Shown: piece after piece, positions 1 through 64,000 of the stretch
How positions within the stretch are numbered: the stretch's first letter is position 1
How the letters are laid out: each line of letters starts with the position of its first letter
Assembly: GCA_019459525.1 (NCBI GenBank)
Contig: JAIBEY010000031.1
Coordinates: forward strand, 1 to 64,000
Length of the DNA stretch: 64,000 bases
Direction: 5' to 3'
DNA from: Prolixibacteraceae bacterium
GTDB lineage: Bacteria > Bacteroidota > Bacteroidia > Bacteroidales > Prolixibacteraceae
The notes under the pieces: model-generated
Seen by the model: the letters and a program-made list of their open reading frames with translations, nothing else
What the model was told of the DNA's origin: nothing
The model's database searches: none
Made by a program: the position numbers and the translations under genes

Positions 1-81
1 TTTTTAAAAAAAAATTTTAAAAAAATTAAAAAAAAACACAAACCTTTACTTGCGCGCCCCACACACCGCCCCCCTATCACT

Positions 82-112
82 AAAAAAGACCACCCCCTTT
101 TGAGAGATGGCC
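82..112 (-). terminator. Probable rho-independent terminator of the leftward OMP unit
   Basis: Read leftward, GGCCATC pairs with GGTGGTC (two G-U wobbles) around a purine-rich loop and is followed by six T. It lies about 30 bases past the stop of the barrel gene at 145. Bases 1-81 beyond it are low-complexity A/T and C runs in which I see no gene. Confidence 0.5.
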
Positions 113-144
113 TTCCTTCACTAATCTACTAACTAAACCAACCA

Positions 145-783
145 CTAAAACCTGTATCCTAATGACAGACCGAAGCCCGTATTTTTTGCTGTTGCCTGAT
201 CCGCCGAAGAATTTTCATCTTCAGGATTAATATTGAGCATTCCGAACTGGGTGTCTAACTGCAAGAATAATCCACCTGCGGTTTCAAATCCGGCAAAAAT
301 GTTAGCGCCCGCATCCAGTGCCTTATAATCCACTCCCCGCTCAAAAGTTAAATCGTTACCTTCAAATACTTGCTTACCACTAATGCCATAAGCCAGGTAT
401 GGTCCAAAACCAAGCATAAAAAATCCGTTACCCAACGAAGCTTTGTAAACCAGATTTAAAGGCATTTCAATATAGTTGATCTTAATTTCGTCGGTAAATT
501 CGGCACCCAAAATGGTATAGGTATCTTTAGCACCTTTTGTGGCAAACATCAACCCGGGTTGAAAATAGAACTCCGGAGCGACCGGTATCTGAACGTTAAC
601 CCCGCCATGGAAACCCAATAGCATATCGTTTTCAAGTTTGTCGCCACTCGATAGTTTTCCGTTCAGGTTCTGGAAATTTACTCCACCCAATATCCCAAAT
701 GACATTTTTGATTTTTCCTGGGCAATCGCAAATGATGCCGAAAGCACAAGAATTAATACGATTGATACTAGTTTGTTTTTCAT
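145..783 (-). CDS. Outer-membrane beta-barrel protein (PorT/OMP_b-brl-like)
   Basis: This is a 212-residue protein with a Sec signal peptide (residues 1 to about 21, cleavage after ASFAIAQ). The mature part alternates short amphipathic strands with Gly/Asn turns and ends in the aromatic residue Phe (GYRF). These are the marks of an eight- to ten-stranded outer-membrane barrel of the 'outer membrane protein beta-barrel domain' type common in Bacteroidota. No enzymatic motif is visible. It lies 116 bases downstream of the OmpA lipoprotein gene on the same strand and probably shares its transcript. The start is the only ATG in front of the signal peptide. The family is clear, but substrate and role are unknown. 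Confidence 0.75.
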   Translation of the reverse strand: MKNKLVSIVLILVLSASFAIAQEKSKMSFGILGGVNFQNLNGKLSSGDKLENDMLLGFHGGVNVQIPVAPEFYFQPGLMFATKGAKDTYTILGAEFTDEIKINYIEMPLNLVYKASLGNGFFMLGFGPYLAYGISGKQVFEGNDLTFERGVDYKALDAGANIFAGFETAGGLFLQLDTQFGMLNINPEDENSSADQATAKNTGFGLSLGYRF

Positions 784-850
784 CTTTAATTTTTAAATGG
801 TTAAATTGTTTAATAGCTGAATGGTTGCAATGCTGTTTGGCAAGAAGACA

Positions 851-897
851 GCCTGACAACCTGACAACTTCTTTCTGAACACTGCGACTGAACACTG
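851..897. repeat. Short direct repeats between two leftward genes
   Basis: CTGACAAC occurs twice in tandem (853-868) and CTGAACACTG occurs twice (875-884 and 888-897). They fill most of the 116-base spacer between the OmpA lipoprotein stop and the next barrel gene. No coding signal is convincing here. It may be simple slippage-type DNA or a spacer in the transcript. Confidence 0.6.
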
Positions 898-899
898 GA

Positions 900-1571
900 T
901 TACTTTCCGGCTTCTTTTTCAGCTTCAGCTTTCATCTTTTCATTGGCGGTGATCAGGAATTCAACCCTGCGGTTTTGCGAACGGCCATCTTCGGTAGTGT
1001 TGTCGTATTTAGGCACATTTTCGCCAAATCCTTTGGTTCTGATCCTGCTGTTTGCTATTCCTTTATTATACAAATAAGCCGAGACTGCCCCTGCCCTGTT
1101 TTGAGATAAATTCTGGTTGTATGTTTCACTCCCTTTACTGTCGGTATGTCCCTGTATTTCGATATCCGTATCCGGATAGGTATTCAGGACTGTAACCAGT
1201 TTATCCAGATTGCTTTTAGCATCAGCCGACAGGTTCGAGCTATCGAATCCGAACAAAACGTTACTGCTGAATTCAACCACGATTCCCTCGCCAACCCGTT
1301 CCACCTTTGCATCAGGAACCGTCTTTTCTATTTCTTTGGCTTGTTTGTCCATTTTATTGCCAATCACCGCACCGGTAGCACCTCCAACAGTAGCTCCTAT
1401 AATGGCACCCAGACCGGTATTTCCAGCAGCCTTACCAATAATTGCACCCATTGCGCCACCAGATACAGCTCCAATAGCTCCACCCTTTTGCGTTTTGTTT
1501 AGCGAGGCGCAGCTCGAAAACAACAGCGCGGAACTTAGGATTACAACCATACTCATTTTAATTCGTTTCAT
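900..1571 (-). CDS. OmpA-family lipoprotein with glycine-zipper segment (YiaD-like)
   Basis: The protein has 223 residues. Residues 1-20 are a lipoprotein signal ending LLFSSC, so Cys20 should be lipidated. Residues about 29-73 are Gly/Ala-rich with GxxxG spacing (a glycine zipper, likely membrane-associated). Residues about 98-210 form an OmpA C-terminal peptidoglycan-binding domain with the full signature GHTDSKG, NLSQNRA, GFGE and GRSQNRRVEF. This matches YiaD-like proteins that tether the outer membrane to peptidoglycan. It is the first gene of a leftward unit driven by the promoter element at 1672-1737, about 100 bases upstream of the ATG, and is followed by the barrel gene at 145-783. 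Confidence 0.9.
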   Translation of the reverse strand: MKRIKMSMVVILSSALLFSSCASLNKTQKGGAIGAVSGGAMGAIIGKAAGNTGLGAIIGATVGGATGAVIGNKMDKQAKEIEKTVPDAKVERVGEGIVVEFSSNVLFGFDSSNLSADAKSNLDKLVTVLNTYPDTDIEIQGHTDSKGSETYNQNLSQNRAGAVSAYLYNKGIANSRIRTKGFGENVPKYDNTTEDGRSQNRRVEFLITANEKMKAEAEKEAGK

Positions 1572-1671
1572 GATTTCTTTTTTTATGGTACTATGATTTG
1601 TGTAATGCCGTTCACCTGTCAGCTATTTCATTGCTGTTCTATTGACAGACAAACACACATTTATATCGGTG

Positions 1672-1737
1672 TAAAGATCGGCTCATTAAACCGTTCAGGT
1701 GTTACATAACTATGGGTATAAGTTACATGATTCACAC
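1672..1737 (-). promoter_or_regulatory. Two-part regulated promoter, copy A (leftward)
   Basis: On the minus strand GTGTGAATCATGTAA (1737-1723) is followed by 13 bases and then TTATGTAACAC (1709-1699). A GATCTTTA -7 core (1679-1672) lies 24 bases from the element's end to its TTTA. The same layout and spacing occur at three other promoters in this window. ATGTAA is repeated directly with 21-base spacing, about two helical turns, as expected for a dimeric activator. The ATG at 1571 is about 100 bases downstream. It is back to back with copy B, 29 bases apart. Confidence 0.75.
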
Positions 1738-1766
1738 ATTTCGGGCACCCCAAAATGAGTTTAGAT

Positions 1767-1832
1767 GTGTGAATCATGTAAGTCTTATTTGGAATTATGT
1801 AACACGTTGCGTGCACGAATCCGCCACCTTTG
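1767..1832 (+). promoter_or_regulatory. Two-part regulated promoter, copy B (rightward)
   Basis: GTGTGAATCATGTAA (1767-1781) is followed by 13 bases and TTATGTAACAC (1795-1805). A CACCTTTG -7-like core (1825-1832) has its TTTG at bases 24-27 past the element. The csbD-like ATG at 1869 is 36 bases downstream of the core, the same leader length as copy C. It forms a divergent control region with copy A. Confidence 0.75.
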
Positions 1833-1868
1833 TCGGGTGAAAATGATTTCACAACTAGAACAAATAAA

Positions 1869-2054
1869 ATGAATACTACAGGATTACAAGGAAATTGGGA
1901 AGAAATAAAGGGTAAGCTCAAACAAAAATTTGCCATATTAACTGATAATGATGTATTGCTTCTTGAAGGCAAAAAAGAGGAAATGCTTGGAAAACTTCAA
2001 ATCAAGTTGGGCAAAACGAAAGAAGAATTGCAGAAGATTATTTCTGAATTATAA
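1869..2054 (+). CDS. CsbD family stress-response protein
   Basis: A 61-residue soluble, highly charged helical protein with no signal peptide. It starts with the family hallmark LQGNWEEIKGKLKQKF, followed by a D/E-rich turn (LTDNDVLLLEGK) and two Lys/Glu-rich helices. CsbD-like proteins are small general-stress proteins in many bacteria, with unknown molecular activity. I chose the ATG at 1869 because residues before it do not fit the family, and because the promoter core at 1825-1832 would otherwise overlap the coding region. It is the first gene of a two-gene unit with the TSP3/OmpA porin 33 bases downstream. Confidence 0.85.
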   Translation: MNTTGLQGNWEEIKGKLKQKFAILTDNDVLLLEGKKEEMLGKLQIKLGKTKEELQKIISEL

Positions 2055-2087
2055 CCAGCACAATATTAACATAAAACCACTACAAGT

Positions 2088-3425
2088 ATGAAAAAATTAC
2101 TTTTACTTTCATTGATTTTAGCTTTTACGGCTAGTTTATATGCCCAGACAATCGACAAAAAATGGGGATTGGGTCTGGGTGTAGGTGCTTACGGAACAAA
2201 TGCCAGGGATGGCGGCGTAGGTTTTATGCCTGAACTCTATTTAAGCAGGTATCTTTCCCCTCGATTGGATTTAATGCTAAAAGGTGATGTCGGCTTATTC
2301 CGGTCCGATCTCGTAAACAATCTTGATATGGTCAACCCTTTCATCAATTTACGTTACAAGTTTAGTGATGAAACTAAAAATTTCCGTCCCTATGTATATG
2401 CCGGGCCAGGTTTTTTATGGGATAATGCTGAAACAGGATTGAACTTCGACGCAGGTTTGGGAAGTAAATATTACATGAATCAGAATACCGCCTTTTATGC
2501 TGAAGTAGGTTATATTCACTCTATTGATGTAGTTAGAAGCGGGATAAATTTAAATGACAAATTTTTAAAAGCAACAATTGGTATCGAATTCGACTTTGGA
2601 AAAACCCCGGATAACGATATGGATGGTGTTTCAGACCATAAAGATAAATGCCCCAATACACCTGCCGGAGTTGCAGTTGACGCCAATGGCTGTCCGATTG
2701 ATACCGATGGCGATGGTGTAGCCGATTACCTGGACGATTGTCCAACAGTTGCCGGGTTAACATCGCTGAAAGGGTGCCCCGATGCCGACGGTGACGGTGT
2801 GGCTGATAAAAACGACAAATGCCCCGACACGCCCAAAGGATGGAAAGTGGATGACACCGGATGCCCGCTCGACCAGGATAAAGACGAAATTGCCGATGCC
2901 ATAGACAAATGTCCGGATACTCCCGATGGAATTGATGTGGACAAAAACGGTTGCCCGGTTGATACCGATGGTGATGGCGTTGCCGATTACCTGGACGGAT
3001 GCCCAACAGTTGCCGGTCCTAAAGAAAACAAAGGGTGTCCGGTAGTTGAAAATGCTGCTGAGGAAACAATGACAGCGCCGGAAATGCAAGTCGAGCCGGT
3101 TTATTTTGGCTACGACAAAGCCACCTATCTTTCAGGTGAAAAAGCAAAAATCGACAAGCTGGTTAAAATACTAAAAGCTGACAACAACTTAAAGGTAAAC
3201 TTAACCGGAAATGCCGACAGTAAAGGTACAGCAGAATATAACATGACACTGACCGAAAAACGAATCGATTCGGTTGTGAAAACCATCCAATCGGGTGGAA
3301 TTCCGGAAGAACGCATTTCGAAAGAAAAGGCGCTTGGTGAAACAAAACCTGCTGCCACTAACGATACGGAGGAAGGTCGCGCCTTGAACCGCAGGGTAAC
3401 TTTCGAAGTCATAAAAACAAAATAA
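2088..3425 (+). CDS. OmpA-family porin with thrombospondin type 3 repeats (OprF-like)
   Basis: The protein has 445 residues. It starts with a Sec signal (cleavage near LYAQ, residue 20), then a beta-barrel of about 145 residues (about 21-165). Residues about 172-300 hold five Ca-binding TSP3-type repeats such as DTDGDGVADYLDDCP, each with the paired CP...G turn. Residues about 325-445 form an OmpA C-terminal domain. The usual GHTD motif reads GNAD, but the Asp, the LTEKR arginine and the GRALNRRVTF end that contact peptidoglycan are kept. The protein should anchor the outer membrane to the wall across a rigid calcium-stiffened linker. It lies 33 bases after csbD with no terminator between, so both probably use promoter copy B. 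Confidence 0.9.
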   Translation: MKKLLLLSLILAFTASLYAQTIDKKWGLGLGVGAYGTNARDGGVGFMPELYLSRYLSPRLDLMLKGDVGLFRSDLVNNLDMVNPFINLRYKFSDETKNFRPYVYAGPGFLWDNAETGLNFDAGLGSKYYMNQNTAFYAEVGYIHSIDVVRSGINLNDKFLKATIGIEFDFGKTPDNDMDGVSDHKDKCPNTPAGVAVDANGCPIDTDGDGVADYLDDCPTVAGLTSLKGCPDADGDGVADKNDKCPDTPKGWKVDDTGCPLDQDKDEIADAIDKCPDTPDGIDVDKNGCPVDTDGDGVADYLDGCPTVAGPKENKGCPVVENAAEETMTAPEMQVEPVYFGYDKATYLSGEKAKIDKLVKILKADNNLKVNLTGNADSKGTAEYNMTLTEKRIDSVVKTIQSGGIPEERISKEKALGETKPAATNDTEEGRALNRRVTFEVIKTK

Positions 3426-3457
3426 TAAGTCAATCAATAATCAATCAATTCAGTGTT

Positions 3458-3493
3458 AAAGTTCATGTCAGATTCTGGCATGAACTTTTTTTT
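3458..3493 (+). terminator. Rho-independent terminator after the csbD-ompA unit
   Basis: AAAGTTCATG pairs with CATGAACTTT across an 11-base loop, and the stem runs into eight T. It sits 33 bases after the porin stop codon and before promoter copy C, separating the two units. Confidence 0.85.
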
Positions 3494-3518
3494 GTCCTAA
3501 ACTATTGATTTCCAAAAC

Positions 3519-3584
3519 GTGTGAATAATGTAAGTCTATGTTCGAATTGTGTAACACTTCCCGCAATTTATAGGCTCAACTTTG
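3519..3584 (+). promoter_or_regulatory. Two-part regulated promoter, copy C (rightward)
   Basis: GTGTGAATAATGTAA (3519-3533) is followed by 13 bases and TTGTGTAACAC (3547-3557). A CAACTTTG core (3577-3584) again places TTTG at bases 24-27 past the element. The ATG at 3621 is 36 bases downstream. The layout is identical to copies A, B and D. Confidence 0.75.
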
Positions 3585-3620
3585 TCCCTAATCATTTCTA
3601 TACTTAAAAAAAAACTGAAA

Positions 3621-5738
3621 ATGAAAAAGCTAAAACTATTAGCAACCCTTGCTCTGGCATCGGTTATTTTTATTACTGGGTGCAAAAAAGATGACTATAA
3701 GGAAAAGGTTGGTGTCTGCCCGCTGGTGGTCTCAACAATTCCAATTGATAAAGCCATTGATGTACCCCTCGACCAGGTAATTTCGGCTACCTTCAACGAA
3801 AAGATGGATCCTGCAACTATAAACCAGGCATCTTTTATTATTCAACAAGGAACTACCGCTATTACAGGAACAGTTGCCTACAGCGATTTAACTGCAACTT
3901 TTAGCCCCACAAGTCCACTTTTGCCTAATGTGCTCTATTCAGGAACGATTAAAACACTGACAAAAGATTTACTGGGACAATCCTTAATGGAAGATCACAA
4001 GTGGTCGTTCACAACCATTGCTCAGGTTACTTTATCATCCAATCCTGTTGCAGGTGGAACAACAACCGGTGCCGGCACATTTGCCAAAGGCGCTTCGGTT
4101 ACAGTTGCTGCCACCCCGAGCGTGGGTTATGCTTTCGCCAACTGGACTTTAGATGGAATTCCGGTTTCAACAACGCCTAATTACCAGTTTATAATGGATG
4201 GTAATAAAGCTTTGGTCGCAAACTTCTCGTTCCAATTTGCAGTTGCACTGTCATCGAATCCTGTTGAAGGTGGTATTACAACCGGTGCTGGTTCATATAC
4301 CGCAGGCACCAATGTAACTGTTACGGCAACTCCAAATACCGGATATACTTTTGTGAATTGGACAGAAGGCCTGACCATAGCATCTACCGAGGCTAATTAT
4401 GCGTTTCAGTTAAATGCAAGCAGAAATCTGGTTGCAAATTTCGTATTGAATACCTACACATTAACTGTAATTGCATTGAACGGAACTGTATTAAAAGTTC
4501 CGCTACAAACAACTTACAATCACGGAACAGTGGTGAATTTAACTGCAACTCCAAATTCAGGATATAACTTTACATCATGGACCGGAGATGCAAGTGGTTC
4601 TTCAAGTGCAACAACCGTTACAATGAATTCGAATAAGAATGTAACTGCCAACTTTAATGCTATAGCCTACACCTTAAATGCAACTGCCGTAAACGGTACT
4701 GTTTTAAAAGTACCGAGCAAAACAGCTTACAATAGTGGCGAGATTGTAGTTCTTACTGCTACGCCTGCAATGGGTTATACATTTACGGGATGGAGTGGAG
4801 ATGCATCCGGGTCAATAAATCCAGTGTCGGTTACCATGAACGGGAATAAGAACATCACTGCGAACTTTACTGCATTGGCTAGCACTTTTACTTTAAATGT
4901 AGTTGCAGTAAATGGTATGGTTGTTAAAAATCCGAATCTGACGGCTTACAATAATGGGGCTTCAGTGCAGCTTACCGCTTCAGCAAATTCAGGATTTACA
5001 TTTACCGGATGGAGTGGTGATGCTACGGGTAATTTACCTACTGCAACAGTCATCATGAATTCGAATAAAAACGTCACCGCTAATTTTATCGCTGACGTAA
5101 TACCTCCTGTAGGAATGTTACCAATCGATCTTAGTTGCGTTGAACCGTTTGCAATACTTGCAGGTTCAACCATTGTCAGCACTGGTCCTTCAATCGTCAA
5201 TGGAGATATGGGATTAAGTCCAGGATCAGCATTGGTTGGTTTTCCCCCAGGAATAAACAATGGAACGATTCATATAGACCCAGTTGCCGCTGCTGCAAAA
5301 CTTTGTTTAACTGCTGCTTATATTGAAGGTCAAGGCAGATCTTTAAATCGGATTTCATTGCCCGGACAACTCGGAGGTCTTACTCTTGCCCCTGGATTGT
5401 ATTCTAACTCATCAACAACCGGAATATCAGGAACGGGAGCAAACGGGATTTTAACACTGGATGCACAAGGTGATGCAAATGCAGTCTGGATTTTCCAGAT
5501 TGGATCTACATTTACTACAGATCCTGCTACCAGCGTTGTTTTGTCGGGTGGCGCACAAGCGAAAAACATCTTTTGGATTGTTAGTTCTTCAGCAACACTT
5601 GGAACAACCTCTGTTTTATACGGAAACATTCTGGCCGATCAAGCCATCACGCTCAATACCGGTGCGGTACTTTACGGAAGAGCTTTGGCAAGAATTGCTG
5701 CTGTTACCTTAGATGCCAGTACAATTACAAAACCATAA
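3621..5738 (+). CDS. Lipoprotein with Ig-like domain, five InlB-type B repeats and an ice-binding-like (DUF3494) domain
   Basis: The protein has 705 residues, with a lipoprotein signal ending FITGC near residue 21. Residues about 30-135 form an SbsA/Big_5-type Ig domain (STIPIDKAIDVPLDQ...). Five repeats of about 70 residues follow (about 137-490), each with a GYxFxxW core and a closing (V/I)xANF. They resemble divergent InlB B repeats that build stiff stalks. The C-terminal about 205 residues (from LPIDLSCVEPFAILAGSTI) match the ice-binding-like DUF3494 beta-solenoid, including the VNGDMGLSPG and VLYGNILA stretches. It is probably surface-exposed, as an adhesin or ice/ligand-binding tip on a stalk. 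The upstream ATG-less extension is rejected because it overlaps the -7 core. It is co-transcribed with the gene 13 bases downstream. Confidence 0.85.
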   Translation: MKKLKLLATLALASVIFITGCKKDDYKEKVGVCPLVVSTIPIDKAIDVPLDQVISATFNEKMDPATINQASFIIQQGTTAITGTVAYSDLTATFSPTSPLLPNVLYSGTIKTLTKDLLGQSLMEDHKWSFTTIAQVTLSSNPVAGGTTTGAGTFAKGASVTVAATPSVGYAFANWTLDGIPVSTTPNYQFIMDGNKALVANFSFQFAVALSSNPVEGGITTGAGSYTAGTNVTVTATPNTGYTFVNWTEGLTIASTEANYAFQLNASRNLVANFVLNTYTLTVIALNGTVLKVPLQTTYNHGTVVNLTATPNSGYNFTSWTGDASGSSSATTVTMNSNKNVTANFNAIAYTLNATAVNGTVLKVPSKTAYNSGEIVVLTATPAMGYTFTGWSGDASGSINPVSVTMNGNKNITANFTALASTFTLNVVAVNGMVVKNPNLTAYNNGASVQLTASANSGFTFTGWSGDATGNLPTATVIMNSNKNVTANFIADVIPPVGMLPIDLSCVEPFAILAGSTIVSTGPSIVNGDMGLSPGSALVGFPPGINNGTIHIDPVAAAAKLCLTAAYIEGQGRSLNRISLPGQLGGLTLAPGLYSNSSTTGISGTGANGILTLDAQGDANAVWIFQIGSTFTTDPATSVVLSGGAQAKNIFWIVSSSATLGTTSVLYGNILADQAITLNTGAVLYGRALARIAAVTLDASTITKP

Positions 5739-5751
5739 ATTATAAAAGTAT

Positions 5752-7806
5752 ATGAAATCTATTATTAATTTCAAAAAGGAATCGTGCATTGCGCGGTTCC
5801 CTAACCTGATTGTTAAAAGTGTTATTGTCGGTACTTTAATGTTGACTGCTATTCATTCACCGCTTCAGGCACAGGAAGCACAGAAGGCTAAGTTTACGAA
5901 ACCTTCCTGGTGGTTTGGAGCCGCTGCAGGAGCAAATTTCAACTTTTACCAGGGTACCACCCAGCAATTGACAACAGACTTCATCGTCCCAACTGCCTTT
6001 CATGATGGTCAGGGAATCTCACTTTTTGCTTTTCCAATTATGGAATTCCATCGCCCTGGTACAAGATTGGGCTTTATGCTTCAGGCCGGATACGAGAGCC
6101 GCAGGGCTACCTGGGAACAGGTAACAACTCCCTGTAACTGTCCGGCAGATTTAGAAACGAACCACCTTGCATACATCACAGTGGAACCAAGTATCCGCAT
6201 TGCCCCGTTTAAATCAAATTTCTACATTTATGGCGGACCTCGTTTGGCATTCAATGTTGACAAACGGTTCTTATACGAACAAGGTATTAGTCCCGATTAC
6301 CCAAACGTTCCTGCCAGACCGGATGTAAACGGAGTATTTAGCGACATGAACAAATCCGTTATCTCGATGCAAGTCGGCGCCGGATACGACATCTCGCTTT
6401 CTGCAGATAACAAACAGAATCAAGCTGTTCTTTCTCCTTTTGTTGCTTTTCATCCTTATTTCGGACAAGACCCGCGTTCAATCGAATCATGGAACCTGAC
6501 CACAGTAAGAGCTGGTATTGCACTTAAGTTTGGCCGCGGCAAAAAGATAGCGGTACCTGAAGAGGCTATCGTACCTATAGCTGTTGTTTCAACTGTTGAA
6601 CCTGATGTTACGTTTGCAGTTGCTGCTCCAAAAAATGTTCCGGCCGAACGTCAGGTAAGGGAAACATTTCCACTTCGCAACTATGTATTCTTCAACGAAG
6701 GATCTACTGAAATTCCAAGTCGTTACGTATTACTTCGCAAAGATCAGGTAAAAGAATTCAGGGAAGATCAACTGGAAGTATTCACTCCCAAAGATTTGAA
6801 TGGCCGTTCAAAACGCCAGATGACTGTCTATTACAACGTTCTGAATATTCTGGGCGACCGTATGATGAAAAATCCTACTTCGACTGTCACCATGACAGGA
6901 TCATCAATGGAAGGTACTGCTGATGGAAAAGCAATGGCTGAATCGACCAAAACATATTTGGTGGATGTATTTGGAATTGCTCCTGCAAGAATAACAACTG
7001 TAGGTCGAGTAAAACCAGTCATCCCATCGGAACAGCCAGGTGGGCAACTTGAATTGACACTTCTTCGTGAAGGAGACCGCAGGGTTTCTATCACAAGCAA
7101 TTCTCCCGAATTACTGATGGAATTCCAGAGTGGTAACGATTCACCGCTGAAGCCAGTGGTCATCAAAACCGTTCAGGAAGCACCGCTCGACAGCTATGTT
7201 TCTTTCGCCAACACGGGTGCCGATCAGGTATTCACTTCATGGAACATGGAAATTGCTGATGAACAGGGTAAGGTTCAGAAATTTGGACCGTATTCAAAAG
7301 AGAATGTCAGCATTCCGGGTAAAACCATTTTAGGTACCCGTCCTGAAGGGGACTACAAAATCACGATGATTGGCCAAACCAAGAGTGGCAAGGTTTTAAA
7401 GAAAGAAACCAAAGCCCACCTGGTACTGTGGACTCCATCGAAAGACGAAGAAATGATGCGATTCAGCGTGCTGTACGAATTTAATAACTCAAAGGCCATT
7501 GCTGTGTATGAAAAATACCTGACAGAAGTTGTGATTCCAAAAATTCCAACTGGTGGAACGGTTATTATTCACGGGCATACCGATGTTATCGGTGGTGAGG
7601 AAAACAACCTGAAATTGTCGTTGGCCCGTGCAAATGATGTAAAAGGTATCTTGGAAAATGGTCTGTCAAAGGTTAGTAGAACCGATGTTAAATTTGAAGT
7701 ACACGGATTTGGCGAAGATCAAAATTTAGCTCCTTTTAACAACAAATATCCGGAAGAACGTTTTTATAACCGATCGGTAATTATTGACATTATTCCAGCG
7801 AAATAA
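5752..7806 (+). CDS. Large OmpA-family outer-membrane protein
   Basis: The protein has 684 residues. The signal peptide ends near LQAQ (residue about 41). Residues about 45-260 look like an outer-membrane barrel (WWFGAAAGANFNFYQG..., closing at VRAGIALKFGRGKK). A PEEAIVP-type linker and a long middle region of about 300 residues follow; I cannot assign the middle region. The last about 115 residues are an OmpA C-terminal domain (IHGHTDVIGG, LSLARANDV, HGFGED, RFYNRSVIID). It should bind peptidoglycan and sit in the outer membrane. It lies 13 bases after the ice-binding-like lipoprotein gene, implying one transcript and perhaps one complex. A hairpin at 7833-7866 ends the unit. Confidence 0.85.
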   Translation: MKSIINFKKESCIARFPNLIVKSVIVGTLMLTAIHSPLQAQEAQKAKFTKPSWWFGAAAGANFNFYQGTTQQLTTDFIVPTAFHDGQGISLFAFPIMEFHRPGTRLGFMLQAGYESRRATWEQVTTPCNCPADLETNHLAYITVEPSIRIAPFKSNFYIYGGPRLAFNVDKRFLYEQGISPDYPNVPARPDVNGVFSDMNKSVISMQVGAGYDISLSADNKQNQAVLSPFVAFHPYFGQDPRSIESWNLTTVRAGIALKFGRGKKIAVPEEAIVPIAVVSTVEPDVTFAVAAPKNVPAERQVRETFPLRNYVFFNEGSTEIPSRYVLLRKDQVKEFREDQLEVFTPKDLNGRSKRQMTVYYNVLNILGDRMMKNPTSTVTMTGSSMEGTADGKAMAESTKTYLVDVFGIAPARITTVGRVKPVIPSEQPGGQLELTLLREGDRRVSITSNSPELLMEFQSGNDSPLKPVVIKTVQEAPLDSYVSFANTGADQVFTSWNMEIADEQGKVQKFGPYSKENVSIPGKTILGTRPEGDYKITMIGQTKSGKVLKKETKAHLVLWTPSKDEEMMRFSVLYEFNNSKAIAVYEKYLTEVVIPKIPTGGTVIIHGHTDVIGGEENNLKLSLARANDVKGILENGLSKVSRTDVKFEVHGFGEDQNLAPFNNKYPEERFYNRSVIIDIIPAK

Positions 7807-7832
7807 GATTTTCGGTCAATTAGCAACCTTAT

Positions 7833-7866
7833 AAAGAGGCTGGACTCAGTAGAGTTCGGCCTCTTT
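7833..7866 (+). terminator. Hairpin, likely terminator after the large OmpA gene
   Basis: AAAGAGGC pairs with GCCTCTTT, and an inner GACTC...GAGTT pair extends the stem. It begins 27 bases after the stop at 7806. The T-run is short, so termination strength is uncertain. Confidence 0.65.
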
Positions 7867-7931
7867 GGCGTTTAAACAGTCCAGATCCAACCAATCCTTC
7901 CTTATCAAGGACCAACAAAAGATCTAGAAAT

Positions 7932-7997
7932 GTGTGAATTATGTAACATATATACAGAGTTGTGTAACACTTATGATGCCAAAGTTGCCCAAATTCG
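7932..7997 (+). promoter_or_regulatory. Two-part regulated promoter, copy D (rightward)
   Basis: GTGTGAATTATGTAA (7932-7946) is followed by 13 bases and TTGTGTAACAC (7960-7970). A weaker CAAATTCG core (7990-7997) keeps the same register, 24-27 bases past the element. The ATG at 8025 follows 27 bases later. Confidence 0.7.
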
Positions 7998-8024
7998 CAT
8001 TATCATTAATTTAAAAAAATCAAA

Positions 8025-8843
8025 ATGAAAAACACATTCCATGTCCTCGTGTTCTCTTCCCTGATTCTTAGTTTTTCACTGCTGTCATGTGGTCCAGGCA
8101 AAAAATTACTGAGTTCAAGAGCCAACGTTGAAAATTTACGAATAGACAGCTTAAATACTCACAATCAACTGGATAAATGCAACACACTCGTTCAAAATCT
8201 GAATGAAGAGAAAACATCCTTGCTAAAAGAGAAGACATCTTTACAGAACGAAAATTTGTCGGTTGCAAATGATTTAAAGGCACTTTCGGCAGAATCGAAA
8301 ATGACTATTGCCGATCAGGCGAGGCGGTTAAAAAGCCTTCAGGATATGATTCAGGCCCAAAAAGATGTGATGGATAATCTGAAGAATTCTATTGCTGATG
8401 CGCTGATGAAATATAAAAGCGATGAATTGTCGGTTTATATTAAAGATGGAAACGTGTATGTTTCGCTGGCAGAAAAATTGCTCTTCAAATCGGGAAGCGA
8501 TGTGGTTGATCCAAAAGGAAAAGAAGCGCTTTCGACACTTGCAAAAGTACTTTCGAACACCAAAGATATTACCGTTCAGATTGAAGGACATACAGACAAT
8601 GTGCCTATCAAGACCAATAAATTCAATGACAATTGGGACCTTAGCACATCAAGGGCAATTTCAATTGTGCGTATCCTGACAAAAGACAACGGCTTTGATT
8701 CAAATCGGATTACAGCATCGGGCAGAGGCCAGTTTTTTCCTGTTCAAACCAACGACACCGCTGAAGGACGCGCAAGCAACCGCAGAACTGAAGTTATTCT
8801 GTCGCCCGACATGAAAGAACTTTACAATCTTTTATACAAGTAG
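8025..8843 (+). CDS. OmpA/MotB-type lipoprotein with coiled coil
   Basis: The protein has 272 residues. The lipoprotein signal ends LLSC (Cys about 22). Residues about 35-125 are a heptad-rich coiled coil (NVENLRIDSLNTHNQLDK and following). Residues about 145-265 form a complete OmpA/MotB domain (IEGHTDNVPI, WDLSTSRA, SGRGQFFPV, GRASNRRTEVIL). It would span the periplasm from the outer membrane to peptidoglycan. It is the first gene of a three-gene unit under promoter copy D, with the next gene starting only 2 bases after its stop. Confidence 0.88.
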   Translation: MKNTFHVLVFSSLILSFSLLSCGPGKKLLSSRANVENLRIDSLNTHNQLDKCNTLVQNLNEEKTSLLKEKTSLQNENLSVANDLKALSAESKMTIADQARRLKSLQDMIQAQKDVMDNLKNSIADALMKYKSDELSVYIKDGNVYVSLAEKLLFKSGSDVVDPKGKEALSTLAKVLSNTKDITVQIEGHTDNVPIKTNKFNDNWDLSTSRAISIVRILTKDNGFDSNRITASGRGQFFPVQTNDTAEGRASNRRTEVILSPDMKELYNLLYK

Positions 8844-8845
8844 TC

Positions 8846-9376
8846 ATGATAAAGTCGTTAAAATTTATTGCTATCGGGATCCTGTTTTTCTTAGCACACG
8901 CAGGCCAGGCGCAAATATCGGTGAATGTAAATCTGGGAGCTCCTCCGCAATGGGGCCCTGCCGGATATAATGATGTTCAGTATTATTACCTTCCAGATGT
9001 TGAAGCTTATTACGATGTTCCATCTTCGAAGTTTATTTATTACAGTGGCGGAACATGGGTGCGTCGGGCAACACTTCCAAGTCGTTACAGAACCTACGAT
9101 CTTTACAACGGATACAAAGTAGTGATGACCGATTATCGCGGAAACACTCCTTACACTCATTTCAAAGAGCATAAATCGAAATATGCCAAAGGGTATCGCG
9201 GTCAGCCTCAAAAGAACTACGGTGAACGTCCTGAACACAGAAATTCTAATGAAAGAGAATATTCAAAAGGGCACGATAATCAAAAGTACAGCCAGAGTCG
9301 TGACGGTGGCGGGAAACATGGCGATTCAAACAATAAGAATTCTAGCTATGGTCATGGAAACGGCAAAAGGAAATAA
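8846..9376 (+). CDS. Secreted protein with basic low-complexity tail, function unknown
   Basis: The protein has 176 residues, with a Sec signal (about 1-22, ending GQAQ). Residues about 23-105 are a Tyr/Pro-rich compact region (YYYLPDVEAYYDVPSSKFIYYSGGTW). Similar small exported proteins are frequent in Bacteroidota, but I know no function for them. Residues about 110-176 are a disordered Lys/Arg/Gly/Asn/His tail. It overlaps nothing and starts 2 bases after the OmpA lipoprotein stop, so translation is probably coupled. The basic tail could bind acidic cell-surface polymers (inference). Confidence 0.7.
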   Translation: MIKSLKFIAIGILFFLAHAGQAQISVNVNLGAPPQWGPAGYNDVQYYYLPDVEAYYDVPSSKFIYYSGGTWVRRATLPSRYRTYDLYNGYKVVMTDYRGNTPYTHFKEHKSKYAKGYRGQPQKNYGERPEHRNSNEREYSKGHDNQKYSQSRDGGGKHGDSNNKNSSYGHGNGKRK

Positions 9377-9421
9377 AATACAGATTTCAAAAAAGTTCAA
9401 CCAAATTTTATAAAAATTCAA

Positions 9422-9964
9422 ATGAAAACAAAAATCTTTACATTGGCATTGCTTTCCCTGTTTTTGATCGTGGGGACAAATTTATCTGCTCAAAAAAGAA
9501 CAGGCTCTGAGAGTTATAAAGGCTTAAACTTAGGTTTAGGAATTGGCGGATACTCAGGTTACTACGGATATGTAGGGCATACTTTGCCTGTTTTTAACAT
9601 TAACTATGAATTTGATGTGGCTCCAAGTTTTACTTTGGCTCCATTTGTCTCTTTTTATTCTTATAGAAATGACAAATACTATTACAATGAAACAGTAATA
9701 CCAATTGGTGTTAAAGGTAGTTACTACTTCGATCAGATTTTAAATGCCAATTCAAACTGGGATTTTTATCTGGCAGGTTCATTGGGATTCGCTGTCGTAA
9801 ACTCAAGATGGGACAGTGGCTACACCCGTGGCGATTATTACGATAAAGTAAATCCATTATTTCTTGATTTACACATCGGAACTGAATATCATTTAAGCAA
9901 TAAAGTTGGACTATTCCTTGACCTCTCAACAGGTGTTTCAACAATTGGATTGGCCATACATTAA
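9422..9964 (+). CDS. Small outer-membrane beta-barrel protein
   Basis: The protein has 180 residues, with a Sec signal ending LSAQ (residue about 24). A run of Gly/Tyr-rich alternating strands follows (LGLGIGGYSGYYGYVGH, FTLAPFVSFYSYRN, VGLFLDLSTGVSTIGLAIH). The pattern is that of a small outer-membrane barrel, though the C-terminus ends in His rather than an aromatic residue. It is the last gene of the copy D unit, 45 bases after the preceding gene and ahead of a strong terminator. No ligand can be predicted. Confidence 0.65.
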   Translation: MKTKIFTLALLSLFLIVGTNLSAQKRTGSESYKGLNLGLGIGGYSGYYGYVGHTLPVFNINYEFDVAPSFTLAPFVSFYSYRNDKYYYNETVIPIGVKGSYYFDQILNANSNWDFYLAGSLGFAVVNSRWDSGYTRGDYYDKVNPLFLDLHIGTEYHLSNKVGLFLDLSTGVSTIGLAIH

Positions 9965-10008
9965 CCTGCAAAAATTTCATCCGACAATTTGTGGGGCATT
10001 AATAAATA

Positions 10009-10041
10009 AGCTCTGTAATCATTTCGATTACAGGGCTTTTT
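10009..10041. terminator. Bidirectional terminator between convergent units
   Basis: AGCTCTGTAATC pairs with GATTACAGGGCT across a 5-base loop and runs into TTTTT on the plus strand and an A/T-rich tail on the minus strand. It separates the rightward OMP unit (ends 9964) from the leftward PUL (ends 10108). Confidence 0.88.
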
Positions 10042-10107
10042 CAATGATCAACCAAACTGGTATTAATGTGCGTCTTTCAGTTGCAACAACATTTAGAAAT
10101 GAACGCC

Positions 10108-12405
10108 CTAATTACTGGCGTTTGAAAACGAATAGGGAAAACTCTCGGGCAAGGCTCCTCGCAATGGATTAGGAGCCTGCTTCATTTCGAATTGCAATTT
10201 TCCACCTTTCTGTATATCGCTGTGCATGATATAGTTTTTATCGTACACTTTTCCGTTGAACAGAATTCTGTCAACATACACATTTTCTGAACTGTTTGCC
10301 GGAGCGCTAATCTCAAATTCCTTCCCATTCTCGAGCGTAAGTGTCACCTTCTTGAATAGCGGAGAACCGAAAACATATTCCCCGGTTCCCGGAGCTACCG
10401 GGTAAAAACCCATGGCCGAAAAAACATACCAGGCCGAAGTTTGCCCGTTATCTTCGTCGCCACAAAGGCCATCGGGGTTTGGCGTATAAAGTTTATCCAT
10501 CACCTTGCGCACTTTTTCCTGAGCTTTCCAGGGCTGCCCAAGGTAATTGTACAAATAGATAGCGTGCTGTACAGGCTGATTTCCATGTGCATATTGCCCC
10601 ATGTTTGAGATCAGCATTTCGGTAATTTCATGAATCTGGCGTTTATAATACGAGTAGTCGAATGTTGGTGCGGTTGTAAACACTTCATCCAGACGTTCGG
10701 CCATTTTTTCGCGACTTCCCATTAAATTGGCCAATCCCTGCGGATCGTGAAGCACGCACCAGGTCCAGTGCCAGCTTGAGCCTTCAGTAAAAGCATCTCC
10801 CCATTTATCGGGCCTGAAAGGCGACTGAAATGTGCCATCGTCGTTTCGGCCTCTCATAAAATTCACCGTGGGATCGAAAACATTCCGGTAGTTCAGCGCC
10901 CGCTTTCCAAAACGATTGATTTCGTCCTGTGGGCGACTCAATTCTTTCGCTAACTTCCAGATGCACCAATCGGCATATGCGTATTCCAGCGTACGGGCAG
11001 TGTTCTCTTTAACCCCCACATTGTAGGGGATGTAACCCAATTGGTTGTAGTATTTAACACCGTAGCGGCCAACCGAATGAAGTGGTCCTTCGCTTTCGGT
11101 ATTTTTCAGGATGGCTTCATACAATTTTCCGATATCAAACCCACGGATTCCTTTCAGATAAGCATCAGCAATATTGACAGCCGAGTTCGACCCAATCATA
11201 CAATTCCGATGCCCCGGACTGGCCCATTCGGGAAGCCAACCACTCTCGTCGTACGCATTGGACAGTCCTTCCATTATTTGTGAACTGAGCGAAGGATGCA
11301 TCAGCGTGAAAAATGGAAATACAGCACGGAAAGTATCCCAGAAACCATTGTCGGTGAACAGGTATCCCGGTAAAACTTTTCCATTATACGGACTGTAATG
11401 AACGACTTTATTCGTTGCATCGAGTTCGTAAAATTTGCGCGGAAAGAGCATGGTTCGGTAAAGAGCTGTGTAAAAAGTACGGTTTTGGTCGGCCGTTCCA
11501 CCTTCTACTTTTACCCGATCAAGCTCGCTGTTCCAAACCGCTTCAGCTTTGGCTCTGGTTTGATCGAATGTATTTTGTCCGATTTCTCTTTCCAGATTAA
11601 GTTCAGCTTGTTCAAGACTAATAAACGACGAAGCTACTTTGGCATGAACGACCTCACCCTTTTTAGTTCTGAATGAGAGCATTGCCACGACATGATTTCC
11701 TTCGGCAATTGCATTATTCGTTAATACACTGTCTTTCCAGGTCGAAAATTCACTGAATTCTTTATCAAAAACAATAACAAAATAGTTGTGGAAATTATCA
11801 GGCACTCCCCCATCGTTGTTGCGGCAATAACCCGTAATTTTTCTTTCCTGAGGTGATATTTTCACCATCGATCCCTTGTTAAAAGCGTCAACCAGAATGT
11901 GAGATGAATTGGATTCAGGAAAAGTGAATCGAAACTGGGCAGCGCGTTCGGTGGGTGTGATTTCGGTTGTTATGTCGTAATCGGCCAGATAAACTTTGTA
12001 ATAGTGTGGTTTTGCAATTTCGGCCTTGTGCGAAAACCACGACGCCCGTTTATTCTCATTGACGATTGGTTCTCCGGTTTCAGGAAATAATGAAAAGGCC
12101 GCATAATCGCCAATCCACGGACTGGGCTGGTGCGTTTGTTTGAATCCCCTGATTTTTACATCGTCGTACATATACGTCCAGCTATTCTCCATTTGGTTGG
12201 TTTGCGGAGTCCAGAAATTCATCCCCCAGGGCAGGGCAATGGCCGGATAGGTATTTCCGTTCGACAATGCCCGGTTAGAGTCGGTTCCCACCAATGGATT
12301 AACCAGCTCAACCAGTGAGACTTTCGGGTTATCCGATTGCTGGCCTAAAGACAGGGACGGAATAAGCAGAATAGATAACAAAGGAATGATAGAAAAAATC
12401 TTCAT
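10108..12405 (-). CDS. Glycoside hydrolase family 92 alpha-mannosidase (variant subsite motif)
   Basis: The protein has 765 residues with a Sec signal ending SLGQ. It shows the GH92 fold markers: N-terminal NPLVGTD...YPAIALPWGMNFWTPQT, GFKQTHQPSPWIGDYA, FWDTFRAVFPF, FTEGSSWHWTW with Glu541 as likely general acid, and GLCGDEDNGQTSAWYVFSAMGFYPV near the C-terminus. GH92 enzymes are calcium-dependent exo-acting inverting alpha-mannosidases. The HGNEP motif common in alpha-1,2 enzymes reads HGNQPVQH here (Gln610), so the linkage preference probably differs from the second GH92 at 16304-18571. It is the most distal gene of the leftward PUL, 69 bases after the GH106-related gene, and is secreted or periplasmic. 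Confidence 0.92.
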   Translation of the reverse strand: MKIFSIIPLLSILLIPSLSLGQQSDNPKVSLVELVNPLVGTDSNRALSNGNTYPAIALPWGMNFWTPQTNQMENSWTYMYDDVKIRGFKQTHQPSPWIGDYAAFSLFPETGEPIVNENKRASWFSHKAEIAKPHYYKVYLADYDITTEITPTERAAQFRFTFPESNSSHILVDAFNKGSMVKISPQERKITGYCRNNDGGVPDNFHNYFVIVFDKEFSEFSTWKDSVLTNNAIAEGNHVVAMLSFRTKKGEVVHAKVASSFISLEQAELNLEREIGQNTFDQTRAKAEAVWNSELDRVKVEGGTADQNRTFYTALYRTMLFPRKFYELDATNKVVHYSPYNGKVLPGYLFTDNGFWDTFRAVFPFFTLMHPSLSSQIMEGLSNAYDESGWLPEWASPGHRNCMIGSNSAVNIADAYLKGIRGFDIGKLYEAILKNTESEGPLHSVGRYGVKYYNQLGYIPYNVGVKENTARTLEYAYADWCIWKLAKELSRPQDEINRFGKRALNYRNVFDPTVNFMRGRNDDGTFQSPFRPDKWGDAFTEGSSWHWTWCVLHDPQGLANLMGSREKMAERLDEVFTTAPTFDYSYYKRQIHEITEMLISNMGQYAHGNQPVQHAIYLYNYLGQPWKAQEKVRKVMDKLYTPNPDGLCGDEDNGQTSAWYVFSAMGFYPVAPGTGEYVFGSPLFKKVTLTLENGKEFEISAPANSSENVYVDRILFNGKVYDKNYIMHSDIQKGGKLQFEMKQAPNPLRGALPESFPYSFSNASN

Positions 12406-12474
12406 TATTTATCAGATTACAAATTTAAAAAACACAAACACTAACAGATTGAACATAAACAAATTACGACAATC

Positions 12475-14469
12475 TTAATTCAATACAAATATTCTGGTTT
12501 GAAGGGTAGCCAAACGAATCGGAATCGCCTGATCAGTTATCTTTTGTTCGTCGGCTATTTTTCCTGTTTGCGGATCAAGTTCAACATACCGTTTCCCTTT
12601 CAGAACGTTTAACTTTCCGGTGTAGTTTTGGTCACCAGTGTTGGTCATCATATAAATGTCAAGGCCTTCACGAATAAATTTCCCGAAAGCGACCGATTCT
12701 ACTGAAGGAATAAGTTTCTCATCGGCTCCAACAAGCCCAGCCTGTTCTTCCGACATTGGGCTTTCGTTGTAGTCGTTGGCATAAACCATTTTAACTCCTT
12801 TGCTCTTGGCTTCTTCCATAATTTTTGATACCGAAGCAGGCAACGTAATTCCTTTGGGAAATACAACTGACGAATATTGGTTATCGCCAACCTTAATGGT
12901 CCCGTTTGAATTCACTGTTGCCTTTTCAAGAACCAGATAATCAACCAAAACAAATGGAGTTTGCGCTTTCAACAGATTTGCACCCAATTGCCGGAAAGAA
13001 GATTCGATGGTTTTGGTTAATTCACTTTGCGTGCGCCAGGTCATTTTTTCAGCGGTTGGAATATACTCGCGCTGCAAATCGTAAATCGGATAATAAAGCA
13101 GGGTTTTCCGAACGGGACTTGCTTCCATCAGAACGGAATTTACCCGCCCGACAAAGTCGCAGTATTCCCGGTGAGCCGCTTCGTTGCGGTTCGGGTATTT
13201 ATTGCCGTAAGCAACGGTGTAATAAAGCGTGAAATCAGTCACCCCAAAAGCCATCTGCCAGGCTGTCGCGGCTTGCATGTGCTGAACATCGACCGGACTT
13301 TTACCATTGATTGTTTGTTCGAAGTCGCTCATTTCGCACATCACACGGCGCTGTCCGTTCAGTACAGCCGATGAGCCTGGAAAAAATGCGGCCATCCACG
13401 AGCTTTCGCCCCAGATCGTCGGGTCCGAGCTTAGTTGATCCAGCCCGGGAATATCGAATCCGGAAGCTACCAGCAGTTTATTTCCATCCAGCGAAACATG
13501 GTTGGATGGGTTTTCTTCCCGCAATCCGTGACCTGAAGCAACAGGCCCCCGCCCGTTATTTTTATCGCGGGTTGATTTGCACCAGCTTTGTATGGCTTTG
13601 TAATAGTAGTCACGATCCAGTTCGGCCAGCAACGACCAGAATTTCTGCCTGACAACTTTATCACTTTCATCATCTCCTGAAAACAGGGAAGCAACCACTG
13701 GCATCAGTTCTTCTCCATATCTGGCTTTGTATTTTTCAGGCAAATCGTTGGCCCACGAAACCATCGGGAGATTTTTCTTTTCCGTATCGATAGGATCCAT
13801 AACTTTCACATTTTTGCGGACATCTTCGCGCAACTCGCCAAGGTTAACAGCCATCATCGAAGGTTCGTCGGTAAAAAAAGCCTCCACCTGCCCGTACAAT
13901 TCAGGTCCAAGATGGTCGTAATAAGCCTGATGGGTCAGTTCTATAAACTTCTGTGTGGCCTTAGGATTGAGCGGATTTGGATAACGGCGGGCCATGTAAA
14001 AATTGTTGCTTGCATGTACGTATTCGTAACAGGGGCGAACGACGAACGGAGTTTTGCTGTCTTTTTCATACACCATTTCGAGTGCTTCCAGCAACGGATC
14101 GGCCTCCAAAACTCTGCCCCCGGCGCCCAGACTAGGGTATCCATCCTCGTCGTAAATCCAGACCCGAAGCCCATTTTTGCGCATATCCTTTACCCCATCA
14201 ACGAAAACCTGCCATTCTGCTTCTGATTTCAGGTAGTTTTCACCAAAAGGGACATTACAAACCACACCGCCCAAACCGCAGGAGTCTTTGTAGTAGGCTG
14301 CTTTATTCCGAATATCGGCGCCATGAACGATTTGCAGGGGGCGATAAATAACCGCAGGATTTTCCCATGCAGAACGCCAGCTTTGAGGCAACACATCGGT
14401 GTTGGTGCAGCTATTCAGCAGTGCAGAAAAAAGTATGGATGCAACTGAAAAACAGGATTTGATTCGCAT
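12475..14469 (-). CDS. GH106-related TIM-barrel lipoprotein, probable glycosidase
   Basis: The protein has 664 residues from the ATG at 14469, chosen because it directly precedes a lipoprotein signal ending LLNSC. Key stretches are VWIYDEDGYPSLGAGG (about residue 105), similar to the DEDxxPSG loop of GH106-like enzymes, and QVEAFFTDEPSM with Asp201/Glu202 as candidate catalytic acids. A C-terminal Rossmann-like or trimerisation-type region (VFPKGITLPASV...) follows. It is shorter than the GH106 at 57217-60459 and lacks its C-terminal galactose-binding-like domain. A rhamnosidase-type activity is plausible, but the family is not assigned with certainty. It sits between the metallophosphoesterase and GH92 genes and has an unusual repeat-rich leader. 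Confidence 0.65.
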   Translation of the reverse strand: MRIKSCFSVASILFSALLNSCTNTDVLPQSWRSAWENPAVIYRPLQIVHGADIRNKAAYYKDSCGLGGVVCNVPFGENYLKSEAEWQVFVDGVKDMRKNGLRVWIYDEDGYPSLGAGGRVLEADPLLEALEMVYEKDSKTPFVVRPCYEYVHASNNFYMARRYPNPLNPKATQKFIELTHQAYYDHLGPELYGQVEAFFTDEPSMMAVNLGELREDVRKNVKVMDPIDTEKKNLPMVSWANDLPEKYKARYGEELMPVVASLFSGDDESDKVVRQKFWSLLAELDRDYYYKAIQSWCKSTRDKNNGRGPVASGHGLREENPSNHVSLDGNKLLVASGFDIPGLDQLSSDPTIWGESSWMAAFFPGSSAVLNGQRRVMCEMSDFEQTINGKSPVDVQHMQAATAWQMAFGVTDFTLYYTVAYGNKYPNRNEAAHREYCDFVGRVNSVLMEASPVRKTLLYYPIYDLQREYIPTAEKMTWRTQSELTKTIESSFRQLGANLLKAQTPFVLVDYLVLEKATVNSNGTIKVGDNQYSSVVFPKGITLPASVSKIMEEAKSKGVKMVYANDYNESPMSEEQAGLVGADEKLIPSVESVAFGKFIREGLDIYMMTNTGDQNYTGKLNVLKGKRYVELDPQTGKIADEQKITDQAIPIRLATLQTRIFVLN

Positions 14470-14492
14470 GGTAAATTGGTTTAATTGGTTAT

Positions 14493-14553
14493 TTCCAGTG
14501 AGGGCTTCACTTAACATTCCAGTGAAGGCTTCACTTTAAGTGAAACCTTCACT
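14493..14553. repeat. Two direct copies plus one inverted copy of a TTCACTT unit in a PUL leader
   Basis: TTCCAGTGAGGGCTTCACTT (14493-14512) is repeated with one change at 14517-14536. An inverted copy follows at once (14538-14553), forming a 16-base near-perfect palindrome. The array ends 24 bases before the start codon at 14469, so it lies in the leader of the GH106-related gene. The hairpin could process, stabilise or pause the long transcript. Confidence 0.75.
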
Positions 14554-14564
14554 ATGTAGATCAA

Positions 14565-15593
14565 TTACTTCTTTTCCTGAAATGAATCGGGATATGTGAC
14601 AAAGTTTTGGGGTGTGCGGTCAGTTGCCGGAGTCCAGATGTCTTTATCACGGTCGCATTCATATCCTTTCAGTGTCCATGTATCGAATTTTCGTTCGCCT
14701 TCATAAAGCTCAATGATGCGGGCTCCTTTTCCAATACTTCCATAGCATTGACGACCGGATGATTGTCCGTAAGCCAAACAAATATTCCGCAAACAGCCAA
14801 TGTAATTGTTGTTGTGGTCGTGACCTACGAATGTTCCCATAACCTCCTGGCATTCGAGCAGGGCGGTGTACATTCCTGAATTCACATCGGGAGAACAAAC
14901 CTGTTCAATCTGGCTTCCAACAGTAGTTGGCTTACCCACCACTTCCTTGTATTCGGGCAAAGGAATATGAAAGAATGCCAGCGCAGGGAAAGGTTTACCT
15001 CCATTTTTTCGGGTAAACTGAGCGCTTTGTTTTCTGTACCAATTGATTTGGCTGTGGTCGATCCATTCGTAATCTCCCTGGTCAGTTTTGGGTTTAAATC
15101 CGGAATGAGTATCCAAAAAGTACAGCAAAGCCGATGTTTTTGAGGATTCGGATGACCGAATTTTAAGTACATAGTTTCCGCTTCCGGCAATATTCTTTGG
15201 ACCATTTACCGATAAACTGTAAGGTTTTTTGGCAAGTAGTTCCATAATTTGTTTCCCGGTAAGTTCGGCTTCAATGTCGTGGTTTCCGAGAATAACAGCC
15301 CACGGAACTTTTAAACCGGCAATGGCATTTGAAAATGCCTCCCATGCTTTCCGGGTGTTTTCCGATGTTACCACATCGCCTGTAAATACTACCAAATCGG
15401 GTTTTTCAGCTACAATCATGTTTTTTATCATCACCAACGCACTATCGGAGCGGTACGAATCGCCCCTGAAATGCACATCGGTAAACTGTATGATTCTGAA
15501 CTTTTTGTCGGTATTGAATTTCAGGACAGGATTTTGCGCATAAGTTACTGATGCACAAAACAGAAAGCTAATTAGATAAACTATTCGTTTCAT
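14565..15593 (-). CDS. Secreted calcineurin-like metallophosphoesterase
   Basis: The protein has 342 residues with a Sec signal ending TYAQ. All metallophosphoesterase blocks are present in order: TDVH (Asp39, His41), TGDVV, GNHD (103-106), FFHIPLPE and GHDH (257-260). These residues form a two-metal site that hydrolyses phosphomono- or phosphodiesters. The overall shape matches the single-domain purple-acid-phosphatase-like group frequent in Bacteroidota. In a PUL it could remove phosphate substituents from sugar fragments, which is inference from position only. It starts 17 bases after the YhhN gene. Confidence 0.88.
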   Translation of the reverse strand: MKRIVYLISFLFCASVTYAQNPVLKFNTDKKFRIIQFTDVHFRGDSYRSDSALVMIKNMIVAEKPDLVVFTGDVVTSENTRKAWEAFSNAIAGLKVPWAVILGNHDIEAELTGKQIMELLAKKPYSLSVNGPKNIAGSGNYVLKIRSSESSKTSALLYFLDTHSGFKPKTDQGDYEWIDHSQINWYRKQSAQFTRKNGGKPFPALAFFHIPLPEYKEVVGKPTTVGSQIEQVCSPDVNSGMYTALLECQEVMGTFVGHDHNNNYIGCLRNICLAYGQSSGRQCYGSIGKGARIIELYEGERKFDTWTLKGYECDRDKDIWTPATDRTPQNFVTYPDSFQEKK

Positions 15594-15610
15594 TATTTTA
15601 AACTTGATTG

Positions 15611-16291
15611 TTATTTTAATTTTTTATCATTACAAAACTTACGACTTATCAGCGCAGCTACAACACTGATCTGCGCCAAATAATAAGTTGGAAGAATCAG
15701 GAAATCCAGATCTTTATATTTCACGAATTCGCGCAAAGCGATGATGGTGTCGGAAAATAAAACCATGACAATTCCGAAAGCAAATAGCCATTTAAAGGCT
15801 GAGTGACCCGAAATTCCCAACGCAGCGCCCAACGAAAAGCAGGAAATGAGCAAATAGCACAGTGCGGCCACTTTCAGCGTTTCATCTTCGATACCCGGAC
15901 TCAGCATAAAAAAGTAAAAAGCAAGGTACCCAGCCAGAATAATTACCGTGAGCAAACGATTTAGCCGTCCGTTCATCAGGGCGAAAACCAAATACCCCAC
16001 ATGCGCCAGAAAGAACAAAGCAATTCCCATGATAAACCGCGATGTTTCACCATTCCGGTTCGATAAAAACCAATCGCCTGCAATGGAAAACAGGAACGCG
16101 CCAAAGATTGCCCAAACATCTTTCGACTGGCCCAATTTATCGGAATAGACCCACCAGAGAATCAGAATCCCTGATGCGGCAACCCCCGCTTTGAAAGGAA
16201 ATCCGAAATGATTCAGCGCAAGTAATGCACTTACAAACGGAATCAGCAAAACGGAAAAAATCCAGTTGCCCTTTAAAATCTGGGTCTTCAT
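15611..16291 (-). CDS. YhhN family membrane protein (lysoplasmalogenase-like)
   Basis: The protein has 226 residues and about eight predicted membrane helices with short loops. The conserved family patches are visible: AGDWFLS (about 69), RFIMGIALFFLAHVGYLVFA (about 85-104) and ALREFVKYKDL. Characterised YhhN/TMEM86 members hydrolyse the vinyl-ether bond of lysoplasmalogens in the inner membrane, but many bacterial members are uncharacterised. Its place between GH92 (12 bases upstream) and a phosphoesterase (17 bases downstream) is unusual for a PUL and implies co-transcription. Whether it acts on lipid-linked glycan material is unknown. Confidence 0.82.
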   Translation of the reverse strand: MKTQILKGNWIFSVLLIPFVSALLALNHFGFPFKAGVAASGILILWWVYSDKLGQSKDVWAIFGAFLFSIAGDWFLSNRNGETSRFIMGIALFFLAHVGYLVFALMNGRLNRLLTVIILAGYLAFYFFMLSPGIEDETLKVAALCYLLISCFSLGAALGISGHSAFKWLFAFGIVMVLFSDTIIALREFVKYKDLDFLILPTYYLAQISVVAALISRKFCNDKKLK

Positions 16292-16303
16292 ATGCGAATG
16301 CTT

Positions 16304-18571
16304 TTATTGGTTAAAAGGTATTTGGTCAGTCATTTCAAACTCAACTGTTCCGCCGTTCAATAAATCGGCGTGCGAGAATTTGTTATTGTCAATTGCTTTG
16401 CCGTTAAACCGGATGGATTTCACGTAGCAGTTCTTTTCCGAATTTCCGGGCGCTGACATTACCAACGTTTTGCCGTTACCCAATTTGATTGTCACTTTTT
16501 CGAAAACCGGTCCGAAAACCGCATACTCGGGTAACGACGGGCAAACCGGATAAAAGCCAATAGCCGCAAAAACGTACCAGGCCGACATTTGTCCGGAATC
16601 GTCGTTGCCACTCAATCCACCGGGGCCAGTGCCGTATTCGGTTTTCAGGATATTGCGCACTTCTTTCGCCGATTTCCAGGGTTCACCCGAATACGTATAC
16701 ATAAACGGAATTTGGTGGCCGGGTTCGTTGCCGTGCCAGTATTGCCCGTCGGCAAAAAAAGCATCGAGTGTCTGGTTAAACTTTTCCTTCCCGCCCATCA
16801 GTTCAATCAGGCCTTCCACATCCTGCGGAACGTACCAGTTGTATTGCCAGGGTGTTCCTTCGGTGATGTAGAACATTTTCTTGTTTTTATCGAATTCTTT
16901 GGTAAATGTACCATTGGCAAAACGTCCGTTCATGTTGTTCACTGCCGGGTCGAACACATTCCGGTAGTTCTGCCCGCGTTTTGCAAAATATTCGTAATCT
17001 TCTGTTTTGCCCATCTTTTTAGCCACCTGGGCTAAGCAGAAATCATCGTACGCATATTCGAGTGTGCGCGAAACCTGTTCCTTTTTGTGAAACGCTTCCT
17101 GTACCGAGTCTTCAAGCGGAATGTATCCGTATTTCAGGTACGAAGGCAAAGCCCGGCGGCCTTTTCCATCAACATATTCTTCAAAAGTAGCGGGAGATTC
17201 GTTGGCATTGTGTTTCATCAACTGGTATTCCTCTTCGGTCAGGTCAATCGTTCCTTTTACATACGCTTCAGCAACAATGGAAACGGCATGATCACCAATC
17301 ATGGCGGCGGTATAACTGTTCCACTGAGGGAAAATCGGAATCCAGCCACGTACTTTACCCATGGCGAGTATCGATTTTACCATATCAGCATTGTATTCCG
17401 GGGCAATGAGGTTATACAGCGGATGCAGCGCCCGGTAAGTATCCCAGGCCGAAACGTCGCCGTAATAATTCCCGTTGCAAATCGTATCGGTCTGGTCATT
17501 TCCGTCGAATCGCGGATACTGGCCATCTACATCGTTATAGATACGCGGTTGCTGGAATGAATGGAACATGGCCGTATAAAATTTCACCAATTCATCGGTA
17601 CTGTTGCTTTCCACCTCAATTTTTGAGAGTATTTCATTCCATGTATTTTTCAGATTTTGCTGAACCGTTTCAAAATCGAAATCAGGAATTTCAGCATCCA
17701 GATTTTTTCTGGCCTGATCGATGCTCACAAATGAAGTTCCGATTTTTACCCGTACCTGTTCGCCTTTTTTTACCTTGAATGAAAAGTAAGCTCCTAAGTT
17801 GGGCTGATTTTCCAATTGGTTTATTCCTGAACTTATTTGGTCTCCGGAATACATACCATACGAATCGGCAATTTTTTCCATTTTCATTACAAAATATCCG
17901 GAGAAGCCTGCTGGTTTTCCCCAGCCCTGGTAAATCCGGTGAATTGGGTTGAACCCTACGATTTCATTCTTTTCTGGAATGACCTGAACAAAACCCTGCC
18001 CTTCGTCGCTGTTGGGATTGACAACAACGTGTGCATCGCCCTCATTCTGAAAGGTAAAACGCAAAAGACCACAACGGGTAGTGGCTGTCATTTCTGAAGT
18101 AATCTGATACGATCCGAGTTCTACCTTGTAATAATCTGGTTTCGAAATTTCGGTGGCGTGGTCGTAACTTGAACCTCGTTTGGCCGGATTGCAAACCAGT
18201 TGGCCTGAAACGGGCATAACAGCCATTGAACCATATTCCTGCGTACAGGAACCGCTTAGCCAGTGCGACCCGCGAAATCCGGTGATCAGCGTGTCTTTGT
18301 AGTAATACGACGAGGTACATTTCTTTTCGGTATTGGTTGTTTGCGGCGACCAGTTAGTCATCGCGAAAGGCATGGTTACCGAGGGTTGAACCATCGCATT
18401 GTTTTCGGTTCCGCCACCGTGTTTTAGTCCCGATTCCGTAGTTGTTGGTGCTGTTCCGATAATCGGATTTACATATTGGGTAAAATCCTTTTCCGTAAGT
18501 TTCTCCGGAGTTTGGCATCCCGCCAGAAAAAGCAGTTGAATTGCTGCTAAGAAAGTAGCTTTTTTGAGCAT
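16304..18571 (-). CDS. Glycoside hydrolase family 92 alpha-mannosidase (canonical motifs)
   Basis: The protein has 755 residues with a lipoprotein signal ending LFLAGC. It is a GH92 with VNPIIGTAPTT, MTNWSPQT, GFRGSHWLSGSC, ITEGTPWQYNW (Glu571, candidate general acid), HGNEPGH (Glu616) and GLSGNDDSGQMSAWYVFAAIGFYPV. The HGNEP pair is the one associated with alpha-1,2-mannosidases such as Bt3990, so alpha-1,2 activity is the best guess. It should be tethered to the outer membrane. It differs from the first GH92 in several active-site loops, suggesting the two act on different linkages of one glycan. Confidence 0.93.
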   Translation of the reverse strand: MLKKATFLAAIQLLFLAGCQTPEKLTEKDFTQYVNPIIGTAPTTTESGLKHGGGTENNAMVQPSVTMPFAMTNWSPQTTNTEKKCTSSYYYKDTLITGFRGSHWLSGSCTQEYGSMAVMPVSGQLVCNPAKRGSSYDHATEISKPDYYKVELGSYQITSEMTATTRCGLLRFTFQNEGDAHVVVNPNSDEGQGFVQVIPEKNEIVGFNPIHRIYQGWGKPAGFSGYFVMKMEKIADSYGMYSGDQISSGINQLENQPNLGAYFSFKVKKGEQVRVKIGTSFVSIDQARKNLDAEIPDFDFETVQQNLKNTWNEILSKIEVESNSTDELVKFYTAMFHSFQQPRIYNDVDGQYPRFDGNDQTDTICNGNYYGDVSAWDTYRALHPLYNLIAPEYNADMVKSILAMGKVRGWIPIFPQWNSYTAAMIGDHAVSIVAEAYVKGTIDLTEEEYQLMKHNANESPATFEEYVDGKGRRALPSYLKYGYIPLEDSVQEAFHKKEQVSRTLEYAYDDFCLAQVAKKMGKTEDYEYFAKRGQNYRNVFDPAVNNMNGRFANGTFTKEFDKNKKMFYITEGTPWQYNWYVPQDVEGLIELMGGKEKFNQTLDAFFADGQYWHGNEPGHQIPFMYTYSGEPWKSAKEVRNILKTEYGTGPGGLSGNDDSGQMSAWYVFAAIGFYPVCPSLPEYAVFGPVFEKVTIKLGNGKTLVMSAPGNSEKNCYVKSIRFNGKAIDNNKFSHADLLNGGTVEFEMTDQIPFNQ

Positions 18572-18614
18572 GGTTATTGGTTTAAGTTGTATGTTTTTGT
18601 TTATTCTTCTGCAT

Positions 18615-20636
18615 TTAATTTATCCACGGGTTATTTTTAGGACCGATTTGCTGATAAGGGATAGGCTGCAAACCGTATTTATCCAGGATTTCCGGGGCAC
18701 AGAATGCGTCGGCTGTTTTTCCGTCTGACTGAAGAACCGGGTTATTGATTAAAATCTGAACGCCCATTTTATTTCGCAGAAATTGGTTCTTACAATCTAC
18801 GATCAGGTTGTTTTTCACCGTATTTACATCGGCATTTTCCCGGATTGTTTTCAATTCGGGGTATTTGCTTTGATATTGAGGCGAAAGAATGTCCACTTCC
18901 TCGAATATCTTTTTCCGGATGGCCAGCGTGTCCAGTTCTTTATGCCAGCGTTCTTCGCCCCACCGGTGAAAAGTAACCGCGGCCAAACACTCAAAAAACA
19001 GATTATTTTCAACCAGGTTGTCTTTTCCCCCGTGAATCTGAACTCCGCCAAACATGGCAGAGCCAACCCTTTCGAAAATATTTCCATAAATAAGCACTCC
19101 GGAAATCATATCATCGAGCCGAACTCCAGCTGCTCCGCTGTGTGTTCCGCCCGTAATATCCGACCAATGATTGTATCGAACAACGACGCCCCGGTACGAC
19201 GGATTGTACCACATATCGAGCGCTCCCTGATCATCAGATTCGTTCACCACGTGACTGACTTCGTTGTATTCGATGGTAAAGTCGTTGCCTTCCAAACGCA
19301 TAGCCGACGACGATGAATACCTGAACCGGTTGTTGGCAACGCGCATTCCGCAGCCATCGAGGTAAACTGCTGGTTCGTATGTTCGTTTAAACAGCGAGAA
19401 GTGTTCGACCACCGTATTTTCAATAAAATGATTGGCAGCAACAAGGTTTTTACGGTCGCCGCCTTTCATCTCAATTCCGCGAAAACCCAGAGTTCGGATA
19501 AGGCAACCCGAAATTCCATGCCCCGAACCTTCGGCAATATGAATTCCATCGCGCCCGAACCGTTGGAAACGACAATCTTTAATCTGACAATTTTTACCGT
19601 CCGCAATTGAAACTGCACTCCCCCGGCTTTCCTGAAAAGTTAATCCCTGCAAAGTCACGTTCGAACAGTTTTTCAGCTCAACCATAAACGGTGCATTAAA
19701 AACCGAAAGTGTCACCTGTGCTTTTTCAGGATTCACCCCAACCGGCGGATACCAATACAACTGGCCATCAGTGCGATCGAGATACCACTCGCCCGGTTCA
19801 TCAATCTCGCAAAACAGGTTAACCCCAAAATAGCGCAGGCTATCTTTGTACCCATAACGATGATAAGGTTCAGCCAAATACAAAGTCTTCAAAAGTGTGT
19901 CAATTTTACTGACTTTCTGAAATTCGTCAGCCCAGTCCCAAAACCAGTAACCACCCAGATACACTTCTTTCTCATCGGCCCAGCGGTTTTGGCGATTGTC
20001 GGAATATTCGAAAATACCCTCTTTGGTGCCTTTTCTGTTTTTAAATGTGGGAGGAAGCTGGGTTTGTCCTTTAACCAATCCGGCTTTCGCGAAATCACTG
20101 TTCGGCCAGCGCGCCAGGGTTTGTAAATCACCGTTACAAAACAATTCGGGCCGTTTACCGGGCTCTATCGGGTTGCCTAAATCTGTAATTCCGGCATCTT
20201 TTAATTCGGTTACATAAACTTTACTTTTCGCTCCAACTGACAATTTTTTCAGTTTTGCCTGATCTTTCAGAACCTGCCATTTCTTCAATTCGCGACTACC
20301 GGTAAAAACCGGTTTCGCTTCTCCCGAAGCTTTAATCACAACGGGATATTTTTCCGTTCCTGATTCTTTAGAAGTTAGCACAAACGGCTTGTCTAACGGA
20401 TAAATTCCATCTTCAATGAAAACTGTAATTTTCGATTCCTTTTCTTGTTGACGCGATTTCAGTATTAGGTCTTTTGCTTTTTCGAGCGTTTTAACCGGTG
20501 AATTTTTCATTCCTGAATTGGCGTTGTTTCCCTTTGCTGAAACATAAATTTCAACGTTTTTTGAGTTGCATTCAAAAGTAAAAACGCATAAAATCAAGAT
20601 CAATAAGGACACTGTTTTAATCATTATGTGCTTCAT
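18615..20636 (-). CDS. Right-handed beta-helix enzyme, GH141-like
   Basis: The protein has 673 residues with an N-terminal signal. Residues about 28-100 give the typical entry (IYVSAKGNNANSGMKNSPVKTLEKA), followed by a small inserted domain and many parallel beta-helix coils (CSNVTLQGLTF, NCQIKDCRFQRFGRDGIHI). The stretch SDDQGALDMWYNPSYRG...GGTHSGAAGVRLDDMISGV resembles the catalytic face of GH141, whose founder from B. thetaiotaomicron is an alpha-L-fucosidase of rhamnogalacturonan-II breakdown. GH141 also includes xylanase activity, so specificity is open. It is 24 bases after another beta-helix gene. Confidence 0.72.
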   Translation of the reverse strand: MKHIMIKTVSLLILILCVFTFECNSKNVEIYVSAKGNNANSGMKNSPVKTLEKAKDLILKSRQQEKESKITVFIEDGIYPLDKPFVLTSKESGTEKYPVVIKASGEAKPVFTGSRELKKWQVLKDQAKLKKLSVGAKSKVYVTELKDAGITDLGNPIEPGKRPELFCNGDLQTLARWPNSDFAKAGLVKGQTQLPPTFKNRKGTKEGIFEYSDNRQNRWADEKEVYLGGYWFWDWADEFQKVSKIDTLLKTLYLAEPYHRYGYKDSLRYFGVNLFCEIDEPGEWYLDRTDGQLYWYPPVGVNPEKAQVTLSVFNAPFMVELKNCSNVTLQGLTFQESRGSAVSIADGKNCQIKDCRFQRFGRDGIHIAEGSGHGISGCLIRTLGFRGIEMKGGDRKNLVAANHFIENTVVEHFSLFKRTYEPAVYLDGCGMRVANNRFRYSSSSAMRLEGNDFTIEYNEVSHVVNESDDQGALDMWYNPSYRGVVVRYNHWSDITGGTHSGAAGVRLDDMISGVLIYGNIFERVGSAMFGGVQIHGGKDNLVENNLFFECLAAVTFHRWGEERWHKELDTLAIRKKIFEEVDILSPQYQSKYPELKTIRENADVNTVKNNLIVDCKNQFLRNKMGVQILINNPVLQSDGKTADAFCAPEILDKYGLQPIPYQQIGPKNNPWIN

Positions 20637-20660
20637 TTTCGGTTAGTTTGGTTTATTCAT

Positions 20661-21890
20661 TTAATGCAGGTTAAACGGATTCTGGTCTTTGTCCCAGCAG
20701 TCTGTAGCCTGAATTTTGGCATTTGGGTTTTCAACCGTCAGCGGTTTTGGCCCCAGATATCCCCACATCCGGCAACCATACATCGAAATGGTCAGTTTTT
20801 CATTTCCGCGCACCCAAAGGTAATCGGTTGATCCTTTTACCGTCGAAAGTGCAGGATTTGTTCCTGAAAAAGCTTCAACATTCATTAGCGAAGTATGCCC
20901 TTCACCCTCAATAATAATGGGATGGATATTGTCGGTATTTTCGCCGGTATTGGCAATGATTGATCCCTGCGAAATCTGCCAGTTCCGGTTTTTGGCATTA
21001 TCGCCCAGCTTATGAATTCCAACGGCAACACAATCGAAATTAAAATTGGTCATTTGTCCGTATGTGGCTGCCCCCAAATAGATTCCGCCATACGTTCCGA
21101 ATGTAAAAACATCCATCACCTGAGCGTTGTCGGTATGATTAATGGAATACGCAAACGATTTTGTCCTGACTACAGCATCAATAACCTCCTTGTGGAACGA
21201 CCGGCCTATGTATCTCATATTCGCCGGATTAATGTGGCAATGCAATATGCGCGGAATGTCGTAACAGTAGTCAATCCGGATAAATTCGCCACTTAACGGA
21301 AAACCATAGCAATGTTCGAACAAAATTTGCTCGCAGGGAAATTTCTTTGGCGCGTTGAAATCCATCGCGATGTATTCGCCATAAAAAGTCAGGCACGAAA
21401 GGGTAACTCCGTTTACATTCGTTGCATGGCTCACCTGAATGGTTGGCGGATATTTGATAATCCGGGCTGAATCAGCAAAAGTCTGATTGGGATACCAGAA
21501 TTGGATTCCTTTGATCTGGGTTGCCCCTTCCACCCAAATAAAAACATTCGTCTCGTCTTCAATCTCGAAAACGCTGCCAACCGGGTGTTTTTTCTCTGCA
21601 TCGCAGGTTCCGCGGCCAACCGGACCGTGCACCCCAACGAGCGAAACATTTTGCTTCAGAACAATGCCGCCATCCACTTTATACGGAACATCCGAAGGCT
21701 CAACAAACAAAGCAGCTCCACGCGGCGATGCCCAATCAATCGCTTTTTGTAGGTTTATCTGGTTTTGCGCCGCACTGTTTTTCGGTAAAACGCCAAAATC
21801 CTTAATGGATTTCATTGGCGTATCGTTTTTTGCCTGAAGCAATATTGGCAGGCAAATAATTAGCAAAATCAAGTTTAGGGACTTTCTCAT
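20661..21890 (-). CDS. Pectate-lyase-like beta-helix protein
   Basis: The protein has 409 residues with a Sec signal ending LLQA. The first segment (MKSIKDFGVLPKNSAAQNQINLQKAIDWA) is the usual 'pectate lyase superfamily' N-cap that precedes a right-handed beta-helix. Repeated coil sequences follow (GIVLKQNVSLVGVHG, NGVTLSCLTFYGEYIAMDF). No clear GH28 Asp triad or PL catalytic Arg is visible, so the activity (lyase, hydrolase or binding) cannot be named. It lies 60 bases after the GH43-like gene and 24 before the GH141-like gene, in the same leftward unit. Confidence 0.65.
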   Translation of the reverse strand: MRKSLNLILLIICLPILLQAKNDTPMKSIKDFGVLPKNSAAQNQINLQKAIDWASPRGAALFVEPSDVPYKVDGGIVLKQNVSLVGVHGPVGRGTCDAEKKHPVGSVFEIEDETNVFIWVEGATQIKGIQFWYPNQTFADSARIIKYPPTIQVSHATNVNGVTLSCLTFYGEYIAMDFNAPKKFPCEQILFEHCYGFPLSGEFIRIDYCYDIPRILHCHINPANMRYIGRSFHKEVIDAVVRTKSFAYSINHTDNAQVMDVFTFGTYGGIYLGAATYGQMTNFNFDCVAVGIHKLGDNAKNRNWQISQGSIIANTGENTDNIHPIIIEGEGHTSLMNVEAFSGTNPALSTVKGSTDYLWVRGNEKLTISMYGCRMWGYLGPKPLTVENPNAKIQATDCWDKDQNPFNLH

Positions 21891-21950
21891 TTGTATCAGC
21901 TTTGTTTATTTAATCCTATTTTTCTATGCTTCATAACTGTAATTTATAAA

Positions 21951-23909
21951 TCAACGATTAATTAGTTCAATACAATCCAAGGGCAACCGCCCATCTTTTG
22001 ATTCCATATAAATGGCATGTGTACCTTTCGGTAAAGCCTTTGATTTAAACACTACTGAAGAATTCCGGAACTGTTCTTTTTTCAGGTTTATACTTTCAGC
22101 CTGAATGCCATCAATATAAATAGTTACAGAACCGAAATCCGGACCTTTAGGTAAATAGAGTTCTACACCTGATCCTTCAAAGTTCCATTTAGCAAAACCT
22201 GAACTTTGTTCCGAAATGGCTCCATGACCGTACCTGAATCCTGAATCCGACACAAATTCCCAGTCGTTGTTCAGGTTTCCGGAGTTCAGCAAGGCTTCTT
22301 TACAGCCATATACCATTTTTTCGTTTGTAAACTTTCCGGTAACGTCAAAACGGCTGGTAAACAAACTACTTCTCGGATCAAGCATTATCCCGATAAAACC
22401 AGGATCGGCAGTCAGTCCAATTTCACCACATTTCTGATCATTGATAAACAAGGAATATATGCCATTCCTGTACCTGATTTGAAGCTGGTTAATTCCGCTT
22501 ACCAATTGAAATTTACCGGAATCAAGGGGTTGTGTTTGTCCCCGATCGTGTTGTTTTGTTTTCCAGCTTGTTTGTGAAATTTCGATTTCGTTATAGCTGC
22601 ATTCCGGCCGATCAAGTGAAAATTTTCCCCACATGTTTTCTATATCCAGCGGTCCATGAAAGTCCCAAACCAGATGCATGGTTCCGGCAAGTTCAAAATC
22701 CATACTTAAATTGTCCAGATTAATTCCTTTGTTGATGTAGCTGAACGAAGCTCCCTCTGAGGCCGACAGCGAAAATCCTTTTCTTCTGAAAAGCTTGCTC
22801 CACGATGCTTTGGCCAGATTAATCGTTCCGAAATCTTGCTTGTTTTTTGAGGGGAACATCACATAGATTGAATCCGAATTATCAACAAAGCCGGTAATCG
22901 TTTGTCCCCAAATTCCGGCATATTCAGTTTCAGCGTTTGTTGAATGCCATGCAGAACCGGCACTGAATAACTCCCACTTGTCCACGTTAAGTACATCTTC
23001 GGTTTTAACCCTGTATATCTGCTGGTAATTGCGATTTACCGCAACTGAAGTGGCCGGAAAATAAACATATCCCTGGTGGGTGAATGCCGGAAAGTATTCC
23101 ATCAGCGGAGGGTAGTTTGTTTTCGTTTCAACGTGTTGCAGCAATACCGGCTCACTATACGGACCTTCCGGGTTCAATGCAGTTGATGCCGCCAATGCCC
23201 AGCTTTGGGTTGGCGACCGATCCATCATGTACAGCGCAACCCAATCGTTTTGCCTTTTCACAAGCATAGGTGCATACATCCGCCAATACCTACCCAAAAG
23301 CGGATTGTTTTTGTATTGTGTGTTAATCTTTATGGGTTCTTTGCTAACCGTAAAAGGTCCTTCCGGAGAATCGGCCACAGCGTATCCAATGCCGCTTTCT
23401 CTCATATCCTGCCAAGATGCTTCATCTGAAACCCAATCGAATACTAAATGATATTTCCCCTGATCGTAAACAACCATAACATCGGGAACCTGAATATGCA
23501 AGGAATCGTAGCAGCTCATGCCAGCAGGAAACAAATCGCCTTTCTTTTCCCATGATTTTCCTTTATCAGACGATTTATAAACGACACAGTTGAAATTTGG
23601 TGTCGAAGCGTACTTTTTTATTTCATAGCCACGGCGATATTCTCCAATGTATAAATACCAGCATTTACTTACCGGATCGTTAAACAAAAATCCGTTTACA
23701 GGCCACTCCATCCCCTCACGCCCAACATAAACCGGATTATTCGGAAAGCGTTCGAATGAATCCCATGATGGGCTACCGTAGGCAAAATGATGCGACCAAT
23801 CGTTTTGAAAATCAAGCAGCGCAAAATCCTTATTCAATTTACATGAGTAAATGAATAGTGATGACAACAAGACCAGGAAGAAACCAAATTTTCTCATGTT
23901 GATGCGCAT
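21951..23909 (-). CDS. GH43-like five-bladed propeller lipoprotein with C-terminal binding domains
   Basis: The protein has 652 residues, or 648 if the second ATG (23897) is used. The lipoprotein signal ends FIYSC. Residues about 40-370 look like a five-bladed propeller of the GH43/GH117-like superfold: FPNNPVYVGREG, CWYLYIGEY, VPDVMVVYDQGKYHLVFDW, RMYAPMLVKRQNDWVALYMMD. Two beta-sandwich regions follow. The last (residues about 560-650, WNFEGSGVELYLPKG...VTIYIDG) resembles modules that bind sugars. No standard GH43 Asp/Asp/Glu set can be assigned by eye. It is probably an outer-membrane exo-glycosidase of arabinose, galactose or a similar residue. Confidence 0.6.
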   Translation of the reverse strand: MRINMRKFGFFLVLLSSLFIYSCKLNKDFALLDFQNDWSHHFAYGSPSWDSFERFPNNPVYVGREGMEWPVNGFLFNDPVSKCWYLYIGEYRRGYEIKKYASTPNFNCVVYKSSDKGKSWEKKGDLFPAGMSCYDSLHIQVPDVMVVYDQGKYHLVFDWVSDEASWQDMRESGIGYAVADSPEGPFTVSKEPIKINTQYKNNPLLGRYWRMYAPMLVKRQNDWVALYMMDRSPTQSWALAASTALNPEGPYSEPVLLQHVETKTNYPPLMEYFPAFTHQGYVYFPATSVAVNRNYQQIYRVKTEDVLNVDKWELFSAGSAWHSTNAETEYAGIWGQTITGFVDNSDSIYVMFPSKNKQDFGTINLAKASWSKLFRRKGFSLSASEGASFSYINKGINLDNLSMDFELAGTMHLVWDFHGPLDIENMWGKFSLDRPECSYNEIEISQTSWKTKQHDRGQTQPLDSGKFQLVSGINQLQIRYRNGIYSLFINDQKCGEIGLTADPGFIGIMLDPRSSLFTSRFDVTGKFTNEKMVYGCKEALLNSGNLNNDWEFVSDSGFRYGHGAISEQSSGFAKWNFEGSGVELYLPKGPDFGSVTIYIDGIQAESINLKKEQFRNSSVVFKSKALPKGTHAIYMESKDGRLPLDCIELINR

Positions 23910-23941
23910 TCTGATTTATAAGTTAATGGTATTCGCCAAAT

Positions 23942-25465
23942 CTATTTTTTCAATTCACTAACTTTTTCGCCAATCAAAGTCAATACAGCCCTATCGTTCC
24001 ATTCCTGGCAATGGCCGGCCATTGGTGTGAAGGAAACTTTTGCATCCGATTTTGGATTTTCCGTTTTATCCAGAAAATCTTTCAGGAAACGGGTTGCTAT
24101 ATTCGAATACAGGCCATCCATATCGCCTGTCCAAATCCAGATTTTGCCCTGAAGTTTCGGACCCAATGTTGTCCAATTTCGTTCGAGTATCTTTTTCAGA
24201 TCATACTTTTCCCATTGTCTGGCAATTTTAGGATCAATCTTTCCAGTAAAAGGATTGAACGCCAAAGAAGGAAGCCCATCTTTTCCCTTTGGACTAAATA
24301 CCGCATTGTAGGCGCCAAATTGTCCGCCAGAAACCAAATAATTTCCTGTTCGGCTCACTGCATTTTCAGCGGCAATCCAATCTTTCATTGAGCGGGTTGG
24401 TTCGCCGTAAATGGTGCGTTTACCCGGTTGAAGATAGCCAAACCGGTTGTAAAAAATACTCTCATCGGCGTATATATTAATTAAACCGAAATGCTCAAAA
24501 TCAACCGGATCAGGACTGTACGACCAGGTTCCGTCGAAAAAATCCGGATAAAATATCTGCAGCCCCAAAGCCACCCAACCACCTGTTGAATATCCGGTTA
24601 GAAAGCGTTGGTGACTTTTTGAATCGTACCGAACCAGACGTTCAATTTCAGGAATCAACTCCTCGGTCAAGGCTTTCCCGCAAGGTCCGTTATTCTCCGA
24701 ATCCACCTGGTACGTGTCGCCAAAAGGTCCCTGCGAGTCAAGAAAGACGTAGATGATTTGCGCTGCATCTTTCGAGAACCACCAATCAGTAAATTCTTTT
24801 TCAGCCATCAAACCATTGATGTAAAACGAACGGCCATTCAATCCGGGAGCGCGGTAGCAAATCGGGTATGTCTTTCCGGGATTGTTGAAATAACCCGATG
24901 GCAGCAAAATGGCGGCTTTCAGGTAACGGTCATAACCGGAAAATTCGGAAAGCAAACGGCTTTTGATCACTACAGGTTTAATGAATCGATGATTTACAAC
25001 TTCAATTGGCGCAATCAACTGACTAATATTCAAATCTATATTCATATTTGCTGAAATATTTACCGAATCGACCTTGCTGTACAAATTCCCCGGAATGTTT
25101 TCCTGCCCGTCATCCATTGTTTGCTTGTAAACGGCCTGAAAGTAGCACATTTCAGACTTGATCTTTCCATCTAAATTTCCCGAAACCAATACATTTTTAT
25201 CTTTTGACGTGAATAGAAAAGGAGATTTGGCATCCCAGTCCGAAGTCGTTACACCAATGGTTACTTCAGCACCCATGCGGGGTTCTTTCCCACGAACTTT
25301 CGTCATGTGCAAAATCAATCTTCCATCTTTGATAAACGAACTTTTAACTTCAGGGGAAACCGAAATTTTGGTTTTGATGAAAGGCATTTCCTGTGCTGAA
25401 ACGATTCCATTAAACAACACGAACCAAAGCAAACCGAATAACCTGAATTGTTTTACTCCCTTCAT
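23942..25465 (-). CDS. Secreted alpha/beta-hydrolase esterase (CE1/putative esterase type)
   Basis: The protein has 507 residues with a Sec signal ending VSAQ. An N-terminal beta-rich region (about 25-165) precedes an alpha/beta-hydrolase domain. The nucleophile elbow is TGYSTGGW with Ser293, and the C-terminal MAGHCQEW supplies His485. The Asp/Glu of the triad is probably in IWTGDMDGLYS. The sequence fits the 'putative esterase' group that includes feruloyl and acetyl esterases (CE1). In the PUL it would strip ester groups so that glycosidases can act. It is 12 bases after the unknown membrane-anchored gene. Confidence 0.78.
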   Translation of the reverse strand: MKGVKQFRLFGLLWFVLFNGIVSAQEMPFIKTKISVSPEVKSSFIKDGRLILHMTKVRGKEPRMGAEVTIGVTTSDWDAKSPFLFTSKDKNVLVSGNLDGKIKSEMCYFQAVYKQTMDDGQENIPGNLYSKVDSVNISANMNIDLNISQLIAPIEVVNHRFIKPVVIKSRLLSEFSGYDRYLKAAILLPSGYFNNPGKTYPICYRAPGLNGRSFYINGLMAEKEFTDWWFSKDAAQIIYVFLDSQGPFGDTYQVDSENNGPCGKALTEELIPEIERLVRYDSKSHQRFLTGYSTGGWVALGLQIFYPDFFDGTWSYSPDPVDFEHFGLINIYADESIFYNRFGYLQPGKRTIYGEPTRSMKDWIAAENAVSRTGNYLVSGGQFGAYNAVFSPKGKDGLPSLAFNPFTGKIDPKIARQWEKYDLKKILERNWTTLGPKLQGKIWIWTGDMDGLYSNIATRFLKDFLDKTENPKSDAKVSFTPMAGHCQEWNDRAVLTLIGEKVSELKK

Positions 25466-25477
25466 ATCCTGATTTAA

Positions 25478-27145
25478 TTAGTTGGTTTTCAAAAAGTCGC
25501 CCTGAATCAATGGCCAGTAATCATATTTTCGATCAACTGGCTTTCCGTTGATTGCCTGAATAACCCATCGATTTTTTGGACTGTTCACATCAAATTCAAT
25601 TGCTGTTCCTTCAGGCATCGTAAACTGATGTTCTAATTTAGCCCAATCTGAATTTAAATGAACAATATGATACAGAAAAGTTGCCGGATCATGACCTTCG
25701 GAAACAGCCACTATACCAAGCTTTTCGGTAGAATAAACAGCAACCGAAACGCTATCCTTCATTAAATAAACCGACCAGCTATTTTTTTTCTGAATGGGTT
25801 TTAATCCGGCGGGGATTTTCACCGGTCCGGCGGCACAGGCAAAATGTTTGTAAACCCCGGTGTTGTTCCATTGCTTAAAATCGTTACCCGGTCCGGCCAG
25901 ATGAAATACATTAGCCAGCACTGAAGCTGTATCGTTCATAAACAGGCAAATTGGTCGTGCCACAATAATTGAGTTCTCGCCCCGATTGGCACCTCCGGCC
26001 GAGAGCAGAAAATGTTTGCCGGCTGAATAAATCTCCGGGCAACTGTTTTTACCGTGCCCAAGCTGTACAAAATAGCCATTCCCCTTATCAAAAATGGTTT
26101 TAATAACCTCATCGGCTGGCTGATACGGAATGCAAACACCCATCAACGCGTGAACTTCAGCCTTAAATACATCCGCATCAAACTTCTCAACCGGAGAAAA
26201 ACTTAGCCACGATTTCATGAATGCTGAATGGTAATCGGTGAGCAATTTCCGGATGTAGGCTTTTTCGTACCGGCGACGCATGGGCGGGTAATGCTTCAAC
26301 TGGTAACTGCCCAACGCGTAACACCAATTCATGTAATCGAGTACCTCGCGGGCTTTGGCGCTTAACCGTTCCGAACCAAAAGCTTCTATGTTCAACAGCG
26401 CAACCAGCGTGTAACCCACATAAGGAAGCGAGTTAAATTCGTACAAGCCATTAACCCGCAACTCGTCCATAAACGCCAGCAGCTTGTCTTCCATCCCATT
26501 CCTGTTGTTGTCGTATTTTTCGGCGGTATTTCCGTGAAGCGCCAACCAGCGGTTTTTGAGGTAGCGCGAGCCTTCGGTCATTAAAATGTGGTTTTCGGTA
26601 TCTTTCCAAAGTCCCAACGAATAAGGTACTGCGTAACGAAATTTACCTCCTTCTTCCGACAGCAAAGTATTGATCAGGTATTCGCGTGTTTCGGGAAACA
26701 GGATGTCTTCTTTTTCGCCAAACAACCATAAAATAGTTGTCAGATTGGTCAATGTAAAATCGTAATCACCTTTTTTGTTAAGCGCCCAGGTGGAGCCCGA
26801 AATCCCCCAAACTCTGAACTTCATAAGCGTTTGGTTCACCTCTGGAATGTCTTTTTTCAACATCATCCGGGCAAGGACAATATTCTGAACAATACCTTTA
26901 CGGTTAATATCTTCTTCCCTGATTGGCTTGTTTGCCCATAAAAGAAGAATACTATCTGCAAATCCGGAGTGATCTTTCCATGCGAAAGTCCGCTTTTCAG
27001 GAACCTCCATATTCCCCGGTCTAAGCTGATGCTTTTTATAGCCATCGCCGCCAAATAAAACAATGGCAACTTGTCGGTTGGCTATCAAAAGGAACAGATA
27101 AATCAGGCCAATAGAGAGAAATATCCATTTCAGGATTCGCTTCAT
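25478..27145 (-). CDS. Membrane-anchored protein of unknown function in PUL
   Basis: The protein has 555 residues. One N-terminal transmembrane segment (residues about 6-28, ILKWIFLSIGLIYLFLLIA) lacks a cleavage site, so the protein is probably held in the inner membrane facing the periplasm. Residues about 60-390 are mostly helical with paired Trp/Tyr/Arg helices, compatible with an alpha/alpha-toroid as in lyases and GH families. Residues about 400-550 look beta-rich. I do not recognise the family. It lies between the Asp-box propeller and the esterase, so it is probably an enzyme on the same glycan. Confidence 0.6.
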   Translation of the reverse strand: MKRILKWIFLSIGLIYLFLLIANRQVAIVLFGGDGYKKHQLRPGNMEVPEKRTFAWKDHSGFADSILLLWANKPIREEDINRKGIVQNIVLARMMLKKDIPEVNQTLMKFRVWGISGSTWALNKKGDYDFTLTNLTTILWLFGEKEDILFPETREYLINTLLSEEGGKFRYAVPYSLGLWKDTENHILMTEGSRYLKNRWLALHGNTAEKYDNNRNGMEDKLLAFMDELRVNGLYEFNSLPYVGYTLVALLNIEAFGSERLSAKAREVLDYMNWCYALGSYQLKHYPPMRRRYEKAYIRKLLTDYHSAFMKSWLSFSPVEKFDADVFKAEVHALMGVCIPYQPADEVIKTIFDKGNGYFVQLGHGKNSCPEIYSAGKHFLLSAGGANRGENSIIVARPICLFMNDTASVLANVFHLAGPGNDFKQWNNTGVYKHFACAAGPVKIPAGLKPIQKKNSWSVYLMKDSVSVAVYSTEKLGIVAVSEGHDPATFLYHIVHLNSDWAKLEHQFTMPEGTAIEFDVNSPKNRWVIQAINGKPVDRKYDYWPLIQGDFLKTN

Positions 27146-27195
27146 GTTTTAGTTGGTTTAGTATGTAAACTAGTCTGTTTCTCTTTGTAATCCGT

Positions 27196-28395
27196 TTATT
27201 TTTTATCAATTTCGATAATCGTTCCGGCAATGTAGCGGGTTCCGTTGTTGTGATTGAAGTAGTAAACCACTAAAACCCGGTTTTGATCCAGCATTTCAGA
27301 CCAGCTATAACCCAAGTCTCCACTACCGCCATCATCTCGAACAACAAATTCAGGAGCTGAAGCGAAATCAGTACATTCCGGATTCAAGATCCGCGCACGG
27401 ATACCATAAGGTTTGTGTCGGTAACCATAGGTAAGCAAAACCCGATTGTCAGGTAATTTCAGAGCGTGCAACGGATAACCATAAAATCCCAGACTTTGCC
27501 ACTGAAACGATTTTCCACCATCGGTTGACCGGGCTATGCAGGAATACTCGTTGGGCATATCCGCCGTTCGAAGAAAAGCTACCAAATCACCTTTAGGTGT
27601 TCCCATGATCGATGTCTCATTAAACGATATTTTTTTGTCGATGGCAATTGGTGCTGAATAGTTCCAGCTAAGCCCCTTGTCGTTTGAAGTCATCAAATAC
27701 ACCGATGTTTTCGATGGCGAATCGGAATCTTTAGCTGCAACTGCCCAATATATCCGACCATTTTTTCCCTCATACAAAGCACCCCGGTTATAAGCAGGCA
27801 AAGGTTCTCCCCAAGCATTTACCTGAATATTGGCAGGCACCGAAGCCGGATAGATGGGGCCCTTCCATTTTTCGCCGCCATCAACAGAGCGAACCAAGTA
27901 TCCACCCATGAACGTAAAAGCAGGAGAATGTTTCGCTTCCCCCTGAACCAAAGTTATTTTCCGGTTGAGGATACTGTCAGCATCGGGTCGAATAAGGCTC
28001 CAAACGTAACTTGTACATATCAGTGTTCCATCATTCAACTGCAACAAACATGGATCCTGTGAACCACCTAATGGATGAGCAAAGATTAATTCCGGTTCTT
28101 TCGTCCAGGCTTCTCCATCGCGCGAGCGAACCATCACCACATAACTGTTGGGATCAGTATGCGAAATACCCTGCTGGCCGAACAACCTGCGGTCAGGCGC
28201 CCTGCGGAATCCAACCAGAATCTCTCCATCCGGACGTTTTACTACCGACGGAAACGCAGAATAAAACAACGAATCTTTATAGATGATGATATCTTTAACT
28301 TTCCGGATACCCGTCAAAGAAATATTTTGCGCAGATGCTTCAATAATTTCAATCGATAAAAATGCTGCAATGATAAAAACTGTCCAGATCTTCAT
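27196..28395 (-). CDS. Asp-box (BNR) six-bladed propeller, sialidase-like
   Basis: The protein has 399 residues from the ATG at 28395, which directly precedes a Sec signal ending ASAQ; an upstream TTG adds only two residues. Four Asp boxes are visible: SRDGEAW (about 92), SVDGGEKW (about 173), SNDKGLSW (about 240) and STDGGKSF (about 293). The fold is that of exo-alpha-sialidases and related enzymes. The classic RIP arginine motif of GH33 is not seen; YSAFPSVV stands in its place. The true substrate may therefore be another acidic sugar or a non-sialic glycan. It overlaps neither neighbour and follows the GH63-like gene by 22 bases. Confidence 0.72.
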   Translation of the reverse strand: MKIWTVFIIAAFLSIEIIEASAQNISLTGIRKVKDIIIYKDSLFYSAFPSVVKRPDGEILVGFRRAPDRRLFGQQGISHTDPNSYVVMVRSRDGEAWTKEPELIFAHPLGGSQDPCLLQLNDGTLICTSYVWSLIRPDADSILNRKITLVQGEAKHSPAFTFMGGYLVRSVDGGEKWKGPIYPASVPANIQVNAWGEPLPAYNRGALYEGKNGRIYWAVAAKDSDSPSKTSVYLMTSNDKGLSWNYSAPIAIDKKISFNETSIMGTPKGDLVAFLRTADMPNEYSCIARSTDGGKSFQWQSLGFYGYPLHALKLPDNRVLLTYGYRHKPYGIRARILNPECTDFASAPEFVVRDDGGSGDLGYSWSEMLDQNRVLVVYYFNHNNGTRYIAGTIIEIDKK

Positions 28396-28417
28396 TTTCA
28401 ACTATTTGAATTAATAA

Positions 28418-31192
28418 CTATTGGATTTTTTTGATTTCCAGTTTCCCGATTCCAGCTTTGGCCGGAAGTGTAATCATTAAAGTTCCTTTACAAATTTCAG
28501 TTTGTTGAACCGCTTTCCCATTCCAGAAAACATGGTAATGAAAGTCGGGGTTCATACAGGCCACTGCCGAGCAGGTTTCAGCCTGATCAGGAAATAGTTT
28601 CACTTCGGAAACCAACGCACTGTTGTCAGCCGAAAATTCTTTTTTTCTGACCCAGAAATTGAGCCCACCGGTTAAGGTTCCGGGTTCGAAATAGGTTTGA
28701 AACCACGATAAAACCGGGGTTGACAGTCCGCCGAATTCGTGCCAGCCGGCACCTCTACCCGATTCAATTACAAAATGTTCCATGCAATTGTACGAAGCTT
28801 CAGTTTCCTCTTTCCAAACATCGAGTCCGGTTTTGGCAATTTTCCAGGCAAATTCTCCTTCTCCCAAATCGAGCATGGTTTTCCAGAAAAACCACTGGTG
28901 AGGCATCCACACGGTGCCGTTCCAATAGCCACTGTTGGAATAATAAGGCGCTGTTTGATCGACAGCAGAAAGGCCCACTTCCGACCAGATTTCGCCTGGA
29001 GTTTTTAGGTGCGATACCATTTTTTCGGTTTGCTCTTTGGTCGTAATACCGGCAACCAGTGGCGACAATCCGTCGAATCCCATATCCAGGTTTACTTTGT
29101 CCTGATAAAGTAATTTGCCATTTGGTTTCTTATTTTCGTCGTACAGCACATAAGAGAAATAGCCGGAAGGAGCGTCCCACGAGTATTTTTGCAAAGCTGT
29201 GGCAAAACGGGCAATGTCTTTGTCATAAAGCTTCTCATCGTCTTTCAGGCCTAACTCATTGGCAGCCATGCACAAAATTTTGGCGATCCTGATGGCATGT
29301 GAAGTGGTAACCACGGGAGTAGCTTTATCGTCCATTGCTTTATCGTGCATGTATTTCTGCGGAGGATAATCGTCCCAGCCACCTGAGTTGTAGAAATAAT
29401 CCCAGGTGCTTAAAATATCTGAATTGAATTTGTTGGTTGAAGAGCTTTCTCCTCCAGCCAAAAACTGGTAATAGCGTTTAAGTTTCGGATAAAAATAGGT
29501 GAGCATCTCACGTGACTGCGTTTTGTTCCACAATTCGAGGAACAGATAATGCTGAACCGGCAGCGGCGTTCCGTGGTGAATGAAAGCCGATTGTTCGTCA
29601 GGTTCATTCACGTAAGCATTTAGGTTTTCGATGGCGCTGCGTACATCGTCGGTCAACAGGCCAATGCCAATAAATCCTGAATCCCAGGTATAAAGGCAAT
29701 CCCACCAGCGGCCAGGAGCCCGGTGACGAATGTATTGTTTTTGGGTATAAACCGGATAAACTACGTTGCAAGCTACAACCGCTTCCATTCGTTTCTGGCT
29801 GAAAACATATTTTTCTCCTTCCGGATTAACCGGATTTTTAGCAAGGAAAGTTCGTGCGCTGGTGTAATATTTTTCCCAGTCGGTAGTTTGGTTCGCTTTC
29901 AGGAGTTTGGCTTCTACCTCGGCTTTGGTACCGGAACAAACCATTCCGTAAACTACCTGGGTTGTCTTTGGATCGCATTTTATTGGCCTGAAAAACACAT
30001 TGGTAAAATGTCCGTCTTTCGATCCGTTGTGAAATTCTTTCTGAACATGTTCATTCACCTGATGCTTAAAATCGTCGCCCAGATCGTTATAGAACCACTG
30101 ACGAAGATCGGTTTGTGGATAGTTCCAGTAAATGCCGTAATAATTGTCAAACTGTTCATATTTCAGAATAAGCGAATTAGCGACCGAACCATTTTCAATC
30201 TTGGGAATGTAATTCCATTGAACTACTGATGTTTTTATCTTCGAAACGTCAGCAGATTCAATCAGGGTAAAACCATCGATCAAAATTACTGATCCTCCTT
30301 CCGAAGTAAGTTTAAGCTGGTAATTTCCTGCATTTAATTTTCCAACCGGAACCTGAACAGTACTTATTTCGCCAGTACCTTTCAGTGTGATTTTTTTGTT
30401 TGTTAAGCCCGAAAAACTAATCTCAAGCTGGGCATCTTTGTCCAATTGATAACGCAACCCAATCGTTGCATCCGAATAGTTTCGTTCGGCAGAAACGTTG
30501 TAATTCAACCAATCACCTTTGTCTTTTCCAAAACCGGTTCCAATGGCCGTTCCGTTGATGAAGCCGTTCATGCGAACTTCGCCCCTCATTTTGCCGTCAT
30601 AAACCAGGTTATCGGTTGGGCGGGGTTTTGCATAAACCAGATCGGTATAATCGAGTGCGTCTGTCCATTTTGCTCCCTGCGGCAGATCAATGGTACCAGG
30701 ATAAACCGGTGTGTTGGGCGCATATTCTTTTATTGAGGGGAAATGGACTGAAGCCATGTAATGTAAGGCCAAACTTTGTTCCAAATCGGTATTGTTCACG
30801 AACTCGGCGCGAACCAATCGTGAACTTTCGTCAATTACCGAGTACGAAATATCAGTATAAACCTGGTCCTTCCATTCCAGCTCGTGACGAAACGAAAAAT
30901 ATTCAAGATTAGGCGATGCTTCCCAAGGATGGTATCCCGATTCGTAATTAACAGCCGGAACGTCAACCCTTCGCCGGTAAATACCAGGAAACACACTCAA
31001 ATCAAAGCGGATGCCTTTTTTTACATCAGGAACATGCGAAACCCCAATGTAGTTTTTGGTATATGGTCCCCATTGGGGCAAATTCAGATCGTGACTGTAC
31101 CGAAGCGATTCCAGATACTGTGATGTGATCGGCTGCGAAAATGCTGGAATGGTTAGTACTGCGACAAGGAAAAGGGAGAATATGTTTTTCAC
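28418..31192 (-). CDS. GH63-like glucosidase/mannosylglycerate-type enzyme with internal CBM-like domain
   Basis: The protein has 924 residues, starting at GTG in front of a Sec signal ending AFSQ; no ATG fits. A beta-sandwich N-terminal domain is followed by an inserted CBM6/35-like module (residues about 215-320, GDWLNYNVSAERNYSDATI). The (alpha/alpha)6 toroid runs from about 450 to 860, with WWDCLYTWDSGFIGIG (about 497) and GYWNGTVWMPHQWFFW (about 762), the signature regions of GH63-type C-terminal domains. GH63 enzymes remove alpha-glucose or related residues. It probably trims alpha-linked sugars in the periplasm. It is 102 bases downstream of the GH28-like gene. Confidence 0.75.
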   Translation of the reverse strand: MKNIFSLFLVAVLTIPAFSQPITSQYLESLRYSHDLNLPQWGPYTKNYIGVSHVPDVKKGIRFDLSVFPGIYRRRVDVPAVNYESGYHPWEASPNLEYFSFRHELEWKDQVYTDISYSVIDESSRLVRAEFVNNTDLEQSLALHYMASVHFPSIKEYAPNTPVYPGTIDLPQGAKWTDALDYTDLVYAKPRPTDNLVYDGKMRGEVRMNGFINGTAIGTGFGKDKGDWLNYNVSAERNYSDATIGLRYQLDKDAQLEISFSGLTNKKITLKGTGEISTVQVPVGKLNAGNYQLKLTSEGGSVILIDGFTLIESADVSKIKTSVVQWNYIPKIENGSVANSLILKYEQFDNYYGIYWNYPQTDLRQWFYNDLGDDFKHQVNEHVQKEFHNGSKDGHFTNVFFRPIKCDPKTTQVVYGMVCSGTKAEVEAKLLKANQTTDWEKYYTSARTFLAKNPVNPEGEKYVFSQKRMEAVVACNVVYPVYTQKQYIRHRAPGRWWDCLYTWDSGFIGIGLLTDDVRSAIENLNAYVNEPDEQSAFIHHGTPLPVQHYLFLELWNKTQSREMLTYFYPKLKRYYQFLAGGESSSTNKFNSDILSTWDYFYNSGGWDDYPPQKYMHDKAMDDKATPVVTTSHAIRIAKILCMAANELGLKDDEKLYDKDIARFATALQKYSWDAPSGYFSYVLYDENKKPNGKLLYQDKVNLDMGFDGLSPLVAGITTKEQTEKMVSHLKTPGEIWSEVGLSAVDQTAPYYSNSGYWNGTVWMPHQWFFWKTMLDLGEGEFAWKIAKTGLDVWKEETEASYNCMEHFVIESGRGAGWHEFGGLSTPVLSWFQTYFEPGTLTGGLNFWVRKKEFSADNSALVSEVKLFPDQAETCSAVACMNPDFHYHVFWNGKAVQQTEICKGTLMITLPAKAGIGKLEIKKIQ

Positions 31193-31294
31193 GGCTAAAT
31201 TTATTTTGAATTTGTTGAGTATTGTTTACACTTTTGTGAAACCCAAATATATTGAATCGCGGTTATCACAAGATTTACATCGCCTTTCGTGCCA

Positions 31295-32821
31295 TTATTT
31301 TATGGTTTCTACACCTAAAGCAATTCCTTTTGGATCAATATTCGTGTTTTTGGCGCTTTTGAGAATGATTTGTTTATGGTTCCCGTTTTTAGTTAACTGT
31401 GGATTTTCAATGTTCAGGTTTTCCACATCATCAAACACATAAGCAGCCCTGAAATCCGGCTTTTTAAGCGACAAACTGATGTTTTTTAATGTCAGTCCTT
31501 TGGTATGGCGCACATACAAACCCCATGCAGGAAGTTCGCCAAAAGTTGAAAATTCAGGATATTCGGCAATTTGCTCCGGAACCTCGTCCAAACGGTAAAG
31601 CGGTAAACAGGCATATCCTTTATGTGCATTACCCGGATAAGTTATTTGCATATTCTCGATCACCACATTTTCTACATAGGCTCCAGGAATTCCTGTTATT
31701 GAAGCTGGAATCGTATTGTGAAAAAATGGCAGGGCTGGCCCCTGCATGATGTAGTCCTTATCGGGTCGGCCGGCTGGCACTTCTACCATCACATTCCGGA
31801 TATGAATATTCCGGAGTTTTCCAACCTGTCCATCCTTGTTGCGACGTCCGAGCCTGATAAATAAAGCATTGCCAGTATTCTTTGCGATGATGTCCGAAAT
31901 CTCTATATTTTCCAGAACACCACCATCAACCGATTCGAGGGCAATGGCAGATCGGAAAGTATCGTATATTTTAATATTTTCAATTTTAATGTTCCTGAAA
32001 CCTCCGAGCGATGAAGTTCCAAACTTTATGGCGCTTGCACTCGAACGAACGGTGCAGTTGGCAATGTAAATGCTGTCGTTGCAATGATCAGGAGAATGTG
32101 ATTTCAGGCAAATCCCGTCGTCAGCCGAATTGACCACACAGTTGATAATCTTTACGTTCCGGCAATCGCTGATATCAATTCCGTCGTTATTCCAAAACAC
32201 ATCGCTGTGCACGTTGATTCCGTCAATAACCAGGTTTTCACACAAATCGTAGGTTTGAACCCAGCACGACGAATTCCGGATGTTAACCCCGGTTACGGAA
32301 ACTTTTTTGCATTTGACCATTTCAATAACTTGCGGACGCTCGTATTCACTTACCCGTTTTCGGCGAACGTTATAGTTTGGATCTTTAAGTATGCCAAAGT
32401 GATATAAACTATCAGCATTAAGCGCTACCTGAAGTCCCTGCCCGTCAATAGTTCCTTCGCCCGAAATGGCAATATTATTCTGGCCATCAGCAAGGATTAG
32501 AGCTTTCCAGCGATTCAACCCGTGATAATCCAACGGGTTTGTGCTTCCGAGCAAAACAGCTCCCTTTTCCAGATGAAGTCCAACATTTGATTTTAGTTCA
32601 ATGCTACCTGAAAGATAAGCTCCTTTTGCAAAAACGACGGTTCCGCCACCATTGGCTGTTGCTTTATCAATAGCCTTTTGTATAGCTGTGGAATTTAACG
32701 TTTTCCCATCAGCGATTGCTCCAAAATCGGCAACGGGAAAGATGGATTGGGCATTAACTGCCAGGGACAAGAACCAAAACAAAATCAAAAAACCAACTTT
32801 TATGGATTTGAATAAATTCAT
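31295..32821 (-). CDS. GH28-family beta-helix glycosidase with altered active-site motifs
   Basis: The protein has 508 residues with a Sec signal ending VNAQ. It has the GH28 entry (FPVADFGAIADGKTLNSTAIQKAID) and beta-helix, and keeps two catalytic blocks: NNDGID (about 209-214) and SADDGICLK. The GHG block reads SASAIKFGTS and the RIK block reads SAIALES, so the catalytic-site His and the substrate-binding Lys of polygalacturonases are missing. This variant is common in Bacteroidota, so the enzyme is probably an exo-acting hydrolase on a different uronate or rhamnogalacturonan linkage. It is the first gene after the susD terminator. Confidence 0.85.
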   Translation of the reverse strand: MNLFKSIKVGFLILFWFLSLAVNAQSIFPVADFGAIADGKTLNSTAIQKAIDKATANGGGTVVFAKGAYLSGSIELKSNVGLHLEKGAVLLGSTNPLDYHGLNRWKALILADGQNNIAISGEGTIDGQGLQVALNADSLYHFGILKDPNYNVRRKRVSEYERPQVIEMVKCKKVSVTGVNIRNSSCWVQTYDLCENLVIDGINVHSDVFWNNDGIDISDCRNVKIINCVVNSADDGICLKSHSPDHCNDSIYIANCTVRSSASAIKFGTSSLGGFRNIKIENIKIYDTFRSAIALESVDGGVLENIEISDIIAKNTGNALFIRLGRRNKDGQVGKLRNIHIRNVMVEVPAGRPDKDYIMQGPALPFFHNTIPASITGIPGAYVENVVIENMQITYPGNAHKGYACLPLYRLDEVPEQIAEYPEFSTFGELPAWGLYVRHTKGLTLKNISLSLKKPDFRAAYVFDDVENLNIENPQLTKNGNHKQIILKSAKNTNIDPKGIALGVETIK

Positions 32822-32890
32822 TGATAACTATTTAATGGATTTTCAGAATAACATTTCAGAAATAGGAACATAAAAGAAAAACATCACCCA

Positions 32891-32919
32891 CTACCACTTA
32901 AAAAAGAGTTTAGTGGTAG
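32891..32919. other. Hairpin in the GH28 leader
   Basis: CTACCACT (32891-32898) pairs perfectly with AGTGGTAG (32912-32919) across a 13-base A-rich loop. It lies between the susD terminator and the GH28-like start (32821) and would be in the leader of any transcript that passes the terminator. Confidence 0.55.
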
Positions 32920-32930
32920 CTTAGTGCATG

Positions 32931-32973
32931 AAAAAAGAACAATACTACAATAGCTATTGCAGTATTGTTCTTT
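32931..32973 (-). terminator. Rho-independent terminator after susD
   Basis: A 13-base stem (AAAGAACAATACT with AGTATTGTTCTTT) encloses the self-complementary CAATAGCTATTG and, read leftward, runs into six T. It begins 15 bases past the susD stop. It would cut most susCD transcripts before the downstream enzyme genes, a layout that keeps transporter mRNA above enzyme mRNA. Confidence 0.88.
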
Positions 32974-32987
32974 ATTTTTTGAAGAAA

Positions 32988-34625
32988 TTATTGTTTATAT
33001 GCCAGATTCTGCTGTTGTTCTACCAATGGAACCTGCCAGTAGTAGTCGGAATACGGAGGCAAAATAGGCGAAAATTTAGCCGGATCCCTATCACCAATAC
33101 CAATTGGTTTGCGCATGGCAATCAGGTAATAAATACGGTCGGCATGTTCGCCAGCCAATTCTTTGATGCGTTCGTTTTCGATTGCAAGCTCGGTAATATC
33201 AACTGCAGCAATGTTTTCCAGTCCTGCCCGGTGCCGAACCACATTTAAATCTTCGGCAGCGCCAGCTTTATCACCCTCTTTCAACCGGATGATTGAACGG
33301 GTCAGGTACATTTCAGCCAAACGCAACATTGGTCGGTTTGAACGACGTCCACTGGTAATCGCCCGATAGTGCTTGTCTTGCCAGATATGCGGGGTTGTAA
33401 TCGGAGAATAGCGTGTTTCGTAAGTATTCAGATGTTCGTAATATTCAACTGGGTTTGCAGTAGCATTCCATGGATTTGCTTTGTATGCTTCCAGACGGAT
33501 AAATGTTTGGGTATATCGCTTGTCGGCAGCCGCAGTTGGACCGACAGAAAGGTCATCATTCATCCAACCAATCTGTTTTGTTGCATGATATGAAAGGGTG
33601 AAAGCACCCCAGGCAACATGATTCCAACGTGTACCACGCCCTCCGTTAGCGGTATAGTTATTTTTGGAAAAAATAGTTGGGATACGGTCGAATTTAGTTG
33701 AAGTTGAGGACAATGCGATTTCCCAGATAATCTCGCCACTGTTTCCTTCGCCAGCTATCCGGTTAAATGCCTCAATCGGATCATCATTCAAATTGTACAT
33801 TTTGCTGTTGATCACATCGTCAATTTGAGCTTTTGCGAGAGCCGTTTTGCCCATGTAAAAGTAAACGCGGGCCAACATAGCCTGGGCTGCATATTTATTT
33901 ACACGTGAACGCTGACTCAATTCACTGGTTACATACGAAGTAGGAAGCGCATCAACGGCATCTTTCAGGTCTTGTACAATAGAAGTATAAACATCTTCCA
34001 CAGTTGCAAGTGTTCCATTTTTAATATCATCGGCCCCATTCACATAATCACGGCGTAAAACGAAATATTTACCGGTGTTGTTGCCATCAGGATTGTAAGG
34101 CGGAGCCCATGTCCTGGCCAGATACCAGTAGCAAACAGCACGCATAAACAACAATTCTCCTTTGTAACGTTTTACTGTTTGGCGGTCGGTTTCAGTCATG
34201 TTCTCGAAAACATCCGTCCCTGCTTTTTCAGCATCGTTAATCAACTGCAAAGGTGCATTGGTGGCCGTTGAAATCTGGTACAGGTAGCTGAATGCCAATT
34301 CCATCTCTTTATCACTGCTGTTCAACGTAGTGGTTTTCCACAAACGGTTGTAATATTCGTAGAAATAACTTGAACCGGTAATACCATTCAGGTACTGGCT
34401 AATGTCCGATTCGGCATAACCACGCAAACCCAAGGCTCCAACAGGGCTACCCCAGGCATTTCCCATCAATAACAGGTAGGGCTGCCTTACTGCCAATTCG
34501 AGTTCTTTAACTGTTGCCCATGGGTATTGGTTGGGTCTTTCCAATTCGAAGAAGCCTTCATTATCGCACGAAACACTCATTAAAAGGAGGCTTAATGCTA
34601 CTATCGTTTTAAAGATTTTTTTCAT
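32988..34625 (-). CDS. susD: SusD/RagB-family glycan-binding outer-membrane lipoprotein
   Basis: The protein has 545 residues with a lipoprotein signal ending MSVSC. It has the SusD fold features: LERPNQYPWATVKELELAVRQPY N-terminal helix, tetratricopeptide-like helices (YKGELLFMRAVCYWYLA) and the C-terminal MLRLAEMYLTRSIIRLKEGD/LNVVRHRAGL signature. It captures oligosaccharides at the cell surface and forms the lid of the SusC transporter encoded 12 bases upstream. A terminator hairpin follows at once. The symbol is used for the family, not for proven starch specificity. Confidence 0.95.
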   Translation of the reverse strand: MKKIFKTIVALSLLLMSVSCDNEGFFELERPNQYPWATVKELELAVRQPYLLLMGNAWGSPVGALGLRGYAESDISQYLNGITGSSYFYEYYNRLWKTTTLNSSDKEMELAFSYLYQISTATNAPLQLINDAEKAGTDVFENMTETDRQTVKRYKGELLFMRAVCYWYLARTWAPPYNPDGNNTGKYFVLRRDYVNGADDIKNGTLATVEDVYTSIVQDLKDAVDALPTSYVTSELSQRSRVNKYAAQAMLARVYFYMGKTALAKAQIDDVINSKMYNLNDDPIEAFNRIAGEGNSGEIIWEIALSSTSTKFDRIPTIFSKNNYTANGGRGTRWNHVAWGAFTLSYHATKQIGWMNDDLSVGPTAAADKRYTQTFIRLEAYKANPWNATANPVEYYEHLNTYETRYSPITTPHIWQDKHYRAITSGRRSNRPMLRLAEMYLTRSIIRLKEGDKAGAAEDLNVVRHRAGLENIAAVDITELAIENERIKELAGEHADRIYYLIAMRKPIGIGDRDPAKFSPILPPYSDYYWQVPLVEQQQNLAYKQ

Positions 34626-34637
34626 CGTTAAAGAATT

Positions 34638-37600
34638 TTAAAAGTTAACATTCAACCCAAACATAAACATGCGCGAAGCTGGCAAGGACGTAAATGTTGA
34701 ATAGCTGCCACCGCTTGCCTGGTCGATTTCAAGTTCAGGATTGTAGCCCGAGAATTTCGTGAAGGTCAACAAATTGTTGGCAGCAACATAAACGCGAAGG
34801 TTGTTGATTTTGTACTTGTTCGTCAGGTGGCCCGGGACTTTATACCCTAAAGTTAAATTACGAAGTTTCAGATAATCACCTTTTTCAAGATATTGCGAGG
34901 AAGGTGTATTATTATCGGAGCCATATTTCACCCCTGTTGTAGTTGGGTTTCCCTGGCTATCGTAATTGTAAAGGTTACCGGCAACTACTTGTGGCCAATA
35001 AGCATTGTCGCCAGGTTTTGTCCAGCTTTCCGTCAGCAATTTTTCGTTGGCCACCAGCAAACCTGCATTCGGGATCATTGAACTCTGCAACAACCTGTTA
35101 TAAATGTAGTTTCCGGTTACGAACGACCAAACCATGCCTAAATCGAAGTTTTTATAAGTAAGTGTTGCGTTAAATCCGCCAATCAGTTTGGGAAGAGCTG
35201 TTTTATCTTTAAGGATCATTTTGTTGTTGCTCATGTTCTCGTCGGTAGCAGGAATGATGTTGCCTGTATGTTCCGTTGTTCCATCGTCCAGTTTTTTGAC
35301 TTCGTAAATGAGCGGAATACCTTTTTGAGCATCAACCCCGGCATATTCGGCCATGTAATAAGTACCCCATGCCAGACCCGCTTTGGTAATGGTGCGAACA
35401 ATACCCGCTTCGCCCGATTGAAGGATGCCCACGTGGTTGGCATCCGATTCCGGATCCAATGCAAGTACTTTATTTTTATTCGTCGAGATATTGAACCCTA
35501 AGTTCAAGGTGAGGTCTTTTTTGCTTATGGCTACTGCATTCAGGTTAAACTCGAACCCTTCATTTTTCATATCGCCGATGTTCTGCCAGGTGGTATTTCC
35601 ACCAAAAATACCGGCTGAAGGTGGCAAGGTTACCGCAAGCAACATATCCGAAACTTTTTTCTGGTAGTAAGCCACCGACCCGTTTAATCGGTTGTTGAAC
35701 AATCCGTAGTCGATACCCGCATCAAGCGAGTTGGTAGTTTCCCATTTAATGTCGGAGTTTCCGATACTTGCCAGTTGGGTGTTATTAAAACCTTCCAGCG
35801 TTGAGGTTCCGCTATTGATGCTCCAGAGATCGGCAGTGATTCCTCCCGGAATATTGGTATTCCCGGTTTGACCATAACTTCCTCTCAGTTTCAAAAGACT
35901 AACGGGTTCAAAATTGAAGAACTTTTCTTCGGAAATAATCCAGCCGAGTGAGCCTGACAGGAACGTTGCCCAACGGTTTTCCGGAGTGAATTTAGAAATA
36001 CCATCGCGGCGAATGCTAACCCCGGCCAGGTATTTATCCAGAAGTTTATAGTTAGCGCGGCCGAAAAAACCTCTCAGATAAGATTCACCTCCGAGTTGAG
36101 AATTACCGCTCAACGTATTTGGAGTTCCTACCTCCGGAAATGTACCAACCAAACCTTCACCTTTCATCGTCATGTTATGCATAAACTGGCGTGTATTTTC
36201 AACACCGGTTACCAAATTCAGCACATGGTTTTCGTTCAGCGGAACATCGTAGTTGAAATAAGCATTGTAGTTAACTGTATTCGTTTCGTATTTGCTTTCC
36301 TGGGCAACAGCTCCATTTATCAAAAGCGCCCCGCTTCTCCACGAACGCGCGCGGTTGGCCACGTAGTTTAAGCCAAATTCGCCTTTTAAGGATAATCCTT
36401 TAACTGGGGTGAGCCATGTTGCATTTAGCCCGGAAAGAACGTTGATGGTTTTCAGGTTCGACTGAGCATTGACCGGATCGATTCCGGCAAGTGGATTTAC
36501 GGCCGCCCTGGAGTTCCAGAAGCCATTTAATCCTGCGGGGTCGTAAACTTTCATCCAGGGCAGGGCATTCGAGTTGACCTGCGCCCAACCACCGGCTCCG
36601 GCTTTTCCGTCTCCCGATTTTAAACGGTCATTATCAGTAAATGAAGCATATAACCGATAACCTAAATCTAAGTTTTTCATCAGGTTATAATTGAGGTTCA
36701 CATTGGCCGAGTAGTTTTCCATGCTGTTAAACTTCAGGTTGCTGTCATCGCTCCGGTATTTCAACGAGAGGTAAGAGTTTCCTCTGTCGGTTCCCTGACT
36801 TACGGCAAGATTAGCTTCATAAAAACTACCGGTACGCGAGATAACGTCAGCCCAGTTGGTATCGGTAGCCAGCGCCTCTTCGCGCGTCATGGTTTCGGTT
36901 GCTCCATCTAACTGTTTGATTGAGTTTTCTATACTGTATTCGCCAGCACCACGGTTTTTAAATGCCAGATCCATAATGGCGATATAGTCTTTGCTGTTGG
37001 CATAGCCAATGTCCGATTTAGCCCAGTCGCTGATCCCGGTTTTAATATCCACGTCAACCTTGGTTTGTCCCTTTTTACCCGTTTTGGTTGTTACGAGAAT
37101 AACACCATTCGATCCGCGTGAACCATAAATAGAGGTTGCTGCGGCATCTTTCAGGATTTGAATCGATTCAATATCGTTGGGGTTGATCATTGCCAGAATA
37201 CTCTGACTGGTTTCGCCATCATAACTCCGGTCGATAGGTCCACTCACAACCGGAATACCGTCAACAATCCAAAGCGGATCGGTACCCGATGAGATGGAGC
37301 CAACACCACGGATTTTGATTTGTTGCGGGGCTCCGGGGATGCCTGCCCCCGAGTTTACCTGTACACCGGCTGCCATTCCCTGAAGGGATGATTCGACTGA
37401 AATGGGAGATGTTTTTTTAACATCGTCATACGATAACGAAGCTATTGACCCTATCATGTCCCTCTTTTTCTGCGTGCCATAACCAATAGCAATAACTTCT
37501 TCAATACCAATAGTTTCTTCTTCAAGCTTAACATCAATTACCAGTTTTCCCTGCGAAGAAATTTCCTGAGCCTTCATGCCTACAAACGTAAAAACCAAAA

Positions 37601-38135
37601 CGGAACCTTCACCGACTTTTGGTATCGTGTAGGTTCCATCGGCCCCGGTTATTGTTCCGTTACTGCTACCTTTAACGGCAATGGTTGCTCCCGGAATCGG
37701 TTCTCCAGCCATGTTGGTCACTTTCCCTTTAATCTCGCGTAACTGTCCGATCTGGAAATATTCGTTGGCATTGTTGCCGTTAAATAAAGCGATTTGCCGT
37801 CCAACAACACGGTACGAAATCTGGGTACCTTTAAATATTTCGTCAAGGACTTCGTTGATCATTGTTTTTCGAAAATCAACAGAAACCTTTTTTTCAGTTG
37901 ACACTTTTTCCGTATAGAAAAACCGAAATTCGCTTTGATCTTCAATATTTCTTAATACATCACCAATCGTAACATCATTCAGAGATAGGGATAATTTTGT
38001 CGATTGCGAATATGTTTCAGTTGCTACAGCTGAAAATATCGATAGGCATATAAAGAAAAAAACAAGTCTCATAATGAATAATAGTTTAGCCAAAAGTAAC
38101 CTGAGTCGATCCTTTTGCAAGTCGTTTTTTTTCAT
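34638..38135 (-). CDS. susC: SusC/RagA TonB-dependent receptor with STN signalling domain
   Basis: The protein has 1165 residues. A long N-terminal signal segment is followed by an STN domain (about 45-115, LSLNDVTIGDVLRNIEDQS... and VSVDFRKTMINEVLDEIFKG). Next come a carboxypeptidase-regulatory-like beta domain (about 132-215), the plug (about 225-345, with PLWIVDGIPV and SIYGSRGSNGVILVTTK) and the outer-membrane barrel ending in Phe (MFMFGLNVNF). It imports oligosaccharide in a TonB-driven way with SusD. STN domains relay substrate signals to FecR anti-sigma factors, and a fecR gene lies 157 bases upstream on the same strand. Confidence 0.96.
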   Translation of the reverse strand: MKKNDLQKDRLRLLLAKLLFIMRLVFFFICLSIFSAVATETYSQSTKLSLSLNDVTIGDVLRNIEDQSEFRFFYTEKVSTEKKVSVDFRKTMINEVLDEIFKGTQISYRVVGRQIALFNGNNANEYFQIGQLREIKGKVTNMAGEPIPGATIAVKGSSNGTITGADGTYTIPKVGEGSVLVFTFVGMKAQEISSQGKLVIDVKLEEETIGIEEVIAIGYGTQKKRDMIGSIASLSYDDVKKTSPISVESSLQGMAAGVQVNSGAGIPGAPQQIKIRGVGSISSGTDPLWIVDGIPVVSGPIDRSYDGETSQSILAMINPNDIESIQILKDAAATSIYGSRGSNGVILVTTKTGKKGQTKVDVDIKTGISDWAKSDIGYANSKDYIAIMDLAFKNRGAGEYSIENSIKQLDGATETMTREEALATDTNWADVISRTGSFYEANLAVSQGTDRGNSYLSLKYRSDDSNLKFNSMENYSANVNLNYNLMKNLDLGYRLYASFTDNDRLKSGDGKAGAGGWAQVNSNALPWMKVYDPAGLNGFWNSRAAVNPLAGIDPVNAQSNLKTINVLSGLNATWLTPVKGLSLKGEFGLNYVANRARSWRSGALLINGAVAQESKYETNTVNYNAYFNYDVPLNENHVLNLVTGVENTRQFMHNMTMKGEGLVGTFPEVGTPNTLSGNSQLGGESYLRGFFGRANYKLLDKYLAGVSIRRDGISKFTPENRWATFLSGSLGWIISEEKFFNFEPVSLLKLRGSYGQTGNTNIPGGITADLWSINSGTSTLEGFNNTQLASIGNSDIKWETTNSLDAGIDYGLFNNRLNGSVAYYQKKVSDMLLAVTLPPSAGIFGGNTTWQNIGDMKNEGFEFNLNAVAISKKDLTLNLGFNISTNKNKVLALDPESDANHVGILQSGEAGIVRTITKAGLAWGTYYMAEYAGVDAQKGIPLIYEVKKLDDGTTEHTGNIIPATDENMSNNKMILKDKTALPKLIGGFNATLTYKNFDLGMVWSFVTGNYIYNRLLQSSMIPNAGLLVANEKLLTESWTKPGDNAYWPQVVAGNLYNYDSQGNPTTTGVKYGSDNNTPSSQYLEKGDYLKLRNLTLGYKVPGHLTNKYKINNLRVYVAANNLLTFTKFSGYNPELEIDQASGGSYSTFTSLPASRMFMFGLNVNF

Positions 38136-38184
38136 AAATTTGAATGATTAAAATGAATAATTTTTAACAGAAATTATTTGCCTG

Positions 38185-38211
38185 AGTGGGGAAGTTGGAG
38201 GCTTTCCCACT
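38185..38211. other. Hairpin in the susC leader
   Basis: AGTGGGGAAG pairs with CTTTCCCACT (one mismatch) around a 7-base loop. On the minus strand it lies 50 bases upstream of the susC ATG, in the fecR-susC spacer. On the plus strand it is followed by TTTGTTTT. It could be an attenuator or a weak terminator after fecR. Confidence 0.5.
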
Positions 38212-38292
38212 TTTGTTTTCAGTTCTTTCTTCAGCAAACGAAAAGTTTAGTATTGAGCTTTTTTACATAGGCTAAGTTTTTTTTGTTTGTTA

Positions 38293-39261
38293 CTATTTTG
38301 ATCGAATTTTGAATATTTGCTTGTCTTTATCGTAAGTGTAATTGATTGGCGCCGTAATCTGGAGCAGATTCAGCACATCAGTAATTGTTTCATATTCAAT
38401 AGTTCCGTTTACCTTAATATCCTTAACAGCAGCACCTTCTATATCAATAGCCACATTAAACCATCGTTCCAGGCATAAAACAACTTTTTCGAGTGGTTCT
38501 TCAACAAACGTTAACCGGTTGTCTTTCCACGAAACAAAAGCTTTGGAGTCAATATCCCGCTTTTCAATCCGCCCATCTGACTTATCGATAACAACTTGTT
38601 GCCCCGGGGTTAAATCCACCATAGCCTTTGCATTCGTTTCTACCTGAACTTTACCATGTTCAAGAGTTACTTCAGCATTCTCGCCCGGATAAGCAAAAAC
38701 ATCAAAAGCGGTTCCCTGAACTTTTACCGAAAAATCTTTGGTTTCGACACGGAATGGGGTTTTATCTTTTTTGACATCAAAATACGCCTGGCCAACCAAC
38801 CTGACGGCACGTGCATTTTTCCCAAAGCGGTTCGGGAATGATATTGTTGATCCGGCATTTAACCAGACTTTTGAACCATCAGGTAAATCGAAACTCGTAC
38901 GGGAAGCCAAAGGAGTGGTAACTGTTTGTGCAAATTTCAGTTCCGAAGAACTTGAACCCCACTGATAAAACAATGCTAAAGCTACTGGCAGTACCAGGAT
39001 TGCTGCAATCCGTGTTAAGTACCATACAACCGATTTTTTCTCAGTTGTTTTCTTCTCTGTTTTGTTTATTTTATAATGGATTTCATGTAAAACGGGAGTA
39101 AGATCAGGAACGGCATCTGCTTCCCGCCTGTTTTTCCAGTCCAGATACATTCTTTTTTCCAGTTCCCCACCCTTCTCTGCCTTTAAAAACAGATCAAGAA
39201 AATGGTTAAAATCTCCTTCGCTACTCTTATTATTTAGATATCGGTCAAAAAAGTCGTTCAT
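38293..39261 (-). CDS. FecR-family anti-sigma factor
   Basis: The protein has 322 residues. An N-terminal cytoplasmic part (about 1-80) precedes one transmembrane helix (about 83-103, VWYLTRIAAILVLPVALALFY). The FecR beta-domain (about 125-225) contains FDLPDGSKVWLNAGSTISFP and VEVETNAKAM-like strands. A C-terminal DUF4974-like domain (about 250-322, VNGTIEYETITDVLNLL) follows. It receives the signal from the STN domain of SusC and controls the ECF sigma factor encoded divergently 176 bases away. The gene reads in the same direction as susC. Confidence 0.93.
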   Translation of the reverse strand: MNDFFDRYLNNKSSEGDFNHFLDLFLKAEKGGELEKRMYLDWKNRREADAVPDLTPVLHEIHYKINKTEKKTTEKKSVVWYLTRIAAILVLPVALALFYQWGSSSSELKFAQTVTTPLASRTSFDLPDGSKVWLNAGSTISFPNRFGKNARAVRLVGQAYFDVKKDKTPFRVETKDFSVKVQGTAFDVFAYPGENAEVTLEHGKVQVETNAKAMVDLTPGQQVVIDKSDGRIEKRDIDSKAFVSWKDNRLTFVEEPLEKVVLCLERWFNVAIDIEGAAVKDIKVNGTIEYETITDVLNLLQITAPINYTYDKDKQIFKIRSK

Positions 39262-39403
39262 TTCTGTGATTTAATAACTGTTCAACGCCTAAGTTAGTCA
39301 GAACCCCTGCTCTGTTTTCATCTTTTTTGCACTAAAATGATTAAATATCAATTAAAGACATTAAAAAGCAAAGTACAAACACCCCCCGATTAAAACATTT
39401 TGA

Positions 39404-39411
39404 TATTTTTG
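39404..39411 (+). promoter_or_regulatory. Possible -7 element of the ECF sigma gene
   Basis: TATTTTTG fits the Bacteroidota TAnnTTTG -7 consensus and lies 26 bases before the ATG at 39438. I find no good TTTG -33 element at 19-21 bases upstream, so the call is tentative. Confidence 0.35.
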
Positions 39412-39437
39412 CTTGTCAAGTAAGTCAATCGTAACCG

Positions 39438-40016
39438 ATGAGAACTTCCGAATTAAATAAATTGCTCCAACAAATAAAGCTAAACGACAAAGATGCTATC
39501 GACAGTATTTTTCAGGCTTACAGCAAACGGCTTTATCATTTTGCCCTTGCCTATCTAAAAACCGAGGGCGACTCCAAAGATGTAGTTCAGGATGTTTTCA
39601 TTAACTTTTGGAACAATCGGAACAGCTTAAAAGAAGATACCAACCTGGAAGCTTATCTTTTTACAATTACTAAAAATTCGGTTATTTCGATATTCAGGAA
39701 AAAAATAACGGAAAAGGAATATTTAAAACATTTACGCGAAACGGCAATCTTTCAGTATGCCGAAAATGACGAACAATACGACTATGAGCGCCTTTCACTG
39801 AAAATTAAAGAGTTAATTGACCAATTGCCCGAACAACGTAAACTGGTATTTAAACTAAGCAAAGAAAAAGGCCTGAGCAACAAAGCCATTGCCGAGGAGT
39901 TAAATATTTCGGTAAAAACAGTAGAAGACCACATGACCAAAGCCAGGCGATTCCTTAAATCCCAGCTAACCGAATATGGAATAATAGCCCTGCTTTTTTA
40001 CGAGTTGTTTGTATAG
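39438..40016 (+). CDS. ECF-type RNA polymerase sigma factor (PUL regulator)
   Basis: The protein has 192 residues. Region 2 is clear (FQAYSKRLYHFALAYLKTEGDSKDVVQDVFINFWNNR, about 24-60), and region 4 contains the helix-turn-helix GLSNKAIAEELNISVKTVEDHMTKARRFL (about 145-175). The C-terminus is unusually hydrophobic (IIALLFYELFV). It should direct polymerase to the susC promoter when released by FecR. It is transcribed away from fecR and susC, whereas many such loci carry sigma, anti-sigma and susC on one strand. It is followed by a palindromic repeat element. Confidence 0.95.
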   Translation: MRTSELNKLLQQIKLNDKDAIDSIFQAYSKRLYHFALAYLKTEGDSKDVVQDVFINFWNNRNSLKEDTNLEAYLFTITKNSVISIFRKKITEKEYLKHLRETAIFQYAENDEQYDYERLSLKIKELIDQLPEQRKLVFKLSKEKGLSNKAIAEELNISVKTVEDHMTKARRFLKSQLTEYGIIALLFYELFV

Positions 40017-40023
40017 ATCAATT

Positions 40024-40173
40024 TAGATATCTGCTTAAAATTTGAGACTATGCCCAAAATCAAAAAAATTACCCCGGCCCTGAAGGGTGATTTTTTGATT
40101 TTTCGGGCTCCCTTCAGGGTTCGGGGTAATCCGAAAAATCAAAATGAATGAAATTTAAACAGTTAGATATCTG
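40024..40173. repeat. Palindromic MITE/REP-like element after the sigma gene
   Basis: The ends are TTAGATATCTG at 40024-40034 and again at 40163-40173. Inside, ATTACCCC...GGGGTAAT (40068-40130) encloses CCCTGAAGGG and CCCTTCAGGG. A second perfect 14-base pair, TTTTGATTTTTCGG (40093-40106) with CCGAAAAATCAAAA (40131-40144), competes with the first fold. AGATATCT is self-complementary, so the flanks read as direct or inverted repeats. The element has no coding capacity and looks like a short non-autonomous mobile element or a structured 3' end. Confidence 0.6.
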
Positions 40174-40203
40174 GTGCCTATCTTGTTTACTACTACTTAC
40201 AAT

Positions 40204-40235
40204 AAAACCCTGACAGCGTTAGCCATCAGGGTTTT
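40204..40235. terminator. Bidirectional terminator between sigma gene and second susD
   Basis: AAAACCCTGA pairs with TCAGGGTTTT across a 12-base loop, with A and T tracts on both sides. It lies between the rightward sigma gene (ends 40016) and the leftward susD-like gene (ends 40265). Confidence 0.85.
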
Positions 40236-40264
40236 CTGTTTACAGGGGAGTTTATTGATGCTGT

Positions 40265-41755
40265 TTATTTAATGATCCACATTTCAGCGTTTATATCATC
40301 GGTTTCGGCGCCGAACTGACTTTTTAAGGCCGCATTGTAATTGGCAGCATTGGTTGTCCGTTCCGAACTTGGATACTGCCAGCGTTTGGCTATACGTCCG
40401 CTGTTGGCTGTACCTGGCCCGGTAAGGAATGTTGGAACGCCGGTGCGGCGGTAATTGTGGTATGCTTCCCATCCCGAATTCTGGAAAAATGCCAGGTATT
40501 TCTGGGTCAGAATCTGGGTCAGAGCAGTTGCAGCCGTACTGCTCAATTTTACCGAAGTTTGTGCAGAATAGGCTGTCCATTTGGTTTCAACATCGGTCAC
40601 CCCATGGAATGTCCACGATGCTTTGATCCCTTTGGTGTAATAATCTTCGGCATTTCCGGTAATCCAACCACGGTTAATGGCTTCGGCGATGTTAAAGCAC
40701 ATCTCGGAATAACCGATCTGAATGGTAGGCTCTCCAAAATACGAACTGTAATATTTGTCTTTGCTGATGGCAGAATATTCACCATTTAGCATTTTGGTTG
40801 ACATATCATCGAGACTTTCGCCCGAACTTGCTCCAACATAAGCTTCAAAATCGGCAGCGGTTAATCCGGCCTGAATTTTAGCGGAAGCCGGATCGGCAAC
40901 AATAAATGTTCGCGGATCTTTCAACGCGACCAGCGTGTTCAGGTAAGTAGCCGACATGTTGTTGCGTGTGGCGGTCTGTCCGTAATTGTCCTGATTAAGT
41001 GGATATTTATCGGTTGAAGTGTTGTATGTGAATTTCAGGTTATCGTCCAGCGAAGTCAATACTGGATATTTAGCCGGATTGGAAACCACATCGGAGAACA
41101 GTTTCTTGATGTTCAGATCAGTGTCGGCCTCTTTTTTGCTCAGGTTGATCAGTACGCGCAATTTATAGGTATTTACCACTTTTTGCCATTTTGTCAAATC
41201 GTTATCAAGCATAAAGTCGCCGGCCAAGGTATTGTCTCCGTTGCTGATAAGCGCCTGAAGGTCTGTATTCGCCTCTTCGAGCCAAACAAGGGCTTGTTTG
41301 AATACTGCTTTTTGCGTGTCGTATGCCGGAGCAGTATTTTCCAGACTTTTCAACGCATCAGTCAAAGGTACATCTCCAAGACGCATACTCATATCGACAA
41401 AAAAGTAGGCTTTAAAAAATTTCCCAACGGCAGAATAGGGATTGTTATCGGGCAACCCGATGCGCTCTGCTTCTGCAACCATCTGGTTAACGTTTTTCAA
41501 CTGTTCGTAGTTGAAACTTGTGGTTGTCCAGTCGTATTCCTGATCATCATAGTAGGCGTAATTGCTGCACCAGAACTGGTTCCATCGCTGTACGTCGCTC
41601 CAGGGCGAATAATAAGTGCCGTAAAGTACATTGGTAAAAACCATTGATGGCGGAACATTCCCCGGACGGTTTGGATCTTTTTCAAGTTCCTCGAATTTCT
41701 GACACGATGTAAATGCTACAGCAAGTACCATCATGAATAGGATTATTTTTTTCAT
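40265..41755 (-). CDS. SusD-like outer-membrane lipoprotein (SusD_2 type)
   Basis: The protein has 496 residues with a lipoprotein signal ending AFTSC. Residues KFEELEKDPNRPGNVPPSMVFTNVLYG mark the SusD/RagB 'nutrient-binding' branch. Further matches are KFFKAYFFVDMSMRLGDVPLTDAL and the C-terminal PSSERTTNAANYNAAL. It binds imported ligand at the cell surface together with the SusC encoded 32 bases upstream. It belongs to a different SusD branch from the one at 32988-34625, so the two pairs probably handle different oligomers. Confidence 0.93.
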   Translation of the reverse strand: MKKIILFMMVLAVAFTSCQKFEELEKDPNRPGNVPPSMVFTNVLYGTYYSPWSDVQRWNQFWCSNYAYYDDQEYDWTTTSFNYEQLKNVNQMVAEAERIGLPDNNPYSAVGKFFKAYFFVDMSMRLGDVPLTDALKSLENTAPAYDTQKAVFKQALVWLEEANTDLQALISNGDNTLAGDFMLDNDLTKWQKVVNTYKLRVLINLSKKEADTDLNIKKLFSDVVSNPAKYPVLTSLDDNLKFTYNTSTDKYPLNQDNYGQTATRNNMSATYLNTLVALKDPRTFIVADPASAKIQAGLTAADFEAYVGASSGESLDDMSTKMLNGEYSAISKDKYYSSYFGEPTIQIGYSEMCFNIAEAINRGWITGNAEDYYTKGIKASWTFHGVTDVETKWTAYSAQTSVKLSSTAATALTQILTQKYLAFFQNSGWEAYHNYRRTGVPTFLTGPGTANSGRIAKRWQYPSSERTTNAANYNAALKSQFGAETDDINAEMWIIK

Positions 41756-41787
41756 TTCTATAGAATTAAACTGATTGATGATTTGAA

Positions 41788-44700
41788 TTAGAACGTAATA
41801 TTCAGGTTAAACCCAAAACGTCTGGTTGTAGGAGTTTGCAATCCTGAAGATCCGTTTGTTCCGGCATATTGCTCGATGTCGATGTCGCTTCTTTCAGCAA
41901 AATACAACAGGTTACGGCCTACAAATGAAATATTGGCCTGTTTGACAAAGGAATTCTGAAGGAATTTTTGCGGTAGGTTGTAAGTCAGCACCACTTCACG
42001 AAGTTTCACATAGGTACGACTAATAGCATAAGCCGAATTGGTTCCGTAAACACGGCTGATGTAATCCTGTAAAAAAGTCGCGGTTGTGTTTGGTGCAAAT
42101 TGCAGTTGGTCGTAATTGGTAACCTTTCCGTCCGAGTCGTATTCAATCTTGCCACTTGTCAATACCACCCCTTCGCCAACGTACGATTTAATTCCTTTGG
42201 TATCGTTTATCCTGGCTTCGCCCATCTTGCCTATAACGGTGTTGATGTGGCGACCGCCCTGATAGGTTTTTTGCTCCACATAGTCGAGAATGGTTCCGCC
42301 AAACCGGCCATCGAACTGAAATTTCAGGCTTAAATTTTTGTACGAAAGGGTGTTGTTAATTGCGCCTGCCCAATCTGAGTTGGCATTTCCGAGGTACTGT
42401 GCAACTGAGTTCCTGATCGGACGACCACTTTCGTCGTTGATTAGCTGGCCATCGGGAGTGCGGACAAAATCAGATCCGTACATTTTATCCATCCGGTCGC
42501 CTACTTTCAGATAAATATTCAGTTTGTCAACTCCGGGGTAAATTTCTTTCAGGTATTGCTGGTTGGTTGAATAGTTGGCCGAAACCTCCCAGCTAAATCC
42601 GTTTTTAGTACGAATCGGTGTTCCCGATACCGACACTTCAATCCCTTTTCGTTCAACCTTAATCCCGTTCACTAAGGCCGAACTGTACCCGGTTGCTCCT
42701 GAAATAGGTAATGAAAAGATTTGTGGTCCATCAATACTCGAAAAGTAAGTCACATCAAAGTTGAGCTTGTTTTCGAAAAGTCCAAGGTCAGTTCCGACTT
42801 CCCATGCTGAACTCGAACTCGGTTTCAGGTCAGGATTGGAGATGGTGCCCGTATATGAAGCCGCTGAATTTCCCTGAATCAGGCTGATGTTGTATGATGA
42901 AGAGTTTTGATAAGTTGGTCCATCATATGGAGAATTGTAACTTCCGCCATAACCCAAAACGCTGAATCCAAGGAACTGGTATGTTGGTCCAATCATCGAC
43001 TGGGTGAGCGCGCTGCCCACATTGGCGTAAGATCCTCTTAATTTCCAAGATTTAACGTGAGGGATGGTCACCAGTTTTGACAATTCGATACTGGTTGACA
43101 CCGAAGGATAGAAATACGTGTTGTGACTGGTTGGCAAGGTCGAGTTTTTATCGGTACGTCCGGTTAACGACAGTGTAAGAAAATCGTCGTAAGTGAGGTC
43201 GGCGGTAGCATAAGCGCTGAGTACCTGCATCGGGGCATAGAAATTATACGATTTTACCGGGTCTTTGGAATTGCTCAAATTGTACCAACCCGGAACGTTT
43301 AAATAATCGGTGGTGGCAAAGCTGCTCCTGAACGAATACGAACGAATGTTGCCACCTACCGTGGCGTGCAGGCTAAGTTTTGGAACCACGTAGCGGTCGT
43401 ACGAAACTAGAACGTCGGTATTGTTTTCAAACAAATTACGTTTGTCTTCGCGGTAGTCGCCCATTTCTCCTTCGCGTCCATAAGGATGCGCCGAGAACGG
43501 CAGTTTTTCCGACCGGAACAAATCGTAGGAAGTAATGGCGGTTCGTGCCTGAAGATTCAGGTAATTATTAAATTTATAATTAACTGAAGCATAGCCGGTA
43601 AGGTCGTTTTTGTAATGTCCGCGTAGCCATTCGTACGACATGAAATACGGATTGTGGTAGCGTGTATATTCGGCATAAACCGACTGAACGCCTTCTTTTC
43701 CTGGTTGCCAGTAGTTGCGCATATCGTCGATATCCCAGTCGGCCCCACCCCAGGCTATCATGTTATAAATGATGCTGTTCGGCCCGTACTGAACATCGGG
43801 TACATTGGGCGTATATTGGCGGCTGTAAGCCATATTGGCATTCAGGCTAAGCTTTTTTGATATTTTATAACCACCTGATAAACTGAAATTGGTAATGTTC
43901 AGCGAAGTATTGGGTATAATACCCTTCTGGTAACTGTGCGATGCAGAAAAGCGCAAATCGTATTTTTCATCAGAAGCAGCCACCGAAAGGCTATTGTTTG
44001 ATAGAAGGCCGGTTTCGAGGAACCTTTTCAAGTTATCTTTCCCACGTGCCACATAGGGTGTGGGTTTAATATTTCCAGTGAATGTACGTCCGTTGGGAAA
44101 AGTTGTGGTATATTCGGTTCCCGGAGTTACTTCTCCATCGTATTGTGGTATAAGCTGACCCTCGAAACGCGGGCCCCAGATGTCGTAGTCAGCATCATTT
44201 AAACCGCCCCCTTTCCCGTCGCCAAAAGCATAAACACCGTGGTCGCCGGGGCCGTATTCGTCCTGAACTTCAGGAATAGCCAGGAAACCACTTTCGAGCA
44301 TGGTGCTTGAATTAAATTCAACTGAAAAACCACGTTTGTCTTTTGTTCCGCGTTTGGTGGTTATCTGGATAGCTCCATATTGCCCGCGTGAACCGTACAA
44401 CGCAGCGGCGGTAGGACCTTTGAGAACCGTATAACTTTCGATATCATCAGGGTTAATGTTCCAGGTATCGGTTTGAACCGGAACTCCATCGATCACATAT
44501 AACGGGGTGTAGCCACGTAGCAAAACCGACGGAGCCCCCAGCAGTTCGGCAGAAGCACCTACGTTTAGTCCGGCTATTTTACCGGTAAGGGCGTTGATCG
44601 GATTGGGCTCCCTGGCTTTTACCAATTCACTTCCCTTCACATCCTGAACCGAAAAACCTATGGTGCTTTTTACTTTTTCGATGCCTAGTGCGGTAACAAC

Positions 44701-45009
44701 AACTTCTTTAATCTCCTGTTTCGAATCTTGCAGGATAATATGGATTACGTTTTGATTTCCAACAGTTACTTCTGCAGTTTCGAATCCAATATAAGTGGCC
44801 ACCAAAACATCTTTGGGTTCGGCTTGCAAAACAAAATGGCCTTTATCGTCGGATAAAGTTCCAATAGAGGTTCCTTTTACCAGAATGGTAGCACTTGGCA
44901 GGCTTTCTCCATTACTGGTTTTTACCGTTCCCTCAACAGTTGACTTTTGGGCAAACGCCGTTGCCCCAAGCAGAAAGAACATGATAATTAAACAGAAAGA
45001 TTTTCTCAT
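41788..45009 (-). CDS. SusC-like TonB-dependent receptor without STN domain
   Basis: The protein has 1073 residues from the ATG at 45009, which directly precedes a Sec signal ending AFAQ; the upstream ATG at 45063 adds 18 residues that do not look like a signal. A carboxypeptidase-regulatory-like domain (about 22-105), the plug (VVVTALGIEKVKSTIGFSVQ, LYVIDGVPVQTDTWNINPDDIES, AALYGSRGQYGAIQITTK) and the outer-membrane barrel ending FNLNITF follow. No STN domain is present, so it should not signal to FecR. It is probably constitutive or under another regulator. It lies upstream of its SusD partner in one unit. Confidence 0.94.
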   Translation of the reverse strand: MRKSFCLIIMFFLLGATAFAQKSTVEGTVKTSNGESLPSATILVKGTSIGTLSDDKGHFVLQAEPKDVLVATYIGFETAEVTVGNQNVIHIILQDSKQEIKEVVVTALGIEKVKSTIGFSVQDVKGSELVKAREPNPINALTGKIAGLNVGASAELLGAPSVLLRGYTPLYVIDGVPVQTDTWNINPDDIESYTVLKGPTAAALYGSRGQYGAIQITTKRGTKDKRGFSVEFNSSTMLESGFLAIPEVQDEYGPGDHGVYAFGDGKGGGLNDADYDIWGPRFEGQLIPQYDGEVTPGTEYTTTFPNGRTFTGNIKPTPYVARGKDNLKRFLETGLLSNNSLSVAASDEKYDLRFSASHSYQKGIIPNTSLNITNFSLSGGYKISKKLSLNANMAYSRQYTPNVPDVQYGPNSIIYNMIAWGGADWDIDDMRNYWQPGKEGVQSVYAEYTRYHNPYFMSYEWLRGHYKNDLTGYASVNYKFNNYLNLQARTAITSYDLFRSEKLPFSAHPYGREGEMGDYREDKRNLFENNTDVLVSYDRYVVPKLSLHATVGGNIRSYSFRSSFATTDYLNVPGWYNLSNSKDPVKSYNFYAPMQVLSAYATADLTYDDFLTLSLTGRTDKNSTLPTSHNTYFYPSVSTSIELSKLVTIPHVKSWKLRGSYANVGSALTQSMIGPTYQFLGFSVLGYGGSYNSPYDGPTYQNSSSYNISLIQGNSAASYTGTISNPDLKPSSSSAWEVGTDLGLFENKLNFDVTYFSSIDGPQIFSLPISGATGYSSALVNGIKVERKGIEVSVSGTPIRTKNGFSWEVSANYSTNQQYLKEIYPGVDKLNIYLKVGDRMDKMYGSDFVRTPDGQLINDESGRPIRNSVAQYLGNANSDWAGAINNTLSYKNLSLKFQFDGRFGGTILDYVEQKTYQGGRHINTVIGKMGEARINDTKGIKSYVGEGVVLTSGKIEYDSDGKVTNYDQLQFAPNTTATFLQDYISRVYGTNSAYAISRTYVKLREVVLTYNLPQKFLQNSFVKQANISFVGRNLLYFAERSDIDIEQYAGTNGSSGLQTPTTRRFGFNLNITF

Positions 45010-45112
45010 TTTAAAGTGGTTAGAATGAATACTTATTTTTTTGACATAGAAATGGCTGTTCACAGCTTTTTTGAGCTGTAAATGCGAATAAAATCAGCGA
45101 TGGTGAGTGTGA

Positions 45113-45652
45113 CTAGAAAACCAAATTTACCCGCTTGGTAAACAGGTTAGTCAGCGAATTGACATCTTTGCTTTCAGTAATAGCTTTTTCAAAATCCCCC
45201 GTTTCGGCGGTTAATACATTAAAGGCAACGTCTAAAACCTTATTAAATTCAGCCGAGGCAACTTCGGCAGAAACCTCCCCTTTCTTAACCGACTTTTTCA
45301 GGTAGCGTTCAATTTTTTTAACCGCATCATATACTACAGGTTTACGAATCATAGTTCGCATTTGCGGATTTCCCGGAACAATCGGGATTTCATAGGTGTA
45401 TTTTGATTCGAGCAAATACAATTTCCCGGAAACCAATTGACCGAAAATATGTTCCCCGATCAAATCTTTTGAAACGGAACTTACATCAATCTCGGCTGAT
45501 GATGCCCTGAATTCAAATACAGGTAATGCAGGCATATTGGATTTGGTAGTCTTTGTATCGCCTGGAAAAGTCATTGCCAGCTCCTCCTGAGCTACTAATT
45601 TTCCCGCAGCAAGCAAGAAAATAATTGTGAATAAAACCAGATTTTTTTTCAT
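45113..45652 (-). CDS. Small secreted protein of unknown function
   Basis: The protein has 179 residues from the ATG at 45652, which is followed by a Sec signal ending KLVAQ; the preceding 65 residues of open frame do not look coding. Mature residues about 30-80 are beta-rich and about 120-150 are charged helix (KKIERYLKKSVKKGEVSAEVAS). It ends in Phe. I recognise no family. It lies 103 bases upstream of the second susC on the same strand and may be transcribed with it, although the spacer holds a small CAGCT/AGCTG hairpin (about 45062-45080). Confidence 0.65.
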   Translation of the reverse strand: MKKNLVLFTIIFLLAAGKLVAQEELAMTFPGDTKTTKSNMPALPVFEFRASSAEIDVSSVSKDLIGEHIFGQLVSGKLYLLESKYTYEIPIVPGNPQMRTMIRKPVVYDAVKKIERYLKKSVKKGEVSAEVASAEFNKVLDVAFNVLTAETGDFEKAITESKDVNSLTNLFTKRVNLVF

Positions 45653-46087
45653 CTTAGAAACTTCGTTTTGTTGTGGCAAATTTGGTGCTTGGTAATTAGA
45701 CCATGATTGACAACCGATTAATATTCTATTAAATATCAACTCGGTTTTACTGCCAAAATTAAAGTTCAGTTGCAGAATTGGGCATTGCAGCCGTTTAAGT
45801 TCTGAAATACGGATTGCCGACAGGAAGCACTGCGTTGGAACCGGCACAACAATTCTTTATTGTAAGCCCTGATGAACCAATCGAATCACCCATTTGTTTA
45901 CCTTTCGTTCGCTTGTATTCAAATCTAGTGAGCGGGTTCCCATCAGGCCAAATAACGATTACAACGCATTGCAGAAAAATTAAAAAACAAAATAGAATTG
46001 AAACAATTAAGTTCGTTAATTGGAGCGTAGCTATCAGATGTTTATTTTTTTCATACAACCTTAACGCAAATTTTTATACCCTCAATC
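45653..46087. other. Gene-poor spacer with possible decayed coding sequence
   Basis: This 435-base stretch has overlapping open frames on both strands (45814-46104 rightward, 45795-46058 leftward), but neither has a signal peptide, family motif or sensible start. Part of it may be a decayed gene. No tRNA or clear promoter was seen; CAAATTTG at 45677-45684 could be a weak -7 element for the leftward gene at 45652. Confidence 0.4.
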
Positions 46088-46591
46088 ATGGAAAGTTTAG
46101 ATAAGATTACAGAAAGTGAAAACGTACCAACCCATCAGCATGATTCAAAAAAAGAAAGCACAAAGCCTAGGCTAGTAAAAAAGCAGAAAACTGGACAGGA
46201 AGAAATGCCCAACACCGCAGAGGTTACTACTAGTACCGATGAAATAGTGATTGCGGTGGTTGATACCGACACAGAGGATAAACCTGTAAATGAGAAAGAT
46301 AAAAAACCGATAAAAAAGAAGAAAACTGAAAATGACATTCCAAAAGATGTCATTTTAAAGGAGTTACAGGAAAATCCAGAACCGAATAAAAAGCTGAAGA
46401 AAAAAGTTAAGGTTATAAAAAAGAGTGCTGAAAAAGCTGAAGAAAAGGCTGATAAACTGAAAAAGAAAGTTAAAAAGGCCAAAAAGAAAGAAGTAAGACC
46501 CAGTAAGCTTAAGGCTCTGAAGAAAAAATTAGAAAAAGCCCTTGATAAGCTGAAAACGAGACTTAAAAAACTCAAAAAAGCGAAAAAATAA
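46088..46591 (+). CDS. Lysine-rich coiled-coil protein, possibly nucleic-acid binding
   Basis: The protein has 167 residues and no signal peptide. Residues 1-90 are acidic/polar and probably disordered. Residues about 95-167 consist of Lys/Ala/Leu/Glu heptads (KSAEKAEEKADKLKKKVKKA, LKALKKKLEKALDKLKTRLK), giving a very basic helical tail. This is reminiscent of histone-H1-like bacterial proteins but lacks their Pro-Ala-Lys repeats. The antisense frame is also open, which is an effect of the AAA/AAG bias. Its neighbours give no functional clue, as it stands between the second Sus unit and the scar region. Confidence 0.6.
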   Translation: MESLDKITESENVPTHQHDSKKESTKPRLVKKQKTGQEEMPNTAEVTTSTDEIVIAVVDTDTEDKPVNEKDKKPIKKKKTENDIPKDVILKELQENPEPNKKLKKKVKVIKKSAEKAEEKADKLKKKVKKAKKKEVRPSKLKALKKKLEKALDKLKTRLKKLKKAKK

Positions 46592-47321
46592 GATTACATA
46601 TTCGCCTTGTTGGTTCTCTCCTATAGAACAAAGAGTACGTTTGGAAAATGACAAAATAAGGGCGTTTACAAAAATCGTCAGGTATCCGAAGAAGAGAAAA
46701 AATAAAGTGAAATCTGAAGAGGAAGAGAATCTAGATTAGCGATCATTTACATGGTTTATATTTATGTTAGGGCAATTCCTGACGACACGGGATTTCGACT
46801 TCTATAGTGAAAAAAAAATTACTATTACTCTCATAATTAGGTGCATATTTTGACACCTTGCAGAAAATAAAAAAGCGCTTAAACCTTTGATTTAAGCGCT
46901 TTTAGTGTCAATTGATGTCTTTTAGTGTGACCCAGCTGGAGTTTGGCGGTGGCAATATATAACAACCTACTTTTGAAACAAATTGAATTTAAATATCTCA
47001 ACATCTTTTACTTACATCTGTTTTTACTAATATTATCAAGAGTGTCAAAATCCTCAAATTGCAGAATATTTCAATACAGTTGCCCGAAAGTTGTCCGGAA
47101 AATTATGTTGTATTTTTTGTCAAATTCACACTGAACATGAAAGAGAGATCTTGGACACCCGTTGTTCAACAAGAAAAAAGTGAGCATATTCTATCTGTCG
47201 TGAAATTCTTTCAGGAAATGCGATAAATGATCAATCTTATATCTATATAATACAACTTCACATACTGTAAGTTGCTAAAAAAACAAACCATTAATATATC
47301 ATATAAGGTAACCTGAATCTT
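46592..47321. other. 730-base gene-poor region, possible integration scar
   Basis: No supported gene is seen. After the hairpin at 46871-46903, CTTTTAGTGT occurs twice (46899-46908 and 46918-46927). TGACCCAGCTGGAGTTTGG follows; its reverse complement resembles the T-arm and acceptor end of a bacterial tRNA but lacks the full TTCGAA core. At about 47080-47105 TTGCCCGAAAG and TTGTCCGGAAA stand in tandem. Such pieces often surround integrated elements. The region is AT-rich and ends just past the stop of the GH78-like gene. Confidence 0.4.
46871..46903. terminator. Strong hairpin terminator in the spacer
   Basis: AAAAGCGCTTAAA pairs perfectly with TTTAAGCGCTTTT across a 7-base loop, with A and T ends on both strands. 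It lies about 280 bases after the lysine-rich gene and about 420 bases past the stop of the leftward GH78-like gene. Confidence 0.8.
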
Positions 47322-49088
47322 CTATTTGGTCAACACCCTGACTTCCCGCGGAGCGTCAACTTCTGTCCTGACGCTTCCGTCAGACATTTTTTTGTGTTCA
47401 ATTTTCATCACACCATACGGAGTTGGGAAAGTACCTTTCACCCATTTCAAATCGCCCAAGTGTGGCTTTATCCTGATCTTTTTGCACCCTGGTTCCAGCA
47501 CATTCACACCCAGCACATACTGGGTTAGCCATGCAGTTGGACCCGATGCCCAGCCATGACAGAAACTGTGACGAAGCTCTTTGTAACAATAACCTCCGTA
47601 TGAGGTATGAACGTCGGTCTTTCCTTCCGGAACAATTTCGTCGATGCGGGCGGCATTTTTCATCCAGTCGATGTCGAAATCTTCCCAGAATGTAGTTGCG
47701 CCAAGATCGAGCATCGCCCCCCAGTATTCGCGAATATTGTCAATTGCTCCCTGATAATCACCTGCCTGGGCACGGGCTTTCAGCATATAATATCCGTAGA
47801 AAGTTGACATTTTATGAACGCCGTCCTTAGCCAAAACTTCGACATTGGCTTTTTCCGGAGCAAGCAAGCCCGACATGGCCATCAATGCCGCTGCCTGTTT
47901 CGAACCTGCCATTCCGGGCACATGCTTTTTTAGTTTTTCGACTGTAATATTACATAAATCAACCGTTTCCTGATCGTCTAAAACTTTACTCAATTCGGCT
48001 CCGGCTTGAAAGGCCATCACCATCATCGACTGCAAACCGGCATGAATTGCGTCCGTATTTTCGCTCGATGGCCAGTCAAGGAAACGATTACCATCCAGCA
48101 TTTCCTTTCCTGAATGATCAATTTTTGTAGCCAACTGACGTAGCAAAGCAGCAAGATATTCTTTCTGTTCCTTCAGGTAATCCAGATTGCCGTGATAATA
48201 ATACCAGTCGCGGTGAATCAAAATCCACCACATGGAATACGAGCTGATGCCGTTCATCCAATTGGGCAGTGGAGTCAGATCGCGCGCTAAATCAAGACTT
48301 TTAGGAACAACTTCGTTATTACCAAACACCGAATTGATGGTCATCACTTCTGGGTGCATATCTCCCACCCAAACCAAGCGGTCGCGTTTCACTCCATCCC
48401 ACAAATAATCCTGCATATTCAGGTGAACCGTGTAGGCGCCGGTCATCCAGATTTGGTTCAGGCGTTCGTCATTGCAACTGAATGAGCCCAAGTATGGAAT
48501 ATCGCGGTAAGAAAACGTGGCGCTTATTTCCTTAATTTCAACTTTGGTATCGGGATCTACCAGGTCGATACGCACAAAACGAAAGCCCGAATTTCCCACT
48601 TCCAAACGTCCCAACCAAGGCAGCGAAACAACAAAGTCGCGCATCGCATGGTCGTTGGTTGCGCCATTTACTCCCACATCACTCATGGTTTCGCTTACCG
48701 ATTCGCCTAAACGGATACGTACTCGTCCGACCGGATTTTTATTACTGATGGTAGTCACAATTTCAATTCCACCCTGTATTTCTTTCCCAAAATCAAGGAT
48801 TAGCCCCGGTTTTGAAGTTTTATCACTGATCAGAGTCAGGTAACTGCCCTGATTCAAATCGGCCTGACCAATTCCTGGGGTCAGGATATTTTCAGCATTC
48901 TGTACTTGCTTTCCGGAGGGGTCTGAAACCCAAACAATACGCTCAGCAGTCAGGTATTTTCGGGTCAAGGCCGTAGATCGGACCTTCGAGGCATCTGTAT
49001 TTCCAAAAACAGGCGGAAGTTGAGCTACTGCCGGCATAGTGGCCATTATAAAAATGGCAGCAGTAAAAAAGCGCGATAAGCTATTCAT
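47322..49088 (-). CDS. GH78-like alpha-L-rhamnosidase, short form
   Basis: The protein has 588 residues with a Sec signal ending AVAQ. A beta-sandwich region (about 85-200, GLILDFGKEIQGGIEI...RFVRIDLVD) precedes the (alpha/alpha)6 catalytic region with DGVKRDRLVWVGDMHPE, ATTFWEDFD and HSFCHGWASGPTAWLTQYVLG. These correspond to the GH78 catalytic Asp/Arg/Glu/His patches, although DCPxRE is replaced by DGVKRD. A C-terminal beta-domain (LGDLKWVKGTFPTPYGVM) is present. It lacks the extra N-terminal domains of the neighbouring 939-residue GH78. It probably releases terminal rhamnose or a related deoxy sugar and follows the larger GH78 gene by 64 bases. Confidence 0.82.
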   Translation of the reverse strand: MNSLSRFFTAAIFIMATMPAVAQLPPVFGNTDASKVRSTALTRKYLTAERIVWVSDPSGKQVQNAENILTPGIGQADLNQGSYLTLISDKTSKPGLILDFGKEIQGGIEIVTTISNKNPVGRVRIRLGESVSETMSDVGVNGATNDHAMRDFVVSLPWLGRLEVGNSGFRFVRIDLVDPDTKVEIKEISATFSYRDIPYLGSFSCNDERLNQIWMTGAYTVHLNMQDYLWDGVKRDRLVWVGDMHPEVMTINSVFGNNEVVPKSLDLARDLTPLPNWMNGISSYSMWWILIHRDWYYYHGNLDYLKEQKEYLAALLRQLATKIDHSGKEMLDGNRFLDWPSSENTDAIHAGLQSMMVMAFQAGAELSKVLDDQETVDLCNITVEKLKKHVPGMAGSKQAAALMAMSGLLAPEKANVEVLAKDGVHKMSTFYGYYMLKARAQAGDYQGAIDNIREYWGAMLDLGATTFWEDFDIDWMKNAARIDEIVPEGKTDVHTSYGGYCYKELRHSFCHGWASGPTAWLTQYVLGVNVLEPGCKKIRIKPHLGDLKWVKGTFPTPYGVMKIEHKKMSDGSVRTEVDAPREVRVLTK

Positions 49089-49152
49089 TCTTTCTTTTTT
49101 ATTGGTTTGTTATTTCTATTTTTTCTGATATCCAGAGAGGCAATGTTTAAAA

Positions 49153-51972
49153 TCACTCCCTCACTTGAATATTAAAATTTCCGGAGGGGAATTGATACAA
49201 GTTAAATTCATCCTCACTCCGAACCGGGGCATATTTTTTTTCATCCAGTTTTTCTCCATTGACGGTTGCATTCGCCCCTTTAGACAAAGCTACCAGACCG
49301 GATGAATTTGGCGGGATGCTGATCTGCCAGTTCAACACACCGGCATCCATTTTCCAGTCGCTCATAATAGTACCGTAAGGCGACTCGATACTGCCTTTGG
49401 CCCACGAAAGTTGTTTGATAAACAACGGCTGAAACCGAATGACCTTAAATCCTAAACCAGAATCATCGGGACGGATACCCGCCACATCTTCATAAAAAAG
49501 AACATCATAACCTGCCTGCATCGGATGATTATGCGAGGCTTCGGCTGCAATTTTCTGACTCTGTTTATTGACCGGCAGCGTTTCCCACAGCGAAGTTGCA
49601 TCAGCAGACGACCACATCTGTTCGAAGCTGTTCTCTCCTTTTTTAGCAAACAGATCCCAGGCTACCTGGCTGTTTCCGTTGCGGGCCAGCATGCTACCGA
49701 TCCGCCCAATTCCAAAGATTCCGCAATGCATAAAACCGGCGCTCTTTTCATTCATGTTTCTGACCACCGCATCAGCCAGTGCTTTTTTGTCTTCCTCCGG
49801 AACCAGACCAAAGTCAAGGGCCATCACATCGGCAGTCTGACTTCCAAAAGTCTTCCCACTGGCATTGTACATATTCTCGTGCATCTCTTTTGCTATTGCC
49901 TGTTTTTCTTCGGCGTATTTTTTTGCATCATTCGTGTTCTTAAGCAAAGAGGCAACCTGTTCCATGATGCAAACATCCAGATAGTGAAAAGCTGTTGAAG
50001 TAAACTCGACAGGCGTATCAATTTCGTCATTCCCTCCGGGAGGACACCAGTCGCCAAGCCCCTGATAAACGATGTGATTGGTTTGCCTGCCGTATTTGTT
50101 AGTTCTCGCAGTATCCAAAGCCAGAGCCGAAACGTAATCTGTCCACTGTTTCATGACCGGATAAAAATCGGTCAGAACATCTTTGTTGCCGTAGTAAACA
50201 TACAAACACCAGGGAAGCTGCACCAACGCTGTTCCCCAATCGGGTGAAGCTACTCCGCAAAGCCGTTTCCCCGGAGCAATCATATAAGGCAATCCAGAGG
50301 GTTTTTCTGTAAAATAAAAGGTATTGTTGTAGCGCTCATGAAACAGCGTCTTTTCTTCTGAAATGCTTGCTCCGGAGCGGATATCTTCCAGATATTTCAT
50401 CCAGAAATTATTCATTTGCAAATTGAGATTAGCCATCTTTACGTACGCATGGGTATCGCCCAGCCAACCGCATTTTTCGCGATCGGGACAATCAGTCGGG
50501 ATACCATGCAAATTACTGAGCACCGTACGCACCGCCAGTTCATGAAGCCGGTTAATCTGCGGGTCAGCACACTCAAATGTTCCGCTGACGGGCAAATCAC
50601 TGTGTACCACAACCAGCCTCACTGTTGAAAGATCTGGCTTACCCACCATTCCGGAGAGTTCGGCGTAACGAAACCCGTGGTAATTAAACCGGGGCAACCA
50701 CTGCTCAACTCCTTCTCCTTTACAGATATACTCGTTCGTGAATATTTTCCCGTGATGAATCCAGCCCAACGTAGAAAAATCGAGGCTTCCGTCAGTTTTC
50801 TTTTCCTCTGCCATCCGAACAGAAAGATGAGTACCGGCAGCTTGAGTCACCTTAATGCAGGGAATTCCGGCAACATTAACACCGAAATCAAAAATCCAGT
50901 TTCCCGATGGGTCCTGCCACATCTGCACGGCCTTTATAACTTGTTTGGTGCGGATAGGCTCCATGACTTGCGGGATCAAGCGGGGAGGAATTCCGGTCTG
51001 TGCCAAACTCGCTTTCTTCCAATCGGCAAACCGTGTTTCCGCAACGCTCCAGTCCTTTACTTCCCGACGGGCATCGTATTGTTCTCCCAGGTAGATATTG
51101 GTTTTGATTACCGGACCTTCCTTCCACATCCAGCTTTCATCGCTGCCCAAAACACTGCGCGAGCCATCGCTGTAAAGCGCAACTAGTTGAAGCCGCAACA
51201 TCGGAGCTCCATAACCAAAAGGAGCGCCCTGCCATGCAGCATCCTGCGAAAACCATCCATTTCCAAGCATCACGCCCAGGCAATTATCGCCATCCTTCAA
51301 ACGGTCGGTCACATCGAAAGTGCTGTAAAGCGCATATTGCTCGTAGTTGGTCTGTGCCGGATCGAGAAAACGGGTCGAATCAACTTTTTGTCCGTTCAGA
51401 TAAAGTTCTCCGGCGCCGAGTCCGCAAAAGTAAACTGTTGCTTTCACCGGACGCACACCTTCTTTATTCAGGTTGAATACTTTCCGGAAGTATGGAAGCG
51501 GACTGTTTTTGGGCGCCTGACTGGTTATCCATCGGGTTGTCCACGACTGTTCGCTCAACAAGCCAACAGAGAAATATGCTGGTTCACTCCACGGACTCAT
51601 TGTTCCCGAATTATTCCATATCCGTACACGCCAGTAGTAACCGGTCGCCTCCGAAAAATTAACACCTTCAGGTTTTATATTGAATTGTTCACCTGATAAC
51701 TGCTTCCCTGATTTCCAAATATCCACGTTCCCTTTTTCGAATAGCTCTTTGTTTGTTGCAATTTCAACCTCCCATGCGATCTGCGAAACGCCTTGTTTGG
51801 TGGTTTCTATTTTCCAACTCAGTGAAGGAGAAGCAATGCCCTCCGGGTTGATCGTATTGCAACATCGCAAATCATTTACTTTCAAACTTTTGTCAGTGCA
51901 GGCTCCAAGTAATAAAGCAATAACCAGGCAGACTGAAGCTCCAAAAAATATTCTGTTCATAGCTGGCTTCAT
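49153..51972 (-). CDS. GH78 alpha-L-rhamnosidase, full-length lipoprotein
   Basis: The protein has 939 residues from the ATG at 51972, which overlaps the stop of the preceding gene as ATGA, a typical coupled start; a second ATG at 51960 is also possible. The lipoprotein signal ends LLGAC. An Ig-like domain (LRCCNTINPEGIASPSLSWKI), the GH78 N-terminal domain (WFSQDAAWQGAPFGYG) and the catalytic toroid follow. The hallmark is TDCPDREKCGWLGD (about 490-505), with EASHNHPMQAGYD and the C-terminal WAKGSIESPYGTIMSDW. It should hydrolyse alpha-L-rhamnosides at the cell surface or in the periplasm. Confidence 0.93.
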   Translation of the reverse strand: MKPAMNRIFFGASVCLVIALLLGACTDKSLKVNDLRCCNTINPEGIASPSLSWKIETTKQGVSQIAWEVEIATNKELFEKGNVDIWKSGKQLSGEQFNIKPEGVNFSEATGYYWRVRIWNNSGTMSPWSEPAYFSVGLLSEQSWTTRWITSQAPKNSPLPYFRKVFNLNKEGVRPVKATVYFCGLGAGELYLNGQKVDSTRFLDPAQTNYEQYALYSTFDVTDRLKDGDNCLGVMLGNGWFSQDAAWQGAPFGYGAPMLRLQLVALYSDGSRSVLGSDESWMWKEGPVIKTNIYLGEQYDARREVKDWSVAETRFADWKKASLAQTGIPPRLIPQVMEPIRTKQVIKAVQMWQDPSGNWIFDFGVNVAGIPCIKVTQAAGTHLSVRMAEEKKTDGSLDFSTLGWIHHGKIFTNEYICKGEGVEQWLPRFNYHGFRYAELSGMVGKPDLSTVRLVVVHSDLPVSGTFECADPQINRLHELAVRTVLSNLHGIPTDCPDREKCGWLGDTHAYVKMANLNLQMNNFWMKYLEDIRSGASISEEKTLFHERYNNTFYFTEKPSGLPYMIAPGKRLCGVASPDWGTALVQLPWCLYVYYGNKDVLTDFYPVMKQWTDYVSALALDTARTNKYGRQTNHIVYQGLGDWCPPGGNDEIDTPVEFTSTAFHYLDVCIMEQVASLLKNTNDAKKYAEEKQAIAKEMHENMYNASGKTFGSQTADVMALDFGLVPEEDKKALADAVVRNMNEKSAGFMHCGIFGIGRIGSMLARNGNSQVAWDLFAKKGENSFEQMWSSADATSLWETLPVNKQSQKIAAEASHNHPMQAGYDVLFYEDVAGIRPDDSGLGFKVIRFQPLFIKQLSWAKGSIESPYGTIMSDWKMDAGVLNWQISIPPNSSGLVALSKGANATVNGEKLDEKKYAPVRSEDEFNLYQFPSGNFNIQVRE

Positions 51973-53774
51973 TTTTCTGCGGAATAAATGTAATTGAATC
52001 GGGCGCCGGGTGCCGCATCGCCGTTGACATACCAATCAAGCGGATCATCGTCAACCTGCATGTTATCCGACCATTTGAATTCCAGATTAAGGGAAGTGCT
52101 ATTTAATCCGAGATACTTAACGGGGACTGTCACCATCAGCTTTTTGCCGTTCACAGTACAATCGACCGACTGACTATCGATCCATTTCCCATCCTGATAT
52201 TTTTGCAACTTATTTCCTCCGGCAATTCTGAAATCATATCCGGCCCAACCAGTTTTGGGATTTCGATCAACATCAAGGTAAAGCCTCATCCAGTTGCTTC
52301 CGGAGTTCTCTGTGATGTTCCCCGCCGTTTCGGCATAGAAAAACAGATTGGAACCATCACGGGCCACTTTCATCTGTTTAAAATCGTTTTGTCCGGTAGT
52401 GTTGGTGTATATTCTGGCCGGCTTCGATTCAGCTCCGGGATGATTTCGGTCCTTTGTATCACCAGTGTAATCGGAATAAACGGGTAAAACATCGCTCCAG
52501 TCGTTGAATGTCTTGATTGTTTTTGCGGCACTGGCTTTCGGGTTGGCCACAATACCTTTATATCTTCGGATATTGCTGACCATCTGCATGTAGTAGTTAT
52601 CTTTCAGTCCGGCAGTAAGCGTAGGTTCAGCATCGCGACTGTACTCCGGACTGGCCTGATCACAAAACCACGAATGCTCGGGATTGCCGTCTTTACTGTC
52701 CCAGCGTCCGGCCACCCATTCATTCCATCCGGTAATATAAACAAACGGAACATTTTGCTGTAGGGCAAAGTCCCATTGTTCCTGAAAGTTATATCCATAG
52801 AAAATATCCGTTTGCGGGTTACCGTGCGAACCGTTGCGATAACTCCGCCCCCAGTTCTCCATATTTCCGTAGAAAGCAGAACCTCCCATTCCGACCGTTG
52901 GATTCGGATGCTGGCACACAGAGACATTTACAATCTCGCGTTCTCCGCGATGATTCGGGAAAACATGCTGCGGACGGGTAAATGAAATCCACGGCCAACC
53001 ATTTACCTTATTGGGTTCGTTGGGCCACTGTGATTCGCGGAATGTAAAAAATGACTGGTAGTTCTTACCTTCCGCTTCTTTCGAAATCCCAATAATCAAT
53101 GGTTTTCCATCGAGATAATACCAACATTTGGGATGATAATAAGGAGCTCCGGATTTATAAAAGTTGTCGTAAACCTGCTGCATGGACTCGCCTGACCGGG
53201 TGTTGGTGTAATACACAATCTTCGGTGGATTTTTACCTTGCGCCCGAATGTCGTCCATCGCACTCATCAAGGCCTCCGATTGCTTGGGATAAACCAGGTT
53301 ATTGGTAGCATCAATTACCAGAAAGTCAACTCCTGCATCAGTCAGCAGTTGTAGACTCCGGAGATGTACCCAGTAGTCGTCACCACGGTAATAACCATAA
53401 ATGGGCTTGCCCCAGAAATACATTCCAACTGGCCCGCCTGGCTTGTAAACCGGTGTTCCCCAGTACGGATTGTCGTAATCTTCCAATACCTCGGGATGAT
53501 TGGTTACGATCTCGCTTAAATCCCAATAAGTCTCAGCAGTAGCATCGCCCTGCCATAAAAAATAAAAGATACCAACCTGCCGGTTGGCTTTAGGATTTCC
53601 AACACTTTCGTTCAACGGCAAAGTGCGCCCCAGGTCGTCGGTTCCGGCCAACGGATCAGAAGAAGCAGAGGAAATAACAATAGTCTGAGGCCCGTCAGGT
53701 TGAGATTTTTTACACCCACCCAGAGAAATTGAAGGGACAAGAATTATCAATAAAAGTATGAGTTGTTTGTTCAT
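51969..53774 (-). CDS. GH71/99-like TIM-barrel protein with CBM9-like C-terminus (paralog 1)
   Basis: The protein has 601 residues with a lipoprotein signal ending SLGGC. Residues about 65-425 form a GH71/99-type barrel (VGIFYFLWQGDATAETYWDLSEI, LTDAGVDFLVIDATNN, GWNEWVAGRWDSKDG). The GH99 pair of Glu in NEWxEG is only half kept: Glu352 is present, but position 355 is Ala. Residues about 440-601 form a CBM9-like beta-sandwich (NWMRLYLDVDRNPKTGWAGYDF, FKWSDNM, DWYVNGDAAPGARFNYIYS). It may be an endo-acting glycosidase or a binding protein. Two paralogs lie at 55132 and 60496. Its stop overlaps the GH78 start. Confidence 0.8.
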   Translation of the reverse strand: MNKQLILLLIILVPSISLGGCKKSQPDGPQTIVISSASSDPLAGTDDLGRTLPLNESVGNPKANRQVGIFYFLWQGDATAETYWDLSEIVTNHPEVLEDYDNPYWGTPVYKPGGPVGMYFWGKPIYGYYRGDDYWVHLRSLQLLTDAGVDFLVIDATNNLVYPKQSEALMSAMDDIRAQGKNPPKIVYYTNTRSGESMQQVYDNFYKSGAPYYHPKCWYYLDGKPLIIGISKEAEGKNYQSFFTFRESQWPNEPNKVNGWPWISFTRPQHVFPNHRGEREIVNVSVCQHPNPTVGMGGSAFYGNMENWGRSYRNGSHGNPQTDIFYGYNFQEQWDFALQQNVPFVYITGWNEWVAGRWDSKDGNPEHSWFCDQASPEYSRDAEPTLTAGLKDNYYMQMVSNIRRYKGIVANPKASAAKTIKTFNDWSDVLPVYSDYTGDTKDRNHPGAESKPARIYTNTTGQNDFKQMKVARDGSNLFFYAETAGNITENSGSNWMRLYLDVDRNPKTGWAGYDFRIAGGNKLQKYQDGKWIDSQSVDCTVNGKKLMVTVPVKYLGLNSTSLNLEFKWSDNMQVDDDPLDWYVNGDAAPGARFNYIYSAEK

Positions 53775-53848
53775 CGCTTTTTAGTTTGTTAGATTTTCGA
53801 AATCAGGAATTTCCACTTCGGTCTATCCAAATTGAACGAGATCTGGGT

Positions 53849-55078
53849 TTATTTTTTCACTTCGTCAAAATTGGGAATCTTCAAAAGGACTCCTCCTTTT
53901 AATGCTGACTGATGCGCAACAATGCCAGGTGCTGTAAATGCCAAAGCCTGATAAATATCGACCTCCGGTTTCTGACTATTAACAATCGAGGTAATAAAAT
54001 CGTGCGTAATAAACGTATGAGAACCTTCATGCCCACTATCGTGACGCATCGTTTCCGGCATCAGATCGGTTTTCCACCAGTCAGGCGCATCGAATGCTTC
54101 AACAGCATTGTCGGCATAATTAAAGCCACCATCATCTTTGGCTAATTTATCTCCGGATTTCACTATTACACTGCTAGACAGCGGACCATGTGACAAAATC
54201 AAACTCATTTTATCGCCTTGCCATTCGCCCCGTTCGGTTCCACGCAAAGCGCCTTTCCAATTAATTTCAACCGGGAATGATATTCCCCGGCTTGTTTTAA
54301 AAAAAGCAGATTCGTTCCAGAACGGATTATTATATTGATTATCCTTACAAACCACATCGTCGTCGCCCCATCCTACACAACAGACTTCAGTTAAACGTTC
54401 GCCGGTGAGGCCAACCAGGAATGAAGTGCAATGTGTCGGATAATTCATCGGCGCCAACCCCCAGCGCCAGGTCCGCTTGCCGCCTTCTACATACAAAGTT
54501 TCCAGACCTGGATGATTATACTGAGCTGCGGCATGAAAAATATTCCCGAATAATCCTTCGTTATAGAATTTTTTTGCTGAAATCATGCTCTGCCGGTACA
54601 CACTTGTTTCGGCCATCATGTAAACCAGCCCCGTTTTCTTTACCGTTCTCAAGATTTCATGGCATTCGTCGAGTGACATGGCTGCCGGAACTGCGCACAA
54701 AACGTGCTTCCCGGCATTCAGAGAAGCGATTACATGCCTGGCATGATCGGGTGCCGGTGTTGCTATAAATACGGCTTCAACTTCCGGATCTTTCAAAAGT
54801 AATTCGAGCGACTCATAACTTTTCGAGCATTGGTAAACATCCATCAAATGCTGACGACGCTCCGGAATTAAGTCGCTAACCGCCTCAACTGTACAATTCG
54901 GATGTTCATTAAAATGGAAGCCGGCACCAAATCTTCCTCCAATAATACCCACTCTTACTTTGCGCGAGGAAGTTGGTTCGCCGGCAAAAGCAAAACGAGG
55001 CGACAAAGCCATTACTGAGATTCCTAAGGCTGCCGAACCAATGAAATTACGTCTGGTATATAGATTACTCTTTCTCAT
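53849..55078 (-). CDS. Tat-exported Gfo/Idh/MocA-family oxidoreductase
   Basis: The protein has 409 residues. Its N-terminus carries a twin-arginine signal (YTRRNFIGSAALGISVMAL), so it should be folded with cofactor and then exported. The Rossmann part starts VRVGIIGGRFGAGFHFNEHP (residues about 41-60) and continues with EAVFIATPAPDHARHVIASLNAGKHVLCAVPAAMS, the usual NAD(P)-binding and dinucleotide-contact motifs. The C-terminal domain contains AEYNHP-like and WRWGLAPMNYPTHCT stretches. Family members oxidise sugars, and the related GH109 group uses NAD to cleave glycosides by a redox route. It lies between two GH71/99-like genes. Confidence 0.88.
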   Translation of the reverse strand: MRKSNLYTRRNFIGSAALGISVMALSPRFAFAGEPTSSRKVRVGIIGGRFGAGFHFNEHPNCTVEAVSDLIPERRQHLMDVYQCSKSYESLELLLKDPEVEAVFIATPAPDHARHVIASLNAGKHVLCAVPAAMSLDECHEILRTVKKTGLVYMMAETSVYRQSMISAKKFYNEGLFGNIFHAAAQYNHPGLETLYVEGGKRTWRWGLAPMNYPTHCTSFLVGLTGERLTEVCCVGWGDDDVVCKDNQYNNPFWNESAFFKTSRGISFPVEINWKGALRGTERGEWQGDKMSLILSHGPLSSSVIVKSGDKLAKDDGGFNYADNAVEAFDAPDWWKTDLMPETMRHDSGHEGSHTFITHDFITSIVNSQKPEVDIYQALAFTAPGIVAHQSALKGGVLLKIPNFDEVKK

Positions 55079-55131
55079 ATTCTGATTGTTTAGCGATTAG
55101 TATAGTTAATTCGTTTTCTGAAGTCTGGCAT

Positions 55132-57183
55132 CTATTTTTTCCAGATGCAGCGATAATTGAAGCGTCGGTTAGGAGCCGTGTCTCCGTCGGTACAAAAAGA
55201 AATCGAATCGTTGAGTTCGGCTGCATTGTCGCTCCATTTGAAGTCAAATGTAAACTGATCGCCCAATAGCCCAAGCAATTTCCGGGGAATAGAAAGTTCC
55301 AGTTCTGCCCCCGAATAGCGGTATTTCAGGTCAGCCACCTCAACCCATGGATTCGCAGCATTAGTAGCATCATAGCGCATCAGGGTTGTGGTCTTTTCGC
55401 TTTTTACATTTTGGTTGATCAGATAATCGTAGCCATACCATCCGGTATTGGGGTTTTTATCGGCATCTATAAACAGCAGCATCCAGTTCTTTCCGGTGTA
55501 GGAGGTCAGGCTGGCTGATGTCTCAGCATAAAAACTAACATTATCTTTACTGACTGAAATCTTGCTGGTAATAACATCATTTCGTCCTGAATTATTAATT
55601 AATTTAATTCCTGCATAACCGATTGCATCGCGGTGAAAAGTATCACCTTTGGTATCTCGAAACTCATTCTTAATTTCTTTCCAGTCCGAAAAAGTGCCGT
55701 CGATTTTAACTTGCTGAAATCCGATCTGCTCCTCAATTGATCTGACGCCCTTATATTTACGGATATTCTGCGCCATCTGCATGTAATAATTATCCGTATA
55801 ACCGCCTTTCATCGGATGAATACACCGATTAAACTCAGAATTATACTGATCAACAAAGAAGAATGGATTATCCCGCCCAAGCCATGGCGTTGTTTTACCA
55901 TTTTCCGGCTGGTATTTTCCGGCAGTCCATTCGTTCCAATCATTGACATAAAGGAATTCAGGATCGGCGGCAATAGCCTCGTCCCATCGCTCCTGGAAAT
56001 AAATACCATATCCTTCCGGATTTTTAACGGTTTTTCCGAGCCACGGAACGTAAGTTGGCTCCGGCAGATCGTATTCATTCAGCTTGGGCTGACCATTCTG
56101 CCTCGACCATGACTTACCAACCCCCATATTTTCTTTGGTCATCGTAACCGGATGCTGAGCAGGGGTAACAGCAGCCTGCTCGCGTTTGCCGTTATGTGTG
56201 GACAACAACTCCTCAGGTTTCATCGCTTTTACTTTGGGGTCGGCCATGCTGTATCCGAAACTCCAGTTATCTTCTGTCCCGACGAAACGTTTTCCGGCCC
56301 ATTCGTAGTAGCCCCACCACATAGTACGAAGAGTAAAGAAATTTTTCACTTCTTTGGTATAGTCCGTATAAAATTCTTCCGAATAATCCGGATTTCCGTA
56401 ATGCGAATTGTTTTTATCGGTTTTGGCAGCTGCATCGTAATGCGGATTGGGATTTTTTACTCCTTCTCCATTGGCATCAACAGTCGGGTTGCCATTGTAC
56501 AGCAAAAGTGGTCTGCCGTCCCAGTAAAACCAAAGGTCTTTATACTTTTCCTGCTTGAAAATCCGGTCGTACAGATCTTGTACAACAGTTATCACCGGTC
56601 CGTTGAATGCCCAGAATATAAATTTGGGAACTTTATTTCCTTCGGCTTTCATTTTTTGCATAGTACTGAAAGTTACGTCCCATTCGTCCCAATATCTTAC
56701 GGCATTGGTCACGTCCATTACGAGTACATCCACGCCGGCATCGGTGAGCATTGACATATCCTTGCGGATCACATATTCATCCTGACTGAGAAAATATCCC
56801 ATTTCCGGCTCGCCCCAATGATACGAACCTTCCGTCCAGAGCGGATGTTTGGCGTCCAGACGGGCAGACGGGTCCTTTTGAAGAATTTGGGTCACGTCTG
56901 CCTGATATGGTTGCGGCAATTTTGCCAGCCCCTGCCCATGCCAGGTGATGTAAAAAATTCCGACAACCCGGCGCTGATCATTTTTCACCGGACCAACCTC
57001 TTCAAACGAAGGCATTTTCCGGCCCAACGCATCATTTGCCACCCAGGTATCTGGATAAATATCGCGGTAATCATTCTCAGAACTGGCACTGTTTTCCTGA
57101 GAAAAACACAAGCTAGCCGGAAATACAATCAATAGCAGGGCAATCAGCAAGCTGTTTCTGTAAAACATTTCTTTATTTTTCAT
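55132..57183 (-). CDS. GH71/99-like TIM-barrel protein with CBM9-like C-terminus (paralog 2)
   Basis: The protein has 683 residues with a Sec signal ending SLCFSQ. The barrel contains VGIFYITWHGQGLAKLP, LTDAGVDVLVMDVTNAVRYW and NDWNEWTAGKYQPENG; Glu418 is kept, and the residue three further on is Ala421 instead of Glu. The C-terminal CBM9-like domain carries NWMLLFIDADKNPNTGWYGYD, FKWSDN and DGDTAPNRRFNY. It is about 80 residues longer than the paralogs because of inserts in the barrel. It lies 33 bases after the GH106 gene and 53 bases before the oxidoreductase gene. Confidence 0.8.
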   Translation of the reverse strand: MKNKEMFYRNSLLIALLLIVFPASLCFSQENSASSENDYRDIYPDTWVANDALGRKMPSFEEVGPVKNDQRRVVGIFYITWHGQGLAKLPQPYQADVTQILQKDPSARLDAKHPLWTEGSYHWGEPEMGYFLSQDEYVIRKDMSMLTDAGVDVLVMDVTNAVRYWDEWDVTFSTMQKMKAEGNKVPKFIFWAFNGPVITVVQDLYDRIFKQEKYKDLWFYWDGRPLLLYNGNPTVDANGEGVKNPNPHYDAAAKTDKNNSHYGNPDYSEEFYTDYTKEVKNFFTLRTMWWGYYEWAGKRFVGTEDNWSFGYSMADPKVKAMKPEELLSTHNGKREQAAVTPAQHPVTMTKENMGVGKSWSRQNGQPKLNEYDLPEPTYVPWLGKTVKNPEGYGIYFQERWDEAIAADPEFLYVNDWNEWTAGKYQPENGKTTPWLGRDNPFFFVDQYNSEFNRCIHPMKGGYTDNYYMQMAQNIRKYKGVRSIEEQIGFQQVKIDGTFSDWKEIKNEFRDTKGDTFHRDAIGYAGIKLINNSGRNDVITSKISVSKDNVSFYAETSASLTSYTGKNWMLLFIDADKNPNTGWYGYDYLINQNVKSEKTTTLMRYDATNAANPWVEVADLKYRYSGAELELSIPRKLLGLLGDQFTFDFKWSDNAAELNDSISFCTDGDTAPNRRFNYRCIWKK

Positions 57184-57216
57184 AATTCAAAGTTTAAGCT
57201 TAGTTAGAGCACTTTT

Positions 57217-60200
57217 CTAATATTCAACGCCTGAAATCGCTACAGGTCCAAACAAACCTGAAGGCTGAAGCGGGCTTTGAGCGTTATAGGTATTTACCGG
57301 ACACCAGGTAGGCCGTTGATCAACAGGTAATTTACTGTCGCCGATCAGACGATTCACCCAGGTATTAACCACCTCGATCTTCAGCTCGTTTTCGCCAGCC
57401 TTAACCAGTTTGGTGATATCAAGCTGGTAAGGTGCTGTCCAGACTCCACCGGCATACGTGCCATTGACCATCACTTTGGCCATTGCTGTTAAGTTGCCTA
57501 GGTTGATTACAACTGCTTTTCCTTCGGGCAACTGATCCAAACTGAATTTACAGGTGTAGAAAGCCGTTCCTGAATAATATTTGATTTGCTCGTTGGAAGA
57601 AGTTGTCCAGTCCTGAAGTGTTTCAAAAATCACCGGATCCTTCGGACCTCGTTTCGATGCGTCAAACTGAACAGTCCACGGGCCTTTCAGGTCGGCCAGA
57701 ATTGTAGCTTCAGGATAATTCGCTTCGACTCCACTCGCTGCTGCTTGTCCACCTTTTCCACGGAAGACGATAAATACGCTTTCGTAAGGCGCCAGTTTTA
57801 ACGGAACGGCAGTCGCATTTTCTTTCTGTTCGTACGCCGGGAGCTTCCGCATATTTCCGGTGGTGGCTTCCCAAAGTTCGGGCAGTAATCCTTTTACCCT
57901 GAATTCAGGAGTGATCAGTTTGGTTTCTCCGGTTTGGTTCGTCACAAAATAGATCTCTCCATTTTTCATGGTGCGGTGGCCGTAATGGATCGTACGATCT
58001 TCAGGTAATTTACAGTCAGCAATGCAGTTGATTTGCGCAAAAGCTTCTTCCATGCTCAGGCCGTTCATCACCCTTCCCTTTCCAACATTCCTGAATTTTA
58101 CGTTTACGCCATCCACTTCGCCCCATAACTCGGATGCCAGTTTCACGACTTCCTGATCGGCCGTCGGTTGGTTCTGCAAGCTGGGCGAACGTTTGGGGGC
58201 GGGGCCCAACACAACAGCTCCTTCATTGACCAGCTGCTTAATTTTGCCCAACAGTTCAGGACGCATGGTTTCAAGTTTGGGCAAAACCAAAATCCGGTAC
58301 TGGGTTCCGTGCGGCAAAGTAATCAGGCCGTCTTTTACGGTCATGTATTTTTCGATCACTTCGGCATTCATGTAATCGAACTGGTAACCTACCGGAAGCG
58401 CCGGATCGGCAACACCGGTCATTTTGGGGGCATCTTCGCCAATGAAATAAGCCACATCCGCCACATTCAATCCCTGCTGAAGCATAAAATTCGAACGTTT
58501 CAGGTATTGGGTATATACATCCATCTGCGAAAACCAGGTATTTTTCCGGTTGAATTCATTTCCAAACCAGGCATTCATCCCTGGATTTTTATCCTCGTAA
58601 GGCTGGGTGATGTAAACGTGAAGCAGGGTATTGTTGATTCCTTCGGCAAAAAACCGATCTCCGCGCTGCTTAATTACCGCGGGATAACGCGCAAACGGAG
58701 ACCCGGCGCAAGTATTGGATTCAGCTGAAATTTTTGTTTTTCCGTAGATATGACCACATGAAGTAGCTGCCCGGTTTTCAATGTCTCCGAGCTCGCCTTC
58801 GCTCCAGAATTCGCCGCCAATTTCGTCGGATTGCCCGCCATACATCAGGAATTCGCCCGGGAAACCCCAGTGTCCGTAGTTTTCGAGCCAGGTATGCAGC
58901 CCGTGTTTGTGGCTGGCTTCGCGCAAACCACCCACATAATCGTAGGCAACCTTGTCGGCAACCATGCGGCGAACATCCCACAAAAAGCGGTCGGACTCCA
59001 GTTGGCTGTTTACCACAAAACCTTTGTAAACCGGCAAATAAGGAATCGGATCGTAACCATACCGCTGTTTAAATTCTTCCAGAAAACCATCCGTAAAGTT
59101 CTGTCCTCCGGTTTCGTAACTATCCTGAACCACCACTTTAAAACATTTGCGGTCGGCTTCGGGAATGCGTCTGAGTATTTCGCCCATGTGCCCGTCGAAA
59201 TGCATGGCCGCATGTTTTTTGCTCATCTTGTCGGCTTCGTACCCGGTAGCTTCAGGCGATGCCGGAGCATTTTTCGTTCCGGTCGGTGTCATTCCGGTAC
59301 GCAAAATAACCCAATCCCCTTCGGGAACGTCCCAGTTTAAAGTTCCGTCGGCTGATAAATGCTGCGAAATATCCATCACTTTCGCAGCGTCAATAACGGT
59401 GGCCTGATCATCGGGTTCAGGCTGTTGCGGCCATTGATAATCGTGCCAGTAAGGCAGTGGAGTCGGATGCATTTTAGCCAGCGTTTTTTCGACATAGCGT
59501 TCAACACACGGAGATGCTGAGAGCACCACTTCAGCCAAGCCGCTGTTCGGATTGGTATTTTTGATGATCAGGCGGAAATGGCTGGCAGTGGTTGCCGGAA
59601 ACGAAACCACGACCGGCGCAAAGGGATCAAACCCAACATTGAGCGCCGGATTGGAACGGTTGATCTGAAACTCAGAAAGATTGCGGAATGTCCCGTCAGC
59701 TTCTTTCACCTGAAGGACAGCGTTTGTCAGCATCGGGCGTTCAGTCGGACGAACAGAGAGACTGCGCGCAGTAAACGGCACCTGGGCTTCCACATCAATA
59801 GCAAGTTCACCTCCTACCGGAAAACTGATGCCGGTTTTAATATCACCGTCGGCAACTTTTGTCAGATCAGTCACACGCGGTGTTGACGTAACTTTTCCGT
59901 TTTGGATATTCAGAACAAGCTGATCGTCTTTAGGCGCCGGATAAGCAATCACTTTAACATCCTGAAATATTTCGATTGGTTTTTCCAGTTTCTGACTGAA
60001 CTTTTGTGGCCCCTTCACACGAAGTTCCGAAGTGGCCAGGTAACGCATGGCGGCATCGGCGCCCACCCACGGACCTCCCGACTGGCTCCATCCGGGAGAA
60101 TTGAAAATCCCGATTTCTATATTCAGTTCGGTGGCTGTTTTCAGCGCAGCGTGAAGGATATCCCACCACTCTTCGCTGAGCATTTTTACCTTTCCGTAGG

Positions 60201-60459
60201 GAACATCATCCAGCCCAATATTTCCGATGAACGCCCGGTTGATACCGGCCTGTTTCATCGAATGTAGATCGTTGATCACTCCTTCTTTTGAAATGTTGTC
60301 GGAAATCCAATACCAGTAAACGCTGGTTTGAATCGAATCGGGAGGCGTGACGAAGCCCGATTCCAGAGATTTCCCGTTTATATTACCTCTCTCAGCATCA
60401 CATGCCGCCAAAAAAAGTACAGCAAAAAGAAATATTACTAGTTTATTTGTCATTCTCAT
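57217..60459 (-). CDS. GH106 alpha-L-rhamnosidase
   Basis: The protein has 1080 residues with a lipoprotein signal ending LFLAAC. The GH106 entry is VYWYWISDNISKEGVINDLHSMKQAGINRAF, followed by IGIFNSPGWSQSGGPWV. Candidate catalytic acids are Glu449 in VVQDSYETGG and Glu580 in KISAESNTCAGSP. Their 131-residue spacing is close to that of the characterised BT0986 pair as I recall it. A C-terminal galactose-binding-like domain (VMVNGTYAGGVWTAPYQLDIT, LKIEVVNTWVNRLIG) completes the protein. It should cleave alpha-L-rhamnose from rhamnogalacturonan-type chains. It is 36 bases downstream of a GH71/99-like gene. Confidence 0.93.
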   Translation of the reverse strand: MRMTNKLVIFLFAVLFLAACDAERGNINGKSLESGFVTPPDSIQTSVYWYWISDNISKEGVINDLHSMKQAGINRAFIGNIGLDDVPYGKVKMLSEEWWDILHAALKTATELNIEIGIFNSPGWSQSGGPWVGADAAMRYLATSELRVKGPQKFSQKLEKPIEIFQDVKVIAYPAPKDDQLVLNIQNGKVTSTPRVTDLTKVADGDIKTGISFPVGGELAIDVEAQVPFTARSLSVRPTERPMLTNAVLQVKEADGTFRNLSEFQINRSNPALNVGFDPFAPVVVSFPATTASHFRLIIKNTNPNSGLAEVVLSASPCVERYVEKTLAKMHPTPLPYWHDYQWPQQPEPDDQATVIDAAKVMDISQHLSADGTLNWDVPEGDWVILRTGMTPTGTKNAPASPEATGYEADKMSKKHAAMHFDGHMGEILRRIPEADRKCFKVVVQDSYETGGQNFTDGFLEEFKQRYGYDPIPYLPVYKGFVVNSQLESDRFLWDVRRMVADKVAYDYVGGLREASHKHGLHTWLENYGHWGFPGEFLMYGGQSDEIGGEFWSEGELGDIENRAATSCGHIYGKTKISAESNTCAGSPFARYPAVIKQRGDRFFAEGINNTLLHVYITQPYEDKNPGMNAWFGNEFNRKNTWFSQMDVYTQYLKRSNFMLQQGLNVADVAYFIGEDAPKMTGVADPALPVGYQFDYMNAEVIEKYMTVKDGLITLPHGTQYRILVLPKLETMRPELLGKIKQLVNEGAVVLGPAPKRSPSLQNQPTADQEVVKLASELWGEVDGVNVKFRNVGKGRVMNGLSMEEAFAQINCIADCKLPEDRTIHYGHRTMKNGEIYFVTNQTGETKLITPEFRVKGLLPELWEATTGNMRKLPAYEQKENATAVPLKLAPYESVFIVFRGKGGQAAASGVEANYPEATILADLKGPWTVQFDASKRGPKDPVIFETLQDWTTSSNEQIKYYSGTAFYTCKFSLDQLPEGKAVVINLGNLTAMAKVMVNGTYAGGVWTAPYQLDITKLVKAGENELKIEVVNTWVNRLIGDSKLPVDQRPTWCPVNTYNAQSPLQPSGLFGPVAISGVEY

Positions 60460-60495
60460 GGTTTATAGTTTTGTAATTTTTAGTATCGATCGAGA

Positions 60496-62307
60496 TTACT
60501 CAGAATAAACGAAGTTGAAACGTCCGCCAGGAGCTGTATCGCCATTGACGTAGAAGTCCATAATATTTCCGTTGTCCTGCATGTTGTCGTTCCATTTAAA
60601 TTCGATATTGACTGCTTTTCCGGAAAGCCTCAGTACACTTTTGGGGATTTCGAGCTCCAGCCGGTTGCTATTAACCGCAAATTTTGTTTCTGCTGCGGAT
60701 GTCCATTCCCAGCGATTGCCCACATTCTTTTCCACCATCACCTTTTCACCCTTCGGACTGACCCGATTAACGATAAAGTCATAACCATTCCATCCGGTTG
60801 ATTTATCACGGTCGGCGTCGATGAAAAGCATCATCCAATTGCGGTCGGTCTGTGGGGTAAGTGCTTCGGCTGTCTCCACATAGAAATAGACTTTTTCGGC
60901 ATCGCGCGCCACTTTCGCACCGACTATATCGTTTCGCCCTGTAGTGTTTTTATAGTATTGATCGTAGCGTCCGCGATGATCGCGGTGCATGGTGTTCCCC
61001 TTGTAGTGTTTGTATGATGGTGTAACTTCGGCCCATCCATCGGCTTTCCCGATTTTAATTGTTTTAGCTGCCGAGATTTTTTCCGGAGCAGTCATTCCTT
61101 TAAATTTCCGGACCTGATCGATCAACTGAAGGTAATACACATCACCTTTGTCGCCCCAGCCTTTGTTCGGCTCAATGTCGCGGCTGTGTTCCCAGTCGAA
61201 CTGATCGACAAATGAAAATGGTTTTCCGGTCCAACCATGCTCCGGAAGCCATTGTCCGGCAATATATTCATTCCATCCGGTTACAAAAACCAGCTCCGGA
61301 TCAAGTTCAAAGGCACGATCCCATTGTTCCATAAAATTCCATCCATAGAGGTAACCGTCAATTCGGGGATCGAAACCGTTCCTTTTAGTGAAACTACGGC
61401 CATAAGATCCAGGCAGGTTGAAGGCGCTGCAATGTCCGTTGGTTTCGGGACTGGCATTTTGTGCGATACCCACAGTAACCTGTTCAAATTTTCCGTTGGC
61501 GCCTTTCACGTAACCATGCTGCGGGTAGTTTTCGAGCCATCCCCATTGGTCGTTCCGTTTCGGACCATCCACATAGTCAGGCTGCCCCGGACGGAAAGTG
61601 AAAAAAGCCGCAATCTCCCGGTCTTCAGCTGAATCGGTTAAATTATCCGGATAACCCATGATGCAGGGTTTTCCTTTCCAGATAAACCACAAGTTTTTAT
61701 ACCGGCCGGGTTTATACACATCGCGGTAAAGCTGACGGAGCGAAACCAACGCATGTGGAGCCGGGCCGAAAGGAAGCATGTAGGCAATTTTTGGAACATT
61801 CACCCCATCTTTTTGTGCCTGATCCCAGGTTTTCATGAGCGCTTCGTACGAATCCTGCCAGGTAAGACTTCCGTTGGTACAATCGAAAAATACAGCATCA
61901 ACACCAACATCAGCCAGCATTTCGGAATGTTTGCGCAACACCCACGTATCAGTGGTCTTATAATATCCCAGTAAAGGTTGTTCCCAGAAGAAAAATCCCG
62001 GTTGTTTGGTTCCCCATGCCGGATGATGATAATCTTTCATTGCTTCAGGGTATTTTCGCACAATTTCGGTAATGTTCTTTACCTGATAAGTAGTATCATC
62101 GTTGCCCTGATGCCAGGTCCAGTAAAACATAGCGATGAACTTGTCTTTCTTTTTGTCTCCGGTGTCGCGGTATTCACGCACTTTTCGACCAAGAGCATCG
62201 GTTGCAGCCCACTGGTCGCTGACAATAGGCTGCCCCATGGATTGTCCAAAACAGAAACAAACGATTGTTGCTGCTGCAATTGATTTCAATAGGTTTTTCA
62301 TAATCAT
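60496..62307 (-). CDS. GH71/99-like TIM-barrel protein with CBM9-like C-terminus (paralog 3)
   Basis: The protein has 603 residues, or 601 from the second ATG at 62301, with a Sec signal ending SMGQ. The barrel contains FIAMFYWTWHQGNDDTTYQ, LADVGVDAVFFDCTNG and TGWNEYIAGQWLPEHG; Glu347 is kept and the i+3 residue is again Ala. The CBM9-like domain has NWMMLFIDADRDKSTGWNGYDF, FKWNDNMQ and DFYVNGDTAPGGRFNFVYS. It is the first of the three paralogs in the transcript and 43 bases after the CBM9-like/PKD gene. Confidence 0.8.
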   Translation of the reverse strand: MIMKNLLKSIAAATIVCFCFGQSMGQPIVSDQWAATDALGRKVREYRDTGDKKKDKFIAMFYWTWHQGNDDTTYQVKNITEIVRKYPEAMKDYHHPAWGTKQPGFFFWEQPLLGYYKTTDTWVLRKHSEMLADVGVDAVFFDCTNGSLTWQDSYEALMKTWDQAQKDGVNVPKIAYMLPFGPAPHALVSLRQLYRDVYKPGRYKNLWFIWKGKPCIMGYPDNLTDSAEDREIAAFFTFRPGQPDYVDGPKRNDQWGWLENYPQHGYVKGANGKFEQVTVGIAQNASPETNGHCSAFNLPGSYGRSFTKRNGFDPRIDGYLYGWNFMEQWDRAFELDPELVFVTGWNEYIAGQWLPEHGWTGKPFSFVDQFDWEHSRDIEPNKGWGDKGDVYYLQLIDQVRKFKGMTAPEKISAAKTIKIGKADGWAEVTPSYKHYKGNTMHRDHRGRYDQYYKNTTGRNDIVGAKVARDAEKVYFYVETAEALTPQTDRNWMMLFIDADRDKSTGWNGYDFIVNRVSPKGEKVMVEKNVGNRWEWTSAAETKFAVNSNRLELEIPKSVLRLSGKAVNIEFKWNDNMQDNGNIMDFYVNGDTAPGGRFNFVYSE

Positions 62308-62350
62308 AGTTGTTATTTTTAGTTGGTTTACTATTTTTTCAATATTGAAC

Positions 62351-63460
62351 TTATTGTGTTACTACTTCCCAAACTTTCCAGCGGCTGTCTTTGCCATCCG
62401 GTCCTTCAACCGTAAGTTTCACGGTCCATTCACCTGCTCTTGAATACTGATGTACCGGATAAGGTTCTGTTGATGTTGTTCCATCTCCAAATTCCCAAAT
62501 CCTTCGTTGCACTTCACCAACAGAGTGATCTTCAAAACGAATCAGGCGTTTGTCCCGGTCAATCTCAGCAAAACTCCAACCGGCTTCCAAAGCTGTCTGA
62601 AATGTTGATTCCTGAGGCATCAACCGAAATGCATTTAAGAATGAAGCGTCGCGGATCATCCGAAAATCGTGTGAAAGGCACAATACCTGGGTAGCTTTGG
62701 GCTGACCGGCATCAAAATCAATAACACACCAGGAGAGGCCGATCAGTTCATTTTCCTTCAACTTAGTCTCAACGGATCTGGAATATCCTTCGACATTAGC
62801 ATGATCGAATGGTGTGATCCAAAACTCCATCTTTAGTTTACCCTTTTCTCCATGCTTAAAATTATAGCTGTAAGCATAATTAGAATATGGAAAGTCTTTA
62901 ATCCACGGGGTAGATCCCCAAATCATCGCCCAATCCTTTCCGGGCTGAACAGGTGTAAAAACATGATAATTCTGAGCATGTGCGCCGTGCCCTTTAAAAT
63001 GCAATTTTTCTTTGGGAAGCTTATTGAGGTTGCCATTGTCTTCTTTAATGAAAAGTCCGCCAGAAAGATCACCATCTACTACCAGTTCAAAAATATCCTG
63101 TCGTAGTGTGGCATCCGAAAAGTCCCAGCAATCGTCTGAAGCGTCGATGTAAAAATAAAGCCGATTGAGCCCTTTCACCCAACCTACTTTCACGTTTATA
63201 TCATATTCTTCCGGATTTAGATTGGTACCTCGCCCGCCGTGAGTATCCTTCAATTCCGACAAACCAACAGAATAACTCTCCGGAACGATATCCCAATCGG
63301 AAAACTCTCCGTCAATCCGGGGCATTTTGTCTTTGGGAAATTGAAAAACCTGATATTCTTTTTCCGGACGGGCAAATGCCAATGCCTCTACCATGCAGAA
63401 AACCAGCAAAGCCGCCAGAAACATCATTTTTAGCTGCCCTATTTTTGAAGGATGTATCAT
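62351..63460 (-). CDS. Secreted CBM9-like and PKD-domain protein
   Basis: The protein has 369 residues. The N-terminal signal ends near ALAFA (residue about 30). Residues about 45-290 resemble a CBM9/DOMON-type sandwich (PRIDGEFSDWDIVPESYSVG, LNRLYFYIDASDDCWDFSD, FELVVDGDLSGG). Residues about 315-369 are a PKD domain (IWEFGDGTTSTEPYPVHQYSRAGEWTVKLTV). No catalytic residues are evident, so it is probably a carbohydrate-binding or scaffold protein acting with the GH71/99-like enzymes that share the binding fold. It lies 21 bases after the partial gene at the window edge. Confidence 0.7.
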   Translation of the reverse strand: MIHPSKIGQLKMMFLAALLVFCMVEALAFARPEKEYQVFQFPKDKMPRIDGEFSDWDIVPESYSVGLSELKDTHGGRGTNLNPEEYDINVKVGWVKGLNRLYFYIDASDDCWDFSDATLRQDIFELVVDGDLSGGLFIKEDNGNLNKLPKEKLHFKGHGAHAQNYHVFTPVQPGKDWAMIWGSTPWIKDFPYSNYAYSYNFKHGEKGKLKMEFWITPFDHANVEGYSRSVETKLKENELIGLSWCVIDFDAGQPKATQVLCLSHDFRMIRDASFLNAFRLMPQESTFQTALEAGWSFAEIDRDKRLIRFEDHSVGEVQRRIWEFGDGTTSTEPYPVHQYSRAGEWTVKLTVEGPDGKDSRWKVWEVVTQ

Positions 63461-63481
63461 TCAACGTATTTTAAAACCTGA

Positions 63482-64000
63482 CTATTTCTTTGTTTTCGTT
63501 TCTCTATCCATAATGAAATAGATATTATCGGCAACAGCAACAGGTGGAATAAACATTCCGCCATAATTTCCGGTCACACTGTTGTGCGTGTCCGGAAAAC
63601 AATAGTCGAATGCCCCTTTCGTGTAACTCTCGTAAGTTTCAGGAATATTGTGCGGACGCCAGTTCTGGTCGGTATGTACATTCAGCCAGCGTATAGCCGC
63701 ATGGGTAATTCCTTTGTAATAGCGCATCCAGTCAATTTCCGGATCAACTTCATCCCAGAAAATTCCGTTAGCCGACGACTGATTAAACACCGCCAACACT
63801 TCCCACTGCACATGATCCCTCACCCAATTGGCAAAATACCAGTCGCTCGAACTTAAAACCGGCTTCGTATTGTAGAGCATCGGTATATTTTTAGGTTCCC
63901 AGAGGTGTGTAAACGCCAATAAAGTACGAATCCAATAAACAGCCTTTTCTTTGTATCTCAGATCTCCAAATTGTTTGTAGGCCAGATAATTTCCGACAGC
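63482..64000 (-). CDS. C-terminal part of an unknown protein (cut by window edge)
   Basis: The leftward frame is open from the window edge to the stop at 63482, so about 172 C-terminal residues are visible and the start lies beyond 64000. The visible part is rich in Trp/Tyr and helical (KAVYWIRTLLAFTHLWEP, SSDWYFANWVRDHVQWEVLAV, RYYKGITHAAIRWLNVH). It suggests an alpha/alpha-toroid domain as found in polysaccharide lyases and some GH families, but I cannot name it. An internal TTG is not a real start because the frame continues upstream without a break. Confidence 0.6.
   Translation of the reverse strand, partial: AVGNYLAYKQFGDLRYKEKAVYWIRTLLAFTHLWEPKNIPMLYNTKPVLSSSDWYFANWVRDHVQWEVLAVFNQSSANGIFWDEVDPEIDWMRYYKGITHAAIRWLNVHTDQNWRPHNIPETYESYTKGAFDYCFPDTHNSVTGNYGGMFIPPVAVADNIYFIMDRETKTKK

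Follow-up and report, generated by a model that had tools for sequence, protein, structure and literature searches.

An AraC-family protein with an HMA-like domain as candidate activator of a set of look-alike promoters in Bacteroidia

The four look-alike promoters found in the window (the whole stretch of 64,000 nucleotides analyzed here, from a Prolixibacteraceae bacterium) are part of a genome set numbering about 22 to 25. The sites that these promoters share are most likely operators of the AraC type, here with a regulator that carries an HMA-like domain (HMA-AraC). It is probable, in our reading, that such an activator switches the promoters on, an explanation that takes in the sites and their repeats, a class II-like recruitment and a branch leading from metal-associated to kinase-associated regulators. 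The four promoters can be read as part of a widely distributed regulon, for which there are a candidate regulator and a predictive 73-base model. The features of the window are listed below; operators come from a pattern scan and the 73-position model, -7 cores from the site alignment, and protein assignments from Pfam.

145..783, minus: outer-membrane beta-barrel protein, possibly in one transcript with the 900..1571 gene
900..1571, minus: glycine-zipper and OmpA-domain protein, putative target
1672..1675, minus: -7 core TTTA, in fixed register
1699..1737, minus: operator, exact element match, directed at the 900..1571 gene
1767..1805, plus: operator, exact element match, directed at the CsbD gene
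1829..1832, plus: -7 core TTTG
1869..2053, plus: CsbD-like stress protein of 61 aa (PF05532, E 3.5e-13), putative target
2088..3425, plus: beta-barrel, TSP3 and OmpA protein, likely in one transcript with the CsbD gene
3519..3557, plus: operator, exact element match
3581..3584, plus: -7 core TTTG
3621..5738, plus: protein with Big_5, InlB-like repeats and ice-binding-like region, putative target
5752..7806, plus: OmpA-domain protein, likely in one transcript with the 3621..5738 gene
7932..7970, plus: operator, exact element match
7994..7997, plus: -7 core TTCG
8025..8843, plus: OmpA-family protein, putative target
8846..9376, plus: uncharacterized protein, no Pfam family, with homologues among the sites of genomes G220 and G030
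9422..9964, plus: uncharacterized protein, no Pfam family, with a homologue in the G220 site cluster

The element GTGTGAATNATGTAA-N13-TTRTGTAACAC has exactly four matches in the 64 kb of the window and none in 100 dinucleotide shuffles of it (none expected), and the coordinates, strands and constant 13-base gap agree with those of the preliminary description. The cores TTTA, TTTG, TTTG and TTCG start 24 bases past the four elements. The half-sites, ATGTAA and RTGTAA, are direct repeats spaced 21 bp apart, which supports the earlier claim of a direct repeat separated by two helical turns.

When up to three mismatches are allowed, the whole genome contains 18 sites, and the reversed pattern gives none; a looser scan (covering positions 5001-104665 of contig C113, the window, and positions 90001-110000 of contig C66) gives 22. 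These 22 sites align without gaps and are alike mainly in the half-sites and the -7 box. The TT of the -7 box occurs at a single offset in all 22 sites (against a median of 2 for the offsets tried), in keeping with the fixed register first noted for the window. The box itself is AnnTTTG-like, with the A present in 18 of 22 sites, the G in 68% and the leading T in only 32%, and is of the sigma-A type; PMC9723704 gives TAnnTTTG as the housekeeping (sigma-A) -7 consensus of Bacteroidota. A conserved -33 box was not found in the alignment of the 22 sites, as anticipated by the claim that none is required. The direct repeats, spaced about 21 bp apart, adjoin or cover the -33/-35 position in this alignment, an arrangement that fits AraC/XylS operators.

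The preliminary description had also suggested a scan of the whole genome. A sequence-only model of 73 positions, trained on the 22 sites and run over the 5.54 Mb genome, returns 25 sites at E<0.01, namely the training 22 and three weaker ones, and the next match has an E-value of 0.24; these E-values are rough, and weak matches (E 0.001-0.01) may be chance. Four of the 25 sites are in the window, 20 on contig C113 and one on contig C66. It had been said beforehand that numerous matches within coding DNA would speak against the element, and these are absent: 19 of the 22 elements have no overlap with called open reading frames (ORFs), and one overlaps an ORF by 15%, which corresponds to the stop codon of the regulator. 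Elements 1699-1737 and 1767-1805 were scored inside a 91 aa ORF (1661-1936, minus strand); this ORF runs antisense to the CsbD gene, which has Pfam support, and is for that reason judged spurious.

No regulator of the element is encoded in the window, as originally stated, and the genome has four HMA-AraC paralogues by our searches, every one of them inside the C113 site cluster, with AraC1 at C113:33031-33639. The candidate regulator is an AraC-family protein of about 190 residues with an HMA/CopZ-like N-terminal domain. HTH_18 scores above cut-off in all four paralogues, which have the carboxy-terminal double helix-turn-helix of the AraC type. The Pfam HMA model stays below its cut-off in paralogue AraC2 (19.6 bits versus 24.8, E 0.0012) and gives no match in the two other paralogue N-terminal pieces tried. 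The AlphaFold model of a relative (mean pLDDT 89) contains an AraC domain and a beta-alpha-beta-beta-alpha-beta domain, which is the fold of HMA/CopZ domains. In a Foldseek search with this model, AraC-family structures, including MarA, AraC and SoxS, rank at the top, and copper chaperones (2xmv, 4a47, 2roe, 4y2i and 1fee) appear lower down with TM scores by target of 0.64-0.74 and E-values of 0.08-0.17 that are weak alone. The sequence profile of a relative matches XylR, SoxS and AraC chains in PDB.

In the C113 core operon, the HMA-AraC gene comes first, with its own operator in front, and is followed by genes for a hybrid PAS/histidine kinase and a receiver; the AraC protein and the 944-aa kinase are encoded by separate genes. 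The same order of HMA-AraC, hybrid kinase and receiver recurs in genomes G015, G100, G134 and G030, and a called site precedes the regulator in the first three. Among cultured environmental relatives, Sunxiuqinia indica (L212) and Flavobacterium fluvii (L215) have the core operon as well. As for the other paralogues, AraC2 keeps a CxxC motif without a metal gene nearby, and AraC4 has no site beside its gene. Among the papers listed by a literature search that covered few subscription papers, none dealt with an HMA-AraC regulator, with copper control by an AraC-type protein in Bacteroidota or with a CsbD/YtxH stress regulon in this phylum.

The association of site and regulator extends across the Bacteroidia. 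The site occurs in 132 of 295 genomes at E<=0.01, in a scan that scored no more than 16 matches per genome; some of the weakest may be chance. At cut-offs of E<=1e-3 for the site and E<=1e-20 for the regulator profile (with alignment A2, which includes one unrelated 437-aa AraC protein that is absent from A3, A5 and A6), 92 genomes have both, 12 the site only, 61 the regulator only and 130 neither (Fisher p 4e-22). Among sampled regulator loci, which are the best-scoring ones and not a random draw, a site at E<=1e-3 is present in 24 of the best 30 and in 23 of the next-ranked 40. Scanning named relatives, another step suggested at the outset, shows that sites track HMA-AraC genes: a site with a matrix score of at least 20 lies within 3 kb of the regulator gene in 66 of 80 loci, versus 0 of 80 in reversed sequence (two loci, L168/L255 and L169/L246, are shared by the unnamed and named sets). 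No site match was found at 19 loci of other AraC proteins, which represent 16 distinct places since three pairs are the same place; seven of the 19 loci come from regulator-less genomes.

The position of the site is also stereotyped. At a score of at least 14, the site is at the 3' end of the regulator gene in 39 of 73 loci, 33 of them at an identical offset that overlaps the stop codon, and is no more than 145 bp upstream of the regulator in 17; at a score of at least 20 the corresponding numbers are 32, 27 and 17, and reversed sequence gives none at either score. The operator often overlaps the stop codon of its own regulator and is oriented toward the next gene.

Other readings of the element were weighed against this linkage. 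Direct repeats with a 21-bp spacing also fit LytTR regulators, and the preliminary description had taken them to fit a dimeric activator, for example a response regulator of the LytTR or another type. The genome does encode 15 LytTR genes, and a receiver protein is encoded within the core operon, but none of the 15 is on C113 or C105 and HMA-AraC genes accompany the sites class-wide, so that a LytTR regulator was rejected on linkage. The receivers fare no better: the response-regulator receiver beside one HMA-AraC gene is a separate receiver-only protein, and neither the core-operon receiver nor a 219-aa receiver of G220 has a DNA-binding domain according to Pfam, on which ground they too were rejected. 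The proposal of a response regulator is not supported, and we regard it as very unlikely. Less likely still is that the element is a dispersed repeat, such as a mobile or duplicated promoter cassette, and not a maintained operator. Most sites do cluster on one or two contigs; the spacer and flanks, however, differ among the copies while the half-sites and -7 box are conserved, and distant relatives repeat the pattern at the regulator's stop codon. A repeat-element origin was rejected on account of the unlike flanks.

The reading closest to ours keeps the AraC-type operators but assigns the stress cluster to another AraC-family regulator, with HMA-AraC auxiliary or one of several; we consider this improbable, though less so than the other two. 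In its favor, a 437-aa protein in the C113 cluster has a weak, below-cut-off HTH_18 match, and a full-length regulator was not found, with a 33-row profile, in eleven genomes that have sites at E<=1e-4, several of which are 98-99% complete. Six of the eleven (G273, G133, G126, G206, G064 and G089) have a generic AraC-domain match alone, and the other five (G220, G168, G096, G005 and G288) have no such match at E<=1e-6. The eleven genomes also count against our own reading, as do AraC4 with no site beside it, AraC2 with CxxC but no metal gene nearby, and the weak Pfam HMA matches. Against it stand the generic AraC loci tried, which have no site nearby, and the breaks of draft assemblies in these regions. 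In G220, a search via the core kinase shows that the kinase orthologue runs off the contig end, which explains the missing regulator in this one genome of the eleven; the contig of G168 may begin inside the kinase gene. Two contigs of G273 also have nearly the same beginning, with identity at 323 of their first 330 bases, but the missing regulator of this genome, which has at least 16 sites, is not explained by a contig end. No DNA-binding domain was detected in ten G220 and G273 proteins scanned, a small part of those clusters.

HMA-AraC as the activator would give the following picture of the promoters. A small activator of the AraC family, its N-terminal domain folded like the HMA copper chaperones (CopZ/Atx1), would recognize the element as its operator, with one subunit on each direct repeat and both on the same side of the DNA. 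The repeat nearer the promoter takes the place of a -33 box and, therefore, the bound activator could contact the housekeeping sigma factor or RNA polymerase in a class II-like manner, recruiting it to promoters that keep the AnnTTTG -7 box alone. Such an arrangement has parallels in the phylum. For AraC-type regulators of Bacteroides, PMC3878776 reports predicted motifs whose two direct repeats are on average 21 bp apart, and the hybrid two-component systems (HTCS) it describes share with the present system an AraC-type domain, direct repeats about 21 bp apart, a hybrid histidine kinase and their occurrence in Bacteroidota. HTCS combine sensor, kinase, receiver and AraC domain in one protein and have glycan-use targets (PMC3878776), unlike the separate AraC protein with an HMA-like domain and the putative envelope/stress-type or metal targets here.

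Both HTH_18 and the profile and fold matches relate the candidate to AraC/MarA/SoxS/XylR activators. The usual N-terminal domain of the AraC family is a sugar-binding cupin, and it is in the HMA/CopZ-like nature of this domain that the candidate differs. Its likeness to CopZ/Atx1 lies in the Atx1-like fold of the model and in the CopA-like or HMA-MauE genes that adjoin many CxxC members. The SxxC branch, unlike CopZ/Atx1, is without one of the cysteines. Copper-responsive regulators include CueR, CsoR and CopY. In many Bacteroidia, CxxC members are candidate regulators of heavy-metal genes.

The N-terminal motif is SxxC in 117 of 153 regulator loci (115 of 151 distinct), CxxC in 35 and another in one; the core-operon regulator belongs to the SxxC branch, which lacks the metal-binding CxxC. 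Heavy-metal genes, counted by regular expression in the 900 nt flanking the regulator on either side, adjoin CxxC regulators in 19 of 35 loci and SxxC regulators in 0 of 115. Eight of these neighbors, all partial proteins, were checked by NCBIfam and four of them also by Pfam: in NCBIfam, five of the eight match CopA best, but none reaches the cut-off of a copper-specific model, and Pfam HMA is over cut-off in all four. Three neighbor proteins are HMA-MauE, which is not copper-specific. SxxC regulators, as in this genome, neighbor CsbD-like, outer-membrane and hybrid-kinase genes. CsbD-like neighbors occur in 25 of 117 SxxC loci versus 1 of 35 CxxC loci, counted with CsbD-like queries of which one, the L169 protein, does not reach the Pfam CsbD model. 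Kinase neighbors (49 of 117 versus 0 of 35) are not relied on because the CxxC loci are mostly too short: 24 of 35 CxxC loci, versus 18 of 117 SxxC loci, are 2.8 kb or less, a length at which the kinase segment in question would not be visible, and this biases the comparison. On the regulator tree, the Cys/Ser difference requires two changes versus a shuffled mean of 31.9; the tree comes from a quick search, lacks an outgroup, contains two long rows besides many open forks, and does not give the direction of change.

The CxxC relatives would thus often be placed to control heavy-metal genes (CopA-like, HMA-MauE), while in the SxxC branch, predominant here, metal sensing has probably been swapped for kinase input. 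A metal sensor may here have been given a new input while its operator stayed largely the same. More tentatively, and with the odds somewhat against it, we envisage a Bacteroidia-wide stress/envelope regulon under a formerly metal-sensing AraC activator that would have lost a cysteine and been wired to a hybrid kinase and receiver, with sister regulators controlling copper export. If so, the sisters would read a closely related operator, and many members have their stop codon built into their own operator.

General stress responses in other bacteria depend on sigB, rpoS or PhyR/EcfG. The collection of CsbD, YtxH, ferritin-like, BrkB and envelope genes in one cluster resembles these responses, and we infer a stress function of the regulon from gene content alone; unlike them, the present system has a housekeeping-type -7 box and a candidate activator, not an alternative sigma factor. 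If this holds, the regulon would be a functional counterpart of the sigma-factor-based responses of other phyla and an entry point to stress regulation in Bacteroidota. The putative targets in the window are of envelope and stress type (CsbD, OmpA proteins, glycine zipper and ice-binding-like). Ice_binding is also the commonest family of the first genes past the sites in relatives (13 of 104).

On the sequence evidence, the promoter elements of the window probably belong to a direct-repeat regulon of AraC type that has an unusual, predicted HMA-domain regulator and putative metal and stress branches. The preliminary description had proposed four such elements, and the 39-base two-part pattern matches the window exactly four times, at the places described, and finds nothing in 100 shuffles. 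Genome-wide (5.54 Mb in 116 contigs) the pattern finds 18 sites at up to three mismatches; the reversed pattern finds 0. A looser scan of part of the genome (the window, on contig C105, and stretches of contigs C113 and C66) provided 22 sites (17 from C113, 4 from the window and 1 from C66), which align without gaps to a consensus of about AAATGTGTGAATNATGTAACT..TT......AATTNTGTAACAC, followed by about 20 little-conserved bases and AnnTTTG. The -7 box falls in one register, with TT in 22/22 sites and A in 18/22. A 73-position model built from sequence only and trained on these sites gives 25 genomic matches with E<0.01, namely the 22 training sites and a further three that are weaker; C113, C105 and C66 carry all 25. 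The next-best match has E 0.24, and the model finds no operator elsewhere in the window beyond the four sites. Frequent matches in coding DNA, which had been named as a possible objection, were not found: 19 of the 22 elements lie outside called ORFs and one lies over a stop codon. Two window elements fall under a called ORF antisense to CsbD, which we judge spurious.

Putative targets of the window elements (Pfam assignments)
Glycine-zipper OmpA protein
CsbD, then a TSP3/OmpA protein
3621-5738, Big_5/ice-binding-like protein, then an OmpA protein
OmpA protein and two unknown genes

Genes after or among the sites at 32.9-104.6 kb of C113 include CsbD, YtxH, ferritin-like, M48 peptidase, L,D-transpeptidase, MlaE/ABC/MlaD, BrkB, Omp85, glycosyltransferase and cation P-type ATPase genes, as well as signalling genes (kinases, receivers and a CheB-CheR-PAS protein); on C66, the site points at a patatin-like gene. 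For relatives, 99 loci yielded 135 sites scoring at least 30 and, behind them, 125 distinct first genes, of which 104 were scanned with Pfam, the 21 that are the regulator itself being omitted. The commonest families, among the best 25 of 57, are Ice_binding (13), OMP_b-brl (7), Big_5 (6), OMP_b-brl_2 (6), Cupin_2 (5), YtxH (4), MPI_cupin (4), YceI (3), receiver (3) and CsbD (3). The CheB-CheR-PAS fusion (C113:55383-58298, L024:10383-13298) has distant relatives behind sites in genomes G133 and G100. A 536-aa protein behind a site (C113:69352-70962, minus strand; L025:4352-5962) was matched by neither Pfam nor NCBIfam families at the thresholds applied, and in G209 a 544-aa homologue (49%) is found among the sites. 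A glycoside hydrolase family 92 gene (window 10108-12405, minus strand) adjoins the regulon genes, and positions 1-60, at the contig start, are a low-complexity A/T run. C105 begins, and C113 ends, within a site-bearing gene cluster, so the two contigs may be neighbours in the genome.

The earlier suggestion of a dimeric activator, such as a LytTR-type or other response regulator, holds in outline for the dimeric activator but is not supported for LytTR: none of the 15 LytTR genes found in the genome is on C113 or C105. The candidate regulator is instead an AraC-family protein with an HMA/CopZ-like N-terminal domain (HMA-AraC), present as four paralogues, each about 186-203 residues long and AraC-type at the C-terminus, 4/4 inside the C113 site cluster. 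AraC1 (C113:33031-33639) lies behind a site and is followed by genes for a PAS/hybrid histidine kinase (944 aa) and a receiver (143 aa). This order is kept in G015, G100, G134 and G030 (65-82% identity), and a site is called upstream of the regulator in the first three. AraC4 (C113:78876-79436, L062) is diverged, with FDINTACK in place of the MVSxRC motif, and has no site beside it. Among 295 Bacteroidia genomes, sites (E<=0.01) occur in 132 and the regulator in 153; at E<=1e-3, 92 genomes have both, 12 the site only, 61 the regulator only and 130 neither (Fisher p 4e-22). A site at E<=1e-3 is near the regulator gene in 24/30 and 23/40 loci. At a matrix score of at least 20, 66/80 named loci contain a site, against 0/80 of the same loci read backwards, and so do 50 of 69 further regulator loci (unnamed set), against 0 reversed. 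No site was found in 19 loci (16 distinct places) of other AraC genes. Profile searches did not find the full-length regulator in eleven genomes that have clear sites, and a contig end accounts for one of them, G220, where the orthologue of the core kinase stops exactly at that end, the expected regulator position being beyond it. Two G273 contigs, C24 and C46, open with nearly identical 330 bases including the site, a sign of assembly breaks; the G273 sites (L152, L153, L165) share an unusual core, GTAATTTTGC.

A site of score at least 14 is found at the 3' end of the regulator gene in 39/73 loci, 33 of them at one identical offset (32 and 27, respectively, at a score of at least 20), and the reversed sequence has no match at either score. 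In the named set, 18/80 loci have a 3' site (17 at the identical offset) and 24/80 a site within 200 bp upstream. At the identical offset, the TRA of TGTRAAT doubles as the regulator stop codon (TGA or TAA), with the operator oriented toward the next gene. AraC3 has the same arrangement (gene C113:58854-59414, site C113:59405-59473), its last codons, Val-stop (GTGTGA), being the beginning of the next operator. Because the stop codon sits in the operator, these sequences argue for a direct relation between regulator and operator, with shared descent of the gene with its flank contributing.

The 21 bp spacing of the repeats has precedent: PMC3878776 describes predicted direct-repeat motifs for Bacteroides AraC-type regulators, with sites on average 21 bp apart, which suggests dimers on one DNA face, two turns apart, and PMC9723704 gives the flavobacterial sigma-A -7 box as TAnnTTTG. 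Most likely, two regulator subunits would occupy the two repeats, the proximal one replacing the -33 box, and the bound regulator would recruit polymerase to the AnnTTTG promoter. The regulon is similar in kind to known AraC-type direct-repeat regulons, from which it would differ in its predicted HMA-domain regulator and its putative metal/stress split.

The predicted structure of one regulator (L208; mean pLDDT 89, 37 rows) has an E-H-E-E-H-E fold, a linker helix and an AraC domain. Its best Foldseek matches are AraC-family structures, and it aligns over ~65 columns with two copper chaperones, Atx1 and HAH1, and with GolB, which binds gold (E 0.08-0.17); in the PDB, the regulator profile matched chains of XylR, SoxS and AraC. 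The N-terminal domain is MVCxRC-like (CxxC) in 35/153 regulators and MVSxRC-like (SxxC) in 117/153 (115/151 distinct, two SxxC loci being duplicated), with one other, among best-scoring loci whose proportions are not population estimates. Of the CxxC regulators, 19/35 have a GM[TS]CxxC-type heavy-metal protein within 900 nt, versus 0 SxxC regulators (p 6e-15); judged from partial sequences, those checked are either P-type ATPases resembling CopA or HMA-MauE proteins. The other 16/35, including AraC2, have no such neighbour within 900 nt. CsbD or CsbD-like proteins and outer-membrane barrels are among the SxxC neighbours, as are a Big_5 protein resembling that of the window and the core kinase, which, to judge from the operon, may together with its receiver feed the SxxC regulator. 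In a quick tree, the Cys/Ser label requires 2 changes, compared with a shuffled mean of 31.9, and the 19 metal-linked members all fall inside one branch of 24. The metal-branch operators resemble those of the window but differ in detail (TgTAAATctTacAA versus GTGtGAAT.ATGTAA).
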